DNA from: Metabacillus flavus
Lineage (GTDB): Bacteria; Bacillota; Bacilli; Bacillales; Bacillaceae
Reading direction: 5' to 3'
Length of the DNA: 64,000 nucleotides
NCBI RefSeq assembly: GCF_018283675.1
Contig: NZ_JAGVRK010000001.1
Location: forward strand, 2,852,001 to 2,916,000
The stretch's first letter is position 1. The number at the start of each line of letters is the position of its first letter. Shown here in pieces: positions 1-64,000 of the stretch. Under the pieces are notes generated by a model. It did not search any database, had not been told where the DNA came from, and was given only the letters and a program-made list of their open reading frames with translations. Made by a program: the position numbers and the translations under genes.

Positions 1-1044
1 GCCGCCGCACGTATTCAGTCCCTTTTTCAATGCCTCATCATCTTGCAAGGCTTTTTTAAATCCTTTATTTGCAATTTGAAGAGCGTAAGGAATAGTAACA
101 TTTGTGAGGGCTAAAGCTGAGGTTCTCGGTACAGCGCCAGGCATGTTCGCTACTGCATAATGGAGGATGCCGTGCTTTTCATATACAGGATTTTCATGAG
201 TGGATACACGGTCTGCCGTTTCAAAAATCCCACCCTGATCAATAGCAATATCTACAATCACAGACCCTTTCTCCATCATCTTTACCGTATTCTCAGATAC
301 GAGCTTAGGCGCTTTAGCCCCTGGAATCAGCACAGCCCCAATCACGAGATCCGCCCACATAACCGACTCATGAATATGATAAGGATCAGACATCAGTGTC
401 ATCACCCGTTCACCAAACACATTCTCGAGCTGCCGGAGTCTGCCGGCGTTTACATCCAATATCCGCACCTGAGCCCCGAGACCTGCCGCAATTTTAGCCG
501 CGTTTGCTCCCGCTGTGCCTCCGCCGATAATCGTCACCTTCCCGCGATGAACTCCCGGAACACCTGCCAGAAGAATTCCCTTTCCTCCCTTATGCTTCTC
601 CAAAAACTCCGCTCCGATTTGAGCAGCCATTCTCCCCGCTATCTCACTCATCGGCGTTAGGAGAGGCAGCGAACCATCGCGCAGCTGAACCGTCTCATAT
701 GCGATAGCTGTTACTTTACCTGCAATCAGCGCCCTGGTTAATTCCGGCTCCGCAGCGAGATGGAGAAAGGTAAACAAAATCAGCCCTTCTCTGAAAAAGG
801 AATATTCAGAAGCTACTGGCTCTTTTACCTTCATCACCATTTCCGCACTCCAAACGTTTCCTGGTTCTTGAACGATAGCTGCCCCTGCATCTGCATACTG
901 CTGATCCGAAAAACCTGCACCGTCCCCGGCACCCGTTTCAACCGCTACTTCATGGCCGGCTTTAACAAGGCTAAAAGCGCCAGCAGGAGTCAGAGCTACT
1001 CTGTTTTCATTATTTTTTATTTCTTTTGGAATTCCTATTTTCAT
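1..1044 (-). CDS. ald: alanine dehydrogenase, 3' part cut by window edge
   Basis: NAD-dependent L-alanine dehydrogenase (alanine to pyruvate plus ammonium), important for growth on alanine and for sporulation in Bacillus. The reading frame is open from an ATG at 1042-1044 to base 1 (348 codons), so about 25-30 C-terminal residues lie outside the window. The start is [20 protein letters not shown], typical of Ald, and an AlaDH/PNT NAD-binding stretch follows ([20 protein letters not shown]). A strong ribosome site (AGGAGGTGA) sits seven bases upstream of the ATG. The upstream region carries a 41-bp tandem repeat that may be its operator. B. subtilis ald is activated by the PucR-type regulator AdeR; no adeR is visible here. 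Confidence 0.95.
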
Positions 1045-1084
1045 GGTTTGTCACCTCCTAATATAGGGTGTGTCTGGGATATTG

Positions 1085-1190
1085 TTTGTCTGATGAGTTT
1101 GTCTGACAAGAGATGGATTGGCTGGTTTGTCTGACGATTTTGTCTGACAAATGGTGGATTGGCTGGTTTGTCTGACAAATGGGGATTTGA
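1085..1190. repeat. 41-bp tandem repeat with TTTGTCTGACAAA palindromes upstream of ald
   Basis: Five copies of TTTGTCTGAY start at 1085, 1098, 1126, 1139 and 1167, spaced 13, 28, 13 and 28 bases, so the real unit is 41 bp repeated about 2.5 times. Two copies (1139-1151, 1167-1179) are perfect odd palindromes TTTGTC-T-GACAAA; the others keep the left half and drift on the right. The block lies 41-146 bases upstream of the ald start. An operator array for a dimeric regulator of ald is an inference. I do not see a convincing -35/-10 pair here. The rest of the ald-SDR gap (1191-1410) shows nothing I can name. Confidence 0.7.
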
Positions 1191-1410
1191 CACCCTTCCC
1201 GCTCCTATTACAAAATACCCCTTCCCCCAAAAACCTCATCTTAAAGATGCCTTATACTGACCGTTTTTTTTATATGCGGGCTTTTATCTTTCTCCCATAA
1301 GCTGCTTATTCTGAACGGCCGCGTTTCCATATTTCAATTGTACTTTTTCCATCATATGAATGTTTATTACCCTTGGAAAAGCTCCGAGCAAAAAAGGGCG
1401 GAAAACGAGA

Positions 1411-1448
1411 AAAGAACGGACTTTTATTGTTAAAAGAGTCCGTTCTTT
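1411..1448. terminator. bidirectional-looking terminator after the SDR gene
   Basis: A perfect 12-bp inverted repeat, AAAGAACGGACT and AGTCCGTTCTTT, flanks a 14-base A/T-rich loop just past the SDR stop codon. The U-rich arm follows in the minus direction, so it most likely ends SDR transcription. Confidence 0.75.
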
Positions 1449-1450
1449 CT

Positions 1451-2215
1451 TTAATTTCCCGATTTTCGTCTGAGTACATCTGCTCCGCCATTTGCGTCAA
1501 TAATGGCGCCTGTGATGAAGTCTGATTGTTCGTCGCATAGGAATGTGATAATGCGGGCGATGTCTTCACCTGTGCCGGAACGTCCTATTGGGGTGTTGGG
1601 ATCACGCTGGCTGCGTGCGGTGTCAATTGCGGCTTCTTTCATGTCCCCAATGATATTTCCCGGGCAAACCATGTTAGCTGTGATTCCGTTTTCGGCTTCT
1701 TCGTAGGCGATGGATTTTGTTAAGGAAACGAGGCCAGCTTTAGAGGCGCTGAAGGCGGATCTGTGAAGCCATCCAGGTGCGCTGGCAGCGTCCTGAAAGC
1801 CGTATGTAATCAGGCGGCCGAATTTTTGCTGCCTCATGATGGGCACTGCTTTTCTGAACAGGTGGAACACGGAACTTAAGTTTCCTTCGATCATGCTGTA
1901 CCATTCATCATCGGAGTAGTCGGCCAGTTTTTTTCGTTCGAAAATATATGGGCCAGCATTGTTAATCAGGCAGTCGATTCTTCCAAAGACTTGCATGGAA
2001 GTATCAATAATGGCTTCCATGTCACTTTTTTTGGTTACATCTCCTTGGAGAAGAAGCAGCCTTCCGGATAGATGCTGAAACTCATTTTCCAGTGCTTGTG
2101 CTGCTTCCCGATCGCTGCGGAAAGTGGCGGTAACCGAGTATCCCTGTTGCAGAAAGGCTTCGGTTACTTTTTTGCCGAGTCCCTTTGTTCCGGCGGTAAT
2201 GATGGCATGCTTCAT
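1451..2215 (-). CDS. SDR-family protein with altered catalytic residues (YtkK-like)
   Basis: 254-aa single-domain short-chain dehydrogenase/reductase. The Rossmann nucleotide site TAGTKGLGK (residues 8-16) and the NNAG motif (85-88) are intact. The canonical YxxxK reads FSASK: Phe155 replaces the catalytic Tyr while Lys159 stays, and the usual Ser region reads TYGFQDAA. The family is FabG-like, but this member may be inactive as a conventional reductase or may use another chemistry. A good site (AAAGGAGC) stands seven bases before the ATG. It is monocistronic, ends in a terminator and lies divergently from the nucleobase permease. The YtkK assignment rests on general resemblance only. Confidence 0.8.
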   Translation of the reverse strand: MKHAIITAGTKGLGKKVTEAFLQQGYSVTATFRSDREAAQALENEFQHLSGRLLLLQGDVTKKSDMEAIIDTSMQVFGRIDCLINNAGPYIFERKKLADYSDDEWYSMIEGNLSSVFHLFRKAVPIMRQQKFGRLITYGFQDAASAPGWLHRSAFSASKAGLVSLTKSIAYEEAENGITANMVCPGNIIGDMKEAAIDTARSQRDPNTPIGRSGTGEDIARIITFLCDEQSDFITGAIIDANGGADVLRRKSGN

Positions 2216-2345
2216 CGTTTAAGCTCCTTTCGAGCTGCTGTTTAAATAAGGAATATATTGTATCCTATTCGCATTGCTGTAATAATAAAGTGAACCTTTC
2301 TTCAATGGCGGTTTGTTCATTCTCCATTGACTTACGATGCAGCCC

Positions 2346-2407
2346 GCATAGCGCGGGTTACACAGCCGGTGACGAAGGATTCTAAGTCTATTGCACCGCG
2401 TCTATGC
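2346..2407 (+). promoter_or_regulatory. possible structured leader upstream of the NCS1 permease
   Basis: GCATAGCGCGG (2346-2356) can pair with CCGCGTCTATGC (2396-2407), leaving one bulged T: an 11-bp closing stem. Inside it, CGGTG (2367-2371) can pair with CACCG (2394-2398), which uses part of the same 3' strand, so the two pairings exclude each other. This resembles a cis-regulatory switch, but it matches no riboswitch class I recognise. It ends 74 bases before the preferred start codon. Function unproven. Confidence 0.35.
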
Positions 2408-2481
2408 TTCATAACGCTCCTATAAAGGGGTTTGCCTGTGGATTAAGATGGTTCTATAATTTCGGGAAGCAGGTTAAAGAG

Positions 2482-3795
2482 ATGATTCCAATAGAAAAAA
2501 AGCCGGTGCCCCGGCTTGAACGCTTCGGACTTGAAGCGGTCCCCCAAGAGCTGAGAAAAACGGGATGGGTTGAATATTTCATTATCCAATTTGCCTTTTC
2601 TTTTAATGCAGGAAATGTTTTGCTGCCTGCTTTGGCTGTTATGGATGGCGGGCTGAGTTTCAGTCAGGCATTCTTCAGCTGTGCTGCAGGTGCCTTTTTA
2701 GCTTTTCTGCTTGTATCATTTTTATCTTTGCCGGGTTCTGTCAGCGGTCTGCCTGCACAATATGCGATCCGCAGTATACTCGGGAGCAGGGTCGGACAAT
2801 ATGCAGCTTCTCCAATCCGCTCACTGATTTCGCTCTATTGGTTTTCGGTTCAGACCATTGGCGGAACTTGGATGCTGATTGAGAGTTTGAAAAGATTTGG
2901 TGTTCAGAGCGTTTCTTTCCCTTTGCTTGCCGCAGGACTTGGGGCGATTATGATTGGGATTACAATTGTTGGTTTCCATGCTGTGAAAAAGGCTGCTGCT
3001 TATTTCCTGCCTTTTTTGCTGGCAGGAGAAGGAATCATTTTATATTTATACTTTACTACAAATACAAGCCTGACTGCATCTGTAAGTACTCAGACTGCAG
3101 ATGGTGCTGACAGTTTGAGGATGCTGCTGTTTGCAAGTCTTGTTTTTGTCCAATATGTAGCCGGAGTAAGTGCTTCAGCCGATATGACCCGGTACGCCAG
3201 ATCGCCTCTTCACGGATTTTGGGGAATGTTTGCAGGTAATTTTATCGGGTTTTTAATGACGGCTTTTTTAGGGATTTTCAGTGCTTTTTATTTTGCGGAA
3301 ATAAATCCATTTTTATCAGCATCCAGACTTACAGAGTCATCCCTGCTATTCTTTATTATTCTGGCAGCCTCAATTCTATCGCTCATTTCGATCAATTTAA
3401 GCAATGCATATACGGGAAGCTTCAGTCTTCTGAATATTTTCCCTTCCCTTGGCAGAATTAAAAGTGCGGTCTTATTTGGAACAGCAGGCATTATCCTTAG
3501 TACGATGCCTGCTGTTGTTACCGAGGCGAAGAATTGGATTACGATTCTCGGAAGCCTGTCCATCCCTTTATCTGCTGTCATCGTATCTGATTTCTTATTT
3601 GTGAAAAAAAGAACAATATCTGATACAGATCTTTTACACATGGGGAACGTTAACAGACAGGCTGTGTTTTCCATGGCTGCAGGAATACTTATTTACTGGG
3701 TGATTCCTTCAGCCGCTGGTCCAGGATTTATCAGTTTTATTGCAACATGCGTAATATATATCTTAATCATACAAAAAAAAGCTGGCTCCAATTGA
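2482..3795 (+). CDS. NCS1-family nucleobase (cytosine/purine) permease
   Basis: Membrane symporter of the nucleobase:cation symporter-1 family, which takes up cytosine, purines, allantoin or hydantoins; the substrate here is not deducible. From the ATG at 2482 it has 437 residues, about 12 hydrophobic segments and the typical N-terminal amphipathic lead (RFGLEAVPQELRKTGWVEYF). An in-frame ATG at 2404 would add 26 residues, but it lies inside the possible leader stem and has no ribosome site, so 2482 (weak AGGTTAAAG upstream) is preferred. No purine operon neighbours are present. Its 3' end is shared with the terminator of the opposing arg operon. Confidence 0.85.
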   Translation: MIPIEKKPVPRLERFGLEAVPQELRKTGWVEYFIIQFAFSFNAGNVLLPALAVMDGGLSFSQAFFSCAAGAFLAFLLVSFLSLPGSVSGLPAQYAIRSILGSRVGQYAASPIRSLISLYWFSVQTIGGTWMLIESLKRFGVQSVSFPLLAAGLGAIMIGITIVGFHAVKKAAAYFLPFLLAGEGIILYLYFTTNTSLTASVSTQTADGADSLRMLLFASLVFVQYVAGVSASADMTRYARSPLHGFWGMFAGNFIGFLMTAFLGIFSAFYFAEINPFLSASRLTESSLLFFIILAASILSLISINLSNAYTGSFSLLNIFPSLGRIKSAVLFGTAGIILSTMPAVVTEAKNWITILGSLSIPLSAVIVSDFLFVKKRTISDTDLLHMGNVNRQAVFSMAAGILIYWVIPSAAGPGFISFIATCVIYILIIQKKAGSN

Positions 3796-3804
3796 TGCCA
3801 GCTT
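3773..3804 (-). terminator. terminator of the argGH operon
   Basis: AAGCTGGC (3779-3786) pairs with GCCAGCTT (3797-3804). On the minus strand the hairpin is followed by eight T. It overlaps the 3' end of the convergent permease gene. Confidence 0.8.
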
Positions 3805-3811
3805 TCCTCAT

Positions 3812-3973
3812 TTAGATTTCGTCTGCTTTTTCTGTTTGATCCTCGGTAAAATTCTCATCAAAATTCTGCTCTACTACTCCGCTTTCGTATGCATTTTTGA
3901 TTTGATCTGAAGTTTCCTGGTCTGCTGCTGAATCGTATTGGATAGACGGATTGTTTGGTTCTTGTTTTTTCAC
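3812..3973 (-). CDS. small acidic protein downstream of argH (YtzD-like position)
   Basis: A 53-codon gene starting with GTG at 3971-3973, preceded by an excellent site (AGGAGGA, seven bases away). The product begins VKKQEPNNPSIQYDSAADQE and is strongly acidic and hydrophilic, with no Cys or Trp and no membrane segment. It is the last gene of the argG-argH transcript, 47 bases after argH and just before the terminator. B. subtilis carries a small gene in this neighbourhood (ytzD), so orthology is plausible but rests on position. Function unknown; it is probably a small disordered cytosolic protein. Confidence 0.7.
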   Translation of the reverse strand: MKKQEPNNPSIQYDSAADQETSDQIKNAYESGVVEQNFDENFTEDQTEKADEI

Positions 3974-4020
3974 AGGACAGTCCTCCTCAAAATTATTGGG
4001 TTCCTGTCCTAGTGTGTGTG

Positions 4021-5427
4021 TTAGGTTGCGTTCGATTGCAAGGTAACATTTTCCTTTTGCAGCTTTGAATGGGCTTTCTCCATTGCATCTTTTACTGCTT
4101 CAAATCCGGTTCCGCCTTCGCTCATCCTTTTGGCAACCGCGTCATAAGGATCAATGGCCTCATATAGATCTTCACTAAAGAGCATGGACGCTTCCAGGTA
4201 ATCTTCCATGGGAAGGTCTTTTAAGTAGCAGCCTCTTTGGATGCATTGATAAACGAGTTTTCCCGTTACTTCATGCGCCTCTCTGAATGGCATGCCTTTT
4301 TTAGCAAGGTAGTCTGCAAGCTCGGTGGCATTTGAGAAATCTTTTTGAACAGCAAGACCCATGTTTTCTTTTTTTACAGTCATGGTATCCATCATTCCTG
4401 CAAAGATTTCAAGACTTCCTTCTACCGTTTTCACAGTGTCGAACATGCCTTCTTTGTCTTCCTGAAGGTCTTTATTGTACGCAAGAGGCAGTCCTTTCAT
4501 CACAGTTAAAAGGGAGAAAAGGTTCCCGTAAACCCGTCCGGTTTTCCCTCTAATCAGTTCTGCCATGTCCGGATTTTTCTTTTGGGGCATCATGGAGCTT
4601 CCGGTTGCATATGTGTCATCAAGCTCCACAAACTGAAACTCCTGGGAGCACCATAAAATGATTTCCTCGCATAATCTGGATAGGTGCATCATCAGCATGG
4701 AGCTGTTATTTAAAAATTCCAAGATAAAATCACGATCGCTTACGGCATCCAGGCTGTTTTCATAGATCCCGTCAAATCCTAGAATTTCCGCTGTGTAAGA
4801 ACGGTCTATAGGGAATGTTGTACCAGCCAGCGCTCCAGCTCCTAGAGGTGATAGACGGATTCTCTTTAATGAATCTTCATAGCGCTCCTTATCTCTCTCA
4901 AGCATCCAAAAATAGGCAAGCAGATGATGAGCAAAAGAAATGGGCTGCGCTCTTTGCAAATGAGTATAGCCCGGAAGAATTGTATACACATGCTCCTCCG
5001 CTTTTTGAACCAAAACGTGCTGAAGTGCTTCAATTTTGTTTGTGATATTTTGAACGCGGTCATTCAGGTAAAGATGCATATCCGTTGCGACCTGGTCATT
5101 CCGGCTTCTGCCGGTATGAAGCTTGCCGCCGACGGGTCCAATTTCATCAATTAGATGTTTCTCCAAATTCAAATGGATATCCTCATATCTTGATGAGAAC
5201 GAGAGCTCCCCATTTTTTATTTTTTGCTGCAGTGTATAAAGGCCATTCTTAATGAGCTCAGCTTCATCTTGAGGCAGGATCCCCGTTTTCCCCAGCATTT
5301 GGACATGCGCCAGAGATCCTTTTATATCTTCTTCAGCAAGCTGCTGATCAAACCCGATTGAAGCGCCGAACTCATCCACCCACTCTTCAGGGGTTTTCTG
5401 AAATCTGCCTCCCCATAGTTTGGTCAT
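4021..5427 (-). CDS. argH: argininosuccinate lyase
   Basis: Last step of arginine synthesis: argininosuccinate to arginine plus fumarate, cytosolic homotetramer. 468 aa, near the usual 460. The fumarase/aspartase signature is present as [12 protein letters not shown], which holds the flexible catalytic-serine loop, and the N-terminal MTKLWGGRF is diagnostic of the family. Its ATG overlaps the argG stop by four bases (ATGA), so the two genes are translationally coupled. It shares the arginine-responsive promoter proposed upstream of argG. Confidence 0.97.
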
Positions 5428-6629
5428 GCTTCCACCTTCTTTTTATTTTGAACCATGCTGCTGACCTTTGTCGGAAGCCCGTAAAGAGAGATAAAGCCGA
5501 CCGCAGCCTGATGGTCGAAAGCATCTTCTGCTGTATAAGTAGCAAGCTTTTCATCATATAGTGAGAACTCGGATTTACGGCCTTCCACAATTGCATGGCC
5601 TTTAAAGAGTTTCACACGTACAACCCCTGTCACATGCTTCTGAGTTTCTTTCAAGAAGCTCTCTAATGCAGGCTTAAGCGGTGAGAACCAAAGGCCGTTG
5701 TAGATAAGCTCTGTCAGCTTCTGTCCGATAATTGGCTTAAAGTGGGCTACCTCTTTAACAAGCGTTAAATCTTCAAGCTCTTTATGTGCTTTCAGCAGGG
5801 TTATCGCTCCGGGACACTCATAAATTTCTCTCGATTTAATTCCGACCAGGCGGTTTTCAACGTGGTCGATTCTTCCGACACCGTGCTTTCCTGCTAATTC
5901 GTTTAAATTTAATATAATTTCAGAAAGTGAATACTCGACTCCGTTAATTGCTGCTGGAACCCCTTTTTCAAAGGTCAGTTCAATGACATCCGGCTGATCC
6001 GGTGTTTTTTCAATCGGAGCAGTCAGATCATAGGCCTCTTCGGGAGGAGCAGCCCATGGATCTTCAAGTACTCCGCATTCGTTGCTGCGGCCCCATAGAT
6101 TTTGATCAATTGAAAACGGGCTGTCTAATTTGATTGAAATCGGGATGTCATGCTTCTGGGCATATGCGATTTCTTCCTCACGCGACCAGCTCCACTCGCG
6201 TACCGGTGCAATGACTTCCAGGTCCGGGTTTAAAGCCTTAATTGAGACTTCAAAACGCACCTGATCGTTTCCTTTTCCTGTACAGCCATGGGCTACTGCA
6301 GACGCGCCTTCTTTTTCAGCTACTTCCACTAGCTTCTTAGCAATGAGAGGGCGTGAAAGAGCTGATACAAGCGGATACTTCTCCTCGTAAAGCGCATGAG
6401 CCTGCAGGGCGAGCAGGGCATATTCTTCTGCGAATTCTTTTTTTGCATCAATGACATAGGACTCTGAAGCACCAACCTCTAATGCTTTGCTTTGAATGAA
6501 TGCCAGGTCTTTTCCTTCTCCTACATCAAGACAGCAGGCAATGACATCATAACCGCGCTCCTGGAGCCATTTAATTGCAACGGAGGTATCTAAACCGCCG
6601 GAATATGCTAACACTACTTTTTGTTTCAT
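5424..6629 (-). CDS. argG: argininosuccinate synthase
   Basis: ATP-dependent condensation of citrulline with aspartate to argininosuccinate, cytosolic. 401 aa, the standard length. The PP-loop [11 protein letters not shown] lies at the N-terminus (residues 8-18) and the family motif [14 protein letters not shown] is present. It is the first gene of a three-gene operon (argG, argH, the 53-aa gene), with AhrC/ArgR-type boxes upstream. In B. subtilis moaB follows between this operon and ackA; here a different small gene occupies that place. Confidence 0.98.
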
Positions 6630-6654
6630 CTGAATCTCCCTCTCTGTATATCAT

Positions 6655-6709
6655 TGTATAAAAATACTTTTGAATTTATAAAAATACATCTTAGAGAAGA
6701 CTTTAACAA
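6655..6709 (-). promoter_or_regulatory. argG promoter with tandem ARG-box-like sites
   Basis: On the minus strand TTGTTA (6704-6709) lies 17 bases from TATTTT (6681-6686). Overlapping and just downstream are two similar A/T palindromic stretches, TGTATTTTTATAAA and AGTATTTTTATACA, which resemble AhrC/ArgR operators. Binding here would block the promoter when arginine is plentiful. Promoter and operators are inferred by eye. Confidence 0.45.
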
Positions 6710-6800
6710 GGATTCGGACCTTTTTCAACCCTTAATTGCAATCTTTTCGTGAATTTTTATTTAAAAGAATGTATGCTCATACAAAAGGAGGGATTTTAGC

Positions 6801-7100
6801 TTGGCGCCGGATTTTATTTTTGATAACCGTCTTGGCATTAACGTTCCATCAGACTTCCCATCGAATAAGAAACGTTCCATCCCGATGGCTGAATGGGAAA
6901 AAGAAAGGGGCAAAATTCCGGATCGGATTGCGGAGCTCGAGGGTCTGATCAGAGCGAAGCAAAGACTTATGGACAATGAGGAGAATTTCGAAACGGCCTG
7001 CATATATAATTCCGACATAGCGGGTCTCGCTTCTGTAATTAACGATCTTTGGCTATGGTACAGAGCTGCAGAGCCTCTTGCGGGAAAAGCTCATCAATAA
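6801..7100 (+). CDS. hypothetical protein with UVR-like helical segment
   Basis: A 99-aa protein of unknown function. The start is a TTG at 6801, chosen because AAGGAGGG lies eight bases upstream; no in-frame ATG precedes it. Residues 42-76 (RIAELEGLIRAKQRLMDNEE onward, then NFETACIYNSDIAGL) resemble the UVR motif of UvrB/UvrC and McsA, a short helical hairpin used for protein contacts. There is no signal peptide or membrane segment. It stands alone between argG and ackA and ends in a terminator shared with ackA. The UVR resemblance is by eye. Confidence 0.6.
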   Translation: MAPDFIFDNRLGINVPSDFPSNKKRSIPMAEWEKERGKIPDRIAELEGLIRAKQRLMDNEENFETACIYNSDIAGLASVINDLWLWYRAAEPLAGKAHQ

Positions 7101-7128
7101 AAATAGCCCCCCAAAAGGGAGGCTATTT
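7101..7128. terminator. bidirectional terminator between the 99-aa gene and ackA
   Basis: AAATAGCC (7101-7108) pairs with GGCTATTT (7121-7128), the stem continuing through CCC/GGG around an AAAA loop. A/T runs on both sides allow use in either direction between the convergent genes. Confidence 0.8.
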
Positions 7129-7133
7129 CAAAT

Positions 7134-8318
7134 TTATGTTAAACGCACAACATCGCGTGCAATCATGACTTCTTCATTCGTCGGAATAATCATGACTTTA
7201 ACCGGTGAATGAGGATAGCTTACGAAGCGATCGTCACCGAATGTGTCGTTAAGGGCTGGATCCCAGTAAATACCCATGAATTCAAGGCCGCGCAGCACGC
7301 GAGCACGCACCTCTGCACTGTTTTCGCCGATTCCGGCAGTAAAGATAATCGCATCTACCCCGCTCATGCGGGCTGCGTAGGAACCGATGTATTTATGAAT
7401 ACGGCTTGCAAAAACCTCAAGAGCTGTCTCCGCCCGCTCGTTTCCTTCTTTTGCGGCAGTCGTGATGTCGCGAAGGTCGCTTGATAATCCGGAAACTCCA
7501 AGCAGTCCGCTTTTCTTATTCAGGATATTCAATACTTCATCTGCAGAAGATCCTGTTTTTTCCATGATGAATGGGATAAGCGCTGGATCGATATTACCTG
7601 AGCGTGTTCCCATTGCAACACCTGCAAGCGGGGTAAAGCCCATGGACGTATCAATCGATTTGCCGCCTTCGATGGCTGCAATACTTGCTCCGTTTCCAAG
7701 ATGGCAGGAAATCAGACGCAAGTGCTCAAGAGGTCTGCCGAGCATTTCGGATGCACGCTCAGAAACGTATTTATGGGATGTTCCGTGAAATCCGTATTTA
7801 CGAATGCCGTATTTTTCATAATATTCGTATGGCAAGCTGTAAAGGAAGGATTGCTCCGGCATCGTCTGATGGAAGGCTGTATCAAAGACTGCCACTGCTG
7901 GTACGTTTGGAAGAACTTCCTGGAATGCTTTGATTCCAACAATGTTTGCAGGGTTATGAAGAGGAGCCAGATCGGAAAGCTCTTCTATTGCTGCAAGTGT
8001 TTCTTCAGTTATTGGAGCAGAATCGCTGAATTTTTCTCCGCCGTGTACAACCCGGTGGCCGATTCCTTCAATCTCAGAAAGCGAAGCAATGATATGAAGG
8101 TCCGTCAGCTTTGAAAGAAGAATTTTAACCGCAACCGCGTGATCTGGAATATTCGTTGTTTCTGTTTGCTTTTCACCATTAACAGTAATGGTGAAGGTAG
8201 AATTATCAAGACCGATTCTTTCTACAAGCCCTTTCGTTACTACATCTTCGCTCGGCATATCAAACAGCTGGAATTTAAGAGAAGAACTCCCAGCGTTAAT
8301 CGCAATTATTTTAGCCAT
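7134..8318 (-). CDS. ackA: acetate kinase
   Basis: Converts acetyl phosphate plus ADP to acetate plus ATP in overflow metabolism. From the ATG at 8316-8318 the protein has 394 aa and starts [19 protein letters not shown], the classic acetokinase opening; an in-frame codon 17 residues upstream is rejected because GGAGCGG sits properly before this ATG. The motifs [18 protein letters not shown] and FTAGIGENS are all present. A cre site lies near -56 of the likely promoter, matching the CcpA-activated B. subtilis gene. ccpA and acsA/acuABC, acting on the same acetate branch, are also in this window. Confidence 0.97.
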
Positions 8319-8402
8319 TATTACCGCTCCTTTAGTAATCGTACAAGTTGAACGATCTATTCTTATCATTCGTTAAAGATCCGAAAAATATCTGACTTTT
8401 CC

Positions 8403-8459
8403 ATTTAAACATTGCCCGGAATACAATGCAATATAAACCGGAACATGCAATCGTTTACA
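8403..8459 (-). promoter_or_regulatory. ackA promoter with upstream activating cre
   Basis: The minus strand carries TGTAAACGATTGCA (8446-8459), a full match to the CcpA consensus TGWAARCGNTNNCW. Downstream are TTGCAT (8426-8431) and, after 17 bases, TTAAAT (8403-8408). The cre centre falls about 56 bases upstream of the predicted start, as in the CcpA-activated ackA of B. subtilis. Coordinates are read directly; activity is inferred. Confidence 0.75.
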
Positions 8460-8506
8460 GATAAAAGTCATTGTTTTCGGACTTTTCCTGATATTTTAAT
8501 CAATTG

Positions 8507-8539
8507 AAAAAGCAGCTTGAGGGAATCCTCAAACTGCTT
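8507..8539 (-). terminator. terminator of the pxpBCA-ycsG operon
   Basis: AAGCAGTTTGAGG pairs with CCTCAAGCTGCTT on the minus strand with one mismatch, followed by a T run, just past the ycsG stop codon. Confidence 0.8.
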
Positions 8540-8545
8540 ATTAGA

Positions 8546-9730
8546 TCAAAAAAGTTTTGAAAAGTTTGTGGCGATCGTATAAATGCTCATTCCTGCCATT
8601 AGTACAACAATAATCACACCAAACACGGTTAAAGCTGCTGGATGCTTGTAGTCGCCTACAACTGTTTTTTTGTAAGCCGCAATAAGCATAACAGCTAATG
8701 TGATCGGCAAAATCAAACCATTTAAAGCACCAGCAAGCAATAGAAGCTGTACAGGATTTCCAAGGGCCACAAATACAATGGTTGAAATCAGAATGAATGC
8801 AATGATCGTTGCTTTCTGATATTTCAATATAGTAGAACTGAATGTTTGAATAAAGGATACGGATGTGTATGCAGCCCCAATGACAGAGGTAATCGCTGCT
8901 GCCAAAAGGACCACTCCGAAGAATTTATAGCCTAAATCTCCTGCTGCATGCTGAAAGACGGATGCAGGCGGGTTATCTTTACTGATCGCCAGTCCTTGTG
9001 CCACAATGCCAAGGGATGCAAGAAATAAGAAAATCCTCATAAGTGAAGCCACAGCAATCCCGGTTACAGCGCTTTGTGTAACCTGCGGAAGCGACTGCCT
9101 GCCTTTAATACCCGCTTCTAATAGCCGGTGGCCTCCTGCAAAGGTGATGTATCCACCAACTGTTCCTCCAACAAGAGTAATAATGGCGATAAAGTCGGTT
9201 TTTTCCGGTACAAACGTTTTTGAAATCGCTTCTCCTACAGGCGGACTGCTTGAAAATGCTACGTAAATCGTCAGGAGAATCATTAAGAACCCCATGATCT
9301 GCGCAAATTTATCCATCAGCTTTCCTGCTTCTTTAACAACGAAAACAGCAATTGCAATGGCAGCCGCTATGATTGCGCCAAGCTTTTGATCAATTCCAAA
9401 CAGAACATTGAATCCGAGTCCCGCTCCGCCAATATTTCCGATATTAAAAGCAAGACCGCCAAATACGATCAGGACGGCTACAAAGACGCCTAACCCCGGA
9501 AAAACTAAGTTGGCAATGTCCTGTGCCCTTTTTTCAGAAACGGCAATAATTCGCCATACATTCAGCTGTACCCCAATATCCAAGATGATGGTAATTAAAA
9601 TAACAAACCCAAATGAAGCAGCTAAAGTTTCCGTATAATAGGTTGTCTGAGTTAGAAACCCAGGTCCGATTGCAGAGGTAGCCATTAAAAAGGCAGCCCC
9701 CATCAGGACGCTTAAACGATTTTCTTTCAT
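8546..9730 (-). CDS. ycsG: NRAMP-fold transporter of the oxoprolinase operon, metal motifs absent
   Basis: 394-aa integral membrane protein with about 11 hydrophobic segments. The start at 9728-9730 (MKENRLSVLMG) has a good GGAGGG site; the longer frame lacks one. It shows the NRAMP opening GPGFL (22-26), but the metal-binding DPGN of helix 1 is replaced by TETL (about 33-36) and the helix-6 MPH motif by a GGTVGGY stretch (188-194). It is probably not a divalent-metal transporter, whatever its family name. It is the last gene of the pxpB-pxpC-pxpA operon, as B. subtilis ycsG neighbours ycsF-kipIA. An oxoproline or amino-acid substrate is an inference from context. Confidence 0.8.
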   Translation of the reverse strand: MKENRLSVLMGAAFLMATSAIGPGFLTQTTYYTETLAASFGFVILITIILDIGVQLNVWRIIAVSEKRAQDIANLVFPGLGVFVAVLIVFGGLAFNIGNIGGAGLGFNVLFGIDQKLGAIIAAAIAIAVFVVKEAGKLMDKFAQIMGFLMILLTIYVAFSSSPPVGEAISKTFVPEKTDFIAIITLVGGTVGGYITFAGGHRLLEAGIKGRQSLPQVTQSAVTGIAVASLMRIFLFLASLGIVAQGLAISKDNPPASVFQHAAGDLGYKFFGVVLLAAAITSVIGAAYTSVSFIQTFSSTILKYQKATIIAFILISTIVFVALGNPVQLLLLAGALNGLILPITLAVMLIAAYKKTVVGDYKHPAALTVFGVIIVVLMAGMSIYTIATNFSKLF

Positions 9731-9746
9731 ACAATTCCCTCCTTTT

Positions 9747-10499
9747 TTATATTGTTTTGATCTGAATCCCTGTTTCCTGCAGTTCTTTTCTGATTTTTTC
9801 AGCAAATTCAAGAGCGTGTGCTCCATCGCCATGTATACAAACAGTATCTGCAGTTAGGGAGATTTCTTCCCCATCTGTGCTGATAACTTTTTGTTCAGTA
9901 ATCATTTTCTTCACCTGATCAATGGCAGTTTGATCATCTTTAATCAGGGCGTTAGAGCGGCTTCTTGGCGTTAAAGCCCCGCTGCTTTGGTATGTCCGGT
10001 CAGCAAATACCTCACTAGCAGTTTTTAATCCAATGTCCTGTCCAGCTTTTATCAGCTCGCTTCCGGAAAGACCATATAGGATTAAAGATGAATCATATGT
10101 ATAAATGGCTTTCGCTATAGCTCCAGCCAAGGATGCATCAGCAGCAGCCATGTTATAAAGCGCTCCATGAGGCTTCACGTGATGCATAACTCCTCCTTCG
10201 GAACGGACAAATCCGTCAAGAGCCCCAATCTGATACAGGACGATGTCATATGCTTCCTGTGCTGAAATGGCCAGAGCCCTTCTCCCAAAGCCTTGAAGGT
10301 CAGGAAGACCGGGATGGGCACCGATTGCCGTATGATTCGCCAATGCTTGCTGCACCGTCCTTCTCATAACGGACGGATCCCCGGCATGAAATCCGCAGGC
10401 CACATTAACGGATGAAACAAGAGGAAGAATTTCCTCATCATTTCCGATTGTGTAGGATCCAAAGCTTTCTCCCAGATCACAGTTTAAATCTGTTTGCAT
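9747..10499 (-). CDS. pxpA: 5-oxoprolinase subunit A (LamB/YcsF family)
   Basis: Subunit of the ATP-dependent prokaryotic 5-oxoprolinase PxpABC, which opens the damaged-glutamine product 5-oxoproline to glutamate. 250 aa, the normal size. The LamB/YcsF signature is visible at the N-terminus ([11 protein letters not shown], then [12 protein letters not shown]). The gene begins one base after the pxpC stop codon, indicating coupled translation, and ycsG follows 16 bases later. Confidence 0.95.
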
Positions 10500-10500
10500 G

Positions 10501-11493
10501 TTAAAGAACCCCCTTGTCGATCTTGTCCTTTACCATCGACCGAATAAAATCAATCTCCTTTTTCCTTTGAACAAAAAGCTTTTGGGCTTCTTCAACCGTG
10601 GTCTTTTCAAATTTAATCTTTTCACCCGGCTTCAGCTGGGCCAGGTGCGGCAGGTCAACTGTTATGACCTGTCCCATTTTTGGGTAGCCTCCGGTCGTCT
10701 GGTGATCGGCCATCAGAATGATTGGCTGTCCTCCTGCAGGAACTTGGATTGTCCCGAACCCTACTGCTTCAGACAGGAGTTCTCTTTTTTCTTTTAAAGC
10801 TAAGACAGGTCCTTCTATCCGGTATCCCATTCTGTCGGATTGGCTCGTCAGCGTAAATTCCTCCGTATTAAAACCGGATCGCGAATCCTCTGTGAACCAG
10901 TCATATTCTCTGCCCTCTATGTATCTTACCGTTTTGTTTATCACGGTATAGTCCGGCTTCATATACCAGCTTGCCGCAATGGCTTTCGCTTCTGAATTTT
11001 TGATGGCTGCCTTGTCCAGCAGATCGGATTTCCTTATTTTCAGGTCGTCATTTTCTTTTAGCGCGCGGCCATTTACCCCGCCTATTCCTGCCTTTAGATA
11101 GGTTGAGCGGCTGCCAAGCTCCGGCTCCAGTTCATAGCCTCCAGATACGGCCATATAGGTTCTGCAGCCTGAAACAGGCGCTCCGAATTCGAGTTTTGCT
11201 CCTGCTCTTACAAAGACAGGTCTCCATAGCGGAATGGGCTGTCCGTTAACTTTCGGAGAAAGATTTCCGCCTGTAAGGGCAATAATGTGATCCTCCGTAA
11301 ACTCAATGGAAGGTCCGAGCAGGGTCATCTCAAGTGTTGCTTCATCTTCTGGATTACCGGCTAAAATGTTCGCAAGCCGGTGAGCATAAGGATCCATTGC
11401 ACCGCTTTTTATTACACCATACTTCTGAAAGCCGAATCTGCCGTTATCCTGAATCGTGCTTAGCAGACCGGATTGGAGGATTTTTAAGCTCAT
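10501..11493 (-). CDS. pxpC: 5-oxoprolinase subunit C (KipA family)
   Basis: 330 aa with the biotin-dependent carboxyltransferase-like fold of the urea-amidolyase/KipA family ([20 protein letters not shown] at the N-terminus, later [17 protein letters not shown]). With PxpB and PxpA it forms 5-oxoprolinase. In B. subtilis the KipI/KipA pair was first described as regulating the sporulation kinase KinA. The gene lies one base after pxpB and one base before pxpA. Confidence 0.94.
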
Positions 11494-11494
11494 A

Positions 11495-12202
11495 CTATGA
11501 CTCCTTTAAACGGTTATATTCTTCTTTGCTGATCCGGTAAAACTGAACGGAATCCCCTGCCTTCAAGAGTGCTGGCGGTTCTTTCGCGGGGTCGAACAAA
11601 GAGAGCGGTGTCCTGCCGATGATTTGCCAGCCTCCAGGTGTCTCAAGAGGATATACTCCTGTCTGAGTACCTGCGATCCCTACAGATCCAGCCGGTATTT
11701 TAGGTCTGGGTTTCTCTTTTCTTGGAGCTGCTATTTTCCCGGTCATCCCCCCCAAATAAGGAAACCCCGGTGAAAACCCAATCATGTAAACCGGGTATAT
11801 TCCTTCTGTATGAAGAGTAATGACCTCCTCTTTGCTTAAACCATTGTAATTTGCTACTTCATCTAGATCCATTCCAAATTCTTCGTCATAGCATACTGGA
11901 ATTTTTACCGGCTCAGAGTCTGGAGATTTCAAGGTTTCCTGCTCCGTTGAGGAAAGGATATTCTCGATTTCTTCCTGAATTCTTTCATGGGATTGGCCAG
12001 GGTTTTCCTTAAAATAAAGCAAATCAAAAATGATGGTTACATTTGTAAACGCAGGTATGTATTCTACCAGCCATGGAAAATTCTGCTGATCAAGCAGGTC
12101 GGTGAATAATCTGATCTTATTGCGTAGTTCCTCACTTATTTCCTGGCCAAACTCTACAAGCATAGCCTGTTCACTTATTGGATAGTAAGCCGCTCTTTTC
12201 AT
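11495..12202 (-). CDS. pxpB: 5-oxoprolinase subunit B (KipI family)
   Basis: 235 aa from the ATG at 12200-12202 (MKRAAYYPISEQAMLVEFG), preceded by AAAGGGGG at normal spacing; the longer frame lacks a ribosome site. The carboxyltransferase-like signature GFSPGFPYLGGM and the downstream PRKEKPRPKIPAGSVGIAG match KipI/PxpB. First gene of the four-gene operon. KipI homologues can inhibit KinA, so a link to sporulation timing is possible, but the full pxpABC set makes 5-oxoproline catabolism the primary expectation. Confidence 0.94.
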   Translation of the reverse strand: MKRAAYYPISEQAMLVEFGQEISEELRNKIRLFTDLLDQQNFPWLVEYIPAFTNVTIIFDLLYFKENPGQSHERIQEEIENILSSTEQETLKSPDSEPVKIPVCYDEEFGMDLDEVANYNGLSKEEVITLHTEGIYPVYMIGFSPGFPYLGGMTGKIAAPRKEKPRPKIPAGSVGIAGTQTGVYPLETPGGWQIIGRTPLSLFDPAKEPPALLKAGDSVQFYRISKEEYNRLKES

Positions 12203-12231
12203 TTCGTTCCCCCTTTCTGCCTGATTGTTAT

Positions 12232-12260
12232 ATTGTACATAACCAATTTTTTTAGCACAA
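12232..12260 (-). promoter_or_regulatory. likely promoter of pxpBCA-ycsG
   Basis: On the minus strand TTGTGC (12255-12260) is 17 bases from TACAAT (12232-12237), about 30 bases before the pxpB start. The rest of the 311-bp pxpB-MFS gap shows no other clear signal. Confidence 0.45.
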
Positions 12261-12514
12261 ATCAAATTTTGGCAAAAGAATAGGCGATGATATTCATTTC
12301 TGTGCTGGACCAGTACTAAGTATTTTTTCGTTCCTTTTACTAAAACATGCAGACAATGCAAGTTCAACTCTTATATAATAGAAAAAAATGGAACGGATGC
12401 GAGGTCGTTAACCATGTAAGATTTTTAATGAATAATCATATTCCACTCGAAAGGAGCTTGTCAGATGTAAAGGTACAATCCTTCCTAAAAATAAATATAA
12501 GGGGATGTGCCTAT

Positions 12515-13708
12515 ATGAAAACTGCAAACTTCCGCTATTTATGGATTGGCCAGACAATCGCAAATGCAGGCGATATCTTTTATGCAGTAGGGCTGATTGC
12601 CCTTCTTTACGAAGCGACTGGATCGGCATTTTATTTAGCAGCCGTTCCTTTTGCTATTACTGCGGCTAAATTCTCAAGCGGGCTGGCCGCCCCGCTTCTT
12701 CTCGACAAATGGGAATTGGATCGGATTCTTGTCTATTCGCAAGCGGGAAAAACCGCCTTCCTTTCCGTGCTTGCTATCGGAATAGCTTCGGGACAATCCG
12801 GCAATTTGCTCTTTATGTTTTTATGCATTATCACTATCTCTGTTTTGGACGGCTGGGCTGCCCCTGCCAAAAATGCTATGCTTCCTGGCCTGGTACCTTC
12901 AGATGAGCTCGTAAAAGCTAACAGTTTTACCGCGAGCATCGATCAAAGCGTACAGCTTGGCGGCTGGGCAGTCGGCGGAGTGCTTGCTGCTTTAATTGGG
13001 GCTATGAGTTTAATTTGGATTTCGGCTGGATTGTATGCTGCCTCAACTATTCTGCTAAAGAGGATCAAGTTTAAGCCAATTCCTTTTGAAAGCAATGAGG
13101 AAGGAATCTGGAGCCGTCTGAAAGAGGGCTGGATTGGAATATGGAAAAGTCCATCTCTCCGATCCATCCATTTCATATTGGTTCTTGAAACAGCGGCAGG
13201 AGCCGTATGGATTGCGGCCATACTTTATATTTATGTGAAAAATCAGCTGCAGATGGGGGAAGAATGGTGGGGATATATTAATGCCAGCTTCTTTGCAGGC
13301 CTGATAGCCGGAGGACTCTTCGGTGTGCGGTATGCTTTATGGATTGATCGAAACAGCCGGAAGGTCCTGATCACTGGGGCATTCGGAGTCAGTGCAGCAG
13401 CCTTTATTTTCGGAATGACAAATGTACCTTGGGTTGCGCTGGCAGCATCTGCTTTTTTCGGGATGATGGAACAGCTTAAAAATGTTTGTCTGCAGACGGC
13501 TGTTCAGCGCTTTACCCCTTCGGCGCTCCTATCCAAGGTCTATTCAGCCCAAAGCTCTATGCTCGCACTTACCTTCGGACTAGGATCGCTTGCTGTAGGA
13601 GCTGCGGCGGAGAGGATTCCGATTTATTTCGTTTTTATGCTGTCCTCAGGAATCCTGCTTCTATCAGCAGGATACACCATTCTGCGCAAAAACAGACTTT
13701 CCTCCTGA
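12515..13708 (+). CDS. MFS transporter (YfiS/enterobactin-exporter-like)
   Basis: 397-aa major facilitator with about 12 hydrophobic segments. The start at 12515 (MKTANFRYLWIGQTIANAGD) has AAGGGGA upstream; the upstream in-frame extension is unlikely to be coding. The opening FRYLWIGQTIANAGDIFY is typical of the exporter group that includes macrolide-efflux-like and EntS-like proteins. Substrate unknown. It is transcribed away from pxpB and stands alone, followed by a MITE-like repeat, so it belongs to the accessory block between ackA and ytxK. Confidence 0.8.
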   Translation: MKTANFRYLWIGQTIANAGDIFYAVGLIALLYEATGSAFYLAAVPFAITAAKFSSGLAAPLLLDKWELDRILVYSQAGKTAFLSVLAIGIASGQSGNLLFMFLCIITISVLDGWAAPAKNAMLPGLVPSDELVKANSFTASIDQSVQLGGWAVGGVLAALIGAMSLIWISAGLYAASTILLKRIKFKPIPFESNEEGIWSRLKEGWIGIWKSPSLRSIHFILVLETAAGAVWIAAILYIYVKNQLQMGEEWWGYINASFFAGLIAGGLFGVRYALWIDRNSRKVLITGAFGVSAAAFIFGMTNVPWVALAASAFFGMMEQLKNVCLQTAVQRFTPSALLSKVYSAQSSMLALTFGLGSLAVGAAAERIPIYFVFMLSSGILLLSAGYTILRKNRLSS

Positions 13709-13765
13709 GAACAAAAGAGCAAAAAGGTCAAATAATTTCGCGGCGACCTGCAGCAAATCAAAAGA

Positions 13766-14085
13766 GGGGCTGTCTAAAAAGCCTTGCCAAGAGCAACAAT
13801 ATGAAAACCCGGAAACGCTGGTATGCATTTCCGGGTTTTCATTTTCCGTTAAGGATTAAGGATTATGAATGATATCAACTTTGTTCTTTATCCATAATTG
13901 GTATGGCTGATTGGAGCGGAAGGTGCGAGACTCCAGCGGGACAAGTGAGACACCGTAGGCGCAGAGCGCGGAGGAGGCTCACCGCCCGCCCAAGGATAAG
14001 GGATCATCCTGCAGCGGAAATCAGCCAAATCCAATCCAATTTCAAACAGCGGGAGCAGCTTTGAGAACTGCTTTCTAACAGCCTC
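13766..14085 (+). repeat. MITE-like extragenic repeat, copy 1
   Basis: About 320 bp bounded by GGGGCTGTCTAAAAAG and GAACTGCTTTCTAACAGCC, imperfect terminal inverted repeats (GGCTGT and ACAGCC exact). A 15-bp perfect hairpin lies at 13801-13815/13828-13842. The GC-rich core 13905-14026 begins GGCTGATTGGAGCGGAAGG and ends GCAGCGGAAATCAGCC. It fills the whole gap between the MFS gene and ytxK and has no coding capacity. Related copies are at 40825, 60885 and 62468. Confidence 0.8.
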
Positions 14086-14090
14086 GTTTT

Positions 14091-15080
14091 TTAGCGGCTT
14101 TTTTCAAACCATTCATTAATCTGCTTCATCATAGCCTGCATTCCTTCAAAATTAGAAAATTTCGGGAGGTCAGCAAGCATCGCCTGCTTTGGAGGGGCAG
14201 CCCCTTCCCCCTTTTTTTGAAGAATGAAAATGCTTTTGGCATGCTGTTCTCCCTGGAACATGGACAATGGCAGCTGCAATAACCCCTGTATATAGGCCTT
14301 CTCCTTAATAAATGCATTCAGTTTAGGAGCTTCCTTGGAACTGAATAGCTGATTTGGGATGATGAAAAACAAGTATCCTCCCGGTTTTGTATGATTCATG
14401 CTTTGTTCAATAAAGAGATGATGGGCATAGGAGTGGCCTTCGTCAGCTTTCAGTGTATAGGCTGAGGCACCTTCATCATTCGGATAAAAGCCTACAGGCA
14501 AATCACAAATAACAGCGTCCGCCGGATCCACAAATAAATTTTGAAGGCTATCCTGATTATAAAATTGAACAGGATGCTTTTGAAGATTGGCGTTAATATA
14601 GGAGAGTTGAATCAGAAGGTCATCTACATCCACCCCTGAGCTTTCCACTTTATGATCCTTAAGCTGATTTAATACAGCTGTAAGCAGGTTGCCGGTACCG
14701 ACAGCTGGATCCAATAGTGAAAATACCGGCTGATTGCTCATGAATCGCTGAACGAGATACCCTGTAAAAATCCCTACTGAATCCGGGGTCATTTGGCGGT
14801 TTGGGTGAGCGCCTTCCTTCAGGCCCTTTAGCACACATAATTGGAATGCTTTTCTAACCTCTTCTGATTCATATGTATCAAGCTGGATATCAGCGTATAG
14901 TTTTCTTAATTTTTTCTTTGCTAATTCACTTAACTCGTCTTGCAGTACATCACCATGAAATAAGTTTTCTCCTGTTTCAGCTACAGCCTCTACATAGGAT
15001 AATTCCAATTCTTCGGCAAGCTGTTCAGATGATTCATTTAAAGCAGTAAACAGCTTTTCCATATTTGAAACGGTTTGCAT
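14091..15080 (-). CDS. ytxK: class I SAM-dependent DNA methyltransferase-like protein
   Basis: 329 aa, related to N6-adenine DNA methylases of type I systems but without an HsdS or HsdR partner. The SAM site DPAVGTGNLL is near the middle. At the position of the catalytic NPPY/NPPF motif it reads CDLPVGFYP, so adenine methylation is doubtful. Conserved next to tpx/ackA in Bacillus. The ATG has a GGAG-type site and lies about 190 bases after tpx, possibly on the same transcript. Cellular role unknown. The MITE ends six bases past its stop codon. Confidence 0.88.
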   Translation of the reverse strand: MQTVSNMEKLFTALNESSEQLAEELELSYVEAVAETGENLFHGDVLQDELSELAKKKLRKLYADIQLDTYESEEVRKAFQLCVLKGLKEGAHPNRQMTPDSVGIFTGYLVQRFMSNQPVFSLLDPAVGTGNLLTAVLNQLKDHKVESSGVDVDDLLIQLSYINANLQKHPVQFYNQDSLQNLFVDPADAVICDLPVGFYPNDEGASAYTLKADEGHSYAHHLFIEQSMNHTKPGGYLFFIIPNQLFSSKEAPKLNAFIKEKAYIQGLLQLPLSMFQGEQHAKSIFILQKKGEGAAPPKQAMLADLPKFSNFEGMQAMMKQINEWFEKSR

Positions 15081-15271
15081 CCTTTTCTCCTCCTAGAGCA
15101 TACTTCCTACTATTTTAGATAAGCTCTGATTGAAAGACAAGGCTTATGCCTAAAAAAGCGCAAGCGCCTTGAAGGAATGAAGTTCTGCTAAGTGCGCGAC
15201 GTCCTGTCGCAACGCTGAACTGACCCGCGTCCTGCGGGCCTCCGGAAATAATAACCGGAGGCTTTTGAAAT

Positions 15272-15772
15272 TTAATTGGCTGCTTTCGCTGCTTCAATCG
15301 CTGCTTCATAATCTGGATGATTTGTAGCTTCACTAACATATTCAGCGTGAACCACTTCATTATTGCTGTCGACAACGAAGACGGAACGAGCCAGAAGACG
15401 AAGTTCTTTAATCGCCACTCCATACGCTTCACCAAAGCTAAGATCCCGGTGATCGGAAAGCGTCACGACATTTTCCAGCCCGTTTGCAGCACACCAGCGT
15501 TTTTGAGCGAATGGCAGGTCATTGCTGACCGTTAAAACTGTTACATTGTCAAGCTTCGCTGCTTCTTCATTAAATTTTCTTGTCTGTGCATCACAAACTC
15601 CTGTATCAATAGATGGAACGACCGAAATAATGCGGATTTTTCCTTTTGTGTCCTCAAGAGTTACTTCAGACATATCATTAGCTAACACACGGAAGTCAGG
15701 AGCTTTGTCCCCTTTTTTCACTTCTGTATTCGGCAAGGTTACCGGATTGCCTTTAAACGTAATATTCGCCAT
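15272..15772 (-). CDS. tpx: thiol peroxidase
   Basis: Atypical 2-Cys peroxiredoxin reducing hydrogen peroxide and alkyl hydroperoxides with thioredoxin. 166 aa from the second ATG (15770-15772), chosen because GAGGAGG is seven bases before it and only one base before the upstream ATG. Peroxidatic Cys60 is in the motif [18 protein letters not shown] and resolving Cys94 in [10 protein letters not shown]. Cytosolic. A Bacillus-type GC-rich extragenic sequence with a CTCCGG/CCGGAG hairpin follows it at 15150-15265. Confidence 0.95.
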
Positions 15773-16021
15773 GTTCATTCCTCCTCTATCATCTATGGAT
15801 CTATGTACAATTTCATGATAGCTTGTCCCAGGAGGCTTTGCAAACTAAATATAGCTTTATTTACTGAATTTTACAAAAATGCACAATCTTGAATAACATG
15901 GAGCATTCAAAAAGAACCAATCAAAAAAAGGCCTGTACTCAGAACTTATGTTTTCTTAGAAAATTCTGATTGGACATCCTTACTAAAAAGTGTAAATAGC
16001 TGCCCTAACCATCCCATCAAA

Positions 16022-16051
16022 AATAAAACCCGCTGGCAATCAGCGGGTCCC
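16022..16051 (-). terminator. terminator after ytfJ
   Basis: ACCCGCTG and CAGCGGGT pair around a short loop; a T-rich tract follows on the minus strand, ten bases past the ytfJ stop. The rest of 15773-16021 has no gene I can support. Confidence 0.75.
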
Positions 16052-16060
16052 ATTTTGCTA

Positions 16061-16540
16061 TTAAAAGTCGATATCATCTCTCATAGAAGATGGCTGGCCC
16101 TTTGAACCGGAATCATTTTTCTTAAACATTTTCTGGATTTTCTCCATCGTTTGAGGGGCAGATTCCAGAATTCTTTCATATAAGTGTGTACTTTCATCGA
16201 GATGAAGCATTTTAACTCCATTATGTCCGACAATAAGAAAGGCAATAGGTGTGATGGAAACTCCGCCTCCGCTTCCTCCGCCGAATGGCATTCTGCTGCG
16301 GCTGCTATTTCCGGACACATGTCCAGCCTGAGGCTGGGCAAAAGATTGATCTTCGCCGGAACCTGCCTGGCCAAATTCGCTGCCGCCTGCAGCAAATCCA
16401 AAGCCTACCTTAGAAACCGTTAAAATCACGCTTCCATCAGGAGTCTCGACTGGATCTCCAATGATGGTATTCACATCCACCATTTGCTTTAAATTTTCCA
16501 TGGCTGTTTGCATTAAACCTTGAATCGGATGGTCGCTCAT
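16061..16540 (-). CDS. ytfJ: GerW-family sporulation protein YtfJ
   Basis: 159 aa. The GerW/YtfJ family contains spore proteins needed in B. subtilis for normal germination responses. The sequence has the characteristic start HPIQGLMQTAMENLKQMVDV, the VGFGFAAGGSEFG segment, a Gly/Ser-rich middle and a conserved VSITPIAFLIVGHNGVKML strand. No signal peptide. It follows ytfI by 11 bases and the pair forms a likely operon. Expression in the forespore is expected from the family; no sigma site was recognised. Confidence 0.92.
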   Translation of the reverse strand: MSDHPIQGLMQTAMENLKQMVDVNTIIGDPVETPDGSVILTVSKVGFGFAAGGSEFGQAGSGEDQSFAQPQAGHVSGNSSRSRMPFGGGSGGGVSITPIAFLIVGHNGVKMLHLDESTHLYERILESAPQTMEKIQKMFKKNDSGSKGQPSSMRDDIDF

Positions 16541-16551
16541 AATGTTGCCCC

Positions 16552-17247
16552 CTATGCAGTATTATTGTGTTCTCCAAATATTTTGGATAAAGGCTTATTG
16601 GCAAAGGACGGCTTTCCGCCCTTCCAATATTTAACGAATCGCAATCCACCGATAATAGCATGTCCGATTCGAAACCGGACTATACCTATAATCATTGTAT
16701 CCATACAAAGCCCTTGAAAAATGGGAACGATTGAAAGAATAGGCTGTGTTTTCAGCTGCATATAATTTCCTGCCGCACCGCATATTAGACCTTTAATTGT
16801 CCAAAGCATCCCGGCAGCGCCGCCCGTGGAAGCAGCATCCCCTAATCCGAATCTGGAATGCCATTCGAATGATGTAATTTCGATATGCTTCAGAAATTTC
16901 TTTGCTATAGTATGAAGACCAGTAATATGTGCCGCCAGCTCTTTAAAATCCCCTAACCCCGTTTTAACGTCACTTTCTGTAATGTGATCTTCCTTCGTTT
17001 TCCCGCTGCTCTCTTCATTACCCATATTGGATTCCTCCACTACGCTTACACTCATATCCTTTTCACTTGCTTTAATAACGGGAACCTTAAATGAGTAGCG
17101 AAGCAATCCGCCCCATGCTCTCACCTTTACTTTTAAGTCATCATTCTTTCCAATCCGGCGATATTCAACAGTGATGGTCAGCTTCGTAAAGGCTATAAGC
17201 AGCATAAAAAGAAAGATAAAAATAAGAATTCCATATACCCATAACAT
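16552..17247 (-). CDS. ytfI: DUF2953 membrane-anchored protein YtfI
   Basis: 231 aa with one N-terminal membrane helix (LWVYGILIFIFLFMLLIAF) and a long soluble part; DUF2953/YtfI family, always next to ytfJ in Bacillus. The ATG at 17245-17247 has AAAGGGGCGG upstream. The middle is acidic and probably flexible, and the C-terminal half alternates hydrophobic and Gly residues. Function unknown; the pairing with the germination protein suggests a role in spore formation. The 17248-17408 gap shows no gene. Confidence 0.85.
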   Translation of the reverse strand: MLWVYGILIFIFLFMLLIAFTKLTITVEYRRIGKNDDLKVKVRAWGGLLRYSFKVPVIKASEKDMSVSVVEESNMGNEESSGKTKEDHITESDVKTGLGDFKELAAHITGLHTIAKKFLKHIEITSFEWHSRFGLGDAASTGGAAGMLWTIKGLICGAAGNYMQLKTQPILSIVPIFQGLCMDTMIIGIVRFRIGHAIIGGLRFVKYWKGGKPSFANKPLSKIFGEHNNTA

Positions 17248-17408
17248 TTATACCGCCCCTTTCAGCATTTAAGTATCGCCTTGTATGCCTCCTTTTAATC
17301 GAAAGGCTGTAAACTTGCCTTTTAAGCCTGTCTTCGAGGTGGAGGTGGAGCTTCGGCGTGTCCCTTAACACCCTGTCCGGCCCGTCCCGCTCCAATCTGT
17401 AACAAATC

Positions 17409-17451
17409 AAAAAAAGCTGTTTCCCAGTTTATCCAGGAAGCAGCTTTTTTT
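17409..17451. terminator. terminator after yteJ
   Basis: AAAAAAAGCTG(C)TTCC on one side pairs with GGAAGCAGCTTTTTTT on the other around a 13-base loop. Flanked by A and T runs, it could work in both directions; it overlaps the yteJ stop codon. Confidence 0.8.
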
Positions 17452-17944
17452 ATTTGTTTCTGAACAAGTTTTCATGAATGACAGTGGTATCTGCAAACAG
17501 ATCATGCAATGCCTGTTTTTTTGGAGTAAATCCCGCTACCAGGTACGCGACCCAAATCGTTTTGCTGATAAATCGACCGACGAGTTCTCTGAAAAGGATC
17601 GTTCCCCAGGATAGAGGTTTTTCTTGATTTAAGGAAACCACCCGGATACCAAATATCATTTTACCAAGCGTCTGATTTAGAAATTTCGTCATCAGCACGA
17701 AGTATAGAAAGAAAATAAGCAATTCCAGAAGCGGTTTAGGAGAGAACATTGAACTTCCTCCATCGCTTCCTGAAAAGATAAATATGGGCTTGATCAATAT
17801 AGCATTAATCCCTGCGATAACAGCAAGGTCAATAAGATAAGCCCAAAAACGAATCCAAAACCCTCCATAAACCGGTTCTGAGTGAACGGTTTCCGATGTC
17901 AGGACAGAGGGCCGTTCCACTGTATCGTCAAATGTCGTGTCCAT
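17450..17944 (-). CDS. yteJ: RDD-family membrane protein YteJ
   Basis: 164-aa RDD protein (named for conserved Arg-Asp-Asp in its helices) with three or so membrane segments: GFWIRFWAYLIDLAVIAGIN at residues 28-47, a second near 75-90 and the LGKMIFGIRVVS region. Some RDD proteins are Na+/H+ antiporters, but this branch is uncharacterised. It lies 13 bases downstream of sppA, and the sppA-yteJ pair is conserved in Bacillus, where the two act together in lantibiotic and membrane-stress responses. Confidence 0.88.
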   Translation of the reverse strand: MDTTFDDTVERPSVLTSETVHSEPVYGGFWIRFWAYLIDLAVIAGINAILIKPIFIFSGSDGGSSMFSPKPLLELLIFFLYFVLMTKFLNQTLGKMIFGIRVVSLNQEKPLSWGTILFRELVGRFISKTIWVAYLVAGFTPKKQALHDLFADTTVIHENLFRNK

Positions 17945-17957
17945 ACAACGCCCTCCT

Positions 17958-18953
17958 TTATTTTGAATACATGTACATCAAGCGGCTATTAGCCGGTTTT
18001 GAAAACAGTTCATATAAGCCGAACATTTGATACTCATCACTGAAGGCTTTTTTCGCTCCCATTGAAAGCAAAGAATCAAAGCCTGAGCTTTGTTTATATT
18101 CAAATACCTCGGCATTTTCGATTTTTAGATCCTTTTTCATTGCCGCTACAGTGTCATCAATATAGCCCAGTTCATCAACGAGCTTTTTTTCTTTCGCCTG
18201 GCGTCCGTCATAAATACGTCCGTCCGCGATTTTTTTTACGTCTTCCCGGCTCATTTTGCGGCCTTCGGAAATAACACCCACAAATCCTTCATAGGCATTG
18301 TTCACCATTCCCTGAAGGATATTGCGCTCTTCTTTTGTCATATCACGTGATGGAGACATAATGTCTTTATATGGTCCGCTTTTAATCGTCTCAAACTTCA
18401 CGCCATATTGCTTGGCGAGCTCGCCATAGTTCACACCCTCCATGATGACTCCGAGAGATCCGGTAAGCGTGTCAGGAGCAGCGAAGATTTTATCTGCTGC
18501 TGTTGAAATATAGTAGCCTCCTGAAGCTGCTGTAGTTCCCATGGACACATAAAGAGGTTTTTTTGTTTTCTTTTTCAGTTCCATTAAATGCTTATGTATT
18601 TCTGCACTTTCTACTACTCCGCCGCCTGGAGAATTTACATTCAGAATGACTCCGCTAATTGAATCATCCTTCTGAACCGCATCGATTTTTTTCAAAAACT
18701 CCTGATGATTGTATCCGGAGCTTTGAAAGAAAGAAGCTGATTCTCCCGTATCCTGAATAACCCCATCTACTTCAAGCACAGCAATTCTATTTTCTGCAGA
18801 ACCTTCCTGAATGATTTCTTCATCGAACTCTGAATCATTCATCGCAAACATTTCATTTGCCGCGCTTTGAAACGTTGTAACGGTATTGAAGATTGCTGAA
18901 ACTACGACTAGCACAACGGCGATCCCCAATGCAGCCCACCTTTTTCCATTCAT
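17958..18953 (-). CDS. sppA: signal peptide peptidase SppA
   Basis: Membrane-bound serine protease degrading leftover signal peptides. The start is the ATG at 18951-18953 (MNGKRWAALGIAVVLVVVSA) with a strong GAAGGAGGA site, giving 331 aa; the longer frame would put an unlikely charged leader before the membrane anchor. The nucleophile region is MGTTAASGGYYIS (Ser of the SGGYY motif) and the general-base Lys region is TIKSGPYKDIMSPSR. Single N-terminal helix with an extracytoplasmic protease domain. In an operon with yteJ. Confidence 0.95.
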   Translation of the reverse strand: MNGKRWAALGIAVVLVVVSAIFNTVTTFQSAANEMFAMNDSEFDEEIIQEGSAENRIAVLEVDGVIQDTGESASFFQSSGYNHQEFLKKIDAVQKDDSISGVILNVNSPGGGVVESAEIHKHLMELKKKTKKPLYVSMGTTAASGGYYISTAADKIFAAPDTLTGSLGVIMEGVNYGELAKQYGVKFETIKSGPYKDIMSPSRDMTKEERNILQGMVNNAYEGFVGVISEGRKMSREDVKKIADGRIYDGRQAKEKKLVDELGYIDDTVAAMKKDLKIENAEVFEYKQSSGFDSLLSMGAKKAFSDEYQMFGLYELFSKPANSRLMYMYSK

Positions 18954-19127
18954 TCTGTATCCTCCTTCATTCTCTTCAATATCATTTTTATAGCGGTAAA
19001 ATTGTTCCCTTATATAAGTAAAAAAGAACATGTCTTAAGGGATAAATGGTAAAATAAACAACATAACACATTGTATCATAATTTTACTCTTCAAGGATAA
19101 CATTTCCATTTTAAGGGAGGATGTACC

Positions 19128-19928
19128 ATGACAAATCGCCGCAATGTATTTTTTTATTATCGGAACTCGGATGTCTTAGGAGACAAAGTAGAATCATTGA
19201 CGAAGCTCGCTGAAAAATACGGGTTTACTGTTGTGCCTCACTCAAAGGATGCAAACATCATCGCAAGCATCGGAGGAGACGGTACATTCCTTCAGGCTGT
19301 CAGGAAAACAAATTTCAGAGATGACTGCCTTTATGTAGGGATCAGCACAAAAGGTTCAGCCAGCGTTTATTGCGATTTTGTATTGGATGATACAGAAAAA
19401 ATTATTGAAGCGATCACAACGGAGCAGGTTGAAGTCCGAAAATACCCTGTTATCGATGTAAAAATTGATGAATCCGCTTCTTTTAAATGCTTAAATGAAT
19501 GCACCATCCGCTCTGGGATTATTAAAACCTTTGTCATTGATGTGCATATTGACGAAATCCATTTTGAAACGTTCCGCGGAGACGGAATGATTATTTCAAC
19601 ACCAACGGGAAGTACAGCTTACAGCAAATCTGTGAACGGGGCAGTTATCGATCCTCTTCTGCCTTGTTTTCAAGTAAGTGAGCTCGCTTCCCTCAACAAT
19701 AACCGATACAGAACACTAGGTTCTTCCTTCGTATTGAGCGGCAGCCGGAGACTAAGATTAGAGGTAGCTCAAGATGGAAATGACTATCCGGTAATCGGGA
19801 TGGACAATGAAGCACTGAGCATCCGCAGCGTTCAGCAGATTGAAGTGACATTAAGCCCTTCTATCATAAAAACAGTTAAATTGAAGGACAACTCCTTCTG
19901 GGAAAAAGTGAAGCGCAGCTTTTTGTAA
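19128..19928 (+). CDS. ppnK: NAD kinase
   Basis: Phosphorylates NAD to NADP. 266 aa, the size of the second Bacillus NAD kinase YtdI/PpnKB. The GGDG motif is at residues 49-52 (IGGDGTFLQA), followed by LNECTIRSG and STPTGSTAYSKSVNGAVIDP, the family's other signatures. The ATG has AAGGGAGG upstream. It is divergent from sppA, as in B. subtilis, and convergent with the frameshifted amidohydrolase. Confidence 0.96.
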   Translation: MTNRRNVFFYYRNSDVLGDKVESLTKLAEKYGFTVVPHSKDANIIASIGGDGTFLQAVRKTNFRDDCLYVGISTKGSASVYCDFVLDDTEKIIEAITTEQVEVRKYPVIDVKIDESASFKCLNECTIRSGIIKTFVIDVHIDEIHFETFRGDGMIISTPTGSTAYSKSVNGAVIDPLLPCFQVSELASLNNNRYRTLGSSFVLSGSRRLRLEVAQDGNDYPVIGMDNEALSIRSVQQIEVTLSPSIIKTVKLKDNSFWEKVKRSFL

Positions 19929-20015
19929 GCAATAGGAAGGCCGTCCCTGGATTGGGGGCGGCCTTTGTTTTTATTCAAAGCAAACTAAGTGAACATTTCC
20001 GAGCAGATCCTGGAT

Positions 20016-21613
20016 TCAGAAATCAGCCTTTTGATAAACAACTTTCCCTTCCGCTACTGTCAATGCCACTTTCATTTTGAGGAGATCATCCGGATTCTTC
20101 ATTGTAAACGGATCGCTATCGAAAATGGTAAAATCCGCGTCAAACCCAGGCTGAATTTTCCCTCTTTCGTTTTCCTTATAAATAGCTGCAGCGCTTCCTA
20201 TTGTATAAAGCTTAATTGCTTCATACATGGAAAGTGCTTCTTCCATGTAGTATCCAGGCTCCTCTGGTGTATGAATACTTTTCCTTGTTACAGCTGCATG
20301 AATCCCTAAGAGCGGATCAATCGGTTCAATCGGTGCATCTGATCCGCCGGCACATGGAATTCCACGGTCTATTAGAGTTTTCCAGGCGAAGGATGTTTTT
20401 ACTCTTTCTTCTCCCAGCCTCTCTATAATCCAAGGGAAATCACTTGCTGTAAATCTTGGCTGGATATCAAGAATAATCGGCATTTTCTGCAGCCGTCCGA
20501 TTAGATCCGGACGGAGAATTTGTGCATGAATGAATCGGTCTCTCTTTCCACTTGCAGGAGGATAGAGTTCAACTGCATTCAGTGCCATTTCACATGCCAG
20601 ATCCCCAATTACATGAATGGCAATTTCTTTTCCGTATATCCTTGCTTTCTTCACGAGCTCATTTAACTCGCTCTGAGTATGTACAGCAACCCCAGTAACA
20701 TTCGGTTCATCTGAATAAGGCTTGCTTAAAAGTGCAGTACGCCCTCCAAGTGCTCCATCTGCAAAGATTTTCATTGCTCCAAATTCGATAAATCGCTGAT
20801 CTTCTGCCATGGCCTGCATAAACTCGTCTATAACAAGGTGATGGACGAGGAGATGCGCTTTAAATGGAAGGGCTTCGGATAAAACTTCGTTATAGGCATC
20901 AATTGGAAGCTGCATGTCTCCGTAATAGGATAAGTCCTCGGAATGCCCCCGGTTAATCCATATTTGAAGCAATCTTGAACAGCCTTGCAGAGCGCCTGCT
21001 TCAAATAATCCTTTGAAACAGTGGGAATCGTTTCAAACAAAACGATATCCTGAGCTCTGTCCATTAAAAACCCAGAAAGTGAACCATCTTCCCTGCGGCC
21101 GATAATTCCTCCTGCTGGATCCGCCGTTTCCTCTGATATGCCAGCAAGCTTTAATGCAGCTGAATTTGCTAATATAGCGTGCCGGCAAATTCTTTTTAGT
21201 ACAATTGGATGATCTGCAGACATTTCATCTAGAACCGTCCGGTCAAACATCCATCCTTCGCTCAGCTGATTTTCATTCCATCCTTCTCCGATAATCCATT
21301 CTCCCTTTGGAGTATGTGCAATTTTCCCGGCGAGTGCTTCTTTAATGCCTTCTTGGCTTTCCATCTCCGAAAAATCAAGCCTCATTAATTTCTCACCATG
21401 GCCTATTAAATGGAGGTGACTGTCCACAAAGCCAGGAAATACGGTTTTTCCATTTAGATAAACTTCCTCATCAATGGTATCCGCATATTCGGCTCTGATT
21501 AATTTTTCATCGCCTGCTGCTTCAATTTTATTTCCTGCTGTATAGATAGCCTCAACCTGTTTGGTTTCGCTTTCCATTGTATATATTGTGCCGCCATACC
21601 ATAGCGTTCCCAT
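20016..21613 (-). pseudogene. ytcJ: YtcJ-type amidohydrolase, disrupted by a -1 frameshift
   Basis: The first part (21613 down to about 20950) reads as the N-terminal half of a zinc amidohydrolase, with metal motif DSHLH at about residue 63. The frame then shifts: the second half continues in another frame with GHSEDLSYYG, AHLLVHHLV, AIHVIGD, GGSDAPIEP and the C-terminal FDADFTIFDSDPF. The break lies at a run of five G on the minus strand (20946-20950), where six would restore TGGHSEDL. Each side is otherwise intact, so this is either a recent inactivation or a sequencing error. B. subtilis has an intact orthologue at this location. Two polypeptides of 261 and up to 318 codons remain. Confidence 0.85.
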
Positions 21614-21707
21614 GATTATCCTCTCTTTCTATGTATTTCTATGAAATCTAGTATACCCCATAAAGAAAACCAGGCGGCTGCCCGGCTCTTTTATTTCCCT
21701 GTGAAAT

Positions 21708-23285
21708 TTAAACACTTTCTCTCATTTGCTCTTTTTGACGAAGCTCGATTCTCCGGATTTTTCCGGACGCAGTTTTTGGCAGGTCTGTTACAAATTCTAT
21801 TTTCCGCGGATACTTATACGGCGCTGTCAGCTTCTTCACGTGCTCCTGCAAAACCTTCACCAGACCCGAATCTTCAGCATCTGCTCCTTCACTGAGGACC
21901 ACATAAGCTTTTACCACACTGCCTCTTATTTCATCCGGGCTGGCGACAACGGCACACTCTCTGACAAACGGGTGTTTTATAAGCGCATCTTCCACCTCAA
22001 AAGGTCCGATGGTATAGCCTGAGCTGATGATAATATCATCCGAACGGCCCTCGAACCAAAAATAACCATCCTCGTCCATTCTTGCTCTGTCACCTGTTAA
22101 GTAATAATCTCCTCTGAATTGCATAGCTGTTCTTTCCGGATCTTTGTAATATTCCTTGAAAAGTGCCGGAGTTGAGCGATGTACAGCAATGTCGCCTACC
22201 TCTCCACTCTGGCAAACATCTCCATTCTCATTAATGATGGCCACTGTATTTCCGGGTGTAGGTTTCCCCATTGAGCCTGCTTTAATTTCCATACCTTTCA
22301 TTACTCCGACCAGAAGCGTATTTTCAGTTTGCCCATAGCCATCGCGCACCTCAATACCAAAGTTCTTCCTGAAAATATCAATAACCTCTCTGTTCAAGGG
22401 TTCTCCAGCGGAAACGGCACTATGCAGATGTGAGAGGTCGAAACGGGATAAATTCTGTTCTTTAGCCATCAGTCTATATTCTGTCGGCGTACAGCATAAT
22501 ACATTAATTTGCTGATCCTGCAAAAGCTTCATATAATGTGACGCTTCAAATTTCCCGTGATAGATAAAGCCGGTTGCTCCCATACCAAGCACGGATAAAA
22601 ACGGACTCCAAATCCATTTTTGCCAGCCTGGTCCAGCAGTCGCCCATACCTTGTCATCTTTATGAATGGAGAGCCAATTGGCTGCAGCGGTTCTGAGATG
22701 CGCATATGCCCAGCCATGTGTATGTATAACACCTTTAGGATTTCCTGTTGTACCGGATGTATAGGAAAGAAAAGCAGTGCTGCTGTTCTTTGTATCTGCA
22801 AAATCCATCTCGCCGGATTGCCGGCTCATCTCTTCCGTTAATGTGCGCCAGCCCGTCTGAGGTTTTCCTATTACCCATTTAAGCAGAGCTTGTGCTTCCT
22901 CTACTTCATTTGTCTGCTCCGTAAATTGGTCATAGCAGATGATTCCTTTCACCTCGCCATGGGTAATTCTGTAGCGCAGATCTTTAGGCCTCAGCAATTC
23001 AGAACTCGGGATGACAACTATTCCCGCCTTTAAAGCCCCCATATAAACGGCATAGGCTTCGACAATTCGCGGCGTCATGATCAGGAGCTTGTCCCCCTGA
23101 CGCAAACCCGCTTCAATTAAAGCGCTTCCAATTTTATTTGCTTCCGAAATTAATTCTCCATATGTAAGCTCTTTGCGATGAACCCCGTCTTCCCAAATCA
23201 GTGCAGTTTTTTCAGCCTCAGCATTTTGCTCTATTTCTCTTACAAGGTTGTAATTAACAGGTGCAATTAAGCTGTCCCGGTTCAT
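21708..23285 (-). CDS. mbcS: medium-chain acyl-CoA synthetase MbcS (YtcI)
   Basis: 525 aa AMP-forming acyl-CoA ligase acting on medium- or branched-chain fatty acids. The P-loop LSYTSGTTGNPKGVIHTHGW is complete, the A-motif GYGQTE is present, the hinge and C-terminal lid are seen in YYLTGDRARMDEDGYFWFEGR, and the catalytic Lys in PKTASGKIRR. Cytosolic. The order mbcS-sspA is as in B. subtilis. It lies 94 bases upstream of ytcJ in the same direction. Confidence 0.94.
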   Translation of the reverse strand: MNRDSLIAPVNYNLVREIEQNAEAEKTALIWEDGVHRKELTYGELISEANKIGSALIEAGLRQGDKLLIMTPRIVEAYAVYMGALKAGIVVIPSSELLRPKDLRYRITHGEVKGIICYDQFTEQTNEVEEAQALLKWVIGKPQTGWRTLTEEMSRQSGEMDFADTKNSSTAFLSYTSGTTGNPKGVIHTHGWAYAHLRTAAANWLSIHKDDKVWATAGPGWQKWIWSPFLSVLGMGATGFIYHGKFEASHYMKLLQDQQINVLCCTPTEYRLMAKEQNLSRFDLSHLHSAVSAGEPLNREVIDIFRKNFGIEVRDGYGQTENTLLVGVMKGMEIKAGSMGKPTPGNTVAIINENGDVCQSGEVGDIAVHRSTPALFKEYYKDPERTAMQFRGDYYLTGDRARMDEDGYFWFEGRSDDIIISSGYTIGPFEVEDALIKHPFVRECAVVASPDEIRGSVVKAYVVLSEGADAEDSGLVKVLQEHVKKLTAPYKYPRKIEFVTDLPKTASGKIRRIELRQKEQMRESV

Positions 23286-23429
23286 ATGTAACTCCCCCTC
23301 TGCATTCTTCCATTTAATTATACAAAATATTTATAAAATTTTGTATAATAAAGATTCAAATTAGAAGGGAAGAGGACTTTTCATCTCAAACCTTTATGTA
23401 TATTAAGTACGTGTCTCTACGCAATACAA

Positions 23430-23457
23430 AATAAAAAGAGCAGGGTTGCCCCTGCTC
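23430..23457 (-). terminator. terminator of sspA
   Basis: AGCAGGG and CCCTGCT form a stem around a four-base loop, followed on the minus strand by TTTTTATTTT. It lies 20 bases past the sspA stop. Confidence 0.85.
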
Positions 23458-23476
23458 CTGTAGCCATGTTTATTTA

Positions 23477-23686
23477 TTATTTTTGGTATCCACTCATGTT
23501 TGATTGAGCGTAAGAAACTAGACGCTTAGTGATCTCTCCACCTACAGATCCGTTAGCGCGTGCAGTAGTTTCTGCTCCAAGGTTAACACCGAATTCAGAA
23601 GCGATTTCGTATTTCATTTGATCGATCGCTTGTTGTGCGCCTGGAACTACTAGTTGATTAGAGCTGCTTTGTCTGCTTTGTGCCAT
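23477..23686 (-). CDS. sspA: alpha/beta-type small acid-soluble spore protein
   Basis: 69 aa SASP that coats and protects spore DNA and is degraded at germination by the protease GPR. The two family signatures are present: [11 protein letters not shown] with the GPR cleavage site, and [17 protein letters not shown] very strong site (AAGGAGGTGAG) precedes the ATG. Expression in the forespore by sigma-G is known for the family; I could not assign the promoter elements confidently. Confidence 0.97.
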
Positions 23687-23788
23687 GTGTTCTCACCTCC
23701 TTGTGAATATAGAGTGTGTAATAACACATGTCTTCATTCTTCAAATCTTGCTGGTAATTGTTACTAGGAAATCACCTGATTCAAAGGT

Positions 23789-24997
23789 TCAAAGCAGACT
23801 GTTTAAACGATTAGCTGAAGCGTCATTTTCTTCGGAAAAATCAAGAGTGACAGTGTGTTCAACCGCCGCCTTTGTCAGGCTTTCAAAGTCTACAAAACTT
23901 TCGTATCGATTTGCTTTATCAAGTTTCGGCCTCGTTTTTGGCGCTGCCGGAGTAAAAATTGTACAGCAGTCTTCAAAAGGACGAATGGAAATATCGTGTG
24001 TGCCAATCTCTTTTGCAATCTTGATAATTTCCGGTTTATCAAATGAAACGAGCGGCCTGATGACCGGAGTCGCTGTTACATCATTAATAGCAAACAGACT
24101 TTCAAGCGTTTGGCTTGCCACTTGTCCTAAGCTCTCACCTGTAACAATTGCAAGCCCTCCATTTTTAATCCGGAGCTGATCCGTAATTCGAAGCATCATT
24201 CTTCTCGTAGAAGTCATCGTATAGTTTTCAGGCACCTGCTGTTGAATTTGCTCCTGAATCGCTGTGAAAGGAACAATATGAAGCTTCATTTTCCCTCCAT
24301 ATTTGGAAAGCTGTTCGACGAGGTCAATGACTTTTTGTTTCGCTCTTTCACTTGTATAGGGGGGGCTGAAGAAATGAACAGCTTCCAATTCGACCCCTTT
24401 TTTCATCGTCATATAGGCTGCGACAGGGCTATCCAATCCGCCTGAAAGCATCAGCATTGCTTTCCCGCTGATTCCCGCAGGCAGTCCTCCTGCACCGAAC
24501 GTATCCTGAAACATGATGTATGTTCCTTCTGTACGCACTTCTACTTTAATCTCATGATCGGGCTTCCGTACATTTACGGTCAGCTCTTCAGTATTTGTTA
24601 GGATATGCCCTCCAAGAATGCCGTTCATCTCATCAGATGGCACTGGAAAAGTCTTATCCGCTCTCCTTGCACTGATTTTAAAGGTGTCACCGGGCTGGTA
24701 TACAGAACGGATCGCTTCCAAAGCAGTTTTCTTAATTTCTTCAACATCACTCTCGCACTTCGCGGCAAGGCTGAAAGAATGAATACCGAAAATGCCTGTC
24801 AGTTTTTTCGAAATTTCCTGATGCGGCTCCCCTTTAAGCTGAATGTAGATCCGGTCGCGATTTGACTGAAATCGGATAGCAGGAAAGTCCTTCAATACTT
24901 CTTTTATATTTCTTCTAAGTCTTTCAACAAATTTACTGCGGTTTTTTCCTTTGGTGGAAATCTCCCCGAACCGCACGAGTATATGTTCAAATTGCAT
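23789..24997 (-). CDS. thiI: tRNA 4-thiouridine synthase ThiI
   Basis: 402 aa. Adenylates U8 of tRNA through a PP-loop ATPase (MLMLSGGLDSPVAAYMTMKK) and inserts sulfur; the N-terminal ferredoxin-like/THUMP part begins MQFEHILVRFGEISTKGKNR. There is no C-terminal rhodanese domain, as usual in Bacillus, where the partner desulfurase NifZ delivers sulfur directly. That partner gene lies four bases upstream, so the two are co-transcribed. Confidence 0.96.
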   Translation of the reverse strand: MQFEHILVRFGEISTKGKNRSKFVERLRRNIKEVLKDFPAIRFQSNRDRIYIQLKGEPHQEISKKLTGIFGIHSFSLAAKCESDVEEIKKTALEAIRSVYQPGDTFKISARRADKTFPVPSDEMNGILGGHILTNTEELTVNVRKPDHEIKVEVRTEGTYIMFQDTFGAGGLPAGISGKAMLMLSGGLDSPVAAYMTMKKGVELEAVHFFSPPYTSERAKQKVIDLVEQLSKYGGKMKLHIVPFTAIQEQIQQQVPENYTMTSTRRMMLRITDQLRIKNGGLAIVTGESLGQVASQTLESLFAINDVTATPVIRPLVSFDKPEIIKIAKEIGTHDISIRPFEDCCTIFTPAAPKTRPKLDKANRYESFVDFESLTKAAVEHTVTLDFSEENDASANRLNSLL

Positions 24998-25001
24998 AAA
25001 T

Positions 25002-26147
25002 CTACCTCTTCATTTTCATAATATGCTTAATGGACTGTTCAAGAGCTGTGAACAGGTTTTCAAGCTGTGAACGGTCTGTATGGAAATCCAGGCTAATTCT
25101 TATTCCGCTCTCAGCCTCATCCTTGCTTTTGCTCATCGCCAGAAGGGTTTTGCTCGGTGAACTCTGTTTTGAAGTACAGGCAGAGGTGGTTGATACATAA
25201 ATTTCACGTTCCTCCAGCCTGTGAACGAGAACTTCCGATTTAATCCCCGGAACAGAGAAATGAATGATGTGCGGGGCTGAATGCCTCTTAGTGGTGTTCA
25301 GTACAACGCCTTCTATTTTGCTCAGTCTTTTGAGTATTAGCACTTTTGTCTCCTCAAGAGCTTTTCCCAAACGTGCATAGTCTTCCTTCGCCATACGAAG
25401 AGCTTTAGCGGCTGCAGCGATCCCTGCTACGTTTTCAGTACCGGACCGATATTGATTTTCCTGTTCGCCTCCTGAAAGAAGCGGTTTAAGAAGGATGCCT
25501 TTTCTTACATATAAAATACCTGTTCCTTTAAGACCATGGAATTTATGGGCTGAAAGGGAGCATAAATCAACACCTGCTGCTTTTAGGTCCAGTGGAACCT
25601 TCGCTGCTCCCTGAACATGGTCTGTATGAAATGAAATGTCAGGATATTCTTGAAGTAACGCTCCAATTTCTTCAATTGGCTGGATGATTCCCACTTCATT
25701 ATTAACGTGCATCACCGATACTAAAATCGTATCTTCCCTTATTTCTTTTTTCAATTGTGAGGGGCTGACTCTTCCTTCTTCATTAACTGGAAGAATGGTC
25801 AAATCAAAGCCAAAATCCTTCTCAAGCTGCAAACAGGCTTCCATTACAGATGGATGCTCAACAGCAGATACAATAATATGCTTGCCCCTATGTTTTTTCA
25901 TAAAAGCCGTACCTTTAATAGCAAGATTATTAGCTTCCGTTCCTCCTGAGGTAAACACGATTTCATCCTCTTCAGCACCAAGGAGATGGGCTGTCTGCTT
26001 TCGTGCCTGCCTCATTAGATTTTCAGCATCGCTCCCCATTTTATGAAGAGATGACGGATTGCCGAAAAAATCATTAGTTACTTGTATATAGGATGCCAGA
26101 ACATCTGGAAAAGGTTTTGTTGTGGCACTGTTGTCTAAATATAGCAT
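25002..26147 (-). CDS. nifZ: cysteine desulfurase NifZ/IscS-type
   Basis: PLP enzyme that takes sulfur from cysteine for ThiI-dependent tRNA thiolation. The start is the ATG at 26145-26147 (MLYLDNSATTKPFPDVLASY), seven bases after GGGGG; two upstream ATGs are badly spaced. That gives 381 aa. The PLP Lys motif SLSAHKFHGLKGTG and the persulfide-carrying loop TSACTSKQSS are present. First gene of the nifZ-thiI operon, as in B. subtilis. Confidence 0.95.
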   Translation of the reverse strand: MLYLDNSATTKPFPDVLASYIQVTNDFFGNPSSLHKMGSDAENLMRQARKQTAHLLGAEEDEIVFTSGGTEANNLAIKGTAFMKKHRGKHIIVSAVEHPSVMEACLQLEKDFGFDLTILPVNEEGRVSPSQLKKEIREDTILVSVMHVNNEVGIIQPIEEIGALLQEYPDISFHTDHVQGAAKVPLDLKAAGVDLCSLSAHKFHGLKGTGILYVRKGILLKPLLSGGEQENQYRSGTENVAGIAAAAKALRMAKEDYARLGKALEETKVLILKRLSKIEGVVLNTTKRHSAPHIIHFSVPGIKSEVLVHRLEEREIYVSTTSACTSKQSSPSKTLLAMSKSKDEAESGIRISLDFHTDRSQLENLFTALEQSIKHIMKMKR

Positions 26148-26346
26148 TTTCATTCCCCCATGGATAAATGCACACATCGTAATATGTTATCATATTGGCC
26201 AGAATATTGAAATGGAGAAATCTATCCGTTGACGAGATGAATTTTTTGAATAAAATTAAAATTGAAACAGTTGAACAATTCGACATTTTTCACTTAGCTG
26301 TGTTAATATCTTACCGGTATGCATTGTCGGAGTCAGGAGGCTTATC

Positions 26347-27690
26347 ATGAAACAAGGTTTATCAACTAAGGAAACGTTTGTAGTAGGATTGATGCTGTTT
26401 GCCTTATTTTTCGGAGGCGGAAATATGATTTTCCCCCCTTCATTAGGACAAGCAGCAGGTACGAGCGTATGGATTGCCATAGCCGGCTTTCTCATAACAG
26501 GTGTAGGGCTTCCATTGCTTGGAGTCATTGCCATTGGTTTGACAGGATCTGATGTGCAATCATTAGGGAGCCGGATTCACCCCGTTTTCGGAATAGTCTT
26601 TACCATTGTCCTTTATTTAGCGATTGGTCCGCTATTCGGTATTCCGAGAACCGGAACCGTCGCCTACGAAATAGGAGTAACCCCATTTCTTCCGGAAGGA
26701 ATGGCTAAAAACGGAATCTCCTTATTCATCTATACCGTTATATTTTTCGGTGTAACCTACTGGCTTTCTTTAAACCCAAGCAAGCTTGTAGACAGAATTG
26801 GAAAGCTCTTAACCCCGGCTTTGCTGGCGATTCTCGCATTACTTGCTATTAAAACAATAGCAACGCCGATGGGAGCCGCAAAGGCACCTCAGCCTGCTTA
26901 TCAGGATAGCCCGTTTTTCAAAGGTTTTTTAGAGGGGTACTTGACGATGGACACCCTTGCCGCCCTGGTCTTTGGAATAGTTGTCATTAACGCTGTTCGG
27001 GATAAGGGAATAACGAGCAGCAAATCCATCACAAAAGTCTGCATACAGGCTGGACTTATTGCGGCTGCAGGATTGGCACTGGTTTATCTTTCTCTTGCCT
27101 ACATGGGGGCAACAAGCGTAGACTCCGTCGGCTATCAAAGTAATGGCGGACTCATTTTATCCAAATCAGCCAATGTCCTGTTTGGTTCTTTAGGAAACAT
27201 TGTCCTCACACTGGCTATTACATTTGCATGTCTAACAACCAGCGTTGGACTTGTATCAGCCTGCGGACAATATTTTTCGAAAATTCTACCAAAGGTATCG
27301 TACAGCATCATCATTCTCGCACTATCCATTTTCTCCACGGTGATTGCAAACTTTGGTCTGACACAGCTCATTACATTTTCAGTACCGCTTCTGACAGCGA
27401 TTTATCCGCTCGCCATCGTCCTGATTCTGCTGTCATTCGTTGACCAAATATTTAACAGGGCTCCGGAAGTATACGCCATTAGCCTGCTTTTCACAGGCCT
27501 CATTAGTTTCGCTGACGGTTTAAAGGCGGCAAATATACAATTGGCTTCCATATATAATCTTTTCGATACGTTTGTTCCTTTATTCTCAAAAGGAATCGGC
27601 TGGATTATACCCGCTATAATCGGTGCCCTTATCGGGTATGTGATCGCTCTTGTCCGCAGACCAAATCTTAAAACGAAAGAAAGTCATTAA
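26347..27690 (+). CDS. braB: branched-chain amino acid:cation symporter
   Basis: 447 aa LIVCS-family transporter for leucine, isoleucine and valine, coupled to Na+ or H+. The N-terminus reads TKETFVVGLMLFALFFGGGN, then IFPPSLGQAAG, both typical of BrnQ/BraB, and about 12 hydrophobic segments are visible. AGTCAGGAGG precedes the ATG. TCGACA and TAATAT spaced 18 bases (about 26281-26311) may be the promoter. CodY controls braB in B. subtilis, but I see no good CodY box. Confidence 0.95.
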   Translation: MKQGLSTKETFVVGLMLFALFFGGGNMIFPPSLGQAAGTSVWIAIAGFLITGVGLPLLGVIAIGLTGSDVQSLGSRIHPVFGIVFTIVLYLAIGPLFGIPRTGTVAYEIGVTPFLPEGMAKNGISLFIYTVIFFGVTYWLSLNPSKLVDRIGKLLTPALLAILALLAIKTIATPMGAAKAPQPAYQDSPFFKGFLEGYLTMDTLAALVFGIVVINAVRDKGITSSKSITKVCIQAGLIAAAGLALVYLSLAYMGATSVDSVGYQSNGGLILSKSANVLFGSLGNIVLTLAITFACLTTSVGLVSACGQYFSKILPKVSYSIIILALSIFSTVIANFGLTQLITFSVPLLTAIYPLAIVLILLSFVDQIFNRAPEVYAISLLFTGLISFADGLKAANIQLASIYNLFDTFVPLFSKGIGWIIPAIIGALIGYVIALVRRPNLKTKESH

Positions 27691-27722
27691 AAAAGGACAG
27701 ATCCATTGGATCTGTCCTTTTT
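27691..27722. terminator. bidirectional terminator between braB and ezrA
   Basis: AAAAGGACAGATCC and GGATCTGTCCTTTTT pair around a four-base loop, directly after the braB stop codon, with A and T runs on both flanks. Confidence 0.9.
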
Positions 27723-27742
27723 CTCTGCCGGCATTCACGGCT

Positions 27743-29452
27743 TTATTTGTTTTTCAATTCTTCCAAATCCTCTTCAACAAGCGATCCGATTTTTTCAAAG
27801 GAACCCGGCTCTACATGCTCGATAGCGGTTGCTGCCTTCTTTAATGAGCTTTCATATTCATAATGCCTGAACAGGTTCTCTGCTTCATGCAGCTCTTTTG
27901 AAAGCTTCTCATTCCGGCTTCTGAACCGGTTTCCATACTGGATAATTTTTTCAACATAATACACTTGTTCAATCATATCTTCCGTCTGCTGATGGACTTT
28001 CGAAGAAGCAGCGACGGCATCCTCAAGGAGGATATTGACCGCTACCATATCCAGCGGAATTTCATCCAGTTTCTCAGAGACGTGGGCGATTGTCTTCTGT
28101 GCCTCTCTTAACAGCTCAGAGTAGGCTGCCGGCATTCCTGGAACATTGCTTTTGCTGATTAGTCTGGCAGAATCACTAAGCAAACGTCTTGCCTCTGTAA
28201 GCTGCTCGCGTGCCAGCAGCTCCTCTTTTCGAAGTGCATGAAGCATCTCCCGGTACTCATTATGTTCTGCCCGTACTTCAGACATCTGTTTCTCAAGCTC
28301 AAGCAGCTCTTCTTTCAGAAGGGAATAAGCAATTTTTTCACTCGCCATTTTATCCTGTATGTGATTGAATCGCTTTTGAAGCGCCGCTACCTGTTTATCA
28401 ATGCTGCGCAGTCTGGATGTTTCCTCTTCGCTTAGATGATAGCTTTTTTTCACCGTGTCCGTTTCTTCTTTTGAAATAAGCTTAGCAGCTGTTAATTCAT
28501 GAAGTGCTCCCTCTGTCTTCGCGGTTTCAGATAACACAAAATGGTGGGCATGCACTTCCTTTTCTAAAAGATCATACATCGTTTCAATCGATTCGTGGAT
28601 CTCTTGGAGACTTTCGCTGATTCCGTCCAGTTCAAGTTCGCAGATCTTTTCCTGAAAAATGATCAGCGTACCGGATATCCGCTCTGCTTCACTTTGAATT
28701 TGAATGTGCTCAAGAAAATATCCCTGTTCTGCCATTTCCTTATACCCATCAGATATTTCAGCCAGCTGATTCGGAATTCCGCTCTGACAGTCTGCTAGCA
28801 TTGCGGGGATCATCTCTATTTTGGCGCATAGCTCATCCAAAATAACATTTTGTTTTGTAAGGATTTCTCTCGCAGCCAAATAATTGCCTGCATCTGTTTC
28901 AGCTTCAAAACGCTTTAATTCTTCATACACTTCATAAAGGCCGGTCTCAAGCTTTGCATGAGCTCTTCCAAACGTATGACTGTGGGCAAGCAGGGTCTTC
29001 TTCGCTTTTTTAAATTTCTCTTTTACATCTTCAATTTCAATGCTGTTTCTCTCTTCGCTCGTTACTAGCTCATAGATTTCTTCGATGATCTGTTCAATGT
29101 TCTGATCGGCTGCCTCAAGCATCCTCTCAATATGGGCCAGTACCTCTTTCGATTTCTTGAATCGGTACTTGTCCGCATGATCTTCTGCATCAAATAGCAG
29201 CTCTTCTACTTCAGGAAGCTGGGACGTGATAATTTCATCCCATTCCAGTCTCCATTTTTCAAACAGTTCTTCCGCTTGTCCAGTCATCTTCAATTCTTTT
29301 ACTCTGGACATCTCATCTGCGAGCGACCGGTTCATGATTTCAATTTTTCTCGCTTCAAGCCGGTCAACTTCCCGGTATATATTTTTCCTGATAAAATAAC
29401 CGGCTGCGAAAAAGATAACGAGCGCAGCCAGTAAACCAATAACGACTTCCAT
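27743..29452 (-). CDS. ezrA: septation ring formation regulator EzrA
   Basis: Membrane-anchored coiled-coil protein that restrains FtsZ ring assembly away from midcell and supports division. The start at 29450-29452 (MEVVIGLLAALVIFFAAGYF) has AAGGGGG upstream and gives 569 aa, near the family length of about 562. One N-terminal membrane helix is followed by five-fold spectrin-like helical repeats rich in Glu, Leu and Lys. Orientation and neighbours match B. subtilis. Confidence 0.96.
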   Translation of the reverse strand: MEVVIGLLAALVIFFAAGYFIRKNIYREVDRLEARKIEIMNRSLADEMSRVKELKMTGQAEELFEKWRLEWDEIITSQLPEVEELLFDAEDHADKYRFKKSKEVLAHIERMLEAADQNIEQIIEEIYELVTSEERNSIEIEDVKEKFKKAKKTLLAHSHTFGRAHAKLETGLYEVYEELKRFEAETDAGNYLAAREILTKQNVILDELCAKIEMIPAMLADCQSGIPNQLAEISDGYKEMAEQGYFLEHIQIQSEAERISGTLIIFQEKICELELDGISESLQEIHESIETMYDLLEKEVHAHHFVLSETAKTEGALHELTAAKLISKEETDTVKKSYHLSEEETSRLRSIDKQVAALQKRFNHIQDKMASEKIAYSLLKEELLELEKQMSEVRAEHNEYREMLHALRKEELLAREQLTEARRLLSDSARLISKSNVPGMPAAYSELLREAQKTIAHVSEKLDEIPLDMVAVNILLEDAVAASSKVHQQTEDMIEQVYYVEKIIQYGNRFRSRNEKLSKELHEAENLFRHYEYESSLKKAATAIEHVEPGSFEKIGSLVEEDLEELKNK

Positions 29453-29841
29453 AATGGGCCCCCTTGCTGTATATAAGAAAAAGCACAAGCTCTGATAGCC
29501 CCATGAGCTGCTTGCGGCTTACGTCTGCTCAAGCGTTCAAAAGCTTCACGCCGGAAAAAGAATCATGAGCCGGCTGATCCGCTGCGTTGATTGTTTATAA
29601 TATAAATGTGCCCGTATAAAGGCTTTTACCATTGAAAAAATACGGTCTGCCGCTGTCATGTTAGAATATCTATCGACTCTATCAATACACTTCGTTTGTC
29701 ATATGCACATTCTATGTATAACACTTGCAAAAGTTATGTTATTTCAATGTTTTTATGATACCATGTTAACGATATTTTTTGACCAGTTTTTTTAATTTTT
29801 TACATGCTATTATCCTGCTTTATGCCAAGGGGGAAAAGAAT

Positions 29842-30666
29842 TTGATTAAATTTGACGGTCATATCCATACTCCCTTTTGCCCTCACGGCTCCCCGGACAG
29901 CCTTAAAAGCTATGCCGAAAGAGCTATTGTGCTTGGGTTTAAAGAGATTTCGTTTACAGAGCACGCTCCTCTTCCCGAGGGATTTTCCGATCCTGTTCCT
30001 GAGAAGGACAGCGCTTTGCCGATAGACCAGCTGGAACCCTATTTACATGCCATTCATGACGTAAAAAAAGCATATTCAAAGGAGATTAGAATTAACCTGG
30101 GGTTTGAAGTAGATTATATCGAAGGCTTTGAATCAGCAACGTCCAAATTCCTGAACGATTATGGAGAAGCAATGGATGATTCGATTCTTTCCGTCCATTT
30201 CCTGCTGAACAATGGGTCCTATTACTGTTTGGACTACAGTGAAGAAGGTTTTGAAGAAATTTGCCGGGCTGCAGGCTCAATTGAGCAAACCTATGACCTT
30301 TATTACCGGACTGTAGAAAAATCCATTCTTTCCGATTTGGGGACTTGGAAGCCAAAACGAATCGGCCATATCACACTCGCACATAAATTCCAGAAACTGT
30401 TTCCGGCACCCGGTCAAGATTTAGAACGAATCAGCAGCCTGCTTGATTTAATAAAAGCGGGCGGCTATGAGCTAGATTACAATACGGCGGGTTTAAGAAA
30501 GAAACATTGCCAAAATGCCTATCCATATGACAGCGCGGCAAGGCTCGCCATTGAAAAAGGCATTCCTCTTGTTTTCGGTTCAGATGCCCATATTGCTTCA
30601 GATATTGGAGCCGATTATGCTTACTATCAAAAGCTGATTACAGGATTGCCTCTCTCTTCGGAGTAA
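29842..30666 (+). CDS. hisJ: histidinol-phosphatase, PHP family
   Basis: Dephosphorylates histidinol phosphate in histidine synthesis. The start is TTG at 29842, seven bases after AAGGGGG; it gives 274 aa beginning MIKFDGHIHTPFCPHGSPDS, whereas the upstream in-frame ATG (29779) lies in A/T-rich non-coding sequence. Metal ligands of the PHP domain are visible: HxH at residues 7-9, FTEHAP, NLGFEVDY, and GSDAH near the end. It overlaps the convergent yttP by 29 bases. The 389-bp gap to ezrA (29453-29841) holds only the two divergent promoter regions, not resolved. Confidence 0.93.
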   Translation: MIKFDGHIHTPFCPHGSPDSLKSYAERAIVLGFKEISFTEHAPLPEGFSDPVPEKDSALPIDQLEPYLHAIHDVKKAYSKEIRINLGFEVDYIEGFESATSKFLNDYGEAMDDSILSVHFLLNNGSYYCLDYSEEGFEEICRAAGSIEQTYDLYYRTVEKSILSDLGTWKPKRIGHITLAHKFQKLFPAPGQDLERISSLLDLIKAGGYELDYNTAGLRKKHCQNAYPYDSAARLAIEKGIPLVFGSDAHIASDIGADYAYYQKLITGLPLSSE

Positions 30667-31270
30667 GCAAGGAAATCATCCAGCTCTCAAGCTCATGGAA
30701 ATACTGTTTAACAAAGTAATCTTCATGAGGCTGAAGGTAAAGGACTTCAGCAATATACTGCGGCTGCAGGAAAGGCATCGTCAGCATCCCTTTCAGCTGG
30801 ACAATGAAATGGCCGATCGGAATTTTGTTCAAACTGCCGTCTCTCATTCCTTCTTCCAGCAGGGAAGCCAGTAAAAACTTTTCCTTCAGCATGTACGTAC
30901 TCATCACTTCTCTGATCAGCATCGTATCCAGTGTAATTTCCCGATAAACAAACCGGGTTAATTGACGCCGTTCATGCTGGTAGCTTAAAATGTTAAAAAC
31001 TAAGCGGGTCAGCCTGCTTACCGGACTTTTATCAAGATCAGCAAGAATGGCCCCGTCCATGGCATTTAAATATCCTTCGTAAAAATCGGAAACGAGGTAT
31101 TCCATTAATCCGGTTTTACCATTGAAATAGTATGAAATATGAGCTACATTGACGCCTGCTTTCTTGGCAATCGCCCTGACGGAAGTTCCAGTGAAACCAT
31201 TCGTATTAAACAGAGAAATAGCTGATTGAATGATTTTTTCCTTAGTCAGATTAAAGGTTTCCTGTTTCAT
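30638..31270 (-). CDS. yttP: TetR-family regulator YttP
   Basis: 210 aa from the ATG at 31268-31270 (MKQETFNLTKEKIIQSAISL), eight bases after AAGGGG; a GTG nine bases upstream is too close to that site. The HTH (TSVRAIAKKAGVNVAHISYY) is a clear TetR N-terminal domain; the effector domain is of the YttP branch. Targets unknown. Its 3' end overlaps hisJ on the other strand. Confidence 0.9.
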   Translation of the reverse strand: MKQETFNLTKEKIIQSAISLFNTNGFTGTSVRAIAKKAGVNVAHISYYFNGKTGLMEYLVSDFYEGYLNAMDGAILADLDKSPVSRLTRLVFNILSYQHERRQLTRFVYREITLDTMLIREVMSTYMLKEKFLLASLLEEGMRDGSLNKIPIGHFIVQLKGMLTMPFLQPQYIAEVLYLQPHEDYFVKQYFHELESWMISLLTPKREAIL

Positions 31271-31401
31271 CCGGCTCACCCCTTGTATTCTTTCCTACTT
31301 CTTTCCATAGAAGGAGGGGGAATCCTTTATGATCTTCTCGACAAACTTCCTTTTGCGGGGGATTCCGTTCGTTATATTTGAATGAAAGAAGGAGATAAAT
31401 C

Positions 31402-31881
31402 ATGTTTCATGTCGAAAAATACTCAAATAACACGAAAGAAAATTACGAACTTGTTATTAAACAGCTGAAGGCTTTACTTGAAGGCGAACCGGACCGAATT
31501 GCAAATCTGTCTAACGCTTCCGCTTTACTTAACCAGTTTCTTACAGAAGTTAACTGGGTCGGCTTCTATTTAATGAAAGAGGGAGAACTTGTTCTCGGCC
31601 CATTTCAGGGACTGCCCGCCTGTGTAAGAATTCCAGTGGGCAAAGGCGTCTGCGGAACGGCTGCAGCGGCAGGAGAAACCCAGCTCGTAGAAGACGTTCA
31701 TCAATTCCCGGGTCACATCGCCTGCGATGGTGCGACAAATTCTGAAATCGTCGTACCTTTAATAAAAAACGGAGAAGTCATTGGAGTACTCGATATCGAC
31801 AGTCCCATAAAAAACCGGTTTAATGAGCTGGACAAAGAATACCTCGAACTCTTTGCAGAAGCACTGCTGCCGTTTATTTAA
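31402..31881 (+). CDS. ytsP: free methionine-(R)-sulfoxide reductase, GAF type
   Basis: 159-aa single GAF-domain enzyme of the fRMsr group that reduces free Met-R-sulfoxide. The three reactive cysteines occur at the expected places: Cys74 (LPACVRIPVG), Cys84 (GKGVCGTAAA) and Cys108 (GHIACDGATNSEI). AAGGAGATAAATC precedes the ATG. Faces the convergent dgcP across a shared terminator. Confidence 0.93.
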   Translation: MFHVEKYSNNTKENYELVIKQLKALLEGEPDRIANLSNASALLNQFLTEVNWVGFYLMKEGELVLGPFQGLPACVRIPVGKGVCGTAAAAGETQLVEDVHQFPGHIACDGATNSEIVVPLIKNGEVIGVLDIDSPIKNRFNELDKEYLELFAEALLPFI

Positions 31882-31908
31882 CTTGAGTGAACAGCAAAAC
31901 AGCCACTC

Positions 31909-31944
31909 AAAAAAGCGCCGGGACAATTGTCCCGGCGCTTTTTT
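31909..31944. terminator. bidirectional terminator between ytsP and dgcP
   Basis: A strong GC stem: AAAAAAGCGCCGGGAC pairs perfectly with GTCCCGGCGCTTTTTT around a short AATT centre, three bases from the dgcP stop. Confidence 0.92.
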
Positions 31945-31946
31945 AA

Positions 31947-33776
31947 TTATTTTTGAGAATCTGCCTGAACGACCACTTGGTCCTTTCCATTGCTTTTCGC
32001 TTTGTAAAGGGCCCTGTCCGCTCTTAAAAACAGCTGTTTGGGCGTATCTGCCCGGTCTGCTTCCCACCAGGAAATCCCGCATGAAACTGTAATAGATGGA
32101 GATGTGATCTTTCTTACACGTTTTACAAGGCGGTTCGCAACTGCAATGCCAGACTCGACCTCAACCTGAGGCAGGTAAATCGCAAGTTCTTCTCCGCCCC
32201 ACCTTGCTCCTACATCATGCTCCCTCACATTGCTTTTAATGATATTCCCTACTTGAATAAGAACCTCATCGCCTGTCTGGTGTCCATACGTGTCATTGAT
32301 TCTTTTGAAATTATCAATGTCAATTAATATGAATACACCATTTCTTTCCTGGCTCATGGATTGGCGGATCCGCTCGTTTAAATAGTTTCTCGAAAACAGC
32401 TTTGTCAGATTATCTGTCTTAACAAGCGCCTCCAGCTCCTCGCGCAGCATTGAATTTGTCAGTGCGAGCGTGGAATGATGAATCAGAGACTGAAGAAGCT
32501 TAAAGGTTTCAAATGTAAAATGGTAAGGTGTTTCATGAACGGCAATGGCAAAACCTCTGACCTGCTCATTTTCCATCATCGGAACAGCCATTAGGCATCT
32601 GTACAGCCCAGACATGTTTTGGCCGGATAAATTACCTATGAAAATACCTTCCTTCTCATTTATTATCTTAGTCTGGACGAAGGAAAGATAAGACTCGGCT
32701 TCGGGAGTAATAAAGAAGCCTGTACTGCCGGGCAAAAGCTGGTAGCTTCCGGATGAATCCTTGTAAAAGAATCCTGCTTCCTGTGCATTAAAGGAATAAA
32801 TGATCCGTTCCGAAAGGAATTTCATCGTATCTTTCAGCGGCATGTTTTTGTTTAGCTGATGGGATGTTTCATTGATTAGCCTCAGGTCCTCAATTACTTT
32901 TCTGGACTGCTGATAGAGCTGGGCATTCTCCATGGCGTTTCCGGCCGCGTTCGCAAGCATCATAATGAATTTAATTTCTGATTCCTTGAGAGGGCTGATT
33001 TTATCAGATATGACCTCAAGCACTCCGTATATTCCCTGTCTGCCTTTAAGAGGAACAAATACATGGATATTTTCAGAGGAGGTTCTGTCCATTTTAATGG
33101 TGCCCGTTAAAAAAGCTTCCATCGCACTGTCCGTTGACCCTTTTTCATCGAAATATAAATCCTTTGTCGGCAGCTGAAGCCTGCTGTCATTGTCATGAGA
33201 GAGAAACAAATAAAATATGTAGGAAGAATACATGCTTTGAAGCGCTTCAATAAGTTCAAAAAGCACCTGATCCTTGTCCATAGATGAATGAAACCGCTCA
33301 GTCAGCTCATAAAGATGGGTATGCTTCCTTGAATTCATCACACTCATCTCAATCTCCCTGCAATAAAAAAGAAAATTGCTGCAGGACGTGCTGACAGCCA
33401 TGAGATCATCTTTAGCAGTCAAATCGGCTCCAATCATCTCAAGAACCGCAAACCATTCTTTTTGAGGATCGCCAATCAGCATTCTGCATTGATCGGTCTT
33501 TTTAGAAAAACCATTCTCAAACAATTCTTCCCGATCATCCTGTGAGGAAGCTGCAGGGGTCCTATCAGAAGAAGTGCTAGCGGTAAAATAGGGCAGCAAA
33601 GGAACATTTGCAGAATAATAGCAGGAAATTGCTACATGTCCAGCGTTAAATACAGATTTCAATTCGGAGGCCAGCCACCTAGACGCCTTTTCAATTGAAT
33701 GATCTGCTCTTTCATTATATAAATAGGCAAAAAAACGGCCGTTCAGTGATGCAGCCTTGCTGATAGTTTCTTGCAT
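31947..33776 (-). CDS. dgcP: diguanylate cyclase with GAF domains
   Basis: 609 aa from the ATG at 33774-33776 (MQETISKAASLNGRFFAYLY); the longer frame upstream has no ribosome site. At least one GAF-like sensor region (about 190-450) is followed by a C-terminal GGDEF domain. The active site is RWGGEEL (525-531) and the inhibitory I-site RxxD is REHD, exactly five residues before GGEE, so both catalysis and product inhibition look intact. In B. subtilis DgcP (YtrP) makes c-di-GMP. The gene is relevant here because a c-di-GMP riboswitch and PelD lie about 14 kb away. No membrane segment. Confidence 0.93.
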   Translation of the reverse strand: MQETISKAASLNGRFFAYLYNERADHSIEKASRWLASELKSVFNAGHVAISCYYSANVPLLPYFTASTSSDRTPAASSQDDREELFENGFSKKTDQCRMLIGDPQKEWFAVLEMIGADLTAKDDLMAVSTSCSNFLFYCREIEMSVMNSRKHTHLYELTERFHSSMDKDQVLFELIEALQSMYSSYIFYLFLSHDNDSRLQLPTKDLYFDEKGSTDSAMEAFLTGTIKMDRTSSENIHVFVPLKGRQGIYGVLEVISDKISPLKESEIKFIMMLANAAGNAMENAQLYQQSRKVIEDLRLINETSHQLNKNMPLKDTMKFLSERIIYSFNAQEAGFFYKDSSGSYQLLPGSTGFFITPEAESYLSFVQTKIINEKEGIFIGNLSGQNMSGLYRCLMAVPMMENEQVRGFAIAVHETPYHFTFETFKLLQSLIHHSTLALTNSMLREELEALVKTDNLTKLFSRNYLNERIRQSMSQERNGVFILIDIDNFKRINDTYGHQTGDEVLIQVGNIIKSNVREHDVGARWGGEELAIYLPQVEVESGIAVANRLVKRVRKITSPSITVSCGISWWEADRADTPKQLFLRADRALYKAKSNGKDQVVVQADSQK

Positions 33777-33892
33777 GTTTGGACCACCCGTTAGATTCCA
33801 AATTAAGTAAATTTTAATGATTTTATTATAACATAAAACCAGCTCTTTCCATAGATGAACTTTCCCTGTCAGCCTATCAATTAAACACACTG

Positions 33893-33921
33893 TTGACATC
33901 ATCTCTCCAACGTCATATAAT
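33893..33921 (+). promoter_or_regulatory. rpsD promoter
   Basis: A consensus sigma-A promoter: TTGACA (33893-33898) and TATAAT (33916-33921), spaced exactly 17 bases. Transcription should start near 33928. Confidence 0.85.
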
Positions 33922-33927
33922 GTTCTT

Positions 33928-34116
33928 TGTTGTGTAAAATATTGCAGCCTCAGAATCGCATAGATGTCCCCATTTTGTTCCCGTGCCTGACACGAGGTGC
34001 ATCGAGTAACTCCCTGCTGCTGGAGCGAGGATGCATGAAAACATAATGGTCATACATGTAAGGTTCGGTCTGGTTTTTATTTTATACAAAATAAAAACAC
34101 AAGGAGGAGTCATATA
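33928..34116 (+). promoter_or_regulatory. rpsD leader, autoregulatory S4-binding region
   Basis: About 190 bases of untranslated leader before rpsD. Bacillus S4 represses its own translation by binding a structured, pseudoknotted leader; this region has matching length and several pairing arms (for example GCCTGACACGAGGTGCATCGAG and the later GGAGCGAGGATGCATG). The ribosome site AAGGAGGAG is at 34101-34109. Function follows from the family; the fold was not computed. Confidence 0.6.
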
Positions 34117-34719
34117 ATGTCTCGTTATACTGGCCCTAGCTGGAAACTATCCCGCCGTCTTGGAATCTCTCTAAGCGGTACAGGTAAAGAATTGGAAAAA
34201 CGCCCTTACGCTCCTGGACAACACGGTCCTGGACAACGTAAAAAACTTTCTGAGTACGGTCTTCAATTGCAGGAAAAACAAAAACTTCGTCACATGTACG
34301 GAGTAAACGAGCGCCAGTTCCGCAACACGTTCGTTAAAGCTGGAAAAATGAAAGGGATCCTTGGCGAAAGCTTCATGGCTTTGCTTGAATCCCGCCTTGA
34401 CAACGTTGTTTACCGTCTTGGCCTTGCGCGCACACGCCGCCAAGCACGTCAATTGGTAAACCACGGACACATCATGGTTGACAACGCTCGCGTTGACATC
34501 CCATCTTTCCAAGTTAAAGCTGGTCAAGTTATCACTTTGCGCGAAAAATCCCGCAATCTTGATATCGTGAAAGAAGCTCTAGAAGTAAACAGCTTCGTTC
34601 CTGAATACTTGACTTTCGATGCTGACAAGCTTGAAGGAACTTACACTCGTCTTCCTGAGCGTTCTGAGCTTCCAGCTGAAATTAACGAATCTCTTATCGT
34701 TGAGTTCTACTCACGTTAA
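34117..34719 (+). CDS. rpsD: 30S ribosomal protein S4
   Basis: 200 aa primary-binding small-subunit protein that nucleates 16S assembly. The start [20 protein letters not shown] and the S4/RNA-binding domain ([20 protein letters not shown] then [21 protein letters not shown]) are unmistakable. Codon use is the strongly biased type of highly expressed genes. Monocistronic with its own promoter and terminator. Confidence 0.99.
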
Positions 34720-34730
34720 TCGATTTGAAG

Positions 34731-34767
34731 AAAAAACCGCTGAACTTTTGTTCAGCGGTTTTTTTTG
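34731..34767. terminator. rpsD terminator
   Basis: AACCGCTGAAC and GTTCAGCGGTT form an 11-bp stem with a TTTT loop, followed by eight T. A runs upstream allow weak use on the other strand. Confidence 0.92.
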
Positions 34768-34880
34768 TTTTGTTTATTGTTTTTTTCACTCCCCCTCACC
34801 TGGATCTCCTCCTTTGATTGTAGACACTAACATGTATAAAGTGACCCTGTAAATTATATGGGGAGCATGGCACAGCGTAA

Positions 34881-35007
34881 TGCACTGACCCTTAATACGG
34901 TAATGCGATGGGGGAACAAGCTAAGAGCGCGTCAACCCTTATTACATCTAACTTGAACAGCAACGGGGACGGAGGTTTAGTTCTTTAGCACAGCGGGGGT
35001 CAGTGCA
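34881..35007. repeat. 127-bp element bounded by an 11-bp inverted repeat
   Basis: TGCACTGACCC (34881-34891) and GGGTCAGTGCA (34997-35007) are perfect inverted repeats. GCACAGCG occurs just outside the left arm and just inside the right one. The interior contains GGGGACGGAGGTT, a string seen in Bacillaceae extragenic repeats. No coding potential. It may be a small repeat-element remnant; the rest of the 378-bp rpsD-tyrS gap shows only a weak possible tyrS terminator at about 35013-35060. Confidence 0.4.
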
Positions 35008-35097
35008 AACAAATAAAAAAAACAAAAGGAAAAGGAGCGTTTTCCCCCTTCCCTCTTATCAACAGTCCCATTTTCTCGGGCGCTTTTTTCCAAACTA

Positions 35098-36372
<1,275 letters not shown>

Positions 36373-36387
36373 TCATTTTGATGGAAA

Positions 36388-36625
36388 ATAAAAAAGCCCC
36401 TTCATTTTAAAAATGAAGGGACGAATTTCGTCGCGGTACCACCCTACTTAAGAATGGTGCACAAAAACCATTCTTCGCTCAATCAAATAACGGCCGTTAA
36501 CCGTCTTCAGCCGCTAACCGCAGCTTCAGATGCTCATGGAATGTAATTCGCAGTCCTCTTGTGTACTGATTTTCACCGGCCATCAGTTCTCTGAAACAGG
36601 GAAGAAGCTGCTACTGTATACCAAT
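36388..36625 (-). ncRNA. tyrosine T-box riboswitch of tyrS
   Basis: On the minus strand the T-box sequence AGGGTGGTACCGCG is at 36432-36445, followed by a terminator hairpin (CCCTTCATTTTTAAAATGAAGGGG plus T run, 36388-36420, read as two arms). The upstream Stem I region contains GAAAATCAGTACACAAG, where TAC (36563-36565) is the likely Tyr specifier codon. Uncharged tRNA-Tyr should stabilise the antiterminator and allow tyrS transcription. The 5' limit is approximate. Confidence 0.93.
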
Positions 36626-36759
36626 CGTTGCTTATTATTCACATATTGAATTTTTACCACAATACAAGCTATTATGTCAAATCTGTTTTTCCGACAAATG
36701 ATACAAATTTTCAGTTAATTTTGTGTTATAATATTTTTGCTTCAAGGGGGAGGATTGGA

Positions 36760-39615
36760 ATGGAGAAATGGATACAGAAATGGACTTGGGATTCAGCTAA
36801 ACAGGCAATTTGGAAAAAAAGACTGCGGATTGCTTATGGGGTTCTATGGAATATGACCCTTATTGCCCTTATTCTAATTGGTACTTTCATCATTTTCGCC
36901 GGAAGCGCAGGAGCCGGCTATTTTGCCTCGCTCGTAAAAAATGAAGATATTATCAGCTATGATGAATTGAAAAAAGACATCAATAATTATGAAGAAACGA
37001 CAGAGGTTTATTTTGATAACAATGAGCTGATCGGGATGCTAAGATCGGACCTTTCGAGAACAAAAGTAAAACTTCAAGATATATCGCCTCATTTAAAGGA
37101 CGCCATTATTGCAACTGAGGATGAATTTTTTTATGAACATGATGGAGTCGTTCCGAAAGCCATCTTCAGAGCACTTTATCAGGAATTTACGAACGCCAAT
37201 ATTCAAAGCGGCGGAAGCACACTGACCCAGCAGCTGATTAAAAATCAAATCCTTACTAATGAAGTGTCTTTTGACCGGAAAGCAAAAGAAATTTTGCTTG
37301 CCCTTCGTTTGGAGCGATTTTTCGAAAAAGAAGAAATTCTGGAAGCCTATTTAAATATGGCGGATTTCGGCCGGGATAACTCAGGAAGAAATATTGCCGG
37401 AGCCGAAACCGCTGCTCAGGGTATTTTTGGAGTAAGCGCTAAGGATCTGAGCATTGCACAAGCTGCGTTCATTGCGGGTCTGCCGCAAAGCCCCTTTGCA
37501 TATACGCCTTATACGAATGAAGGGACTCTGAAAAAAGACCTGTCTCCTGGCATCAACCGCATGAAAACCGTGCTCCGCCGGATGCTCAGCGAAAAGGCTA
37601 TTACGATGAGTGATTATGAAAGCGCTTCTTCAGAAGATATCTCTTCTGAATTTAAAAAGCCTAATGAAAACCGGCATCATCAGCAATATCCTTTTCTGAC
37701 AGATGAGGTTGAAAAACGGGCAAAAAAAATTTTGATGGAGCATCTCGCGGACGAAGATGGCTTTCTGCCTGAGGACCTTTCCCGTGACTCCAAATTAAAG
37801 AGTGATTACCTGACTCTTGCTGATCGTGAGCTAAGACAAAACGGCTACCGCATTCATACAACCATTAAGAAAAACTTATATGAAGCGATGCAGCAAGCAG
37901 CAGAAAATTATAAGGATTACGGCACGGTCAACACCGTGCAAAAGAAGAATCCTGATACAGGCAAGCAAGAGTCCGTTAAAGAACCGGTTGAACTCGGCGC
38001 TCTGCTGATGGAAAACAAAACCGGAAAGATTCTTAGCTTCGTCGGAGGACGAGATCATGAAAGAGAACAGATTAACCATGCGACTTCAACTCTCAGATCG
38101 ATTGGTTCAACGATGAAGCCCCTCGTGTTTTACGGACCTGCAATTGAAGAAGGATTTCTGCAGCCGGGCAGCTATGTTGCTGACCTTCCGTATGAGAAAA
38201 AACAATTTGATGGCAGCCTCTATAAACCCAGTAACTTCGACCATAAATTTCATGGACTGGTAAGTGCGAGGGAAGCTTTGGCAAGGTCCTATAACGTAGC
38301 GGTTGTCAGAGGCTATGATAAGCTGATGCCTTCAAAGCCGATCAAGTATTTGAAGAAGATGGGCATCACATCAATTCCTGACGAAAAAAACGATTTTACT
38401 TCTTTTCCTCTCGGCGGGGGCGGTGATGTCTCCGTAGAAGAAAACGTGAATGCCTATTCAACCTTTGCCAACAACGGCAAGTTTATAGATGCATACATGA
38501 TTGAGAGTATCGAAAGAACAGATGGAACCGTCATTTACCAGCATGAAACGGAGACGGAAGATGTTTTTTCCCCTCAGACCGCCTATTTGACACTGGACAT
38601 GCTAAGAGATGTGCTTTCAGATGGAACAGCAAAAAGTGTGCCTGGTCTCTTAAATTTTAATGCTGATTGGGCAGGAAAAACAGGAACGAGTCAAGATACA
38701 GAGGACTACTGGTTCGTTGCATCCAATCCGAATGTAACGTTCGGGACGTGGATTGGCTATGATACCAATACAACAATCGGTGCTTATCGAGGAAAAAGCT
38801 ACAGCAGGCGCGGTCAGGAAATATGGTCATCGCTAATGAATGCTGCATACACAAAGAATCCGGAACTGATTGCACCGGAGGAGCCGTTCAAGATGCCAAA
38901 AGGAATTGCTGAATTCCCCTATTGCGCACTGTCCGGAGCCCTCCCTTCTGATCTGTGCCGGCAAGCAGGATTGGTAAAATCTGATTTGTTCAATGTAAAA
39001 TATGCGCCCAGCACTGTGGACGACAGTCTGAAATCAGGAAAGTATATTCTTCAGGATGGTGCTGCCTTCGAAGTGCCTGCCAGTGCCCCGGGAGATTTTG
39101 TGTACGAAGGTCCAATGATCAAGAAAGATCTTCTGGAACGGCTGGGACTTCAATCTCCCCGCGATCTTTATAAATATACAAATAATTTGGGAGGTCTAGT
39201 GGTCTATTCGGGCAGTAGCTTTGTGGAAGACGGGCTTCCTCCGTCCCAAATTACAGGAGTGTCGATAAGCAGATCTACACTGAACTGGAGCCGCTCCAAT
39301 AACTCTGATGTCCTTGGATACCGCGTCTATATGTCAACTGGAGGAACCGGCAGCTTTACAAAGATCGCCAGTATATCCAGCTCAGATGGAACAGGCCTCA
39401 CAATAGGGACATCAGGTGCATCTTATTATGTAACAGCGGTTGATGCATCAGGTAACGAATCGTCTCCTTCCAGAATTGCCGGGAAAGCGCCTCCTCCTGC
39501 TCCTGTTGAAGCAAACCCGGCGAGTGCACAAGAGAAGACCGAACCAGGCGAAAGAGAAATTTCACAAGAGGCCTCTGCCGGCGCTATCATTCAGCCGGAA
39601 AATGAAACACCATAG
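36760..39615 (+). CDS. class A penicillin-binding protein with C-terminal FN3 domain
   Basis: Bifunctional peptidoglycan synthase, 951 aa from the ATG at 36760 (RBS AAGGGGGAGG). A cytoplasmic tail and a membrane helix (about 31-55) are followed by a GT51 glycosyltransferase with catalytic Glu120 (ATEDEFFYEHDG) and SGGSTLTQQL (150-159). The transpeptidase has S450-TMK, SYN (510-512) and KTGTS (640-644). Residues about 839-930 form a fibronectin type III domain (Thr/Ser-rich with TGVSISRSTLNWSR), then a Pro/Glu-rich tail. The FN3 extension is found in some Bacillus PBPs and probably binds wall or spaces the enzyme. A TATAAT at 36727-36732 may be its -10. Not tied to a specific B. subtilis paralogue. 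Confidence 0.93.
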   Translation: MEKWIQKWTWDSAKQAIWKKRLRIAYGVLWNMTLIALILIGTFIIFAGSAGAGYFASLVKNEDIISYDELKKDINNYEETTEVYFDNNELIGMLRSDLSRTKVKLQDISPHLKDAIIATEDEFFYEHDGVVPKAIFRALYQEFTNANIQSGGSTLTQQLIKNQILTNEVSFDRKAKEILLALRLERFFEKEEILEAYLNMADFGRDNSGRNIAGAETAAQGIFGVSAKDLSIAQAAFIAGLPQSPFAYTPYTNEGTLKKDLSPGINRMKTVLRRMLSEKAITMSDYESASSEDISSEFKKPNENRHHQQYPFLTDEVEKRAKKILMEHLADEDGFLPEDLSRDSKLKSDYLTLADRELRQNGYRIHTTIKKNLYEAMQQAAENYKDYGTVNTVQKKNPDTGKQESVKEPVELGALLMENKTGKILSFVGGRDHEREQINHATSTLRSIGSTMKPLVFYGPAIEEGFLQPGSYVADLPYEKKQFDGSLYKPSNFDHKFHGLVSAREALARSYNVAVVRGYDKLMPSKPIKYLKKMGITSIPDEKNDFTSFPLGGGGDVSVEENVNAYSTFANNGKFIDAYMIESIERTDGTVIYQHETETEDVFSPQTAYLTLDMLRDVLSDGTAKSVPGLLNFNADWAGKTGTSQDTEDYWFVASNPNVTFGTWIGYDTNTTIGAYRGKSYSRRGQEIWSSLMNAAYTKNPELIAPEEPFKMPKGIAEFPYCALSGALPSDLCRQAGLVKSDLFNVKYAPSTVDDSLKSGKYILQDGAAFEVPASAPGDFVYEGPMIKKDLLERLGLQSPRDLYKYTNNLGGLVVYSGSSFVEDGLPPSQITGVSISRSTLNWSRSNNSDVLGYRVYMSTGGTGSFTKIASISSSDGTGLTIGTSGASYYVTAVDASGNESSPSRIAGKAPPPAPVEANPASAQEKTEPGEREISQEASAGAIIQPENETP

Positions 39616-39622
39616 AATACAA

Positions 39623-39652
39623 AAGAGCCAGACCTAATCAGGTCTGGCTCTT
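39623..39652 (+). terminator. terminator of the PBP gene
   Basis: AAGAGCCAGACC and GGTCTGGCTCTT form a 12-bp stem with a six-base loop, seven bases past the stop codon. The T tract after it is weak, and A runs suggest some activity for the opposing YjcZ gene too. Confidence 0.75.
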
Positions 39653-39662
39653 GATTTTCAAA

Positions 39663-39800
39663 CTACCAGCCATATCCTCCGCCGTATCCGCCACAAGTTC
39701 CGCAAGAACCTCCACCGACGTAAGAAGCTCCGATGATAATTAAAAGAATAAACAGAACAACCACTAAAGCAAATCCATTATTATATCCGCCATCGCTCAT
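39663..39800 (-). CDS. YjcZ-family small sporulation-type membrane peptide
   Basis: 45 aa: [20 protein letters not shown] at the start, a single hydrophobic helix, then a Gly/Tyr/Cys-rich tail ([17 protein letters not shown]). This is the YjcZ/YtzC-like peptide pattern often annotated as sporulation protein YjcZ. GGGAGG precedes the ATG at 39798-39800. Its function is unproven; family members are spore-associated membrane peptides. It lies between PBP and yihY on the opposite strand. Confidence 0.85.
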
Positions 39801-39963
39801 TTTATAAGCCTCCCTTCTGCATTTTCAAAATAGTATATGGCCTTCCCTATAAATGTGGAACGGTTCACATCCCCCAATTATTGAAGCAAAAGCCAGTATA
39901 GGTTTCAAAATGATTTTCCAGAGGGTAACATAAGCATAAGAACCCTATTACAGGAGGCCATAT

Positions 39964-40815
39964 ATGTCATTCATCAAAGAACTTATTCATCGTATTCAAA
40001 AGCATGAATTAGGGGATTTGGCAGCCGTTCTTGCCTATTATTTCCTGCTGTCCCTTTTCCCGCTGCTTATTTTTTCACTTACTTTGCTTCCCTATTTTTC
40101 AATCGATCCGCAGACCGTCGGGAAATTTGTTAATCAATTTGCACCGGGTGATTCGGGCCAGCTGCTGGAGGAGCAAATCACGTCCCTCATTTCAACACCC
40201 AATGGCGGTCTGCTTTCCTTAGGAATCATCGGTACACTTTGGTCCGCATCAAATGCAACGAACGCAGTCATGAGATCATTAAATAAGGCGCATATGGTTG
40301 AGGAATCAAGAGCGTTCTGGAAGGTTAGAGGGATGGCCATTCTTTTAACCATCGGGCTTGTGCTTGGATTAGTCGTAACACTTGTTCTTCCTATTTTCGG
40401 GGATGTCCTCCTTTCAGGAATTAAAAGCATATTCCCGGAGACCGCATTAACTGACAGTTTATTTACGGTCATTCGCTGGCTGATTGCCTTTGTGTTGATG
40501 GCATTGATTCTTGGCATCATCTATTACTTTTCTCCAAACCTTGGTCTTAGAGCGAAGGACGTCATTCCAGGTGCCATCGTCGGAACGCTGCTCTGGCAGC
40601 TGATTTCGTTCGGTTTCTCACTGTATGTAAGCCAATTTGGGAATTATCAGGCGACCTACGGCAGTGTCGGAGGAGTCATTGTGCTTATGACCTGGTTATA
40701 TTTATCTGGTTTTGTGATTCTCATAGGCGGAGAAATTAACGCAATCCGTTTTTGCAAAAGAACCAGTGAGCATTGTTATACAGAGGAAATAGATGATAAA
40801 AAAGCATCTTTATAA
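39964..40815 (+). CDS. YihY/BrkB-family inner membrane protein
   Basis: 283 aa, six membrane segments. The motif LAAVLAYYFLLSLFPLLIFS and the later YVSQFGNYQATYGSVGGVIV are the YihY/BrkB/Rbn signature. These proteins were once called RNase BN but are now regarded as uncharacterised membrane proteins. AGGAGG precedes the ATG. Monocistronic, followed ten bases later by MITE copy 2. Confidence 0.9.
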   Translation: MSFIKELIHRIQKHELGDLAAVLAYYFLLSLFPLLIFSLTLLPYFSIDPQTVGKFVNQFAPGDSGQLLEEQITSLISTPNGGLLSLGIIGTLWSASNATNAVMRSLNKAHMVEESRAFWKVRGMAILLTIGLVLGLVVTLVLPIFGDVLLSGIKSIFPETALTDSLFTVIRWLIAFVLMALILGIIYYFSPNLGLRAKDVIPGAIVGTLLWQLISFGFSLYVSQFGNYQATYGSVGGVIVLMTWLYLSGFVILIGGEINAIRFCKRTSEHCYTEEIDDKKASL

Positions 40816-40824
40816 GAAAAAAAT

Positions 40825-41110
40825 GGGGCTGTCAATGATGGAAATTGAAACCCCCGGGACGCTGTGAGCATTCCGGGGGTTTCGTATGTTTAAATAGGTA
40901 ATATGAACAATTATGGGTTAGGCTGATTGGAGCGGAAGGTGCGACACTCCAGCGGGAGCAGCGGGACAGGCTAGAACCCGCAGGCGCGGAGCGCGGAGGA
41001 GCTTACCGCCCGCCCCTCGGAAAGGGAGCATCCTGCAGCGGAAATCAGCCAAAACCCATCTAATTTCAAACTGCGTAAGCACCTTTGAAAACTGACTTTC
41101 TGAACAGTCC
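40825..41110 (+). repeat. MITE-like extragenic repeat, copy 2
   Basis: Begins GGGGCTGTC (40825-40833) and ends CTTTCTGAACAGTCC (to 41110). The subterminal hairpin pairs GAAACCCCCGGGA (40847-40859) with TTCCGGGGGTTTC (40871-40883), one G-T pair. The core 40921-41050 runs from GGCTGATTGGAGCGGAAGG to GCAGCGGAAATCAGCC. It occupies nearly the whole gap between yihY and pelG; the hairpin may serve as terminator for either gene. Confidence 0.8.
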
Positions 41111-41127
41111 TTTTTTTGGAGAATGCA

Positions 41128-42588
41128 TTATTCAGCACCCGCCAATCGGTTTAACCGGCGGGACAGATTGTGAAAAGGACCCTCTATACGAGTATGGCGG
41201 GACTTACAGAAAGCATAATAATCGGCTTTGGAAACATATTGAAAGAGCCTGAACGATGAGTAGACAAAGCTGAGCAAGCTCCCTGCCGTAAAACCTACGC
41301 CATAGCCTGCCTCTCCTGCTGGAAGCATCAGCAGCGTAAACAGCGCAATTCCCCCAAAGAATGCTGCAGAGGTGATAAGGGCACCCACCCGGTCATCAAA
41401 ATAAAGAAGCAGCAGCATCATGATCATGGTCATTCCGTTGCAAAAAGCTCCAATCAGCGTAATCCGGAATATGCCCAATATGAGATCTGCATTGACAAAC
41501 AGAGGGAATATAAAGAGAGCTAAAAATAGTATCGCCAGGGAAATAAACCCTTGATTTCTGACAAGCCTCTCAATCTCCTGTTTAAGCACAAGCAGCATTT
41601 TTCCCTTTGACTTTCTGATTTGAGTTAACGTTCCCCCATCATTGATGAAGGAAAAGAAATCCCGGTATCTCTCATAAAATCTTGTTTCAATGGAAACGAC
41701 GAAAATGACATAGGACGGCAAAATCGTTAAGTAAGCATAAAACACTGCCGTATCATAGCCTGGATGGTAACGAAAGGTACCTAAAAGCCAATGCCCGCCC
41801 GATACCCATATGATCCAATTGCTCACCCATAACCCGGCATTATAAAAAATCCCTGTAAACGCAAGCTGCGGATATTTATCAAAATAAGTCAAATATTCGA
41901 ATGGCAGAGATGCGGCACGGTTTGGGAAGGTTTTCAGCATAGAGTTCACCAGCCAGAGAAAGGTCACTGCGATTCCTGCCGTAAAACTGCCCATCATAAT
42001 CCAGGCTGGAGTCCATTCCCCTTGAGAGAATGGGTTCCATTTCAGCAATATAAACATACAGCTGATTGAAAAGACTCCGCCTGCCAGGAAGGCTAGGGCT
42101 ATGGATTGATAATTCTTAGCACCTGACAGATAAAGGAGCATAATCCATATTAAATTAAGAAGCATAAATAAACCAAGCATAAGAAATTTATATTCCCACT
42201 GCAGCGGCGACAGCAATGCGAATACTAGCCATAGGATGAAGGCGGCCGCAGCCGTCACCGCCGAAAAACCAAGAAAAGAGGAAAATACCTTTTCTTCTTT
42301 TTTTTCGTAGAGGCAATCAGCCGTATACCTTGTCACAACGAGCTGCTGAAAACCAAATAGAACCTGAGAAAACATAAAGCAATAGGAGACAGAAATCATA
42401 AACAGCTGCTTATTCAGGGAGTTGACCCCCGGGACTGCCTGGAGCAGGATCTGCAGCATTAGAATGGTGAAAATAACAATCAGCCAAGGGCCCGCTGTAA
42501 CAAACAGAGAATACAAATACGCTTTTAGCCTGGAAGAATAATAATCTTCTTTAAATAATTTTTGCAGCTGGAATCCGATGCCGGCCAA
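41128..42588 (-). CDS. pelG: Pel exopolysaccharide membrane transporter PelG
   Basis: Polytopic membrane protein (about 12 helices) that forms the Pel polymerisation/export channel with PelF. The start is taken as TTG at 42586-42588 (MAGIGFQLQKLFKEDYYSSR), because GAGGGG lies eight bases before it and PelG proteins begin this way; it gives 486 aa and overlaps pelF by 38 bases. Upstream in-frame ATGs at 42609 and 42654 lack sites. Hydrophobic stretches run throughout. Last gene of the pel operon. Confidence 0.9.
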   Translation of the reverse strand: MAGIGFQLQKLFKEDYYSSRLKAYLYSLFVTAGPWLIVIFTILMLQILLQAVPGVNSLNKQLFMISVSYCFMFSQVLFGFQQLVVTRYTADCLYEKKEEKVFSSFLGFSAVTAAAAFILWLVFALLSPLQWEYKFLMLGLFMLLNLIWIMLLYLSGAKNYQSIALAFLAGGVFSISCMFILLKWNPFSQGEWTPAWIMMGSFTAGIAVTFLWLVNSMLKTFPNRAASLPFEYLTYFDKYPQLAFTGIFYNAGLWVSNWIIWVSGGHWLLGTFRYHPGYDTAVFYAYLTILPSYVIFVVSIETRFYERYRDFFSFINDGGTLTQIRKSKGKMLLVLKQEIERLVRNQGFISLAILFLALFIFPLFVNADLILGIFRITLIGAFCNGMTMIMMLLLLYFDDRVGALITSAAFFGGIALFTLLMLPAGEAGYGVGFTAGSLLSFVYSSFRLFQYVSKADYYAFCKSRHTRIEGPFHNLSRRLNRLAGAE

Positions 42589-43987
42589 CCTTTTCACCCC
42601 TCTCTGCATAAAGATTTCTATAAAATGTAATAACGTCCGATAATAGGTAGTCATTTTTCACACGGTTAAGACCATTTTGGCCCATCCGTCCAAGCAGTTC
42701 GGGATGATTAATAAACCATCTCAAACGATCCGCCAGTTCCTCAGGCTGAATAGGAGGAATGACAAAGCCGCATGCACCGTACGGATCTTCCTCCCTTCCC
42801 TCGATGAGTTCTCTGCAGCTTCCTACATCTGTTGCCACCCAGGGCCTGGCTGCGGCCATTCCCTCCAAGATAGCCAGCGGCTGTCCCTCTGACAGACTGG
42901 TCAGAACACACACATCGAAGGACAACAGGTAATCCTGTACATTAACCTTGCCAGTAAAGGTAACCCATTGCTCAAGTTCAAGACTCACAACTAAATCCTT
43001 GCATTCCTGTGCATACTCGGGCAATTCTTCATCTGACCCTAAAATGGACCAATGAAAATCATATCCCCACCTTCTTAAAGTGTTAGCCGCATAAATCATC
43101 GTTTTTATATCCTTAATCGGTACAATTCTAACAATGGCTCCGATATGGAAAACCGGCTTCTTCCCTTGAAGAGTTAACGCCGTATTGATGTCTATTCCAT
43201 TAGGGACAATAGCCGTTTTCTCAGGCGAAGCCCCGAGCTCCAGCTGATAGCCGCGGTTTTTTTCAAATAAGGTGATAATATCCTCTGCCTGTTCATAGGC
43301 AATCTTGGAAAGATGATGAAAAAGCTGGATCCATCTTTTTTTGTATATAACAGGAATCCATGATGATTGAAGAATTTCCTCTTCTCTTTCCCTGGAGTAT
43401 ATTCCATGCTCAGTAATAATAAAAGGGATGTTTTGTACAATCGATATATACGTCCCGATTAACCCTCCATACCCGGTAGAAGCGGTATGAATGACATCGA
43501 CTTTACTGTAATCCTGCTGGAGGAGATGCATAATGGGTGTATACATGGATTTCCACATCCACATATAATCAAGAAATGACCCATATAGCTCCTCAAATTC
43601 ATAGCACTCCTGAACAAGGGTGTAAAAAGATTCACTCTCAAAAAATTCATCCACCGACCCCATTTTTTCCCGATTCCCAAGAATAAGAAGCGCCTGCGGA
43701 TCAAGCGTTTGAAAGGTAAACCATCTGAATAGAAGAGATAATTCTTCTTTTGTAAGATTGGATTTGACCCTATTTACCGGAAGATCGGTTATTAATTCGA
43801 TATTCTGATGATGAACAGTATTCTTGGTAAGTGTATATTTCAGTTCACTTTCTTTTTTCTTTTCAGGAGTAATCGTAAAAAGAGAGAATTCGATATCTTC
43901 CATTCCGGTGATCAGGGTATGAATCCAGCTCGATACCCCGCCGCTTACATAAGGATAACTACCTTCAGCGATCATTCCCACTCTCAT
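42551..43987 (-). CDS. pelF: Pel polysaccharide glycosyltransferase PelF
   Basis: 478 aa GT4 glycosyltransferase that uses UDP-HexNAc to build the Pel polymer on the cytosolic face. The N-terminus MRVGMIAEGSYPYVSGGVSS is the PelF start (GSYPYVxGGVSSW); the acceptor/donor regions ITEHGIYSREREEEI, VRIVPIKDIKT and SLSEGQPLAILEGMAAARPW (with the EX7E-type glutamates) are all present. Translationally coupled to the upstream deacetylase gene by ATGA. Overlaps pelG. Confidence 0.95.
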   Translation of the reverse strand: MRVGMIAEGSYPYVSGGVSSWIHTLITGMEDIEFSLFTITPEKKKESELKYTLTKNTVHHQNIELITDLPVNRVKSNLTKEELSLLFRWFTFQTLDPQALLILGNREKMGSVDEFFESESFYTLVQECYEFEELYGSFLDYMWMWKSMYTPIMHLLQQDYSKVDVIHTASTGYGGLIGTYISIVQNIPFIITEHGIYSREREEEILQSSWIPVIYKKRWIQLFHHLSKIAYEQAEDIITLFEKNRGYQLELGASPEKTAIVPNGIDINTALTLQGKKPVFHIGAIVRIVPIKDIKTMIYAANTLRRWGYDFHWSILGSDEELPEYAQECKDLVVSLELEQWVTFTGKVNVQDYLLSFDVCVLTSLSEGQPLAILEGMAAARPWVATDVGSCRELIEGREEDPYGACGFVIPPIQPEELADRLRWFINHPELLGRMGQNGLNRVKNDYLLSDVITFYRNLYAERGEKVGRHRIPAAKII

Positions 43988-45834
43988 TTCCTGCCCGCCT
44001 CTTTCCAGTCAGCCTCAGCATCAGGCTTGTTCATGCTTAATAAGTATAGTCCAGGCTGCCGCTCTTCAATTTTACCGAACGGATAGCTTCCCTCTTTCAG
44101 TTTTTTTCCCTGCTCCAGCCGGACATAAAATAAAGAAGGCTTCGGAACGTGATAGCCATGAATCTCCAACCCGTCTTCTTTGTAAGTAATCGACCATCGG
44201 CCTTCCTGATAGGCTGTCATCCGTTGTTTTGCATCAATTTGTTTATAGCCTTTAACATATTCAAAGTTCTTTGCAAGAAACGATTGCATGTGCACATACT
44301 CTCCCTTTAAACTTTCCCAGCTTGCATTTTTGGAGCGGTCTTCATCGAGCACATCGTCCGGATGAATAAAATGAGAAAATACCCCCATGTTGGCTATAGC
44401 ATCCGTTAGCTGGAACTGATCCTCTTTTGTAAAGGTATAACCGCTATTAATCCTTGGGAAATGATATAAATCCGTATAGACCGAATCATAGCCAAATTCC
44501 TGAATCAAGCTGCCATTGGAAGGATCTCCAGTATAAAGACTTGAAAGAACCTCTAAATTGGGCATTGTGTGCCTCAAGGCGGATATTCCAGTGCGATTCA
44601 GCAAATTGGATGGAGGCACATAAGTCCTTAGCTTTTGATCAGGGAAAAGCTCCTCCTGAACGCCTCTAAGTTCAGAAAGCGAACTTTCCATTTCAGACTG
44701 GGACTCCCAGTAGCGGTATCCAAAATCCGAGGAAACCGGCTCCTCTTTTGTCACAAGTGATTCATGATTATATCCATGCAGCGCGAGCTCCCCGTTAATC
44801 GACAGCAGCTGCCTTCCATAGGCGAGCAAATCCTTTTGGTTCATTTCCATCAGCTGTCCGGTTAAAAGGCGCGGTTTATCAAGATACGTCCCGATGATGG
44901 CACCGGTATAAGGAAAATCATAGGTTTGACTAATTGCCTTCATGTCCGGCCACCATATTTTTTTATAAAATTCAGGGTATGACATTCCATATTCATTCCT
45001 GATTTTTTTTGACTCCAATGCTGCGATTGGGGCTGGAAAATCGTCAATATACATGACTTTTCCACCCATTTGACCAGAGACAAATGCTGGGAATGCGAGG
45101 CTGATCGACTGAACAATGAGACCGCGTGTGCTTTTATCCTGGAGGCTTGTACCGTTCCAGTTTACGATTCTTCCGGAGCCTGCGTCACGAGTCCACAGCA
45201 AAGGAAGCGATCCGGCGGACAAATAAGTTTTTGCCTCAGGATGCAGTTCAGCCTTCAGCATGCTGTTGGAGAAATAGTCCGAATTTGTATCCAGATCAGG
45301 ATAGCCTTTAAAAAATGAATCTGAAAATGTAATTCCTTTGACTTCGTCATCGAATCCATTTTCCTTTTTTATACCGAGAAATTCATTCCATTCAGGATCA
45401 GAAAATCGATTTGCTAAAAAAAGCCGGCCTCCGTCATTTACAAATTGTTCAATTGCATCAAAATCCCAGCGGGCTGTATTCTCTCCCGTTAAAATAAGCA
45501 GCGTATACGGGTCGGGTTTTAGGGTCCCGGACTTTTCTGCTGGAATGACTTGGTACTGGATTTTCGCATATTCCAGCGCTTTTTTAATATTGAAAAAGGT
45601 TCCCTCACTTAGCTTGTTTCCCTTTTCAGGTTCCGTTAAATACACCAGCATATTGCCAGCCCTCTTATTAGGATAGCTTGAATTCATATAGGCAACTTTT
45701 TCTGCAGGCTGCCCATTTTTACTCAGCGGCAAATTGGAATAAAAATGATTCGAATTCATAAATAAAACTCCAGCAAGCAATAAGATGACTGCTCCAAACG
45801 TAAAAATGGCAAAACGGGGAATCCGCTCATTCAC
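43984..45834 (-). CDS. pelA: PelA-type polysaccharide deacetylase (DUF2194)
   Basis: 616 aa, N-terminal membrane anchor (residues 9-26) and a large extracytoplasmic part. A Rossmann-like region is followed by a CE4-like deacetylase with metal/catalytic residues D264-D265 (MYIDDFPAP) and H353-xxx-H357 (LHGYNHES). It corresponds to the deacetylase half of Pseudomonas PelA (PelA-DA in Bacillus cereus) and should remove acetyl groups from GalNAc/GlcNAc units. The glycosidase half of PelA is missing here; a separate GH114 gene lies upstream. ATGA overlaps on both sides. Confidence 0.9.
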   Translation of the reverse strand: MNERIPRFAIFTFGAVILLLAGVLFMNSNHFYSNLPLSKNGQPAEKVAYMNSSYPNKRAGNMLVYLTEPEKGNKLSEGTFFNIKKALEYAKIQYQVIPAEKSGTLKPDPYTLLILTGENTARWDFDAIEQFVNDGGRLFLANRFSDPEWNEFLGIKKENGFDDEVKGITFSDSFFKGYPDLDTNSDYFSNSMLKAELHPEAKTYLSAGSLPLLWTRDAGSGRIVNWNGTSLQDKSTRGLIVQSISLAFPAFVSGQMGGKVMYIDDFPAPIAALESKKIRNEYGMSYPEFYKKIWWPDMKAISQTYDFPYTGAIIGTYLDKPRLLTGQLMEMNQKDLLAYGRQLLSINGELALHGYNHESLVTKEEPVSSDFGYRYWESQSEMESSLSELRGVQEELFPDQKLRTYVPPSNLLNRTGISALRHTMPNLEVLSSLYTGDPSNGSLIQEFGYDSVYTDLYHFPRINSGYTFTKEDQFQLTDAIANMGVFSHFIHPDDVLDEDRSKNASWESLKGEYVHMQSFLAKNFEYVKGYKQIDAKQRMTAYQEGRWSITYKEDGLEIHGYHVPKPSLFYVRLEQGKKLKEGSYPFGKIEERQPGLYLLSMNKPDAEADWKEAGRK

Positions 45835-46739
45835 TTTTGCTCCCCTCCTAAAAATCGGATAATTTCTTGCTGATTTCCCGGGAAAGAAACCAAATCCGGA
45901 TGGTTTTTAAGCCTGACAGCTAGCTCAAAAACTCTTTCCCATCTCTCTTTTTTATAGGAGATCTTCAACCATCCCCACATGACGTTAGCAGAATTCGGGT
46001 TTTGCTTAAGAAGTTTTTCAAAAATGCGTTCTCCCTCTTCGGGATTTTTTTCAAATAAACATAGACCAAGCGCTTCTGTATATTGAACGTCCTCAGGAAA
46101 TGCTTTTGCTGCTTCTCTCAAAAATGCCTCATATTCAGCCTCGGTTTTCTCCCTGATCGCATTAGAAAGGAGTTCGCTGGAAAGATAATCCTGATAGGAA
46201 GCAAACAGCTGTTTATAAGAGGAGGGCCGGTCGGGAACTATTTCTTTTTTCTGCTGCTGGATAAGATTCAATAAACGATCATGCAGAACATTTGTAATGG
46301 TTGCTGCATAATGGACCGCCTCCATATCCGGATGGTTAAGTCCTTTCTTAATGATCTTTTCCTGATTGACTGTATTCTCGTTCGACATACGCAGCAGGAG
46401 ATTCTTCATCATCCAGGTATTTTCCGCGCTGTGGCTCGTCATGTTCAGCAATTCCCGGTCCTGCCTCAGCGTTTCTCTCAAACTCTCAAAATTGTACACC
46501 TTATTATGAATGTAGCTAGAATATTCCTCCATGAAAGTGCCGTCCTGTTGTCTCATGTATACCAAGAGCAAAAACCAGCCATATGCGAAACCAGCAACGG
46601 GAACCGCGATTGAAAGAAGAATCCATAACGCAAGAAGACCGTACTGATTTTGTTCCATTTTTTTGGCATAGAAAAATCTGGACAGCAGATAGGCTGCCGT
46701 TATTCCTAAAAGAGACCCTGCAGCAAAAATCCATATCAT
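45831..46739 (-). CDS. pelE: Pel biosynthesis protein PelE
   Basis: 302 aa. Two N-terminal membrane helices (residues 2-20 and about 33-62) are followed by a cytosolic all-helical part with TPR-like packing (LFEKNPEEGERIFEKLLKQN, PNSANVMWGWLKISYKK). PelE bridges PelD with PelF/PelG in the membrane complex. Identified mostly by position between pelD and pelA and by topology, since PelE is poorly conserved. ATG overlaps the pelD stop (ATGA). Confidence 0.8.
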   Translation of the reverse strand: MIWIFAAGSLLGITAAYLLSRFFYAKKMEQNQYGLLALWILLSIAVPVAGFAYGWFLLLVYMRQQDGTFMEEYSSYIHNKVYNFESLRETLRQDRELLNMTSHSAENTWMMKNLLLRMSNENTVNQEKIIKKGLNHPDMEAVHYAATITNVLHDRLLNLIQQQKKEIVPDRPSSYKQLFASYQDYLSSELLSNAIREKTEAEYEAFLREAAKAFPEDVQYTEALGLCLFEKNPEEGERIFEKLLKQNPNSANVMWGWLKISYKKERWERVFELAVRLKNHPDLVSFPGNQQEIIRFLGGEQK

Positions 46740-47962
46740 CTTAACGAATCCACCTCTTTTTCCAGAGCTCTCTGAAGTCTCGCTTTCACTGCCGTTTCGT
46801 TTACAGGTTCTACACCCGGCAGGAGCACATAAAGAATTTCCGTCTCTTCATCCCAGCCTGCTGTATCAAGCTCCCTCAGCTGGTTTTTCATCAAGAGATC
46901 GATTTCATCCAGTGAAAGTCCGGCTGTATTCAGTTCAAAAATGACAAACGGCTGACCAATCTTTTCTGCCCTTTCAAGCTCTGCATTGAATCGTTTAAAA
47001 AACGAGGCAAGCTTAAAGATTCCCGTACCGGGATATCTTTCATGGTGATTCTGCTCCCGCTCATATTTGTAGGCAAAGCCAAGCCTTGTCCCCATCCACT
47101 TTAAGCACCAGTCAAGCCACTGAATCTGCTGAGATGTGCACGACTTTAAATCAATTCCATCCACTGCGAGTAAGTATCTCATCTCCCCATAAATAAAAAC
47201 CGGTCCTGCCAGCGCGGGGGATGCAGGATCATCTTCTGGAGACCTGAACAGCACATGAGAAGTTTCCTGCATCACTTTGTTAAAGAGAGATGGCATTTCC
47301 GCCATCCAATAATTCGATTTCAGCTTTCCATCTCTGTTTGTATTTATTTTGGAACGTATTGAATCCCCGTGATTGGAAATAAGGTATAAAACAAGCTGGC
47401 TGCCTTTGAATTTTTGGTTGACAATGCGCACCATTTCATTAAAAATTGTGTCTGAATCCGTAAAATGAAGCGCAGTAATCATTTCATACATTTCTGCATA
47501 CTGATCCTCTGATTCTAAAAATCTTTTTCTATAACTCTCATTTACAGATAATGCTTCGTCTAATGTTTCTTCCAGAAGTTTTTTATCCTCAGAAATTTCT
47601 TCATATAAATATGATATATCAGAATATCTTTCTTTATGAGATTTACTTGATAGTCCAGTAAAAAGCAGCAGGAAAAAGAATAGCATCATCGCTAGCATAT
47701 GATTTAAGTCTGTCAGATAAAGATATAGATCGCCACCGCTTTGATATTCGTAAGCAAGCGAGGTTAAAAAGGCGATAAAAAAAGGAATCAGACCAAAATA
47801 TAAGCCATACCTCATAGAAATAAGGACAATTGCAACAGACCAAAGCACCTCATTCAGCACAGGGAGACTGTCCGTAAAGAGGAAAACCAGGATGATGCTT
47901 AAAATGGATAGTCCAATCGCTTCAGTTAATTTTAGAATAGTATTAGATTGTCTGTAGATCAT
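46736..47962 (-). CDS. pelD: PelD, c-di-GMP receptor of the Pel machine
   Basis: 408 aa from the ATG at 47960-47962; a GTG three codons upstream is only two bases from AAAGG and is less likely. Four membrane helices (about 8-115) are followed by a coiled segment, a GAF-like domain (about 150-290) and a degenerate C-terminal GGDEF domain. The active-site motif is lost (WDEETEI at the GGDEF place), but the inhibitory-site pattern RxxD is kept as R363-ELD. This matches the PelD design, where c-di-GMP binding to the I-site switches on polymer synthesis. First gene of pelDEAFG. Confidence 0.9.
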   Translation of the reverse strand: MIYRQSNTILKLTEAIGLSILSIILVFLFTDSLPVLNEVLWSVAIVLISMRYGLYFGLIPFFIAFLTSLAYEYQSGGDLYLYLTDLNHMLAMMLFFFLLLFTGLSSKSHKERYSDISYLYEEISEDKKLLEETLDEALSVNESYRKRFLESEDQYAEMYEMITALHFTDSDTIFNEMVRIVNQKFKGSQLVLYLISNHGDSIRSKINTNRDGKLKSNYWMAEMPSLFNKVMQETSHVLFRSPEDDPASPALAGPVFIYGEMRYLLAVDGIDLKSCTSQQIQWLDWCLKWMGTRLGFAYKYEREQNHHERYPGTGIFKLASFFKRFNAELERAEKIGQPFVIFELNTAGLSLDEIDLLMKNQLRELDTAGWDEETEILYVLLPGVEPVNETAVKARLQRALEKEVDSLR

Positions 47963-47991
47963 TCGAATCACTGCCTTTTATAAAAAATAGG

Positions 47992-48020
47992 TTGAGTTCA
48001 GAAAAATAGGCTGATATGAT
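47992..48020 (+). promoter_or_regulatory. promoter of the riboswitch-GH114 transcript
   Basis: TTGAGT (47992-47997) and TATGAT (48015-48020) are spaced 17 bases, placing the start at about 48027, four bases before the aptamer. It lies only 30 bases from the divergent pelD start, so the pelD promoter must overlap this region or the riboswitch on the other strand. Confidence 0.75.
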
Positions 48021-48030
48021 TAGGACAAAA

Positions 48031-48148
48031 GGTGATGGGCAAACTTGCTGAAAAGCAAGGACGCAAAGGCATGGGTCGTCGACTTCTACATGGAAGTACC
48101 GATCGCCAGCCTGCGAAGCTACCATCCCTCGTTAAAAAACGGAGGGAT
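48031..48148 (+). ncRNA. cyclic di-GMP-I (GEMM-I) riboswitch with RBS-sequestering platform
   Basis: P1 pairs GATGG (48034-48038) with CCATC (48122-48126). The conserved GGGCAAAC, a hairpin CTTGCT-GAAA-AGCAAG (48044-48059) with a GNRA tetraloop, and GGACGCAAAGGC (48059-48070) are the class I core; CCTGCGAAGCTACCATC closes it. Downstream, ATCCCTC (48124-48130) can pair with GAGGGAT (48142-48148), hiding the ribosome site GGAGGG (48141-48146). That hairpin shares bases with the P1 3' strand, so ligand-bound P1 should free the site. An ON switch acting on translation is the prediction. No terminator T run is present. Confidence 0.92.
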
Positions 48149-48153
48149 TACAA

Positions 48154-49038
48154 ATGAATAACGTAATCAGATTTTTTGTATTGGCTTTTTTTGCTGTATC
48201 TAGTATTATTTCTTTATCTCCCGCTGCTTCTGCTTTAACGACTTCTTTTCCCGCTGCTTCTGTCCAAAATGTTTCTGCTGCAAATGGAGTGTTTGATGAC
48301 GTGAAAACCTACAAAATTTTCTACGATGCTCCCACCCCGGCTATTATCAATAAGATGAAGGCTTATGACCTTGTCATAATAGAGCCTCTTCTTTACACCA
48401 AAACCCAAATCGAAACGATTAAGGCAAATGGTACGAAAGTATTCGGCTACATCAACTCGATGGAAGCTGATAATTGGAATACCGCATTTTTGCAAAAACT
48501 TCAGCCTGCAGATTACTATCAGCAATCCAGTCAGAAATATTATATTCAGCAATGGGATTCCTACTTGATGAATATGTCTTCCCCGCACTTCAGACAATTG
48601 CTGCTTTCTGAAATTGAAGCCCAAGTTTACAGTAAAAATATGGATGGCGTCTTTTTCGACACCGTTGGAAATATAGATGATTATTTCAGCGGAAATCCGG
48701 ACGAGCTTGCCAAACAGCGCGCAGGTCTCGAGGAATTGCTTAAAAGTGTAAAAAACACATACCCTTCTCTTGGAATTATTCAGAATTGGGGCATGGAAAC
48801 TCTCAAAACAACAAGTGCAAAATATGTAGATGCAATTATGTGGGAGAATTTCAACCACAATGTTGTCTCTAAAGATGCTTGGTCTAAAAATCAGATGAGC
48901 GATTTAAAAGCCATTCAGAAGGAAACTGGACTTAAAGTTCTTACTGTTTCTTTTGAACAGCACTCTAAGAGTGAATGGTATTCCCTTCAGCAGGGATTTC
49001 TCCATTATAAGGCAACTAAAGACTTTAATAGATGGTAA
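48154..49038 (+). CDS. secreted GH114 endo-alpha-1,4-polygalactosaminidase-like glycosidase
   Basis: 294 aa with a signal peptide (residues 1-27, cut at ASA-LT) and one TIM-barrel-like GH114 domain. Candidate catalytic acids are Asp169 (MDGVFFDTVGN) and Glu231 (IMWENFN); strands YDLVIIEP, KVFGYINS and LGIIQNWG fit the family. It corresponds to the glycosidase half of Pseudomonas PelA, here split off, secreted, and placed under the c-di-GMP riboswitch and divergent from pelD. It could trim or release the Pel polymer. The substrate is inferred from context. Its terminator is at 49179. Confidence 0.88.
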   Translation: MNNVIRFFVLAFFAVSSIISLSPAASALTTSFPAASVQNVSAANGVFDDVKTYKIFYDAPTPAIINKMKAYDLVIIEPLLYTKTQIETIKANGTKVFGYINSMEADNWNTAFLQKLQPADYYQQSSQKYYIQQWDSYLMNMSSPHFRQLLLSEIEAQVYSKNMDGVFFDTVGNIDDYFSGNPDELAKQRAGLEELLKSVKNTYPSLGIIQNWGMETLKTTSAKYVDAIMWENFNHNVVSKDAWSKNQMSDLKAIQKETGLKVLTVSFEQHSKSEWYSLQQGFLHYKATKDFNRW

Positions 49039-49178
49039 TTATTATATTAGCCTAAAATACCCGGTATTTTTCGACAATAACTAGTTCTCCATTCTTAATA
49101 GACTCTAATCTACTTTAATTGACTTACATTATTTGTAGCACAGCCGTAAGATGCTGACAATATTCGAATAGGCTCAGT

Positions 49179-49217
49179 AAAACCAGACTTGCCTCAAATG
49201 CGAGTCTGGTTTTTTAT
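49179..49217 (+). terminator. terminator of the GH114 gene
   Basis: AACCAGACT and AGTCTGGTT form a nine-bp stem, extended by CG/CG-type pairs, then TTTTTT. It is 140 bases past the stop codon. The remaining 49218-49369 stretch shows nothing recognisable. Confidence 0.85.
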
Positions 49218-49369
49218 AAGGTCCTACCACCCGATATAATTCATTGTACCCATTTCTATCGACTTAGTCTATTTAGAATATTTAAAATTCAGGTAAAAAG
49301 GTAACTTATTTCGCAATAAATATTCTTCCTAACCTATTACCCTTTAATTTAGGTAAACATGCGGAATAC

Positions 49370-49406
49370 AAAAAAGAGGCTGCGGACTATTTTCCGCAGT
49401 CTCTTT
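49370..49406 (-). terminator. terminator of fruRKA
   Basis: On the minus strand AAAGAGACTGCGG pairs with CCGCAGCCTCTTT around AAAATAG, followed by a T run; seven bases past fruA. Confidence 0.85.
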
Positions 49407-49412
49407 CGCCAT

Positions 49413-51293
49413 TTATTTTATAGGCTTTTTCCAGAATCCGATGATAAGAGCTGTTACAGCTGCTCCGATAAGGATGGCGAGAATATACAATAACGGATTG
49501 CCATCTACAACTGGAATAACAAATGCCCCTCCATGAGGTGCAGGAAGCTTGATGTTAAACAGCATCGACAGAGCTCCTGCTGTCGATGCGCCGATCACCG
49601 ATGCTGGAATGACCCTTCCAGGATCTGCAGCAGCAAACGGAATCGCTCCTTCCGTAATAAAGGTAGCTCCCATAATGTAAGCCGTTTTCCCAGCTTCCCT
49701 TTCCTGCTTCGTGAATTTACTTTTAAAAAACGTTGTTGCAAGAGCCATGCCAAGTGGAGGTACCATTCCTCCAGCCATAATAGCTGCATGAGGAGCAAAG
49801 TTTCCAGCGTCAATCATCGCAAGACCGAATGTGTAAGCCGCTTTGTTCAACGGTCCGCCCATATCTACCGCCATCATGCCTCCAAGAATTAATCCAAGAA
49901 GGATTAGGTTTCCCTTACCCATCCCTATTAACCAGCCGTCAAGAAGATTCATTAACGCTTTTGCCGGTGGAATTACCACTACGATCATGATCACTCCTGT
50001 AAATAGAATCCCGAACAGCGGATAAAGCAAAACTGGTTTAATTCCTTCAAGTGCATTCGGTAACCGGCTGAATGCCTTTTTCAGAAATAAAACGATATAT
50101 CCGGCAAGGAAACCGGCAATCAGTCCCCCAAGGAAGCCTGCGTCTCCACTAGAAGCAAGCAGGCCTCCAACTGCTCCTGGTGCAAAACCGGGTCTGTCGG
50201 CAATACTCATGGCGATGAATGCTGCAAGAATCGGAATCATTAGTTTAAATGCATTTCCTCCGCCGATGGTATTCAAAATTTCTGCGATTTGGTTATAGCT
50301 TGGGTCTTTAGGATTTGCGGAGTTAATTCCGAACATGAAGGAAATTGCAATTAGTATACCTCCCCCTACTACAAATGGGAGCATATTGGATACACCATTC
50401 ATTAAATGCTTATAAAATCCCGTTCTTTGTCCTTTTTCTTTTTGGCCCTCATTGCTCTTTTGCGAGCTGCCCTGGCTGCTTTTATAAGTAGAAGCATCCT
50501 GTTTCAGGGCACGTTCGATTAGCTCCTGCGGCTTTCTGATTGCCTGGGCAACCGGCACTTCTATTACATGCTTGCCGTCAAACCGCTCCATCTCCACCTG
50601 CTTGTCAGCAGCTACGATGATCGCGGAAGCCCTTTCAATTTCATCCTGCGTTAACAGATTCTTCACTCCGCTTGAACCATTCGTTTCTACTTTGATCATA
50701 ACGCCCATTTCTTTTGCTTTAGCTTTCAGAGCGTCAGCCGCCATGTACGTATGAGCAATCCCGGTTGGACAGGCTGTCACAGCGAGAACCAGCTGTTCAA
50801 CTGAATCCGATACAGATTCCTCCTCCTCTTCAGACATCGCATCCTCTTTTGAATTGATGGCTTCCAGCACTTCATTTTCTGTTCTTGCTTCCTCCAATTT
50901 CTTTCTGAAATCAGGGTCCATTAGGAAGCTGGACAAAGAAGAGAGAGTTTCTAAATGTGTATTATTTGCCCCTTCTCCAGCTGCAATCATAAAGAACAAA
51001 TGACTTGGCTGCCCATCTAAAGACTCGTAATCGATGCCGGTTTTCGAACGGCCGAATGCAATAGCAGGACTTTTCACAGCACTTGTTTTGGCATGAGGGA
51101 TCGCAATGCCCTCTCCAATTCCTGTTGTGCTTTGTGCTTCACGGGCAAGAATCGCCTCTTTGTATAATTCACGATCATTCAGTTTTCCAGCATGATCCAG
51201 CTTATTTACAAGTTCGTCGATTGCTTCTTCTTTTGAACCCGCAGATAAATTTAGCAGGATGGTTTCTCTAGTCAGCAAATCTGTAATCCTCAT
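49413..51293 (-). CDS. fruA: fructose PTS enzyme IIABC
   Basis: 626 aa phosphotransferase that imports fructose as fructose 1-phosphate. Domain order is EIIA (1-150, phospho-His67 in GEGIAIPHAKTS), EIIB (about 165-270, phospho-Cys175 in TACPTGIAHTYM) and the membrane EIIC (about 295-626). An acidic linker (SEEEEESVSD) separates A and B. Last gene of fruR-fruK-fruA, 12 bases after fruK. Confidence 0.97.
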   Translation of the reverse strand: MRITDLLTRETILLNLSAGSKEEAIDELVNKLDHAGKLNDRELYKEAILAREAQSTTGIGEGIAIPHAKTSAVKSPAIAFGRSKTGIDYESLDGQPSHLFFMIAAGEGANNTHLETLSSLSSFLMDPDFRKKLEEARTENEVLEAINSKEDAMSEEEEESVSDSVEQLVLAVTACPTGIAHTYMAADALKAKAKEMGVMIKVETNGSSGVKNLLTQDEIERASAIIVAADKQVEMERFDGKHVIEVPVAQAIRKPQELIERALKQDASTYKSSQGSSQKSNEGQKEKGQRTGFYKHLMNGVSNMLPFVVGGGILIAISFMFGINSANPKDPSYNQIAEILNTIGGGNAFKLMIPILAAFIAMSIADRPGFAPGAVGGLLASSGDAGFLGGLIAGFLAGYIVLFLKKAFSRLPNALEGIKPVLLYPLFGILFTGVIMIVVVIPPAKALMNLLDGWLIGMGKGNLILLGLILGGMMAVDMGGPLNKAAYTFGLAMIDAGNFAPHAAIMAGGMVPPLGMALATTFFKSKFTKQEREAGKTAYIMGATFITEGAIPFAAADPGRVIPASVIGASTAGALSMLFNIKLPAPHGGAFVIPVVDGNPLLYILAILIGAAVTALIIGFWKKPIK

Positions 51294-51305
51294 CTTATAG
51301 CCTCC

Positions 51306-52220
51306 TCATCCAATTTTCTCTATTTTTACTTGTTCGAGCAGTTTTTCTGCTTCTTCCTTTGTACAAAGATCATGCGAAAAAGCTGTCGCACTTCCTGCAG
51401 CTGTACCAGCTCGAAATGCTTCTTCATAATCACTTTGCTTTGTATAAGACGCCAGGAAACCTGCCACAACCGAATCTCCTGCCCCTACAGAATTCTTTAA
51501 AATTCCCTTTGGAACGGAAGCCCTAAGAACCTGATCTTCATTAATAAACACCGCTCCTTCGCCCGCCATAGAAACAATGACGTTCCGGACACCTAAGCCG
51601 ATGAGTTTTTTACCGAAGTAAGCGGCTTCATTTACTGTGGAAACTTTTGCACGAAACAGATCTCCCAGCTCGTGATGGTTCGGCTTGATTAACAGCGGTT
51701 CAAATTGAAACGTTTCCTCTAATGCAGGACCCGTCGTATCGATTACTGTCTCTACTCCTGCACTTTTGCAGATTTCTGTAAGATTGCGGTAAAATGTCAG
51801 CGGCAGTGAGGAAGGAATGCTTCCGGCAAGGACCAGTAAATCTCCTTTTTTAAGCTGACGTATTTTTGTAATAAGCTGTTCCTGCTGCTCAATTGTAATA
51901 GCAGGACCTGAGGCATTAATTTCTGTTTCCATTCCGGTTTTTAACTTAACGTTGATTCTTGTGTTGTCCTGAACTTCAATAAAATCAGCTGTTATCAATT
52001 CTGAATGAAGGAAATTTTGTATATAATCACCTGTGAATCCTCCCGCAAAACCCAGGGCCGTACTCTCGGTTCCCAGCCGTTTCATTACTCTTGAGACGTT
52101 AATGCCTTTTCCGCCCGGGAAAAGCTGCGTTTCCTTTGAGCGATTCAGGCTTCCTAATTGAAATTCTTCCAGCTGAATTAAGTAATCAATAGAAGGATTC
52201 AATGTACATGTATAAATCAT
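51306..52220 (-). CDS. fruK: 1-phosphofructokinase
   Basis: 304 aa PfkB-family kinase converting fructose 1-phosphate to fructose 1,6-bisphosphate. N-terminal MIYTCTLNPSIDYLIQLEEF and the PfkB signatures GGKGINVSRVM and SVGAGDSVVAGFLA (catalytic Asp in GAGDS) are clear. Its ATG overlaps the fruR stop by ATGA. Confidence 0.97.
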   Translation of the reverse strand: MIYTCTLNPSIDYLIQLEEFQLGSLNRSKETQLFPGGKGINVSRVMKRLGTESTALGFAGGFTGDYIQNFLHSELITADFIEVQDNTRINVKLKTGMETEINASGPAITIEQQEQLITKIRQLKKGDLLVLAGSIPSSLPLTFYRNLTEICKSAGVETVIDTTGPALEETFQFEPLLIKPNHHELGDLFRAKVSTVNEAAYFGKKLIGLGVRNVIVSMAGEGAVFINEDQVLRASVPKGILKNSVGAGDSVVAGFLASYTKQSDYEEAFRAGTAAGSATAFSHDLCTKEEAEKLLEQVKIEKIG

Positions 52221-52972
52221 GATGCGCCCACAACCTTTATCTCAGTTTTTTCAGCATATTCTTCAAGCAAATCCTCATCAAGTTCATTCGTAATCACGAT
52301 GGCCTCGTGCAGGTCCGCAATTTTTGCAAACGCAACCTCGTCAAATTTGCTGCGGTCAGCAAGCATATAAGCCGTTTGCGAGAAGCGGATGGCGCTTGTT
52401 TTAACAGCCGCCTCCTCTGGATCAGGTGTGGTATACCCCGATTCAGCATGAATTCCGTTGACTCCCATAAAACATTTGTCAAAGCGGTATTCACTTAAGC
52501 TCGAGATAGCACGCGCACCAATCAGTGCTCTTGTTGTCTGCTTTACATAGCCGCCTATTAAATAGGTGGGAATTTGATATTGTGACAGCTCTTCTAAATG
52601 GGTAAGGCCATTTGTTACAACCATAATGTCCTTTCCTTCCAGATAGCGGATCATCTGCAGGGTAGTAGTTCCGGCGTCCAGAAAAATCCGGTCTCCGTCC
52701 TTCACAAGTCCTGCTGCAAACTTTCCTATTTTTTGCTTTTCATCAAGGTTGATATCTGCCTTTTGCGCGATGTTCGGCTCTATGCCCTTTTGATGAAGAA
52801 GTTCTGCCCCTCCATGAACCCGTTTCAGTTTTTTTTCTTTATGAAGCTGGCTTAAATCTCTTCTAATTGTAGATTCAGAAGAATGAGTAGCATCAACGAG
52901 CTCCTGGATATTAACAATTTCTTTTTCTTCAATCATGGCAAGAATCTTGCCGTGGCGCTCTGGTGTAAGCAT
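52217..52972 (-). CDS. fruR: DeoR-family fructose operon repressor
   Basis: 251 aa. DeoR HTH at the N-terminus (LTPERHGKILAMIEEKEIVN, then SSESTIRRDLSQLHKEKKLKRVHGG) and a sugar-phosphate sensor domain with FLDAGTTTLQMIRYLEG. In this family fructose 1-phosphate relieves repression. First gene of the operon and likely autoregulated through sites just upstream. Confidence 0.94.
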   Translation of the reverse strand: MLTPERHGKILAMIEEKEIVNIQELVDATHSSESTIRRDLSQLHKEKKLKRVHGGAELLHQKGIEPNIAQKADINLDEKQKIGKFAAGLVKDGDRIFLDAGTTTLQMIRYLEGKDIMVVTNGLTHLEELSQYQIPTYLIGGYVKQTTRALIGARAISSLSEYRFDKCFMGVNGIHAESGYTTPDPEEAAVKTSAIRFSQTAYMLADRSKFDEVAFAKIADLHEAIVITNELDEDLLEEYAEKTEIKVVGAS

Positions 52973-53014
52973 CGGCGCACCTCCAATAAATAGTGCCTTA
53001 TGACCACATTGTAA

Positions 53015-53110
53015 CGAAAGCCCTTACATAAATCAATCAAAAACATTCAATTTCAATCAATATTAATCTAATAATATTTAAAATCAGTCATTTTCATTCA
53101 TTATTGTTCA
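53015..53110 (-). promoter_or_regulatory. fru operon control region: cre-like site and direct repeats
   Basis: On the minus strand TGTAAGGGCTTTCG (53015-53028) differs from the cre consensus at two positions. Upstream of it the DNA is very A/T-rich and contains several near-repeats of TGAWTGA (as in GAATGAAAATGA, GATTGAAATTGAATG, GATTGATTT), a pattern fitting tandem DeoR-type operators. The exact -35/-10 was not resolved. Confidence 0.35.
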
Positions 53111-53116
53111 AAACAT

Positions 53117-53152
53117 TAAAAAAAAAACCGAACCAACTTACGGGCTCGGGCT
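53117..53152 (-). terminator. terminator of acsA
   Basis: CCGAACC and GGGCTCGG can pair imperfectly around AACTTAC; on the minus strand a nine-T run follows. It is 16 bases past the acsA stop. Confidence 0.65.
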
Positions 53153-53167
53153 AACTCTATTATTTAA

Positions 53168-54883
53168 TTAGTCTTCCATTGTCGACAAGTCACCTGCAGG
53201 CAAATCCAGCTCCCATGCTTTCAATACTCTGCGCATGATTTTTCCGCTTCTTGTTTTAGGAAGCTTATCTTTAAACTCAATTTCTCTTGGGGCAGCGTGA
53301 GCAGCCAGACCTTTCTTTACAAACGTCCGGATTTCCTCGCTCAATTCATCAGATGGCTCATAGCCGTCTCTTAAAGCAATGAACGCCTTAATGATTTCTC
53401 CGCGAACAGGGTCGGGCTTGCCGATTACCCCTGCTTCTGCGATTGCCGGATGTTCAACCAGCTTGCTTTCTACTTCAAACGGTCCTACCCGCTCGCCGGA
53501 TGTCATGATTACATCATCAATTCTTCCCTGGAACCAGAAGTATCCGTCTTCATCCATATAAGCGGAATCCCCTGATACATACCAGTCGCCAGGCATAAAA
53601 TAGGATTCATATTTTTCCTGGTTGTTCCATATCGCATGCATCATGGAAGGCCAGCCCTTTTTAATTGCCAGATTTCCCATTTGATAAGCAGGAAGTTCAT
53701 TTCCCTGATCATCAACAATGGCAGCCTTGACCCCCGGAACTGGTTTTCCCATAGACCCCGGCTTAATTTCAAGACTAGGGTAGTTGCAGATGGTTTGGGC
53801 TCCTGTTTCTGTCATCCACCACGTATCATGGATTCTTTGGCTGAAAACTTTTGTTCCCCAGCGGATTACCTCAGGGTTGAGAGGCTCCCCGACGCTAAGG
53901 ATGTGACGCAAGCTGCTGAGATTGAAATTTTTGATAATTTCATCCCCTGCACCCATCAGCATTCTGAATGCTGTCGGTGCACTGTACCAAACCGTAACCC
54001 CCAGATCTTCAATTGTCTGGTACCAGGCTTCCGGTTTGAATCTGCCTCCGACGATTACATTCGACGCGCCGTGCAGCCAAGGTCCGAATATCCCATAGAC
54101 AGTACCCGTTACCCAACCCGGGTCAGCTGTGCACCAATATACGTCATCTTCCTTCATATCAAGAACCCATTCAGCTGTCTGAAAATGCTGGATCATGGCC
54201 CGCTGAACATGCAGGACACCTTTTGGCTTCCCTGTAGAACCGGAAGTATAATGAAGGAGCATGCCGTCCTCTGCATCCAGCCACTCTATTTCAAAATCCT
54301 TGCTTGCCTTTTCCATTTCTTTTCCGAAATGTATAAAGTCGCCTTCGACCGTCTCATCTCCCACGAGAATAATGTGCTTTAGATCGGGAAGCTCATCATG
54401 AGGAATCCGTTCGAGCAGTTCAGGCGTCGTCACAATGACCTTTGCACTGCTGTCATAAAGACGGTCCTTAACCGCGCCCTCCATGAATGCTTCAAATAGC
54501 GGTCCAACAATCGCTCCTGATTTGATGGCGCCAAGAATGATAAAGTAGAGCTCTGGCGTTCTCGGCATAAAGACGAAAACCCGGTCACCTTTTTCAACAT
54601 TGGCCGCCTGGCGGAGTACATTTCCTGCCTGGTTGGATAGATCCTTCATTTCTTTAAACGTATATTTTTCGCTCCGGGAAGGGTCTCGATAATAAAGCGC
54701 AACTTTATTTTTGCGATGGGTCTCTGCATGACGATCAATTGCTTCATAGGCTGCGTTTAATTTTCCCGTTTGATGCCAGGAGAAATTCTTCTCCGCATCT
54801 TTCCAGTTAAAATTCTTATACGCTTCATCGTAGTCGTTTAGATTATAATTACCCTTCGACGCTGGCAGCGCTTCCAATTTCAT
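53168..54883 (-). CDS. acsA: acetyl-CoA synthetase
   Basis: 571 aa from the ATG at 54881-54883 (MKLEALPASKGNYNLNDYDE) with AGAGGGGG upstream. Activates acetate to acetyl-CoA via acetyl-AMP. P-loop YTSGSTGKPKGVLH, the motif YWCTADPGWVTGTVYG and the C-terminal PKTRSGKIMRR, whose Lys is the target of AcuA acetylation and AcuC deacetylation, are all present. Divergent from acuABC, the enzymes that control it. Confidence 0.97.
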   Translation of the reverse strand: MKLEALPASKGNYNLNDYDEAYKNFNWKDAEKNFSWHQTGKLNAAYEAIDRHAETHRKNKVALYYRDPSRSEKYTFKEMKDLSNQAGNVLRQAANVEKGDRVFVFMPRTPELYFIILGAIKSGAIVGPLFEAFMEGAVKDRLYDSSAKVIVTTPELLERIPHDELPDLKHIILVGDETVEGDFIHFGKEMEKASKDFEIEWLDAEDGMLLHYTSGSTGKPKGVLHVQRAMIQHFQTAEWVLDMKEDDVYWCTADPGWVTGTVYGIFGPWLHGASNVIVGGRFKPEAWYQTIEDLGVTVWYSAPTAFRMLMGAGDEIIKNFNLSSLRHILSVGEPLNPEVIRWGTKVFSQRIHDTWWMTETGAQTICNYPSLEIKPGSMGKPVPGVKAAIVDDQGNELPAYQMGNLAIKKGWPSMMHAIWNNQEKYESYFMPGDWYVSGDSAYMDEDGYFWFQGRIDDVIMTSGERVGPFEVESKLVEHPAIAEAGVIGKPDPVRGEIIKAFIALRDGYEPSDELSEEIRTFVKKGLAAHAAPREIEFKDKLPKTRSGKIMRRVLKAWELDLPAGDLSTMED

Positions 54884-54917
54884 CCCTGAATCCCCCTCTG
54901 TTCTTGATTCAATATTT

Positions 54918-54946
54918 ATTATAGTATACGAGTTGATTTTTCTCAA
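54918..54946 (-). promoter_or_regulatory. acsA promoter
   Basis: On the minus strand TTGAGA (54941-54946) and TATAAT (54918-54923) are spaced exactly 17 bases, giving a start near 54911, about 28 bases before the acsA ATG. Confidence 0.8.
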
Positions 54947-54965
54947 TTTTTAAACAATATGTTTG

Positions 54966-54994
54966 TGAAAACGCTTTATTATTTGTAGTATAAT
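54966..54994 (+). promoter_or_regulatory. cre overlapping the acuA promoter
   Basis: TGAAAACGCTTTAT (54966-54979) matches the CcpA cre consensus at 13 of 14 positions. TATAAT lies at 54989-54994, 17 bases after a TGAAAA hexamer that is part of the cre, so CcpA binding would block acuABC and could also affect acsA from upstream. CcpA control of both units is known in B. subtilis. Confidence 0.7.
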
Positions 54995-55299
54995 AGAAGG
55001 AAGTTTTAACGTTAGTTTGCTTTGTGTCAAAAAATCTACTAAATAAGAACAATCTATGAAATAAGAGCTTAAAATTATGCTCCGTTAAACTTGGCTTTCG
55101 TTCGATCCAATCAACAGGTGTTAAAAATCAACTTGATGCTTTAACATAGCCTATAATTAAAACAGAAGCGGCTAATTTTGCTTAACAGGGCAGCGTTCTA
55201 CTTGCCGTTTTATAGAATGCGATAGAGGGACACCTTAATAAACTTATTTAGAAGAAAGAAACTTACTTTTCAATGATGCAGAAAGAGGCGGGTGACCTA

Positions 55300-55932
55300 A
55301 TGGAACATAACAAAACCTATAATGCCATGGAATTGAAAACTCCTAACGGCTCTCTCATAATTGAAGGTCCGATTGCATCCGGTAAACTTGCAGATTATGA
55401 ATTTCACCGGGATTTAGTTGCTTTCAGGCCCCCCGGACAGCAGCATAAAGCTTTAATCGAAATAGCTGATTTGCCTGAGGGAAGAATTCTCATAGCACGC
55501 CATAAGCATACAATCGTCGGATATGTGACGTACCTGTACCCGGACCCTTTGGAAAGATGGTCTGAAGGAAATATGGAAAATCTGATTGAGCTTGGCGCCA
55601 TTGAAGTGATTCCCGAGTTTAGGGGATGCGCTGCTGGAAAAAACCTTTTGAGAGTATCGATGATGGATGACAAAATGGAAGATTACATCATCATCACGAC
55701 AGAATATTACTGGCATTGGGATTTAAAAGGAACAAGCTTAAACGTATGGGAATATCGTAAAGTGATGGAAAAAATGATGAATGCCGGTGGACTTGAATGG
55801 TTTGCGACTGATGAACCGGAGATTAGTTCCCATCCTGCCAATTGTTTGATGGCGAGGATTGGAAAAAGAGTCGATCCGGAATCTATTCAGCAATTTGATA
55901 AACTTCGCTTTAAAAACCGTTTCATGTACTAA
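55300..55932 (+). CDS. acuA: protein acetyltransferase AcuA
   Basis: 210 aa, the same length as B. subtilis AcuA, from the ATG at 55300 (MEHNKTYNAMELKTPNGSLI) with an AGGCGGG site; ATGs at 55273 and 55276 are less well placed. GNAT-type acetyltransferase (IEVIPEFRGCAAGKNLLRV) that acetylates and inactivates acetyl-CoA synthetase. The leader from the promoter is about 300 bases, unusually long, with a possible GCGTTCTA/TAGAATGC hairpin at about 55192-55221. Confidence 0.95.
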   Translation: MEHNKTYNAMELKTPNGSLIIEGPIASGKLADYEFHRDLVAFRPPGQQHKALIEIADLPEGRILIARHKHTIVGYVTYLYPDPLERWSEGNMENLIELGAIEVIPEFRGCAAGKNLLRVSMMDDKMEDYIIITTEYYWHWDLKGTSLNVWEYRKVMEKMMNAGGLEWFATDEPEISSHPANCLMARIGKRVDPESIQQFDKLRFKNRFMY

Positions 55933-55993
55933 AATTAAGGCTATCAATTTTTCCGCGTACTGTAAGCTAAGGCTGCAAAGGGGATGGAATTGC

Positions 55994-56638
55994 ATGATTG
56001 TCGATCAGATCATGAACAGGAAAGTAATTACGCTCAATCCAGGGGATACATTAGCAAAAGCAATTGATGTGATGAAGAAGGAAAGGATTCGGCATATCCC
56101 AATTGTTAACGGTAATGGGTCACTTGCAGGAATCGTCTCAGACCGGGATGTTAAAGACGCAGCCCCATCAGTATTTCAGCTTATCGAAAAAGTGGACGAG
56201 TTAGACCAGCCGCTTGAAAATATTATGAAAACGGATGTTGTAACAGGACATCCTCTCGATTTTGTTGAAGAAATTTCATCTATCTTTTATGAACGAAAAA
56301 TTGGCTGCATGCCTATCTTAAAAGCTGGAAAACTAGCAGGGATTATTACCGAATCCGACTTGCTTCATACATTTGTTCAGCTTACGGGGGCAAATCAGCC
56401 GGGCTCTCAGATAGAAGTGAAAGTACCAAACCGTGCAGGAATGCTATCTGAAGTATCAGGAATTTTTCAGCAGCGCAATATCAATATTGCAAGTGTCCTC
56501 GTTTATCCTGACCGGGATGATCACTTCAAAATCCTGGTATTCAGGGTGCAGACAATGAACCCTACTGGCATTATTTCTGATCTGGAGGCGGCCGGTTACC
56601 CTGTTTTATGGCCAAATATGCCGGGGATGCCGTTATGA
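55994..56638 (+). CDS. acuB: AcuB, CBS-ACT domain protein
   Basis: 214 aa from the ATG at 55994 (MIVDQIMNRKVITLNPGDTL), RBS AAAGGGGATGG. Two CBS domains (about 1-125) followed by an ACT domain (EVKVPNRAGMLSEVSGIFQQ). CBS pairs bind adenine nucleotides and ACT domains bind amino acids, suggesting a sensor role in acetate/acetoin use. Function not established. Ends in ATGA shared with acuC. Confidence 0.94.
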   Translation: MIVDQIMNRKVITLNPGDTLAKAIDVMKKERIRHIPIVNGNGSLAGIVSDRDVKDAAPSVFQLIEKVDELDQPLENIMKTDVVTGHPLDFVEEISSIFYERKIGCMPILKAGKLAGIITESDLLHTFVQLTGANQPGSQIEVKVPNRAGMLSEVSGIFQQRNINIASVLVYPDRDDHFKILVFRVQTMNPTGIISDLEAAGYPVLWPNMPGMPL

Positions 56639-57810
56639 AGGACTCCCTTTTTGTATATTCTGAGGAATTCCTGAACTATCAGTTTAACCAGCATCATCCA
56701 TTTAATCAGCTTCGGGTAAAACTGACTTTGGATTTGCTGAAGAAAATGGGGAAAATCGAAGATAGCATGATTATTCCCGCAAGGAGAGCTACTCCTGAGG
56801 AACTTGCTCTTATCCACGACCAGAAATACATTGAGGCTGTGCAAAAAGCAGGAAAAGGTGAATTAGGAGAAGAAGAAGCAGGAAATTACGGCATTGGCAC
56901 AGAGGATACTCCCATCTTTGCAGGGATGCATGATGCGAGTGCAGCACTTGTCGGTGGTACACTTGAGGCTGTTGATGCAGTAATGACCGGAAAAGCGAAG
57001 CACGCATTAAATCTGGGGGGTGGGCTGCACCATGGGTTCCGGGGTAAGGCTTCTGGATTTTGCGTCTATAACGACAGTTCCGTAGCGATCAAGTATATGC
57101 AGGAAAAATACCAGGCAAGGGTCATGTATGTCGACACGGATGCCCATCATGGAGACGGAGTTCAATGGTCTTTTTATGACGACCCGTCTGTTTGCACCCT
57201 ATCCTTGCATGAGACTGGACGCTATTTATTTCCTGGAACAGGAAACATAACGGAACGCGGTCACGGAGCCGGATATGGCTATTCCTTCAATATCCCTCTT
57301 GATGCGTTTACAGAGGATGAATCCTGGCTCGATGCCTACAGGAATTCATTCCGGGAAGTTATAAAATTCTTCAAACCCGATGTAATCTTTTCACAAAATG
57401 GTGCAGATGCTCATTATTTAGATCCTCTTACACATCTCTCGTCAACAATGGAAATTTACAAGGAAATTCCTAAGCTTGCACATGAATTAGCACATGAATA
57501 TTGCAATGGCAGGTGGATTGCTGTAGGCGGCGGGGGCTATGATATATGGCGGGTCGTTCCAAGAGCATGGGCCATGATTTGGCTGCAAATGCAAAACGAA
57601 ATTCCTTCAGGTCCTCTTCCGCAGGAATGGCTGGATGCCTGGCAAGACCAATCACCTGTTCCGCTCCCAGCCGGCTGGGAAGATCCAAGGCCGCTTTATA
57701 AACCAATTCCCCGCAAACCTGAAATTGAAGAAAAGAACGCGCACACGGTTGCTAAAGCGCTGCAAATCATTCGGCAAAATCAAATGACGAAGAAAAATGC
57801 CAACGGATAA
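56635..57810 (+). CDS. acuC: protein deacetylase AcuC
   Basis: 391 aa class I histone-deacetylase-like zinc enzyme that reactivates acetylated AcsA. The metal/catalytic region DTDAHHGDGVQWSFYDD, the loop LNLGGGLHHGFRGKASGFCV and the active-site GGGGYDIWRVVPRAW are complete. Translationally coupled to acuB. The IS element begins 17 bases past its stop codon. Confidence 0.96.
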   Translation: MKDSLFVYSEEFLNYQFNQHHPFNQLRVKLTLDLLKKMGKIEDSMIIPARRATPEELALIHDQKYIEAVQKAGKGELGEEEAGNYGIGTEDTPIFAGMHDASAALVGGTLEAVDAVMTGKAKHALNLGGGLHHGFRGKASGFCVYNDSSVAIKYMQEKYQARVMYVDTDAHHGDGVQWSFYDDPSVCTLSLHETGRYLFPGTGNITERGHGAGYGYSFNIPLDAFTEDESWLDAYRNSFREVIKFFKPDVIFSQNGADAHYLDPLTHLSSTMEIYKEIPKLAHELAHEYCNGRWIAVGGGGYDIWRVVPRAWAMIWLQMQNEIPSGPLPQEWLDAWQDQSPVPLPAGWEDPRPLYKPIPRKPEIEEKNAHTVAKALQIIRQNQMTKKNANG

Positions 57811-57827
57811 AATAATCTATTAGAAAA

Positions 57828-59661
57828 GGGTCTGGGACAAAACTAACCAGAAATAATGAATAAAGGGTTCCGATCAGATGGTTTTTCTGATCGGAACCCT
57901 TTTTTGTGATGGAATCCACACTTCTCTGGACTTTTATGTGTTCATGGCGGTGTACTTTTTCAAGTTCACCGCCATGAAGGCAAAACCTAATTCGTTTTCT
58001 ACCTTGTTTTTGCCCCTTACGGACATTCGGTTGAAACGCAAATTAGCCTTCAGATATCCAAAAACTGGTTCTACGTCAATCTTGCGTTGAGCGTAGATGG
58101 AGCCCGTTTTTTCTTCCGAAAGCTGCTGCTTGATCTGATTTTTCTGTTGCTCCCACTTCTCGTTGTAATAGACCTTGCGGTTATTCCCATCCTTCGCTTT
58201 TGTACATTGAGCGCGTAGAGGGCAATCGGAACAGTCCTCGCATTCATATACTTTGATCTCTCGCTTAAAGCCGGTGCGATCGGTGCGATGGGATAAATAG
58301 CGGAACGTCAATCGTTTCCCTTTTGGACATGTGAACGAATCGTCTTCTTCCTTGTACGCCCAATTGGCGGCGTGAAACTCGTTCTTCTTGAAACTCTTTT
58401 TGTTCTCTTTACGATAGGTATTATAGGTAATGAGCGGTGTACGTTTCCGATTCTCTAAGACATCCGCGTAGTTTTCTTCGCTTCCATACCCCGCATCCGC
58501 GACGATATACTCCGGGAGTTTGAAGAAGTACTTCTCAATATGATTCAAAAATGGAATGAATGTGCGTGTATCAGTTGGATTTGGAAATAAATCGTAAGCG
58601 AGCGTAAATTGACCTTGAGTCGCAATCTGAACATTATAACCGGGTTTGAGTTGTCCATTTTTCATGTAATCATCTTTCATTCGCATGAACGTCGCATCCG
58701 GATCCGTTTTTGAGTAACTGTTGCGTTCCTTGAAGATTTTCATATCGTTTTCATATTTTTGTTTGCGCGTCACAAAATCTGTAAACATCTTATGAAGCTT
58801 CTTTGGTTCTTTGCGCATGGAACGAAGTTCTTTCCGTGCTTTCCCATCTTCACTTGCCTCTATTTTTTGATTCAGTTCCTCCACTTTTTCTTCCAGTTGT
58901 TTCACGATTAAAGAGAGCTCTTCCGCCTTGAGTTCTTCCTCATGATCCCGTTCAATGGCCGGGATAATATCCTTTTCCAACAGTTCATCATAGATTTGGC
59001 TGGACTTCTCCACCAAGCTGTCACTATACCTCTCCACCGATTTCCGCCAGACAAATGTAAACTTATTGGCGTTGGCTTCAATTTTGGTTCCATCAATAAA
59101 AATCGCCTCGGCATCAATTAGCTTTTTTTGAACCAGCTGACATCGAAATTGGACAAATCCTTGACGAAGAAGGTGTTTCACTTCCGGATGGACCCGGAAC
59201 CGGTTAATGGTTCGATAACACGGGACATACCCTTGAGAAAGCCACATCATCCGAACGCTGTCTGTAAGGAGTCCCTCAATTTTTCTGCCAGAAAAAACAG
59301 ATTGGGTATAAGCGCATAAGATAATTTTCATCATCATTCTCGGGTGATAAGCTGGACACCCGGTCTCGCGTACGAAACTAGAAAAGGCTTCGTTGGGAAT
59401 CTGTTCAACCATATGATGAACGGTGTGGGCAATATCTTTTTCATCGAGTTTCATTTCTAAATCCAGGGGCAAAACAACCTGGTCCATGTTATACTGTTTA
59501 TACATAAGGGCACCTCCGATGGTTATTGTGTGGTAACTTTAATTTTATCAGAAGGTGTCCTTATATTCTTCATTAAAAATGAATGCAAAAAATAGAAAGA
59601 GAGGCCGTCGCAAACTTATTTGCGATGGCCTCTCTTATTTACTGGGTTTTGTCCCAGCCTC
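57828..59661. mobile_element. IS1182-family insertion sequence
   Basis: About 1.83 kb. Left end GGGTCTGGGACAAAAC (57828-57843) and right end GGTTTTGTCCCAGCCTC (59645-59661) are inverted repeats sharing CTGGGACAAAAC. Inside the left end GGGTTCCGATCAGA and TCTGATCGGAACCC form a strong hairpin plus T run (57864-57905); inside the right end GAGAGGCCGTCGCAAA pairs with the TTTGCGATGGCCTCTC arm (59600-59636). These probably shield the transposase from outside transcription. No target duplication was recognised. It sits exactly between acuC and ccpA. Confidence 0.85.
57934..59505 (-). CDS. IS1182-family transposase
   Basis: 523 aa, apparently full length and without frameshifts. The N-terminal DUF772-like part includes FVRETGCPAYHPRMMMKIIL; IFIDGTKIEANANKFTFVWR is the first DDE-catalytic region; YIVADAGYGSEENYADVLEN holds the second Asp. 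A Cys-rich stretch (YECEDCSDCPLRAQC) and the C-terminal RKIDVEPVFGYLKANLRFNR are typical. Start ATG preceded by a GGTGCCC stretch with only a weak ribosome site. Confidence 0.93.
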   Translation of the reverse strand: MYKQYNMDQVVLPLDLEMKLDEKDIAHTVHHMVEQIPNEAFSSFVRETGCPAYHPRMMMKIILCAYTQSVFSGRKIEGLLTDSVRMMWLSQGYVPCYRTINRFRVHPEVKHLLRQGFVQFRCQLVQKKLIDAEAIFIDGTKIEANANKFTFVWRKSVERYSDSLVEKSSQIYDELLEKDIIPAIERDHEEELKAEELSLIVKQLEEKVEELNQKIEASEDGKARKELRSMRKEPKKLHKMFTDFVTRKQKYENDMKIFKERNSYSKTDPDATFMRMKDDYMKNGQLKPGYNVQIATQGQFTLAYDLFPNPTDTRTFIPFLNHIEKYFFKLPEYIVADAGYGSEENYADVLENRKRTPLITYNTYRKENKKSFKKNEFHAANWAYKEEDDSFTCPKGKRLTFRYLSHRTDRTGFKREIKVYECEDCSDCPLRAQCTKAKDGNNRKVYYNEKWEQQKNQIKQQLSEEKTGSIYAQRKIDVEPVFGYLKANLRFNRMSVRGKNKVENELGFAFMAVNLKKYTAMNT

Positions 59662-59671
59662 TTTTGTTTGT

Positions 59672-60673
59672 TTATTTAGTTGATTGGCGCACTTCGATGC
59701 GGTGCGGCAATTCAACCGCTTTTTCTTCTACGGTTTCTTTGTTCATTAGCTTCGTCAGTAAACGCATCGCAACCGCTCCAATGTCATAAGTCGGCTGGAC
59801 GACTGTCGTAAGCTGCGGGCGTACCATTGTAGCTAAACGTGTATTATCAAATCCGATGATTTCCACATCAGCCGGGATGCTGCGTCCCCGGTCTTGTGCA
59901 GCATGGATAACACCTAACGCCATTTCATCCGTTCCTACAAATATAGCCGTAGGCTTGTCTGATAATTCCTCGAGCTTTTCATACGCCTCAATCCCTGAGT
60001 CGTATGTGTAATCTCCTTCAGTAACGAGATTTTCATCAAAGGAAATTCCTGCATCCTTAAGCGCACGCTTGTAGCCGTTTAGCTTCTTTTCACGATTTGT
60101 AGGCTCTTCCAATGGACCTGACACATAGCCGATCCGTTTGTGGCCTTTATCAGCAAGCATGGTTACCGCATCATAAGCACCCTGTTCATAATTAATGTTA
60201 ACGGAAGGTGTTTCGTTTTCCATGTCTATTGAGGCAGCAAGTACGATAGGCACAGGAGAACGCTTGAATTCTTCGGTATGAGCGCTCGTAACGTTTCCGC
60301 TCATAAACAGAATTCCGTCCACTTGTTTTCCAAGCATCGTATTAAGCAAATGAAGCTCTTTATCCTGATTTTGGTCAGAATTGCTTAAAATAATATTGTA
60401 CTTATACATCGTTGCGATATCTTCAATTCCTCTTGCCAGTTCTGCATAAAAGATACTGGAAATATCCGGGATGATTACACCTACTGTTGTTGTCTTTTTG
60501 CTCGCCAAGCCTCTTGCGACAGCGTTCGGGCGGTAGCCTAGACGCTCTATGGATTCAAGCACCTTTTTCCTTGTAGTAGGTTTTACGTTTGGATTGCCAT
60601 TCACGACACGTGATACGGTTGCCATTGATACATTTGCTTCCCGCGCCACATCATATATGGTTATATTGCTCAT
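59672..60673 (-). CDS. ccpA: catabolite control protein A
   Basis: 333 aa LacI/GalR regulator, master of carbon catabolite control when bound to HPr-Ser46-P. The HTH is [21 protein letters not shown], followed by hinge [21 protein letters not shown] and a periplasmic-binding-type core. Expected targets in this window are ackA (activated) and acsA/acuABC/fru (repressed), judged from cre sites. GGAGTG ribosome site. Where B. subtilis has motPS downstream, only the IS is present. Confidence 0.97.
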
Positions 60674-60708
60674 TTTTATACACTCCTTTAACTTGCCTGC
60701 ATGTCCTG

Positions 60709-60736
60709 TTTATATGTAGTATGAGCAACTTGACAA
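60709..60736 (-). promoter_or_regulatory. likely ccpA promoter
   Basis: On the minus strand TTGTCA (60731-60736) and TATAAA (60709-60714) are spaced 16 bases, with the start about 30 bases upstream of the ATG. A GTTAAGCGCTTAC palindrome at about 60850-60862 resembles a weak cre. Confidence 0.55.
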
Positions 60737-60884
60737 AATAATAGTATCATCGCTCTATTTCTACATTCATGTACCTAATCATACGATACAATGAAAGCGT
60801 AAGCAACGAATTTACACCCTTTTAACATGGATTTTGAATACTCAGTTTCGTTAAGCGCTTACTTATGATTTAGAAAAGAAAGAT

Positions 60885-61185
60885 GCCGTCCAGAAAGTCA
60901 GTTTTCAAAGCTCCTTTCGCATTTTAAAGCTAGATTGGTTTTGACTGATTTCCGCTGCAGGCTGCTTGATTATCCTTGGGCGGGCGGTGAGCCTCCGCGG
61001 CGCAAGCGCCTGTGGGGTCTCACCTTCCCGCTGCTCCCGCAGGAGTCAAGCACCTTCCGCTCCAATCAGCCTTAACATTAATTGTTCAAAGTACCTATGT
61101 AAAACCAAAACCCCCTGAATGAACAAAGCGTTCAGGGGGTTTTAGTTTCAATTATTTTCTCTCTGCAGGACTTATTAGACAGCCC
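60885..61185 (-). repeat. MITE-like extragenic repeat, copy 3
   Basis: Read on the minus strand, it begins GGGCTGTCTAATAAG (61185 downward) and ends CTTTCTGGACGGC (60885). Hairpin AAAACCCCCTGAA (61107-61119) / TTCAGGGGGTTTT (61131-61143) is perfect, and probably terminates aroA. The core is 60943-61071. About 301 bp between aroA and ccpA, both on the minus strand. Confidence 0.8.
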
Positions 61186-61196
61186 TTTTCCCATTA

Positions 61197-62273
61197 TTAT
61201 GCTTTTACTTTCACCATTGGTCTAAGTTCAGAAATCCAATTGTTGAATTCGTCGATGTTCATTTGCTGTGCTGAATCGGAAAGCGCAACGGCCGGGTCAG
61301 GATGAACCTCTGCCATTACTCCGTCTGCCCCAATTGCAAGTGCAGCTTTTGCAGTTGGAAGAAGAAGATCTTTTCTTCCTGTAGAATGCGTTACATCTAC
61401 GAATACCGGTAAATGAGTTTCTTGTTTTAAAATCGGCACAGCTGAAATATCCAGCGTGTTGCGGGTTGCTTTTTCATATGTGCGAATACCGCGCTCGCAA
61501 AGAATGATTTGATCATTTCCTTGGGCAATGATGTACTCAGCAGCATTCATGAATTCCTGCAGGGTAGCAGCAAGACCTCTCTTAAGCAAAACAGGCTTGC
61601 GAACCGCACCAGCAGCTTTTAGAAGCTCAAAGTTCTGCATATTGCGTGCACCGATTTGAATGACATCAACATAATCAAGAGCGATTTCTATATCTGCAGG
61701 ATTAACAATTTCACTGATTACAGCAAGATCGTATTCATCCGCTACTTTTTTAAGGATTTTCAAGCCTTCTAATCCTAAGCCCTGGAAATCATATGGGCTT
61801 GTTCTTGGCTTGAAGGCACCGCCGCGCAAAATTTTAATTCCTTGTTTTTTAGCCGCTGCTGCCACAGCTGCTACCTGCTCATAGCTTTCCACTGCGCAAG
61901 GGCCTACAATGAAGGATTGCCCTCCGTCGCCGATTGGCTCACCCTTTACCATAACCACTGTATCTTCAGCCTTTTTCTTTCTTGATACAAGCAGCGCTTT
62001 GCTGTGATCATCTTCCTGCAGCTCTAATCCCGCTTTGAAAATTTCTTTGAAAATATGCTGAAGAGTAGACTGTTCAAAAGGTCCATCATTAGACTCTAGA
62101 ATTTGATTTAGCATTTTGCGCTCGCGAACCGGGTCATAACGATTAACACCCTGTGCTTCTTTTGCTTTTCCAATTTCCTGAACCAGTCTGCCCCGTTCAT
62201 TAATTAGTTTAAGAATTTGAAGATTGATTTCGTCTGCTCTCTCCCGGAGTGCTTCTAATTCTGCGTGACTCAT
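61197..62273 (-). CDS. aroA: bifunctional chorismate mutase / DAHP synthase
   Basis: 358 aa, the B. subtilis AroA length, from the ATG at 62271-62273 ([20 protein letters not shown]), nine bases after AAAGG; an ATG three codons upstream is adjacent to that site. The N-terminal 90 residues are an AroQ-type chorismate mutase, which acts as feedback sensor for chorismate/prephenate; the rest is DAHP synthase with [28 protein letters not shown] and [12 protein letters not shown]. First step of aromatic synthesis. Monocistronic. Confidence 0.96.
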
Positions 62274-62467
62274 TCTACTCATCCTTTCGCTGTATCTTTA
62301 TATTACGCAAGTTATGAATCGCTATGTTCACGCCCGCGTTTCTGATTAGTGTTTATTATAAACAACTTTACTCTCCATGTCACGAAAAAGTTCTTTAACA
62401 TTTAAACGCTTTTAAGCGATAAAGCATTTTACGTAAATCAAAGCAAACTTGTGCTTATCTATTTTTA

Positions 62468-62618
62468 AGGCTCTGTTAGACTGGGCTATTGATTTCCGCT
62501 GCAGGCGTTCGCTTATCCTTGGGAGGGCGCGGGAAGCCTCCTCTGCGCTTTGCGCCTCTGGGTCTCACCTGTCCCGCTGCTCCCGCCGGAGTCTCACGCA
62601 TTCGGCTCCAATCAACTT
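62468..62618 (-). repeat. MITE-like extragenic repeat, copy 4 (truncated)
   Basis: About 150 bp. On the minus strand it carries the core (GATTGGAGCCGAATGCG ... CAGCGGAAATCAAT) and a right end resembling CTAACAGAGCC, but the left end with the subterminal hairpin is missing. The core differs more from the consensus than the other copies. Located between aroA and the 34-codon ORF; the rest of 62274-62641 is A/T-rich promoter DNA. Confidence 0.7.
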
Positions 62619-62641
62619 GTTAAAAAAATCAGCATACTCCC

Positions 62642-62746
62642 TTAACATAGCCATTTTTTAAGTAATCGGGAGTTTCCCAAGGGAGTTATATCAATCCCTA
62701 AATAAGGGAATTCAGGCTCCGTTCTTAATAAAAATTCATGTTCCAT
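62642..62746 (-). CDS. possible 34-aa peptide, uncertain
   Basis: ATG at 62744-62746 preceded by AGGAG at seven bases. The product begins MEHEFLLRTEPEFPYLGIDI and ends LLKKWLC; no helix or motif recognised. It lies after the strong ytxJ terminator and needs its own promoter, which I do not see. It could equally be non-coding sequence beside the truncated MITE copy. Confidence 0.3.
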   Translation of the reverse strand: MEHEFLLRTEPEFPYLGIDITPLGNSRLLKKWLC

Positions 62747-62774
62747 CTCATATCTCCTGCCTATTGATTTAAAT

Positions 62775-62805
62775 AAAAAAAACAGCAGGATATCCCTGCT
62801 GCTCC
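62775..62805 (-). terminator. terminator after ytxJ
   Basis: CAGCAGGG and CCTGCTG form a stem around ATAT, followed on the minus strand by eight T; it touches the ytxJ stop codon. Confidence 0.9.
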
Positions 62806-63132
62806 TTATAACGCTGACGCTTTTCCGAGTGAATCCGCGGTAATATTCCAATGGGATGCATTCCATATCACCGATCCATTATCAATCAGCAATGCTTGGG
62901 GCGATTCATGCTTAACACCAAGCTTGTCTGCTATATAGGCAGAAAGTTCTCTGGATTCCTGTACATGGAGATAAAACGTTTTTAACTCATCCTGAGAGGA
63001 ATCATATTGGGAAAATTGCCTAAAGGCTTCTTTGCTGATTGGGCATGTCAAACTATGTTTAACAAATAAAAATCGGTTATGTGTTTGAAGCAGGTTTTCA
63101 AATTCACTGATTTCCTTAATCTGTTCTTTCAA
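62806..63132 (-). CDS. ytxJ: YtxJ, thioredoxin-like bacillithiol-system protein
   Basis: 108 aa, thioredoxin-like fold with a single reactive Cys30 (VKHSLTCPISKEAF), the CPxS pattern of monothiol bacilliredoxin-like proteins. The start is TTG at 63130-63132 with GGGAGG eight bases upstream; an ATG nearby is out of frame. Likely protects or de-bacillithiolates proteins. It follows ytxG-ytxH, though a terminator at 63153-63189 lies between. Confidence 0.88.
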   Translation of the reverse strand: MKEQIKEISEFENLLQTHNRFLFVKHSLTCPISKEAFRQFSQYDSSQDELKTFYLHVQESRELSAYIADKLGVKHESPQALLIDNGSVIWNASHWNITADSLGKASAL

Positions 63133-63152
63133 TTCATAGACCTCCCTTTATA

Positions 63153-63189
63153 TAAAAAACCGGCAGAAGTCTTCCCTGCCGATTTTTTA
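63153..63189 (-). terminator. intercistronic terminator between ytxH and ytxJ
   Basis: CGGCAG (63161-63166) and CTGCCG (63176-63181) pair; ATTTTTTATATTTT style runs flank it and the A run on the other side gives T on the minus strand. It would limit read-through from ytxGH into ytxJ. Confidence 0.7.
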
Positions 63190-63228
63190 TATTTTCCTTT
63201 TATTTATCATTGAATAGGTTCCGCTTGA

Positions 63229-63681
63229 TTACTTTGAGGAGTCTTTTTCTGCAAATTCGCGCGCTTCCTGCAAAACGTTCTCCTGGGAGTCAAATGCCGA
63301 TGGGCGGGAGGATGAGGCTGCTTCTTCAGCCAGTTCATCAATCGCTGACACTTCTGCATTCATCGGATCCTGTTCAGGCGTTTTGTCCCCGCTGCGGATA
63401 TCCTTCACTTTATTCATAATGGAAGAAGACTGGCTGCTGACCGTTTGAGACAGGGAAGCCGTTTTTTCCTTTGCCTTATTCGCCCATTCAGTACTTTTGC
63501 CTAATGCATCATTCGTTATTTTATTTGTTTTCTCTGCAACCAAGTTCGCCTGGCTTCCAAGGTCATCTCTTAAATCCTTGCCAGATTTGGGAGCAAGCAA
63601 TAGGGCTGCTGAAGCTCCAACGATTCCCCCAATAAGGGTGCCGATCATAAAATCTTTGCTATTGATCCCATCTTTGCTCAT
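63229..63681 (-). CDS. ytxH: YtxH general stress protein
   Basis: 150 aa from the ATG at 63679-63681 (MSKDGINSKDFMIGTLIGGI), RBS GGGGAGG. The N-terminal glycine-rich hydrophobic helix (IGTLIGGIVGASAALLLAP) followed by a Lys/Asp coil (KSGKDLRDDLGSQ) is the YtxH pattern; the remainder is a charged, probably helical-disordered tail. The B. subtilis gene belongs to the sigma-B and sigma-H controlled ytxGHJ stress operon. Function unknown. Confidence 0.93.
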   Translation of the reverse strand: MSKDGINSKDFMIGTLIGGIVGASAALLLAPKSGKDLRDDLGSQANLVAEKTNKITNDALGKSTEWANKAKEKTASLSQTVSSQSSSIMNKVKDIRSGDKTPEQDPMNAEVSAIDELAEEAASSSRPSAFDSQENVLQEAREFAEKDSSK

Positions 63682-63710
63682 CCTGATTCCTCCCCATTTT
63701 CTGTTTCTGC

Positions 63711-64000
63711 TTAGTTCATGGTTGAAGTTTTTGATCTTTCTTTTTTCAATTTCCATTTTTGCCAAATGTCCATTGCTGCATTGCTCCATTGAACAACCTG
63801 TGAAATCTGTTCTTTGTTTTTATCCAGACCGTTGGATACGGAGGTGGATACATTGCTTACTGAACGGTTAAGCTGCTGAAGTGACTGTCCTACCCCCTGC
63901 ACAGCGTTAACGACTGTGTTCAGCTTTTCAGATTTCTGCTGAATGTCATTGGCGAGCAAATTGGTTTTATGTAGGAGTTCTGTCGTTTCTGTCGTAATTC
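63711..64000 (-). CDS. ytxG: YtxG (DUF948) general stress protein, cut by window edge
   Basis: The frame is open from the stop at 63711 to base 64000 without interruption; the N-terminal part with the membrane helix is outside the window. The visible 96 residues are coiled-coil rich ([40 protein letters not shown]) and end in [17 protein letters not shown]948/YtxG family, first gene of ytxGHJ, 29 bases before ytxH. Confidence 0.9.

Follow-up and report, generated by a model that had tools for sequence, protein, structure and literature searches.

The window, a 64,000-nt stretch of the Metabacillus flavus genome (4.03 Mb in two contigs), carries a pel operon on its minus strand and a separate hydrolase gene, pelAH, that diverges from it on the plus strand. 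The operon runs in the order pelD-pelE-pelA_DA-pelF-pelG, which is the Gram-positive pel arrangement. The glycosyltransferase gene pelF (42551–43987) matches NF038011 with 339 bits (cut-off 100), pelG (41128–42654) matches PF16933 with 453 bits, and pelA_DA (43984–45834) is deacetylase-type by Pfam (DUF2194). No informative family match was obtained for pelD (46736–47971) or pelE (45831–46739, a weak TPR match below the cut-off), and both were assigned from their position, their length and their likeness to relatives. The order of the genes and the PelF and PelG matches bear out the first-pass annotation, which had described a Gram-positive pel operon divergent from a hydrolase gene. pelAH (48154–49038) encodes a predicted secreted PelA-type glycoside hydrolase of 294 aa, assigned from Pfam, a PDB profile search and the fold. 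galE, an accessory gene that often flanks such operons, was not found beside pel among the flanking frames scanned in the window; the two frames beyond pelG are a penicillin-binding protein and a BrkB-like protein, and the next frame on the pelAH side is PTS-like by eye. Elsewhere in the window, a T-box leader (36414–36637, minus strand) precedes a tyrosyl-tRNA synthetase-like frame (35098–36357, by eye), and a Bacillaceae-1 RNA locates at 15172–15238 on the plus strand.

A consensus scan found a promoter-like element upstream of pelAH, TTGAGT-N17-TATGAT with an extended -10 (TG), at 47992–48020 of the plus strand. Seven such sites were counted versus 4.2 ± 1.8 when the region was shuffled; taken alone, the element is thus weak evidence. 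It is kept in 4 of 18 leaders, namely those of the window and its three nearest relatives. The listed GTG start of pelD (47971) is 20 bp from the -35 hexamer, and not 30 bp from the promoter as had been stated.

When the whole window was searched with RF01051, a full-length match was found at 48028–48118 on the plus strand (62.4 bits, E = 8.3e-10, gathering score 35), and the Rfam alignment marked no non-standard pair. R2, a model of the variant aptamer and its leader built from 16 sequences, scored this aptamer, one of its training sequences, at 142.9 bits. The aptamer elements listed in the first-pass annotation (GGGCAAAC, a GAAA loop on a 6-bp stem, GGACGCAAAG and GCGAAGCTACCATC) are all there, and the P2 hairpin with the GAAA loop was located at 48044–48059 by the Rfam alignment and an alignment of 16 relatives. 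The key ligand contacts reported for a solved c-di-GMP-I aptamer are G20, C92, A47 and A48 (PMC3764141). By alignment, the predicted contact bases of the window are G20 at 48038 (model column 11), A47 at 48065 (column 38) and C92 at 48114 (column 87), the last showing no variation in either of two alignments, of 30 and of 16 sequences. G20 was placed from the pairing of Rfam columns 13 and 36, as C22 and G45 pair in PMC3764141. These three bases and the pairs G21-C46 and C22-G45 are conserved, and the 16 relatives share most of the core without change. By its score and contact bases, the window aptamer is of the c-di-GMP-I class, with c-di-GMP as its predicted ligand. The central observation, an aptamer before a PelA-type hydrolase gene beside pel, is thus confirmed. 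Three further c-di-GMP-I aptamers (78–88.9 bits by Rfam) were found in the genome. The next same-strand frame codes, by eye, for a secreted repeat protein at L001 and for an XRE-type regulator at L003; at L002 it is a frame of 154 aa. The aptamer before the XRE-type regulator (L003 1502–1595, genome C1 about 2465714) and another at L040 8770–8857 score best with RF03167, c-di-GMP-I-GGC.

The window aptamer differs from the usual form in P3, in which the tetraloop receptor CUAAG/UAUG is replaced by GUCGUC/UACCGAU while the GAAA tetraloop is still present. With GUCGUC/UACCGAU or close forms taken as the mark of the variant and CUAAG/UAUG as that of the ordinary form, the 26 riboswitch-bearing rows of the PelAH tree comprise 18 variant aptamers and 8 ordinary ones with other leaders. 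R2 was run over 397 genomes with 8 candidates scored per genome. It gave 11 matches of at least 98.5 bits in 10 family codes, all directly before a PelAH match, and the next best match scored 76.4 bits. Of the 11, nine belong to the training set, either directly or as an identical contig with a second name; the others are G205 and G313, the latter close to two training sequences. Because of this overlap and the limited number of candidates, the search indicates that the variant was unseen elsewhere in these genomes and does not amount to the prediction of many new cases. In Ectobacillus antri (L034, 8428–9003), P3 is split by about 450 nt including repeated blocks, and a relative carries a smaller P3 insert (L140, 1285–1441); both keep the aptamer halves on either side, and the split copy of L034 is not among the 18 counted carriers described below. 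In three ordinary-type pelAH leaders (L058 8824, L063 8882, L075 8827), one of Metabacillus fastidiosus and two of Cytobacillus, position 20 is A and not G. As a G20A mutant of this class is reported to bind cGAMP (PMC7288161), the ligand of these three aptamers may differ.

The pairing of aptamer and hydrolase gene was followed across relatives. In a family search of 80 genomes, PelAH was matched in 14, RF01051 anywhere in 59 and PelF above cut-off in 14, and the aptamer precedes the hydrolase gene in all six genomes of the window's genus code. Twenty PelAH loci were scanned with Rfam: the aptamer is directly upstream in the six of the window's genus and in G055, G057 has two copies farther off near small frames, and the remaining 12 have none. 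A covariance model (R1) was then built from 30 c-di-GMP-I sequences and applied to a set of 80 PelAH loci from named records (1.41 Mb, some genomes contributing two loci). It gave 27 matches, of which 18 are just upstream of pelAH on the same strand, versus 0.23 expected by place. Pel linkage was defined as PelF above 120 and PelG above 50 bits within 5.5–18.9 kb around the locus, a span in which linkage can be misjudged on short contigs. The aptamer is directly upstream in 17 of 51 pel-linked loci and in 1 of 29 others (Fisher p = 0.0018), and so the pairing next to pel, for which the first-pass annotation had proposed a comparative search, does recur. The riboswitch is absent from 34 of the 51 pel-linked loci, which counts against the best explanation. 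The carriers include Metabacillus, Halobacillus, Pseudalkalibacillus, Exiguobacterium, Fictibacillus, Cytobacillus, Lysinibacillus, Ureibacillus, Sporolactobacillus and Tumebacillus, and the pel genes may be divergent from pelAH, upstream on the same strand or downstream on the opposite strand. B. cereus pelAH is not among the surveyed loci. Among 41 further PelAH loci, R1 matched 12, all within the 29 order-level loci (four of them, L125, L126, L128 and L144, repeat named loci), and none among the 12 family-set loci.

The PelAH tree has 95 rows, namely the window, 78 of the 80 named loci (two were under 151 aa and were dropped) and 16 of the 29 order-level loci, which were chosen by hand (7 with and 9 without riboswitch). 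On this tree, the variant label changes six times (four forced by starred branches) and the ordinary label four times (three forced), and therefore there was more than one gain or loss. A phylogenetic pairs test of riboswitch versus pel linkage had 4–5 usable pairs and gave no significance, so the claim made here is one of recurrence and does not extend to a proven correlation in evolution. Family genomes of genus code g4 carry up to 19 (G069) and 15 (G053) c-di-GMP-I riboswitches each, an unusually large RNA regulon for c-di-GMP. In a Metabacillus litoralis-type genome (L015), two more c-di-GMP-I aptamers locate near pelAH (250–333 and 964–1050). The second is followed, at a distance of 18 nt, by a 44-aa frame with one hydrophobic stretch (1069–1203), and a frame of 43 aa that resembles it (715–846) locates between the two aptamers. 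Are these small frames membrane proteins under c-di-GMP riboswitches?

The start codon of pelAH is 35 nt 3' of the window aptamer, and the N-terminus of PelAH is signal-peptide-like by eye. In Pfam, PelAH matches both GHL15 (PF14885, 49.5 bits) and GH114 (PF03537, 42.2 bits) above cut-off. Among solved structures, the closest in sequence are hydrolase domains of PelA: a profile of 12 PelAH relatives matched PelA in PDB with E = 1.9e-15, and GH114-named entries ranked lower (3.7e-4 or weaker). An AlphaFold2 model (mean pLDDT 84.7) was searched with Foldseek and matched a GH191 alpha-galactosaminidase (E = 1.1e-14) and PelA (2.3e-14, TM 0.65/0.74), followed by Aspergillus Ega3 (1.4e-10) and a Fusarium GH114 enzyme (2.7e-9). 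The earlier description as a secreted GH114 enzyme holds for the signal-like start and the PF03537 score, but GHL15 scores higher and the PelA and GH191 structures outrank those of GH114. D169 and E231 are invariant in both alignments (12 and 14 sequences), and E231 sits in a WE motif that aligns with the WE of PelA; the catalytic Glu is reported as E218 in P. aeruginosa and E213 in B. cereus (PMC7112168). Judged by sequence and predicted fold, PelAH is a PelA-type hydrolase with E231 as the conserved candidate catalytic Glu, and it probably cuts the Pel polymer made by the divergent operon. A second PelAH copy, 46% identical, is in the genome at C1:959385–960125, and no RF01051 match was found near it in the 3.7 kb scanned (L019). 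The nearest named relatives of PelAH are from Bacillus sp. SJS (94%), Metabacillus mangrovi (74%) and M. kandeliae (56%), and a search of plasmids found five distant relatives.

On the other side of the locus, PelD carries RELD, a candidate c-di-GMP I-site, at aa 366–369 (46865–46876, minus strand). RxxD is found in 16 of 17 aligned PelD proteins, with an insertion at that place in L062. A sequence search of PelD against PDB gave one match only, which is weak and unrelated. The RxxD I-site of B. cereus PelD is reported to bind c-di-GMP, and this PelD depends on c-di-GMP (PMC7112168). Because the aptamer precedes pelAH in relatives and PelD keeps RxxD, it is a fair inference that two c-di-GMP inputs, one protein and one RNA, would meet at one locus. 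The dual c-di-GMP control proposed in the first-pass annotation is thus partly supported, by the aptamer before the hydrolase gene throughout the genus code and in other genera and by the kept RxxD; that annotation gave neither an expression platform nor the sign of the switch.

Between the aptamer and the start codon, the Shine-Dalgarno sequence GGAGG (48141–48145, plus strand; assigned by sequence and spacing) is buried in a hairpin, AUCCCUCGUU/AAC(G)GAGGGAU, at 48124–48148 (-11.3 kcal/mol, z = -2.12). In 16 relatives, the seven pairs of this hairpin are paired in 84.8% of cells and the covariation is 0.374 versus 0.273 ± 0.035 in shuffles. None of 500 shuffles was as high on pairing or covariation, and slid versions of the hairpin pair less. 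Two pairs show double changes, which is not above shuffles (2.6), and eight cells do so, versus 4.2 in shuffles (23 of 500 as high). As these double changes separate the Halobacillus type (4 rows) from all other rows, they represent few events. Four leaders (L027, L044, L046 and L147) have a U-run 3' of the hairpin, so a terminator role is possible there. The conserved hairpin suggests that pelAH is probably controlled through translation, and overall the riboswitch very likely controls pelAH.

For the direction of control, the pairing partners of the anti-Shine-Dalgarno strand have to be considered. In a constrained fold, a P1 compatible with the aptamer pairs UACC (48120–48123) with GGUG (48031–48034) and leaves the window Shine-Dalgarno hairpin whole. 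Duplex computation gave a competing helix, P1b, between GAUGG (48034–48038, including G20) and CCAUC (48122–48126), with an extension in which 48127–48129 pairs 48030–48032. The best duplex with the aptamer 5' strand takes G20 in all of 20 variant leaders, several of them near-identical; it takes G21 as well in 15 and overlaps the 5' arm of the Shine-Dalgarno hairpin by at least 3 nt in 19. The duplex energies are -7.9 to -13.9 kcal/mol, although at most 15 of 300 shuffles were as strong in only 11 of the 20, and in RO3 and f5 the duplex is no stronger than in shuffles. In ordinary leaders at pelAH, G20 is taken in 3 of 8, and in 23 ordinary c-di-GMP-I leaders from elsewhere the duplexes are weak (-1.7 to -6.4), with G20 taken in 10. 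Covariation of P1b is thin (0.060, a value reached by 29 of 500 shuffles and by several slid versions; two double-change pairs). Since ligand binding and the pairing of G20 in P1b should exclude each other, this helix points to an OFF switch. If the riboswitch does control pelAH, the OFF direction is moderately favoured; we infer from structure that it has more support than ON.

The opposite direction, in which the ligand stabilises a P1 that takes the anti-Shine-Dalgarno strand and PelAH is made together with Pel at high c-di-GMP, is considered rather unlikely. GGuGAUGG/CCAUCCC can be read as an extended P1 that frees the Shine-Dalgarno sequence, and GGUGAUGG/CCAUCCC had at one stage been the favoured ligand-bound P1. 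It was dropped as favourite and retained as a rival because the helix takes G20, in the window and in the 19 other variant leaders, and because the aligned C92, which lies farther upstream, is the invariant C after a purine in 20 of 20. Folding with and without aptamer constraints, run at six transcript ends, divides the leaders. In the window the Shine-Dalgarno accessibility is unchanged (0.19 to 0.19), with little change in most leaders of its type. It falls under constraint in 5 of 5 Halobacillus, Pseudalkalibacillus and Exiguobacterium leaders at all six transcript lengths, so that the Halobacillus type folds against an ON switch. It rises in f31 and RO3 at some lengths, as an ON switch would have it, and in f26 at one length; in RO3, the anti-Shine-Dalgarno strand pairs into a helix 5' of the ligand pocket. 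A run under different constraints gave a similar picture. Further points for ON are the c-di-GMP riboswitch Bc2 of the B. cereus group, reported to turn its gene on (PMC7423583), and the Pseudomonas precedent, in which the hydrolase is fused into PelA and always made with it.

Two other explanations leave the direction aside. The riboswitch may work while the enzyme acts on a galactosaminoglycan other than Pel, for example that of competitors or fungi. The fold matches to the GH191 enzyme and Ega3 besides PelA are consistent with this, as are the 29 of 80 PelAH relatives not linked to pel in the stretch examined, but pel linkage is found in several arrangements and in 17 of the 18 riboswitch cases, and BCE_5582 is reported to disrupt Pel biofilms at nanomolar dose (PMC7112168), which makes such a substrate improbable. 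It is very improbable that the variant aptamer has drifted to another cyclic dinucleotide or to no ligand, leaving a constitutive Shine-Dalgarno hairpin as the leader: the loss of the usual tetraloop receptor and the equilibrium folding of the window, which shows no switch, would fit, whereas the kept contact bases and pairs, the mostly invariant core and the covarying hairpin argue against it.

In the preferred OFF reading, at high c-di-GMP the ligand would hold G20 and P1b could not form; the Shine-Dalgarno hairpin would then stay closed and PelAH would not be made, while PelD would be activated and Pel made. When c-di-GMP falls, Pel synthesis would stop and P1b would free the Shine-Dalgarno sequence, the hydrolase would be made, and the matrix would be trimmed or dispersed. 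That a variant c-di-GMP-I riboswitch controls pelAH translation in the OFF direction and that the hydrolase should cleave Pel is, taken together, an evenly balanced proposition. The wider proposal, that a dedicated riboswitch subfamily, in this survey found only before Pel hydrolase genes, turns expression off in response to c-di-GMP, with the cutter blocked while Pel is made and released when c-di-GMP falls, is put forward tentatively.

Several parts of this system are already known from the published accounts, namely the Gram-positive pel operon, a divergent PelAH that limits biofilm and the c-di-GMP control of PelD (PMC7112168, PMC13254593, PMC12345266, PMC7112194). Pel loci of 161 Gram-positive species are covered in PMC7112168. 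That 2020 study described and assayed a hydrolase of this kind, separate, divergent and with a signal sequence, as PelAH/BCE_5582: it disrupts Pel biofilms, and its loss raises biofilm in B. cereus (PMC7112168). Thus, of the separate, riboswitch-controlled secreted hydrolase put forward in the first-pass annotation, the aptamer and the divergent gene are present, but the separate divergent secreted enzyme had been published. B. cereus ATCC 10987 shares with the window the operon order, the divergent secreted hydrolase and a PelD with an RxxD I-site (PMC7112168), and differs in that the main text of that paper mentions no riboswitch and the window has no galE in the scanned flanks. The hydrolase domain of P. 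aeruginosa PelA has the same fold as PelAH and is matched by the profile, but it is fused to the deacetylase, whereas that of the window is a separate gene with its own leader. Bc1 (mcp) and Bc2 (cap/cbpA) of the B. cereus group belong to the same riboswitch class (PMC11218506, PMC5816809, PMC7423583); they are reported with other target genes, and Bc1 acts via terminators, in contrast to the Shine-Dalgarno hairpin type and variant aptamer of the window. SIR_1591 of Streptococcus intermedius is likewise a separate extracellular hydrolase at a Gram-positive pel locus, but it has a DUF4832 part, and the text of PMC12345266 mentions no riboswitch for it. The word riboswitch is absent from the main texts of PMC7112168, PMC13254593, PMC12345266 and PMC7112194 and occurs twice in PMC8876208, in the reference list only. 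A riboswitch on a Pel hydrolase gene was not found in a search of the open-licence literature.

These results bear on why and when Gram-positive bacteria make a matrix-degrading enzyme beside a matrix-making operon. Pel hydrolase genes would be a class of targets of c-di-GMP riboswitches for which the open-licence search gave no earlier description. If the switch is ON, the matrix would be trimmed during building, by co-production as with the fused Pseudomonas PelA. If it is OFF, the cell would build without cutting and cut once building stops, so that dispersal would be coded by the signal. If the proposal of a dedicated OFF subfamily is true, a protein receptor and an RNA receptor reading one signal would make this locus a self-contained switch between building and dispersal, conserved in at least 10 family codes within the order.
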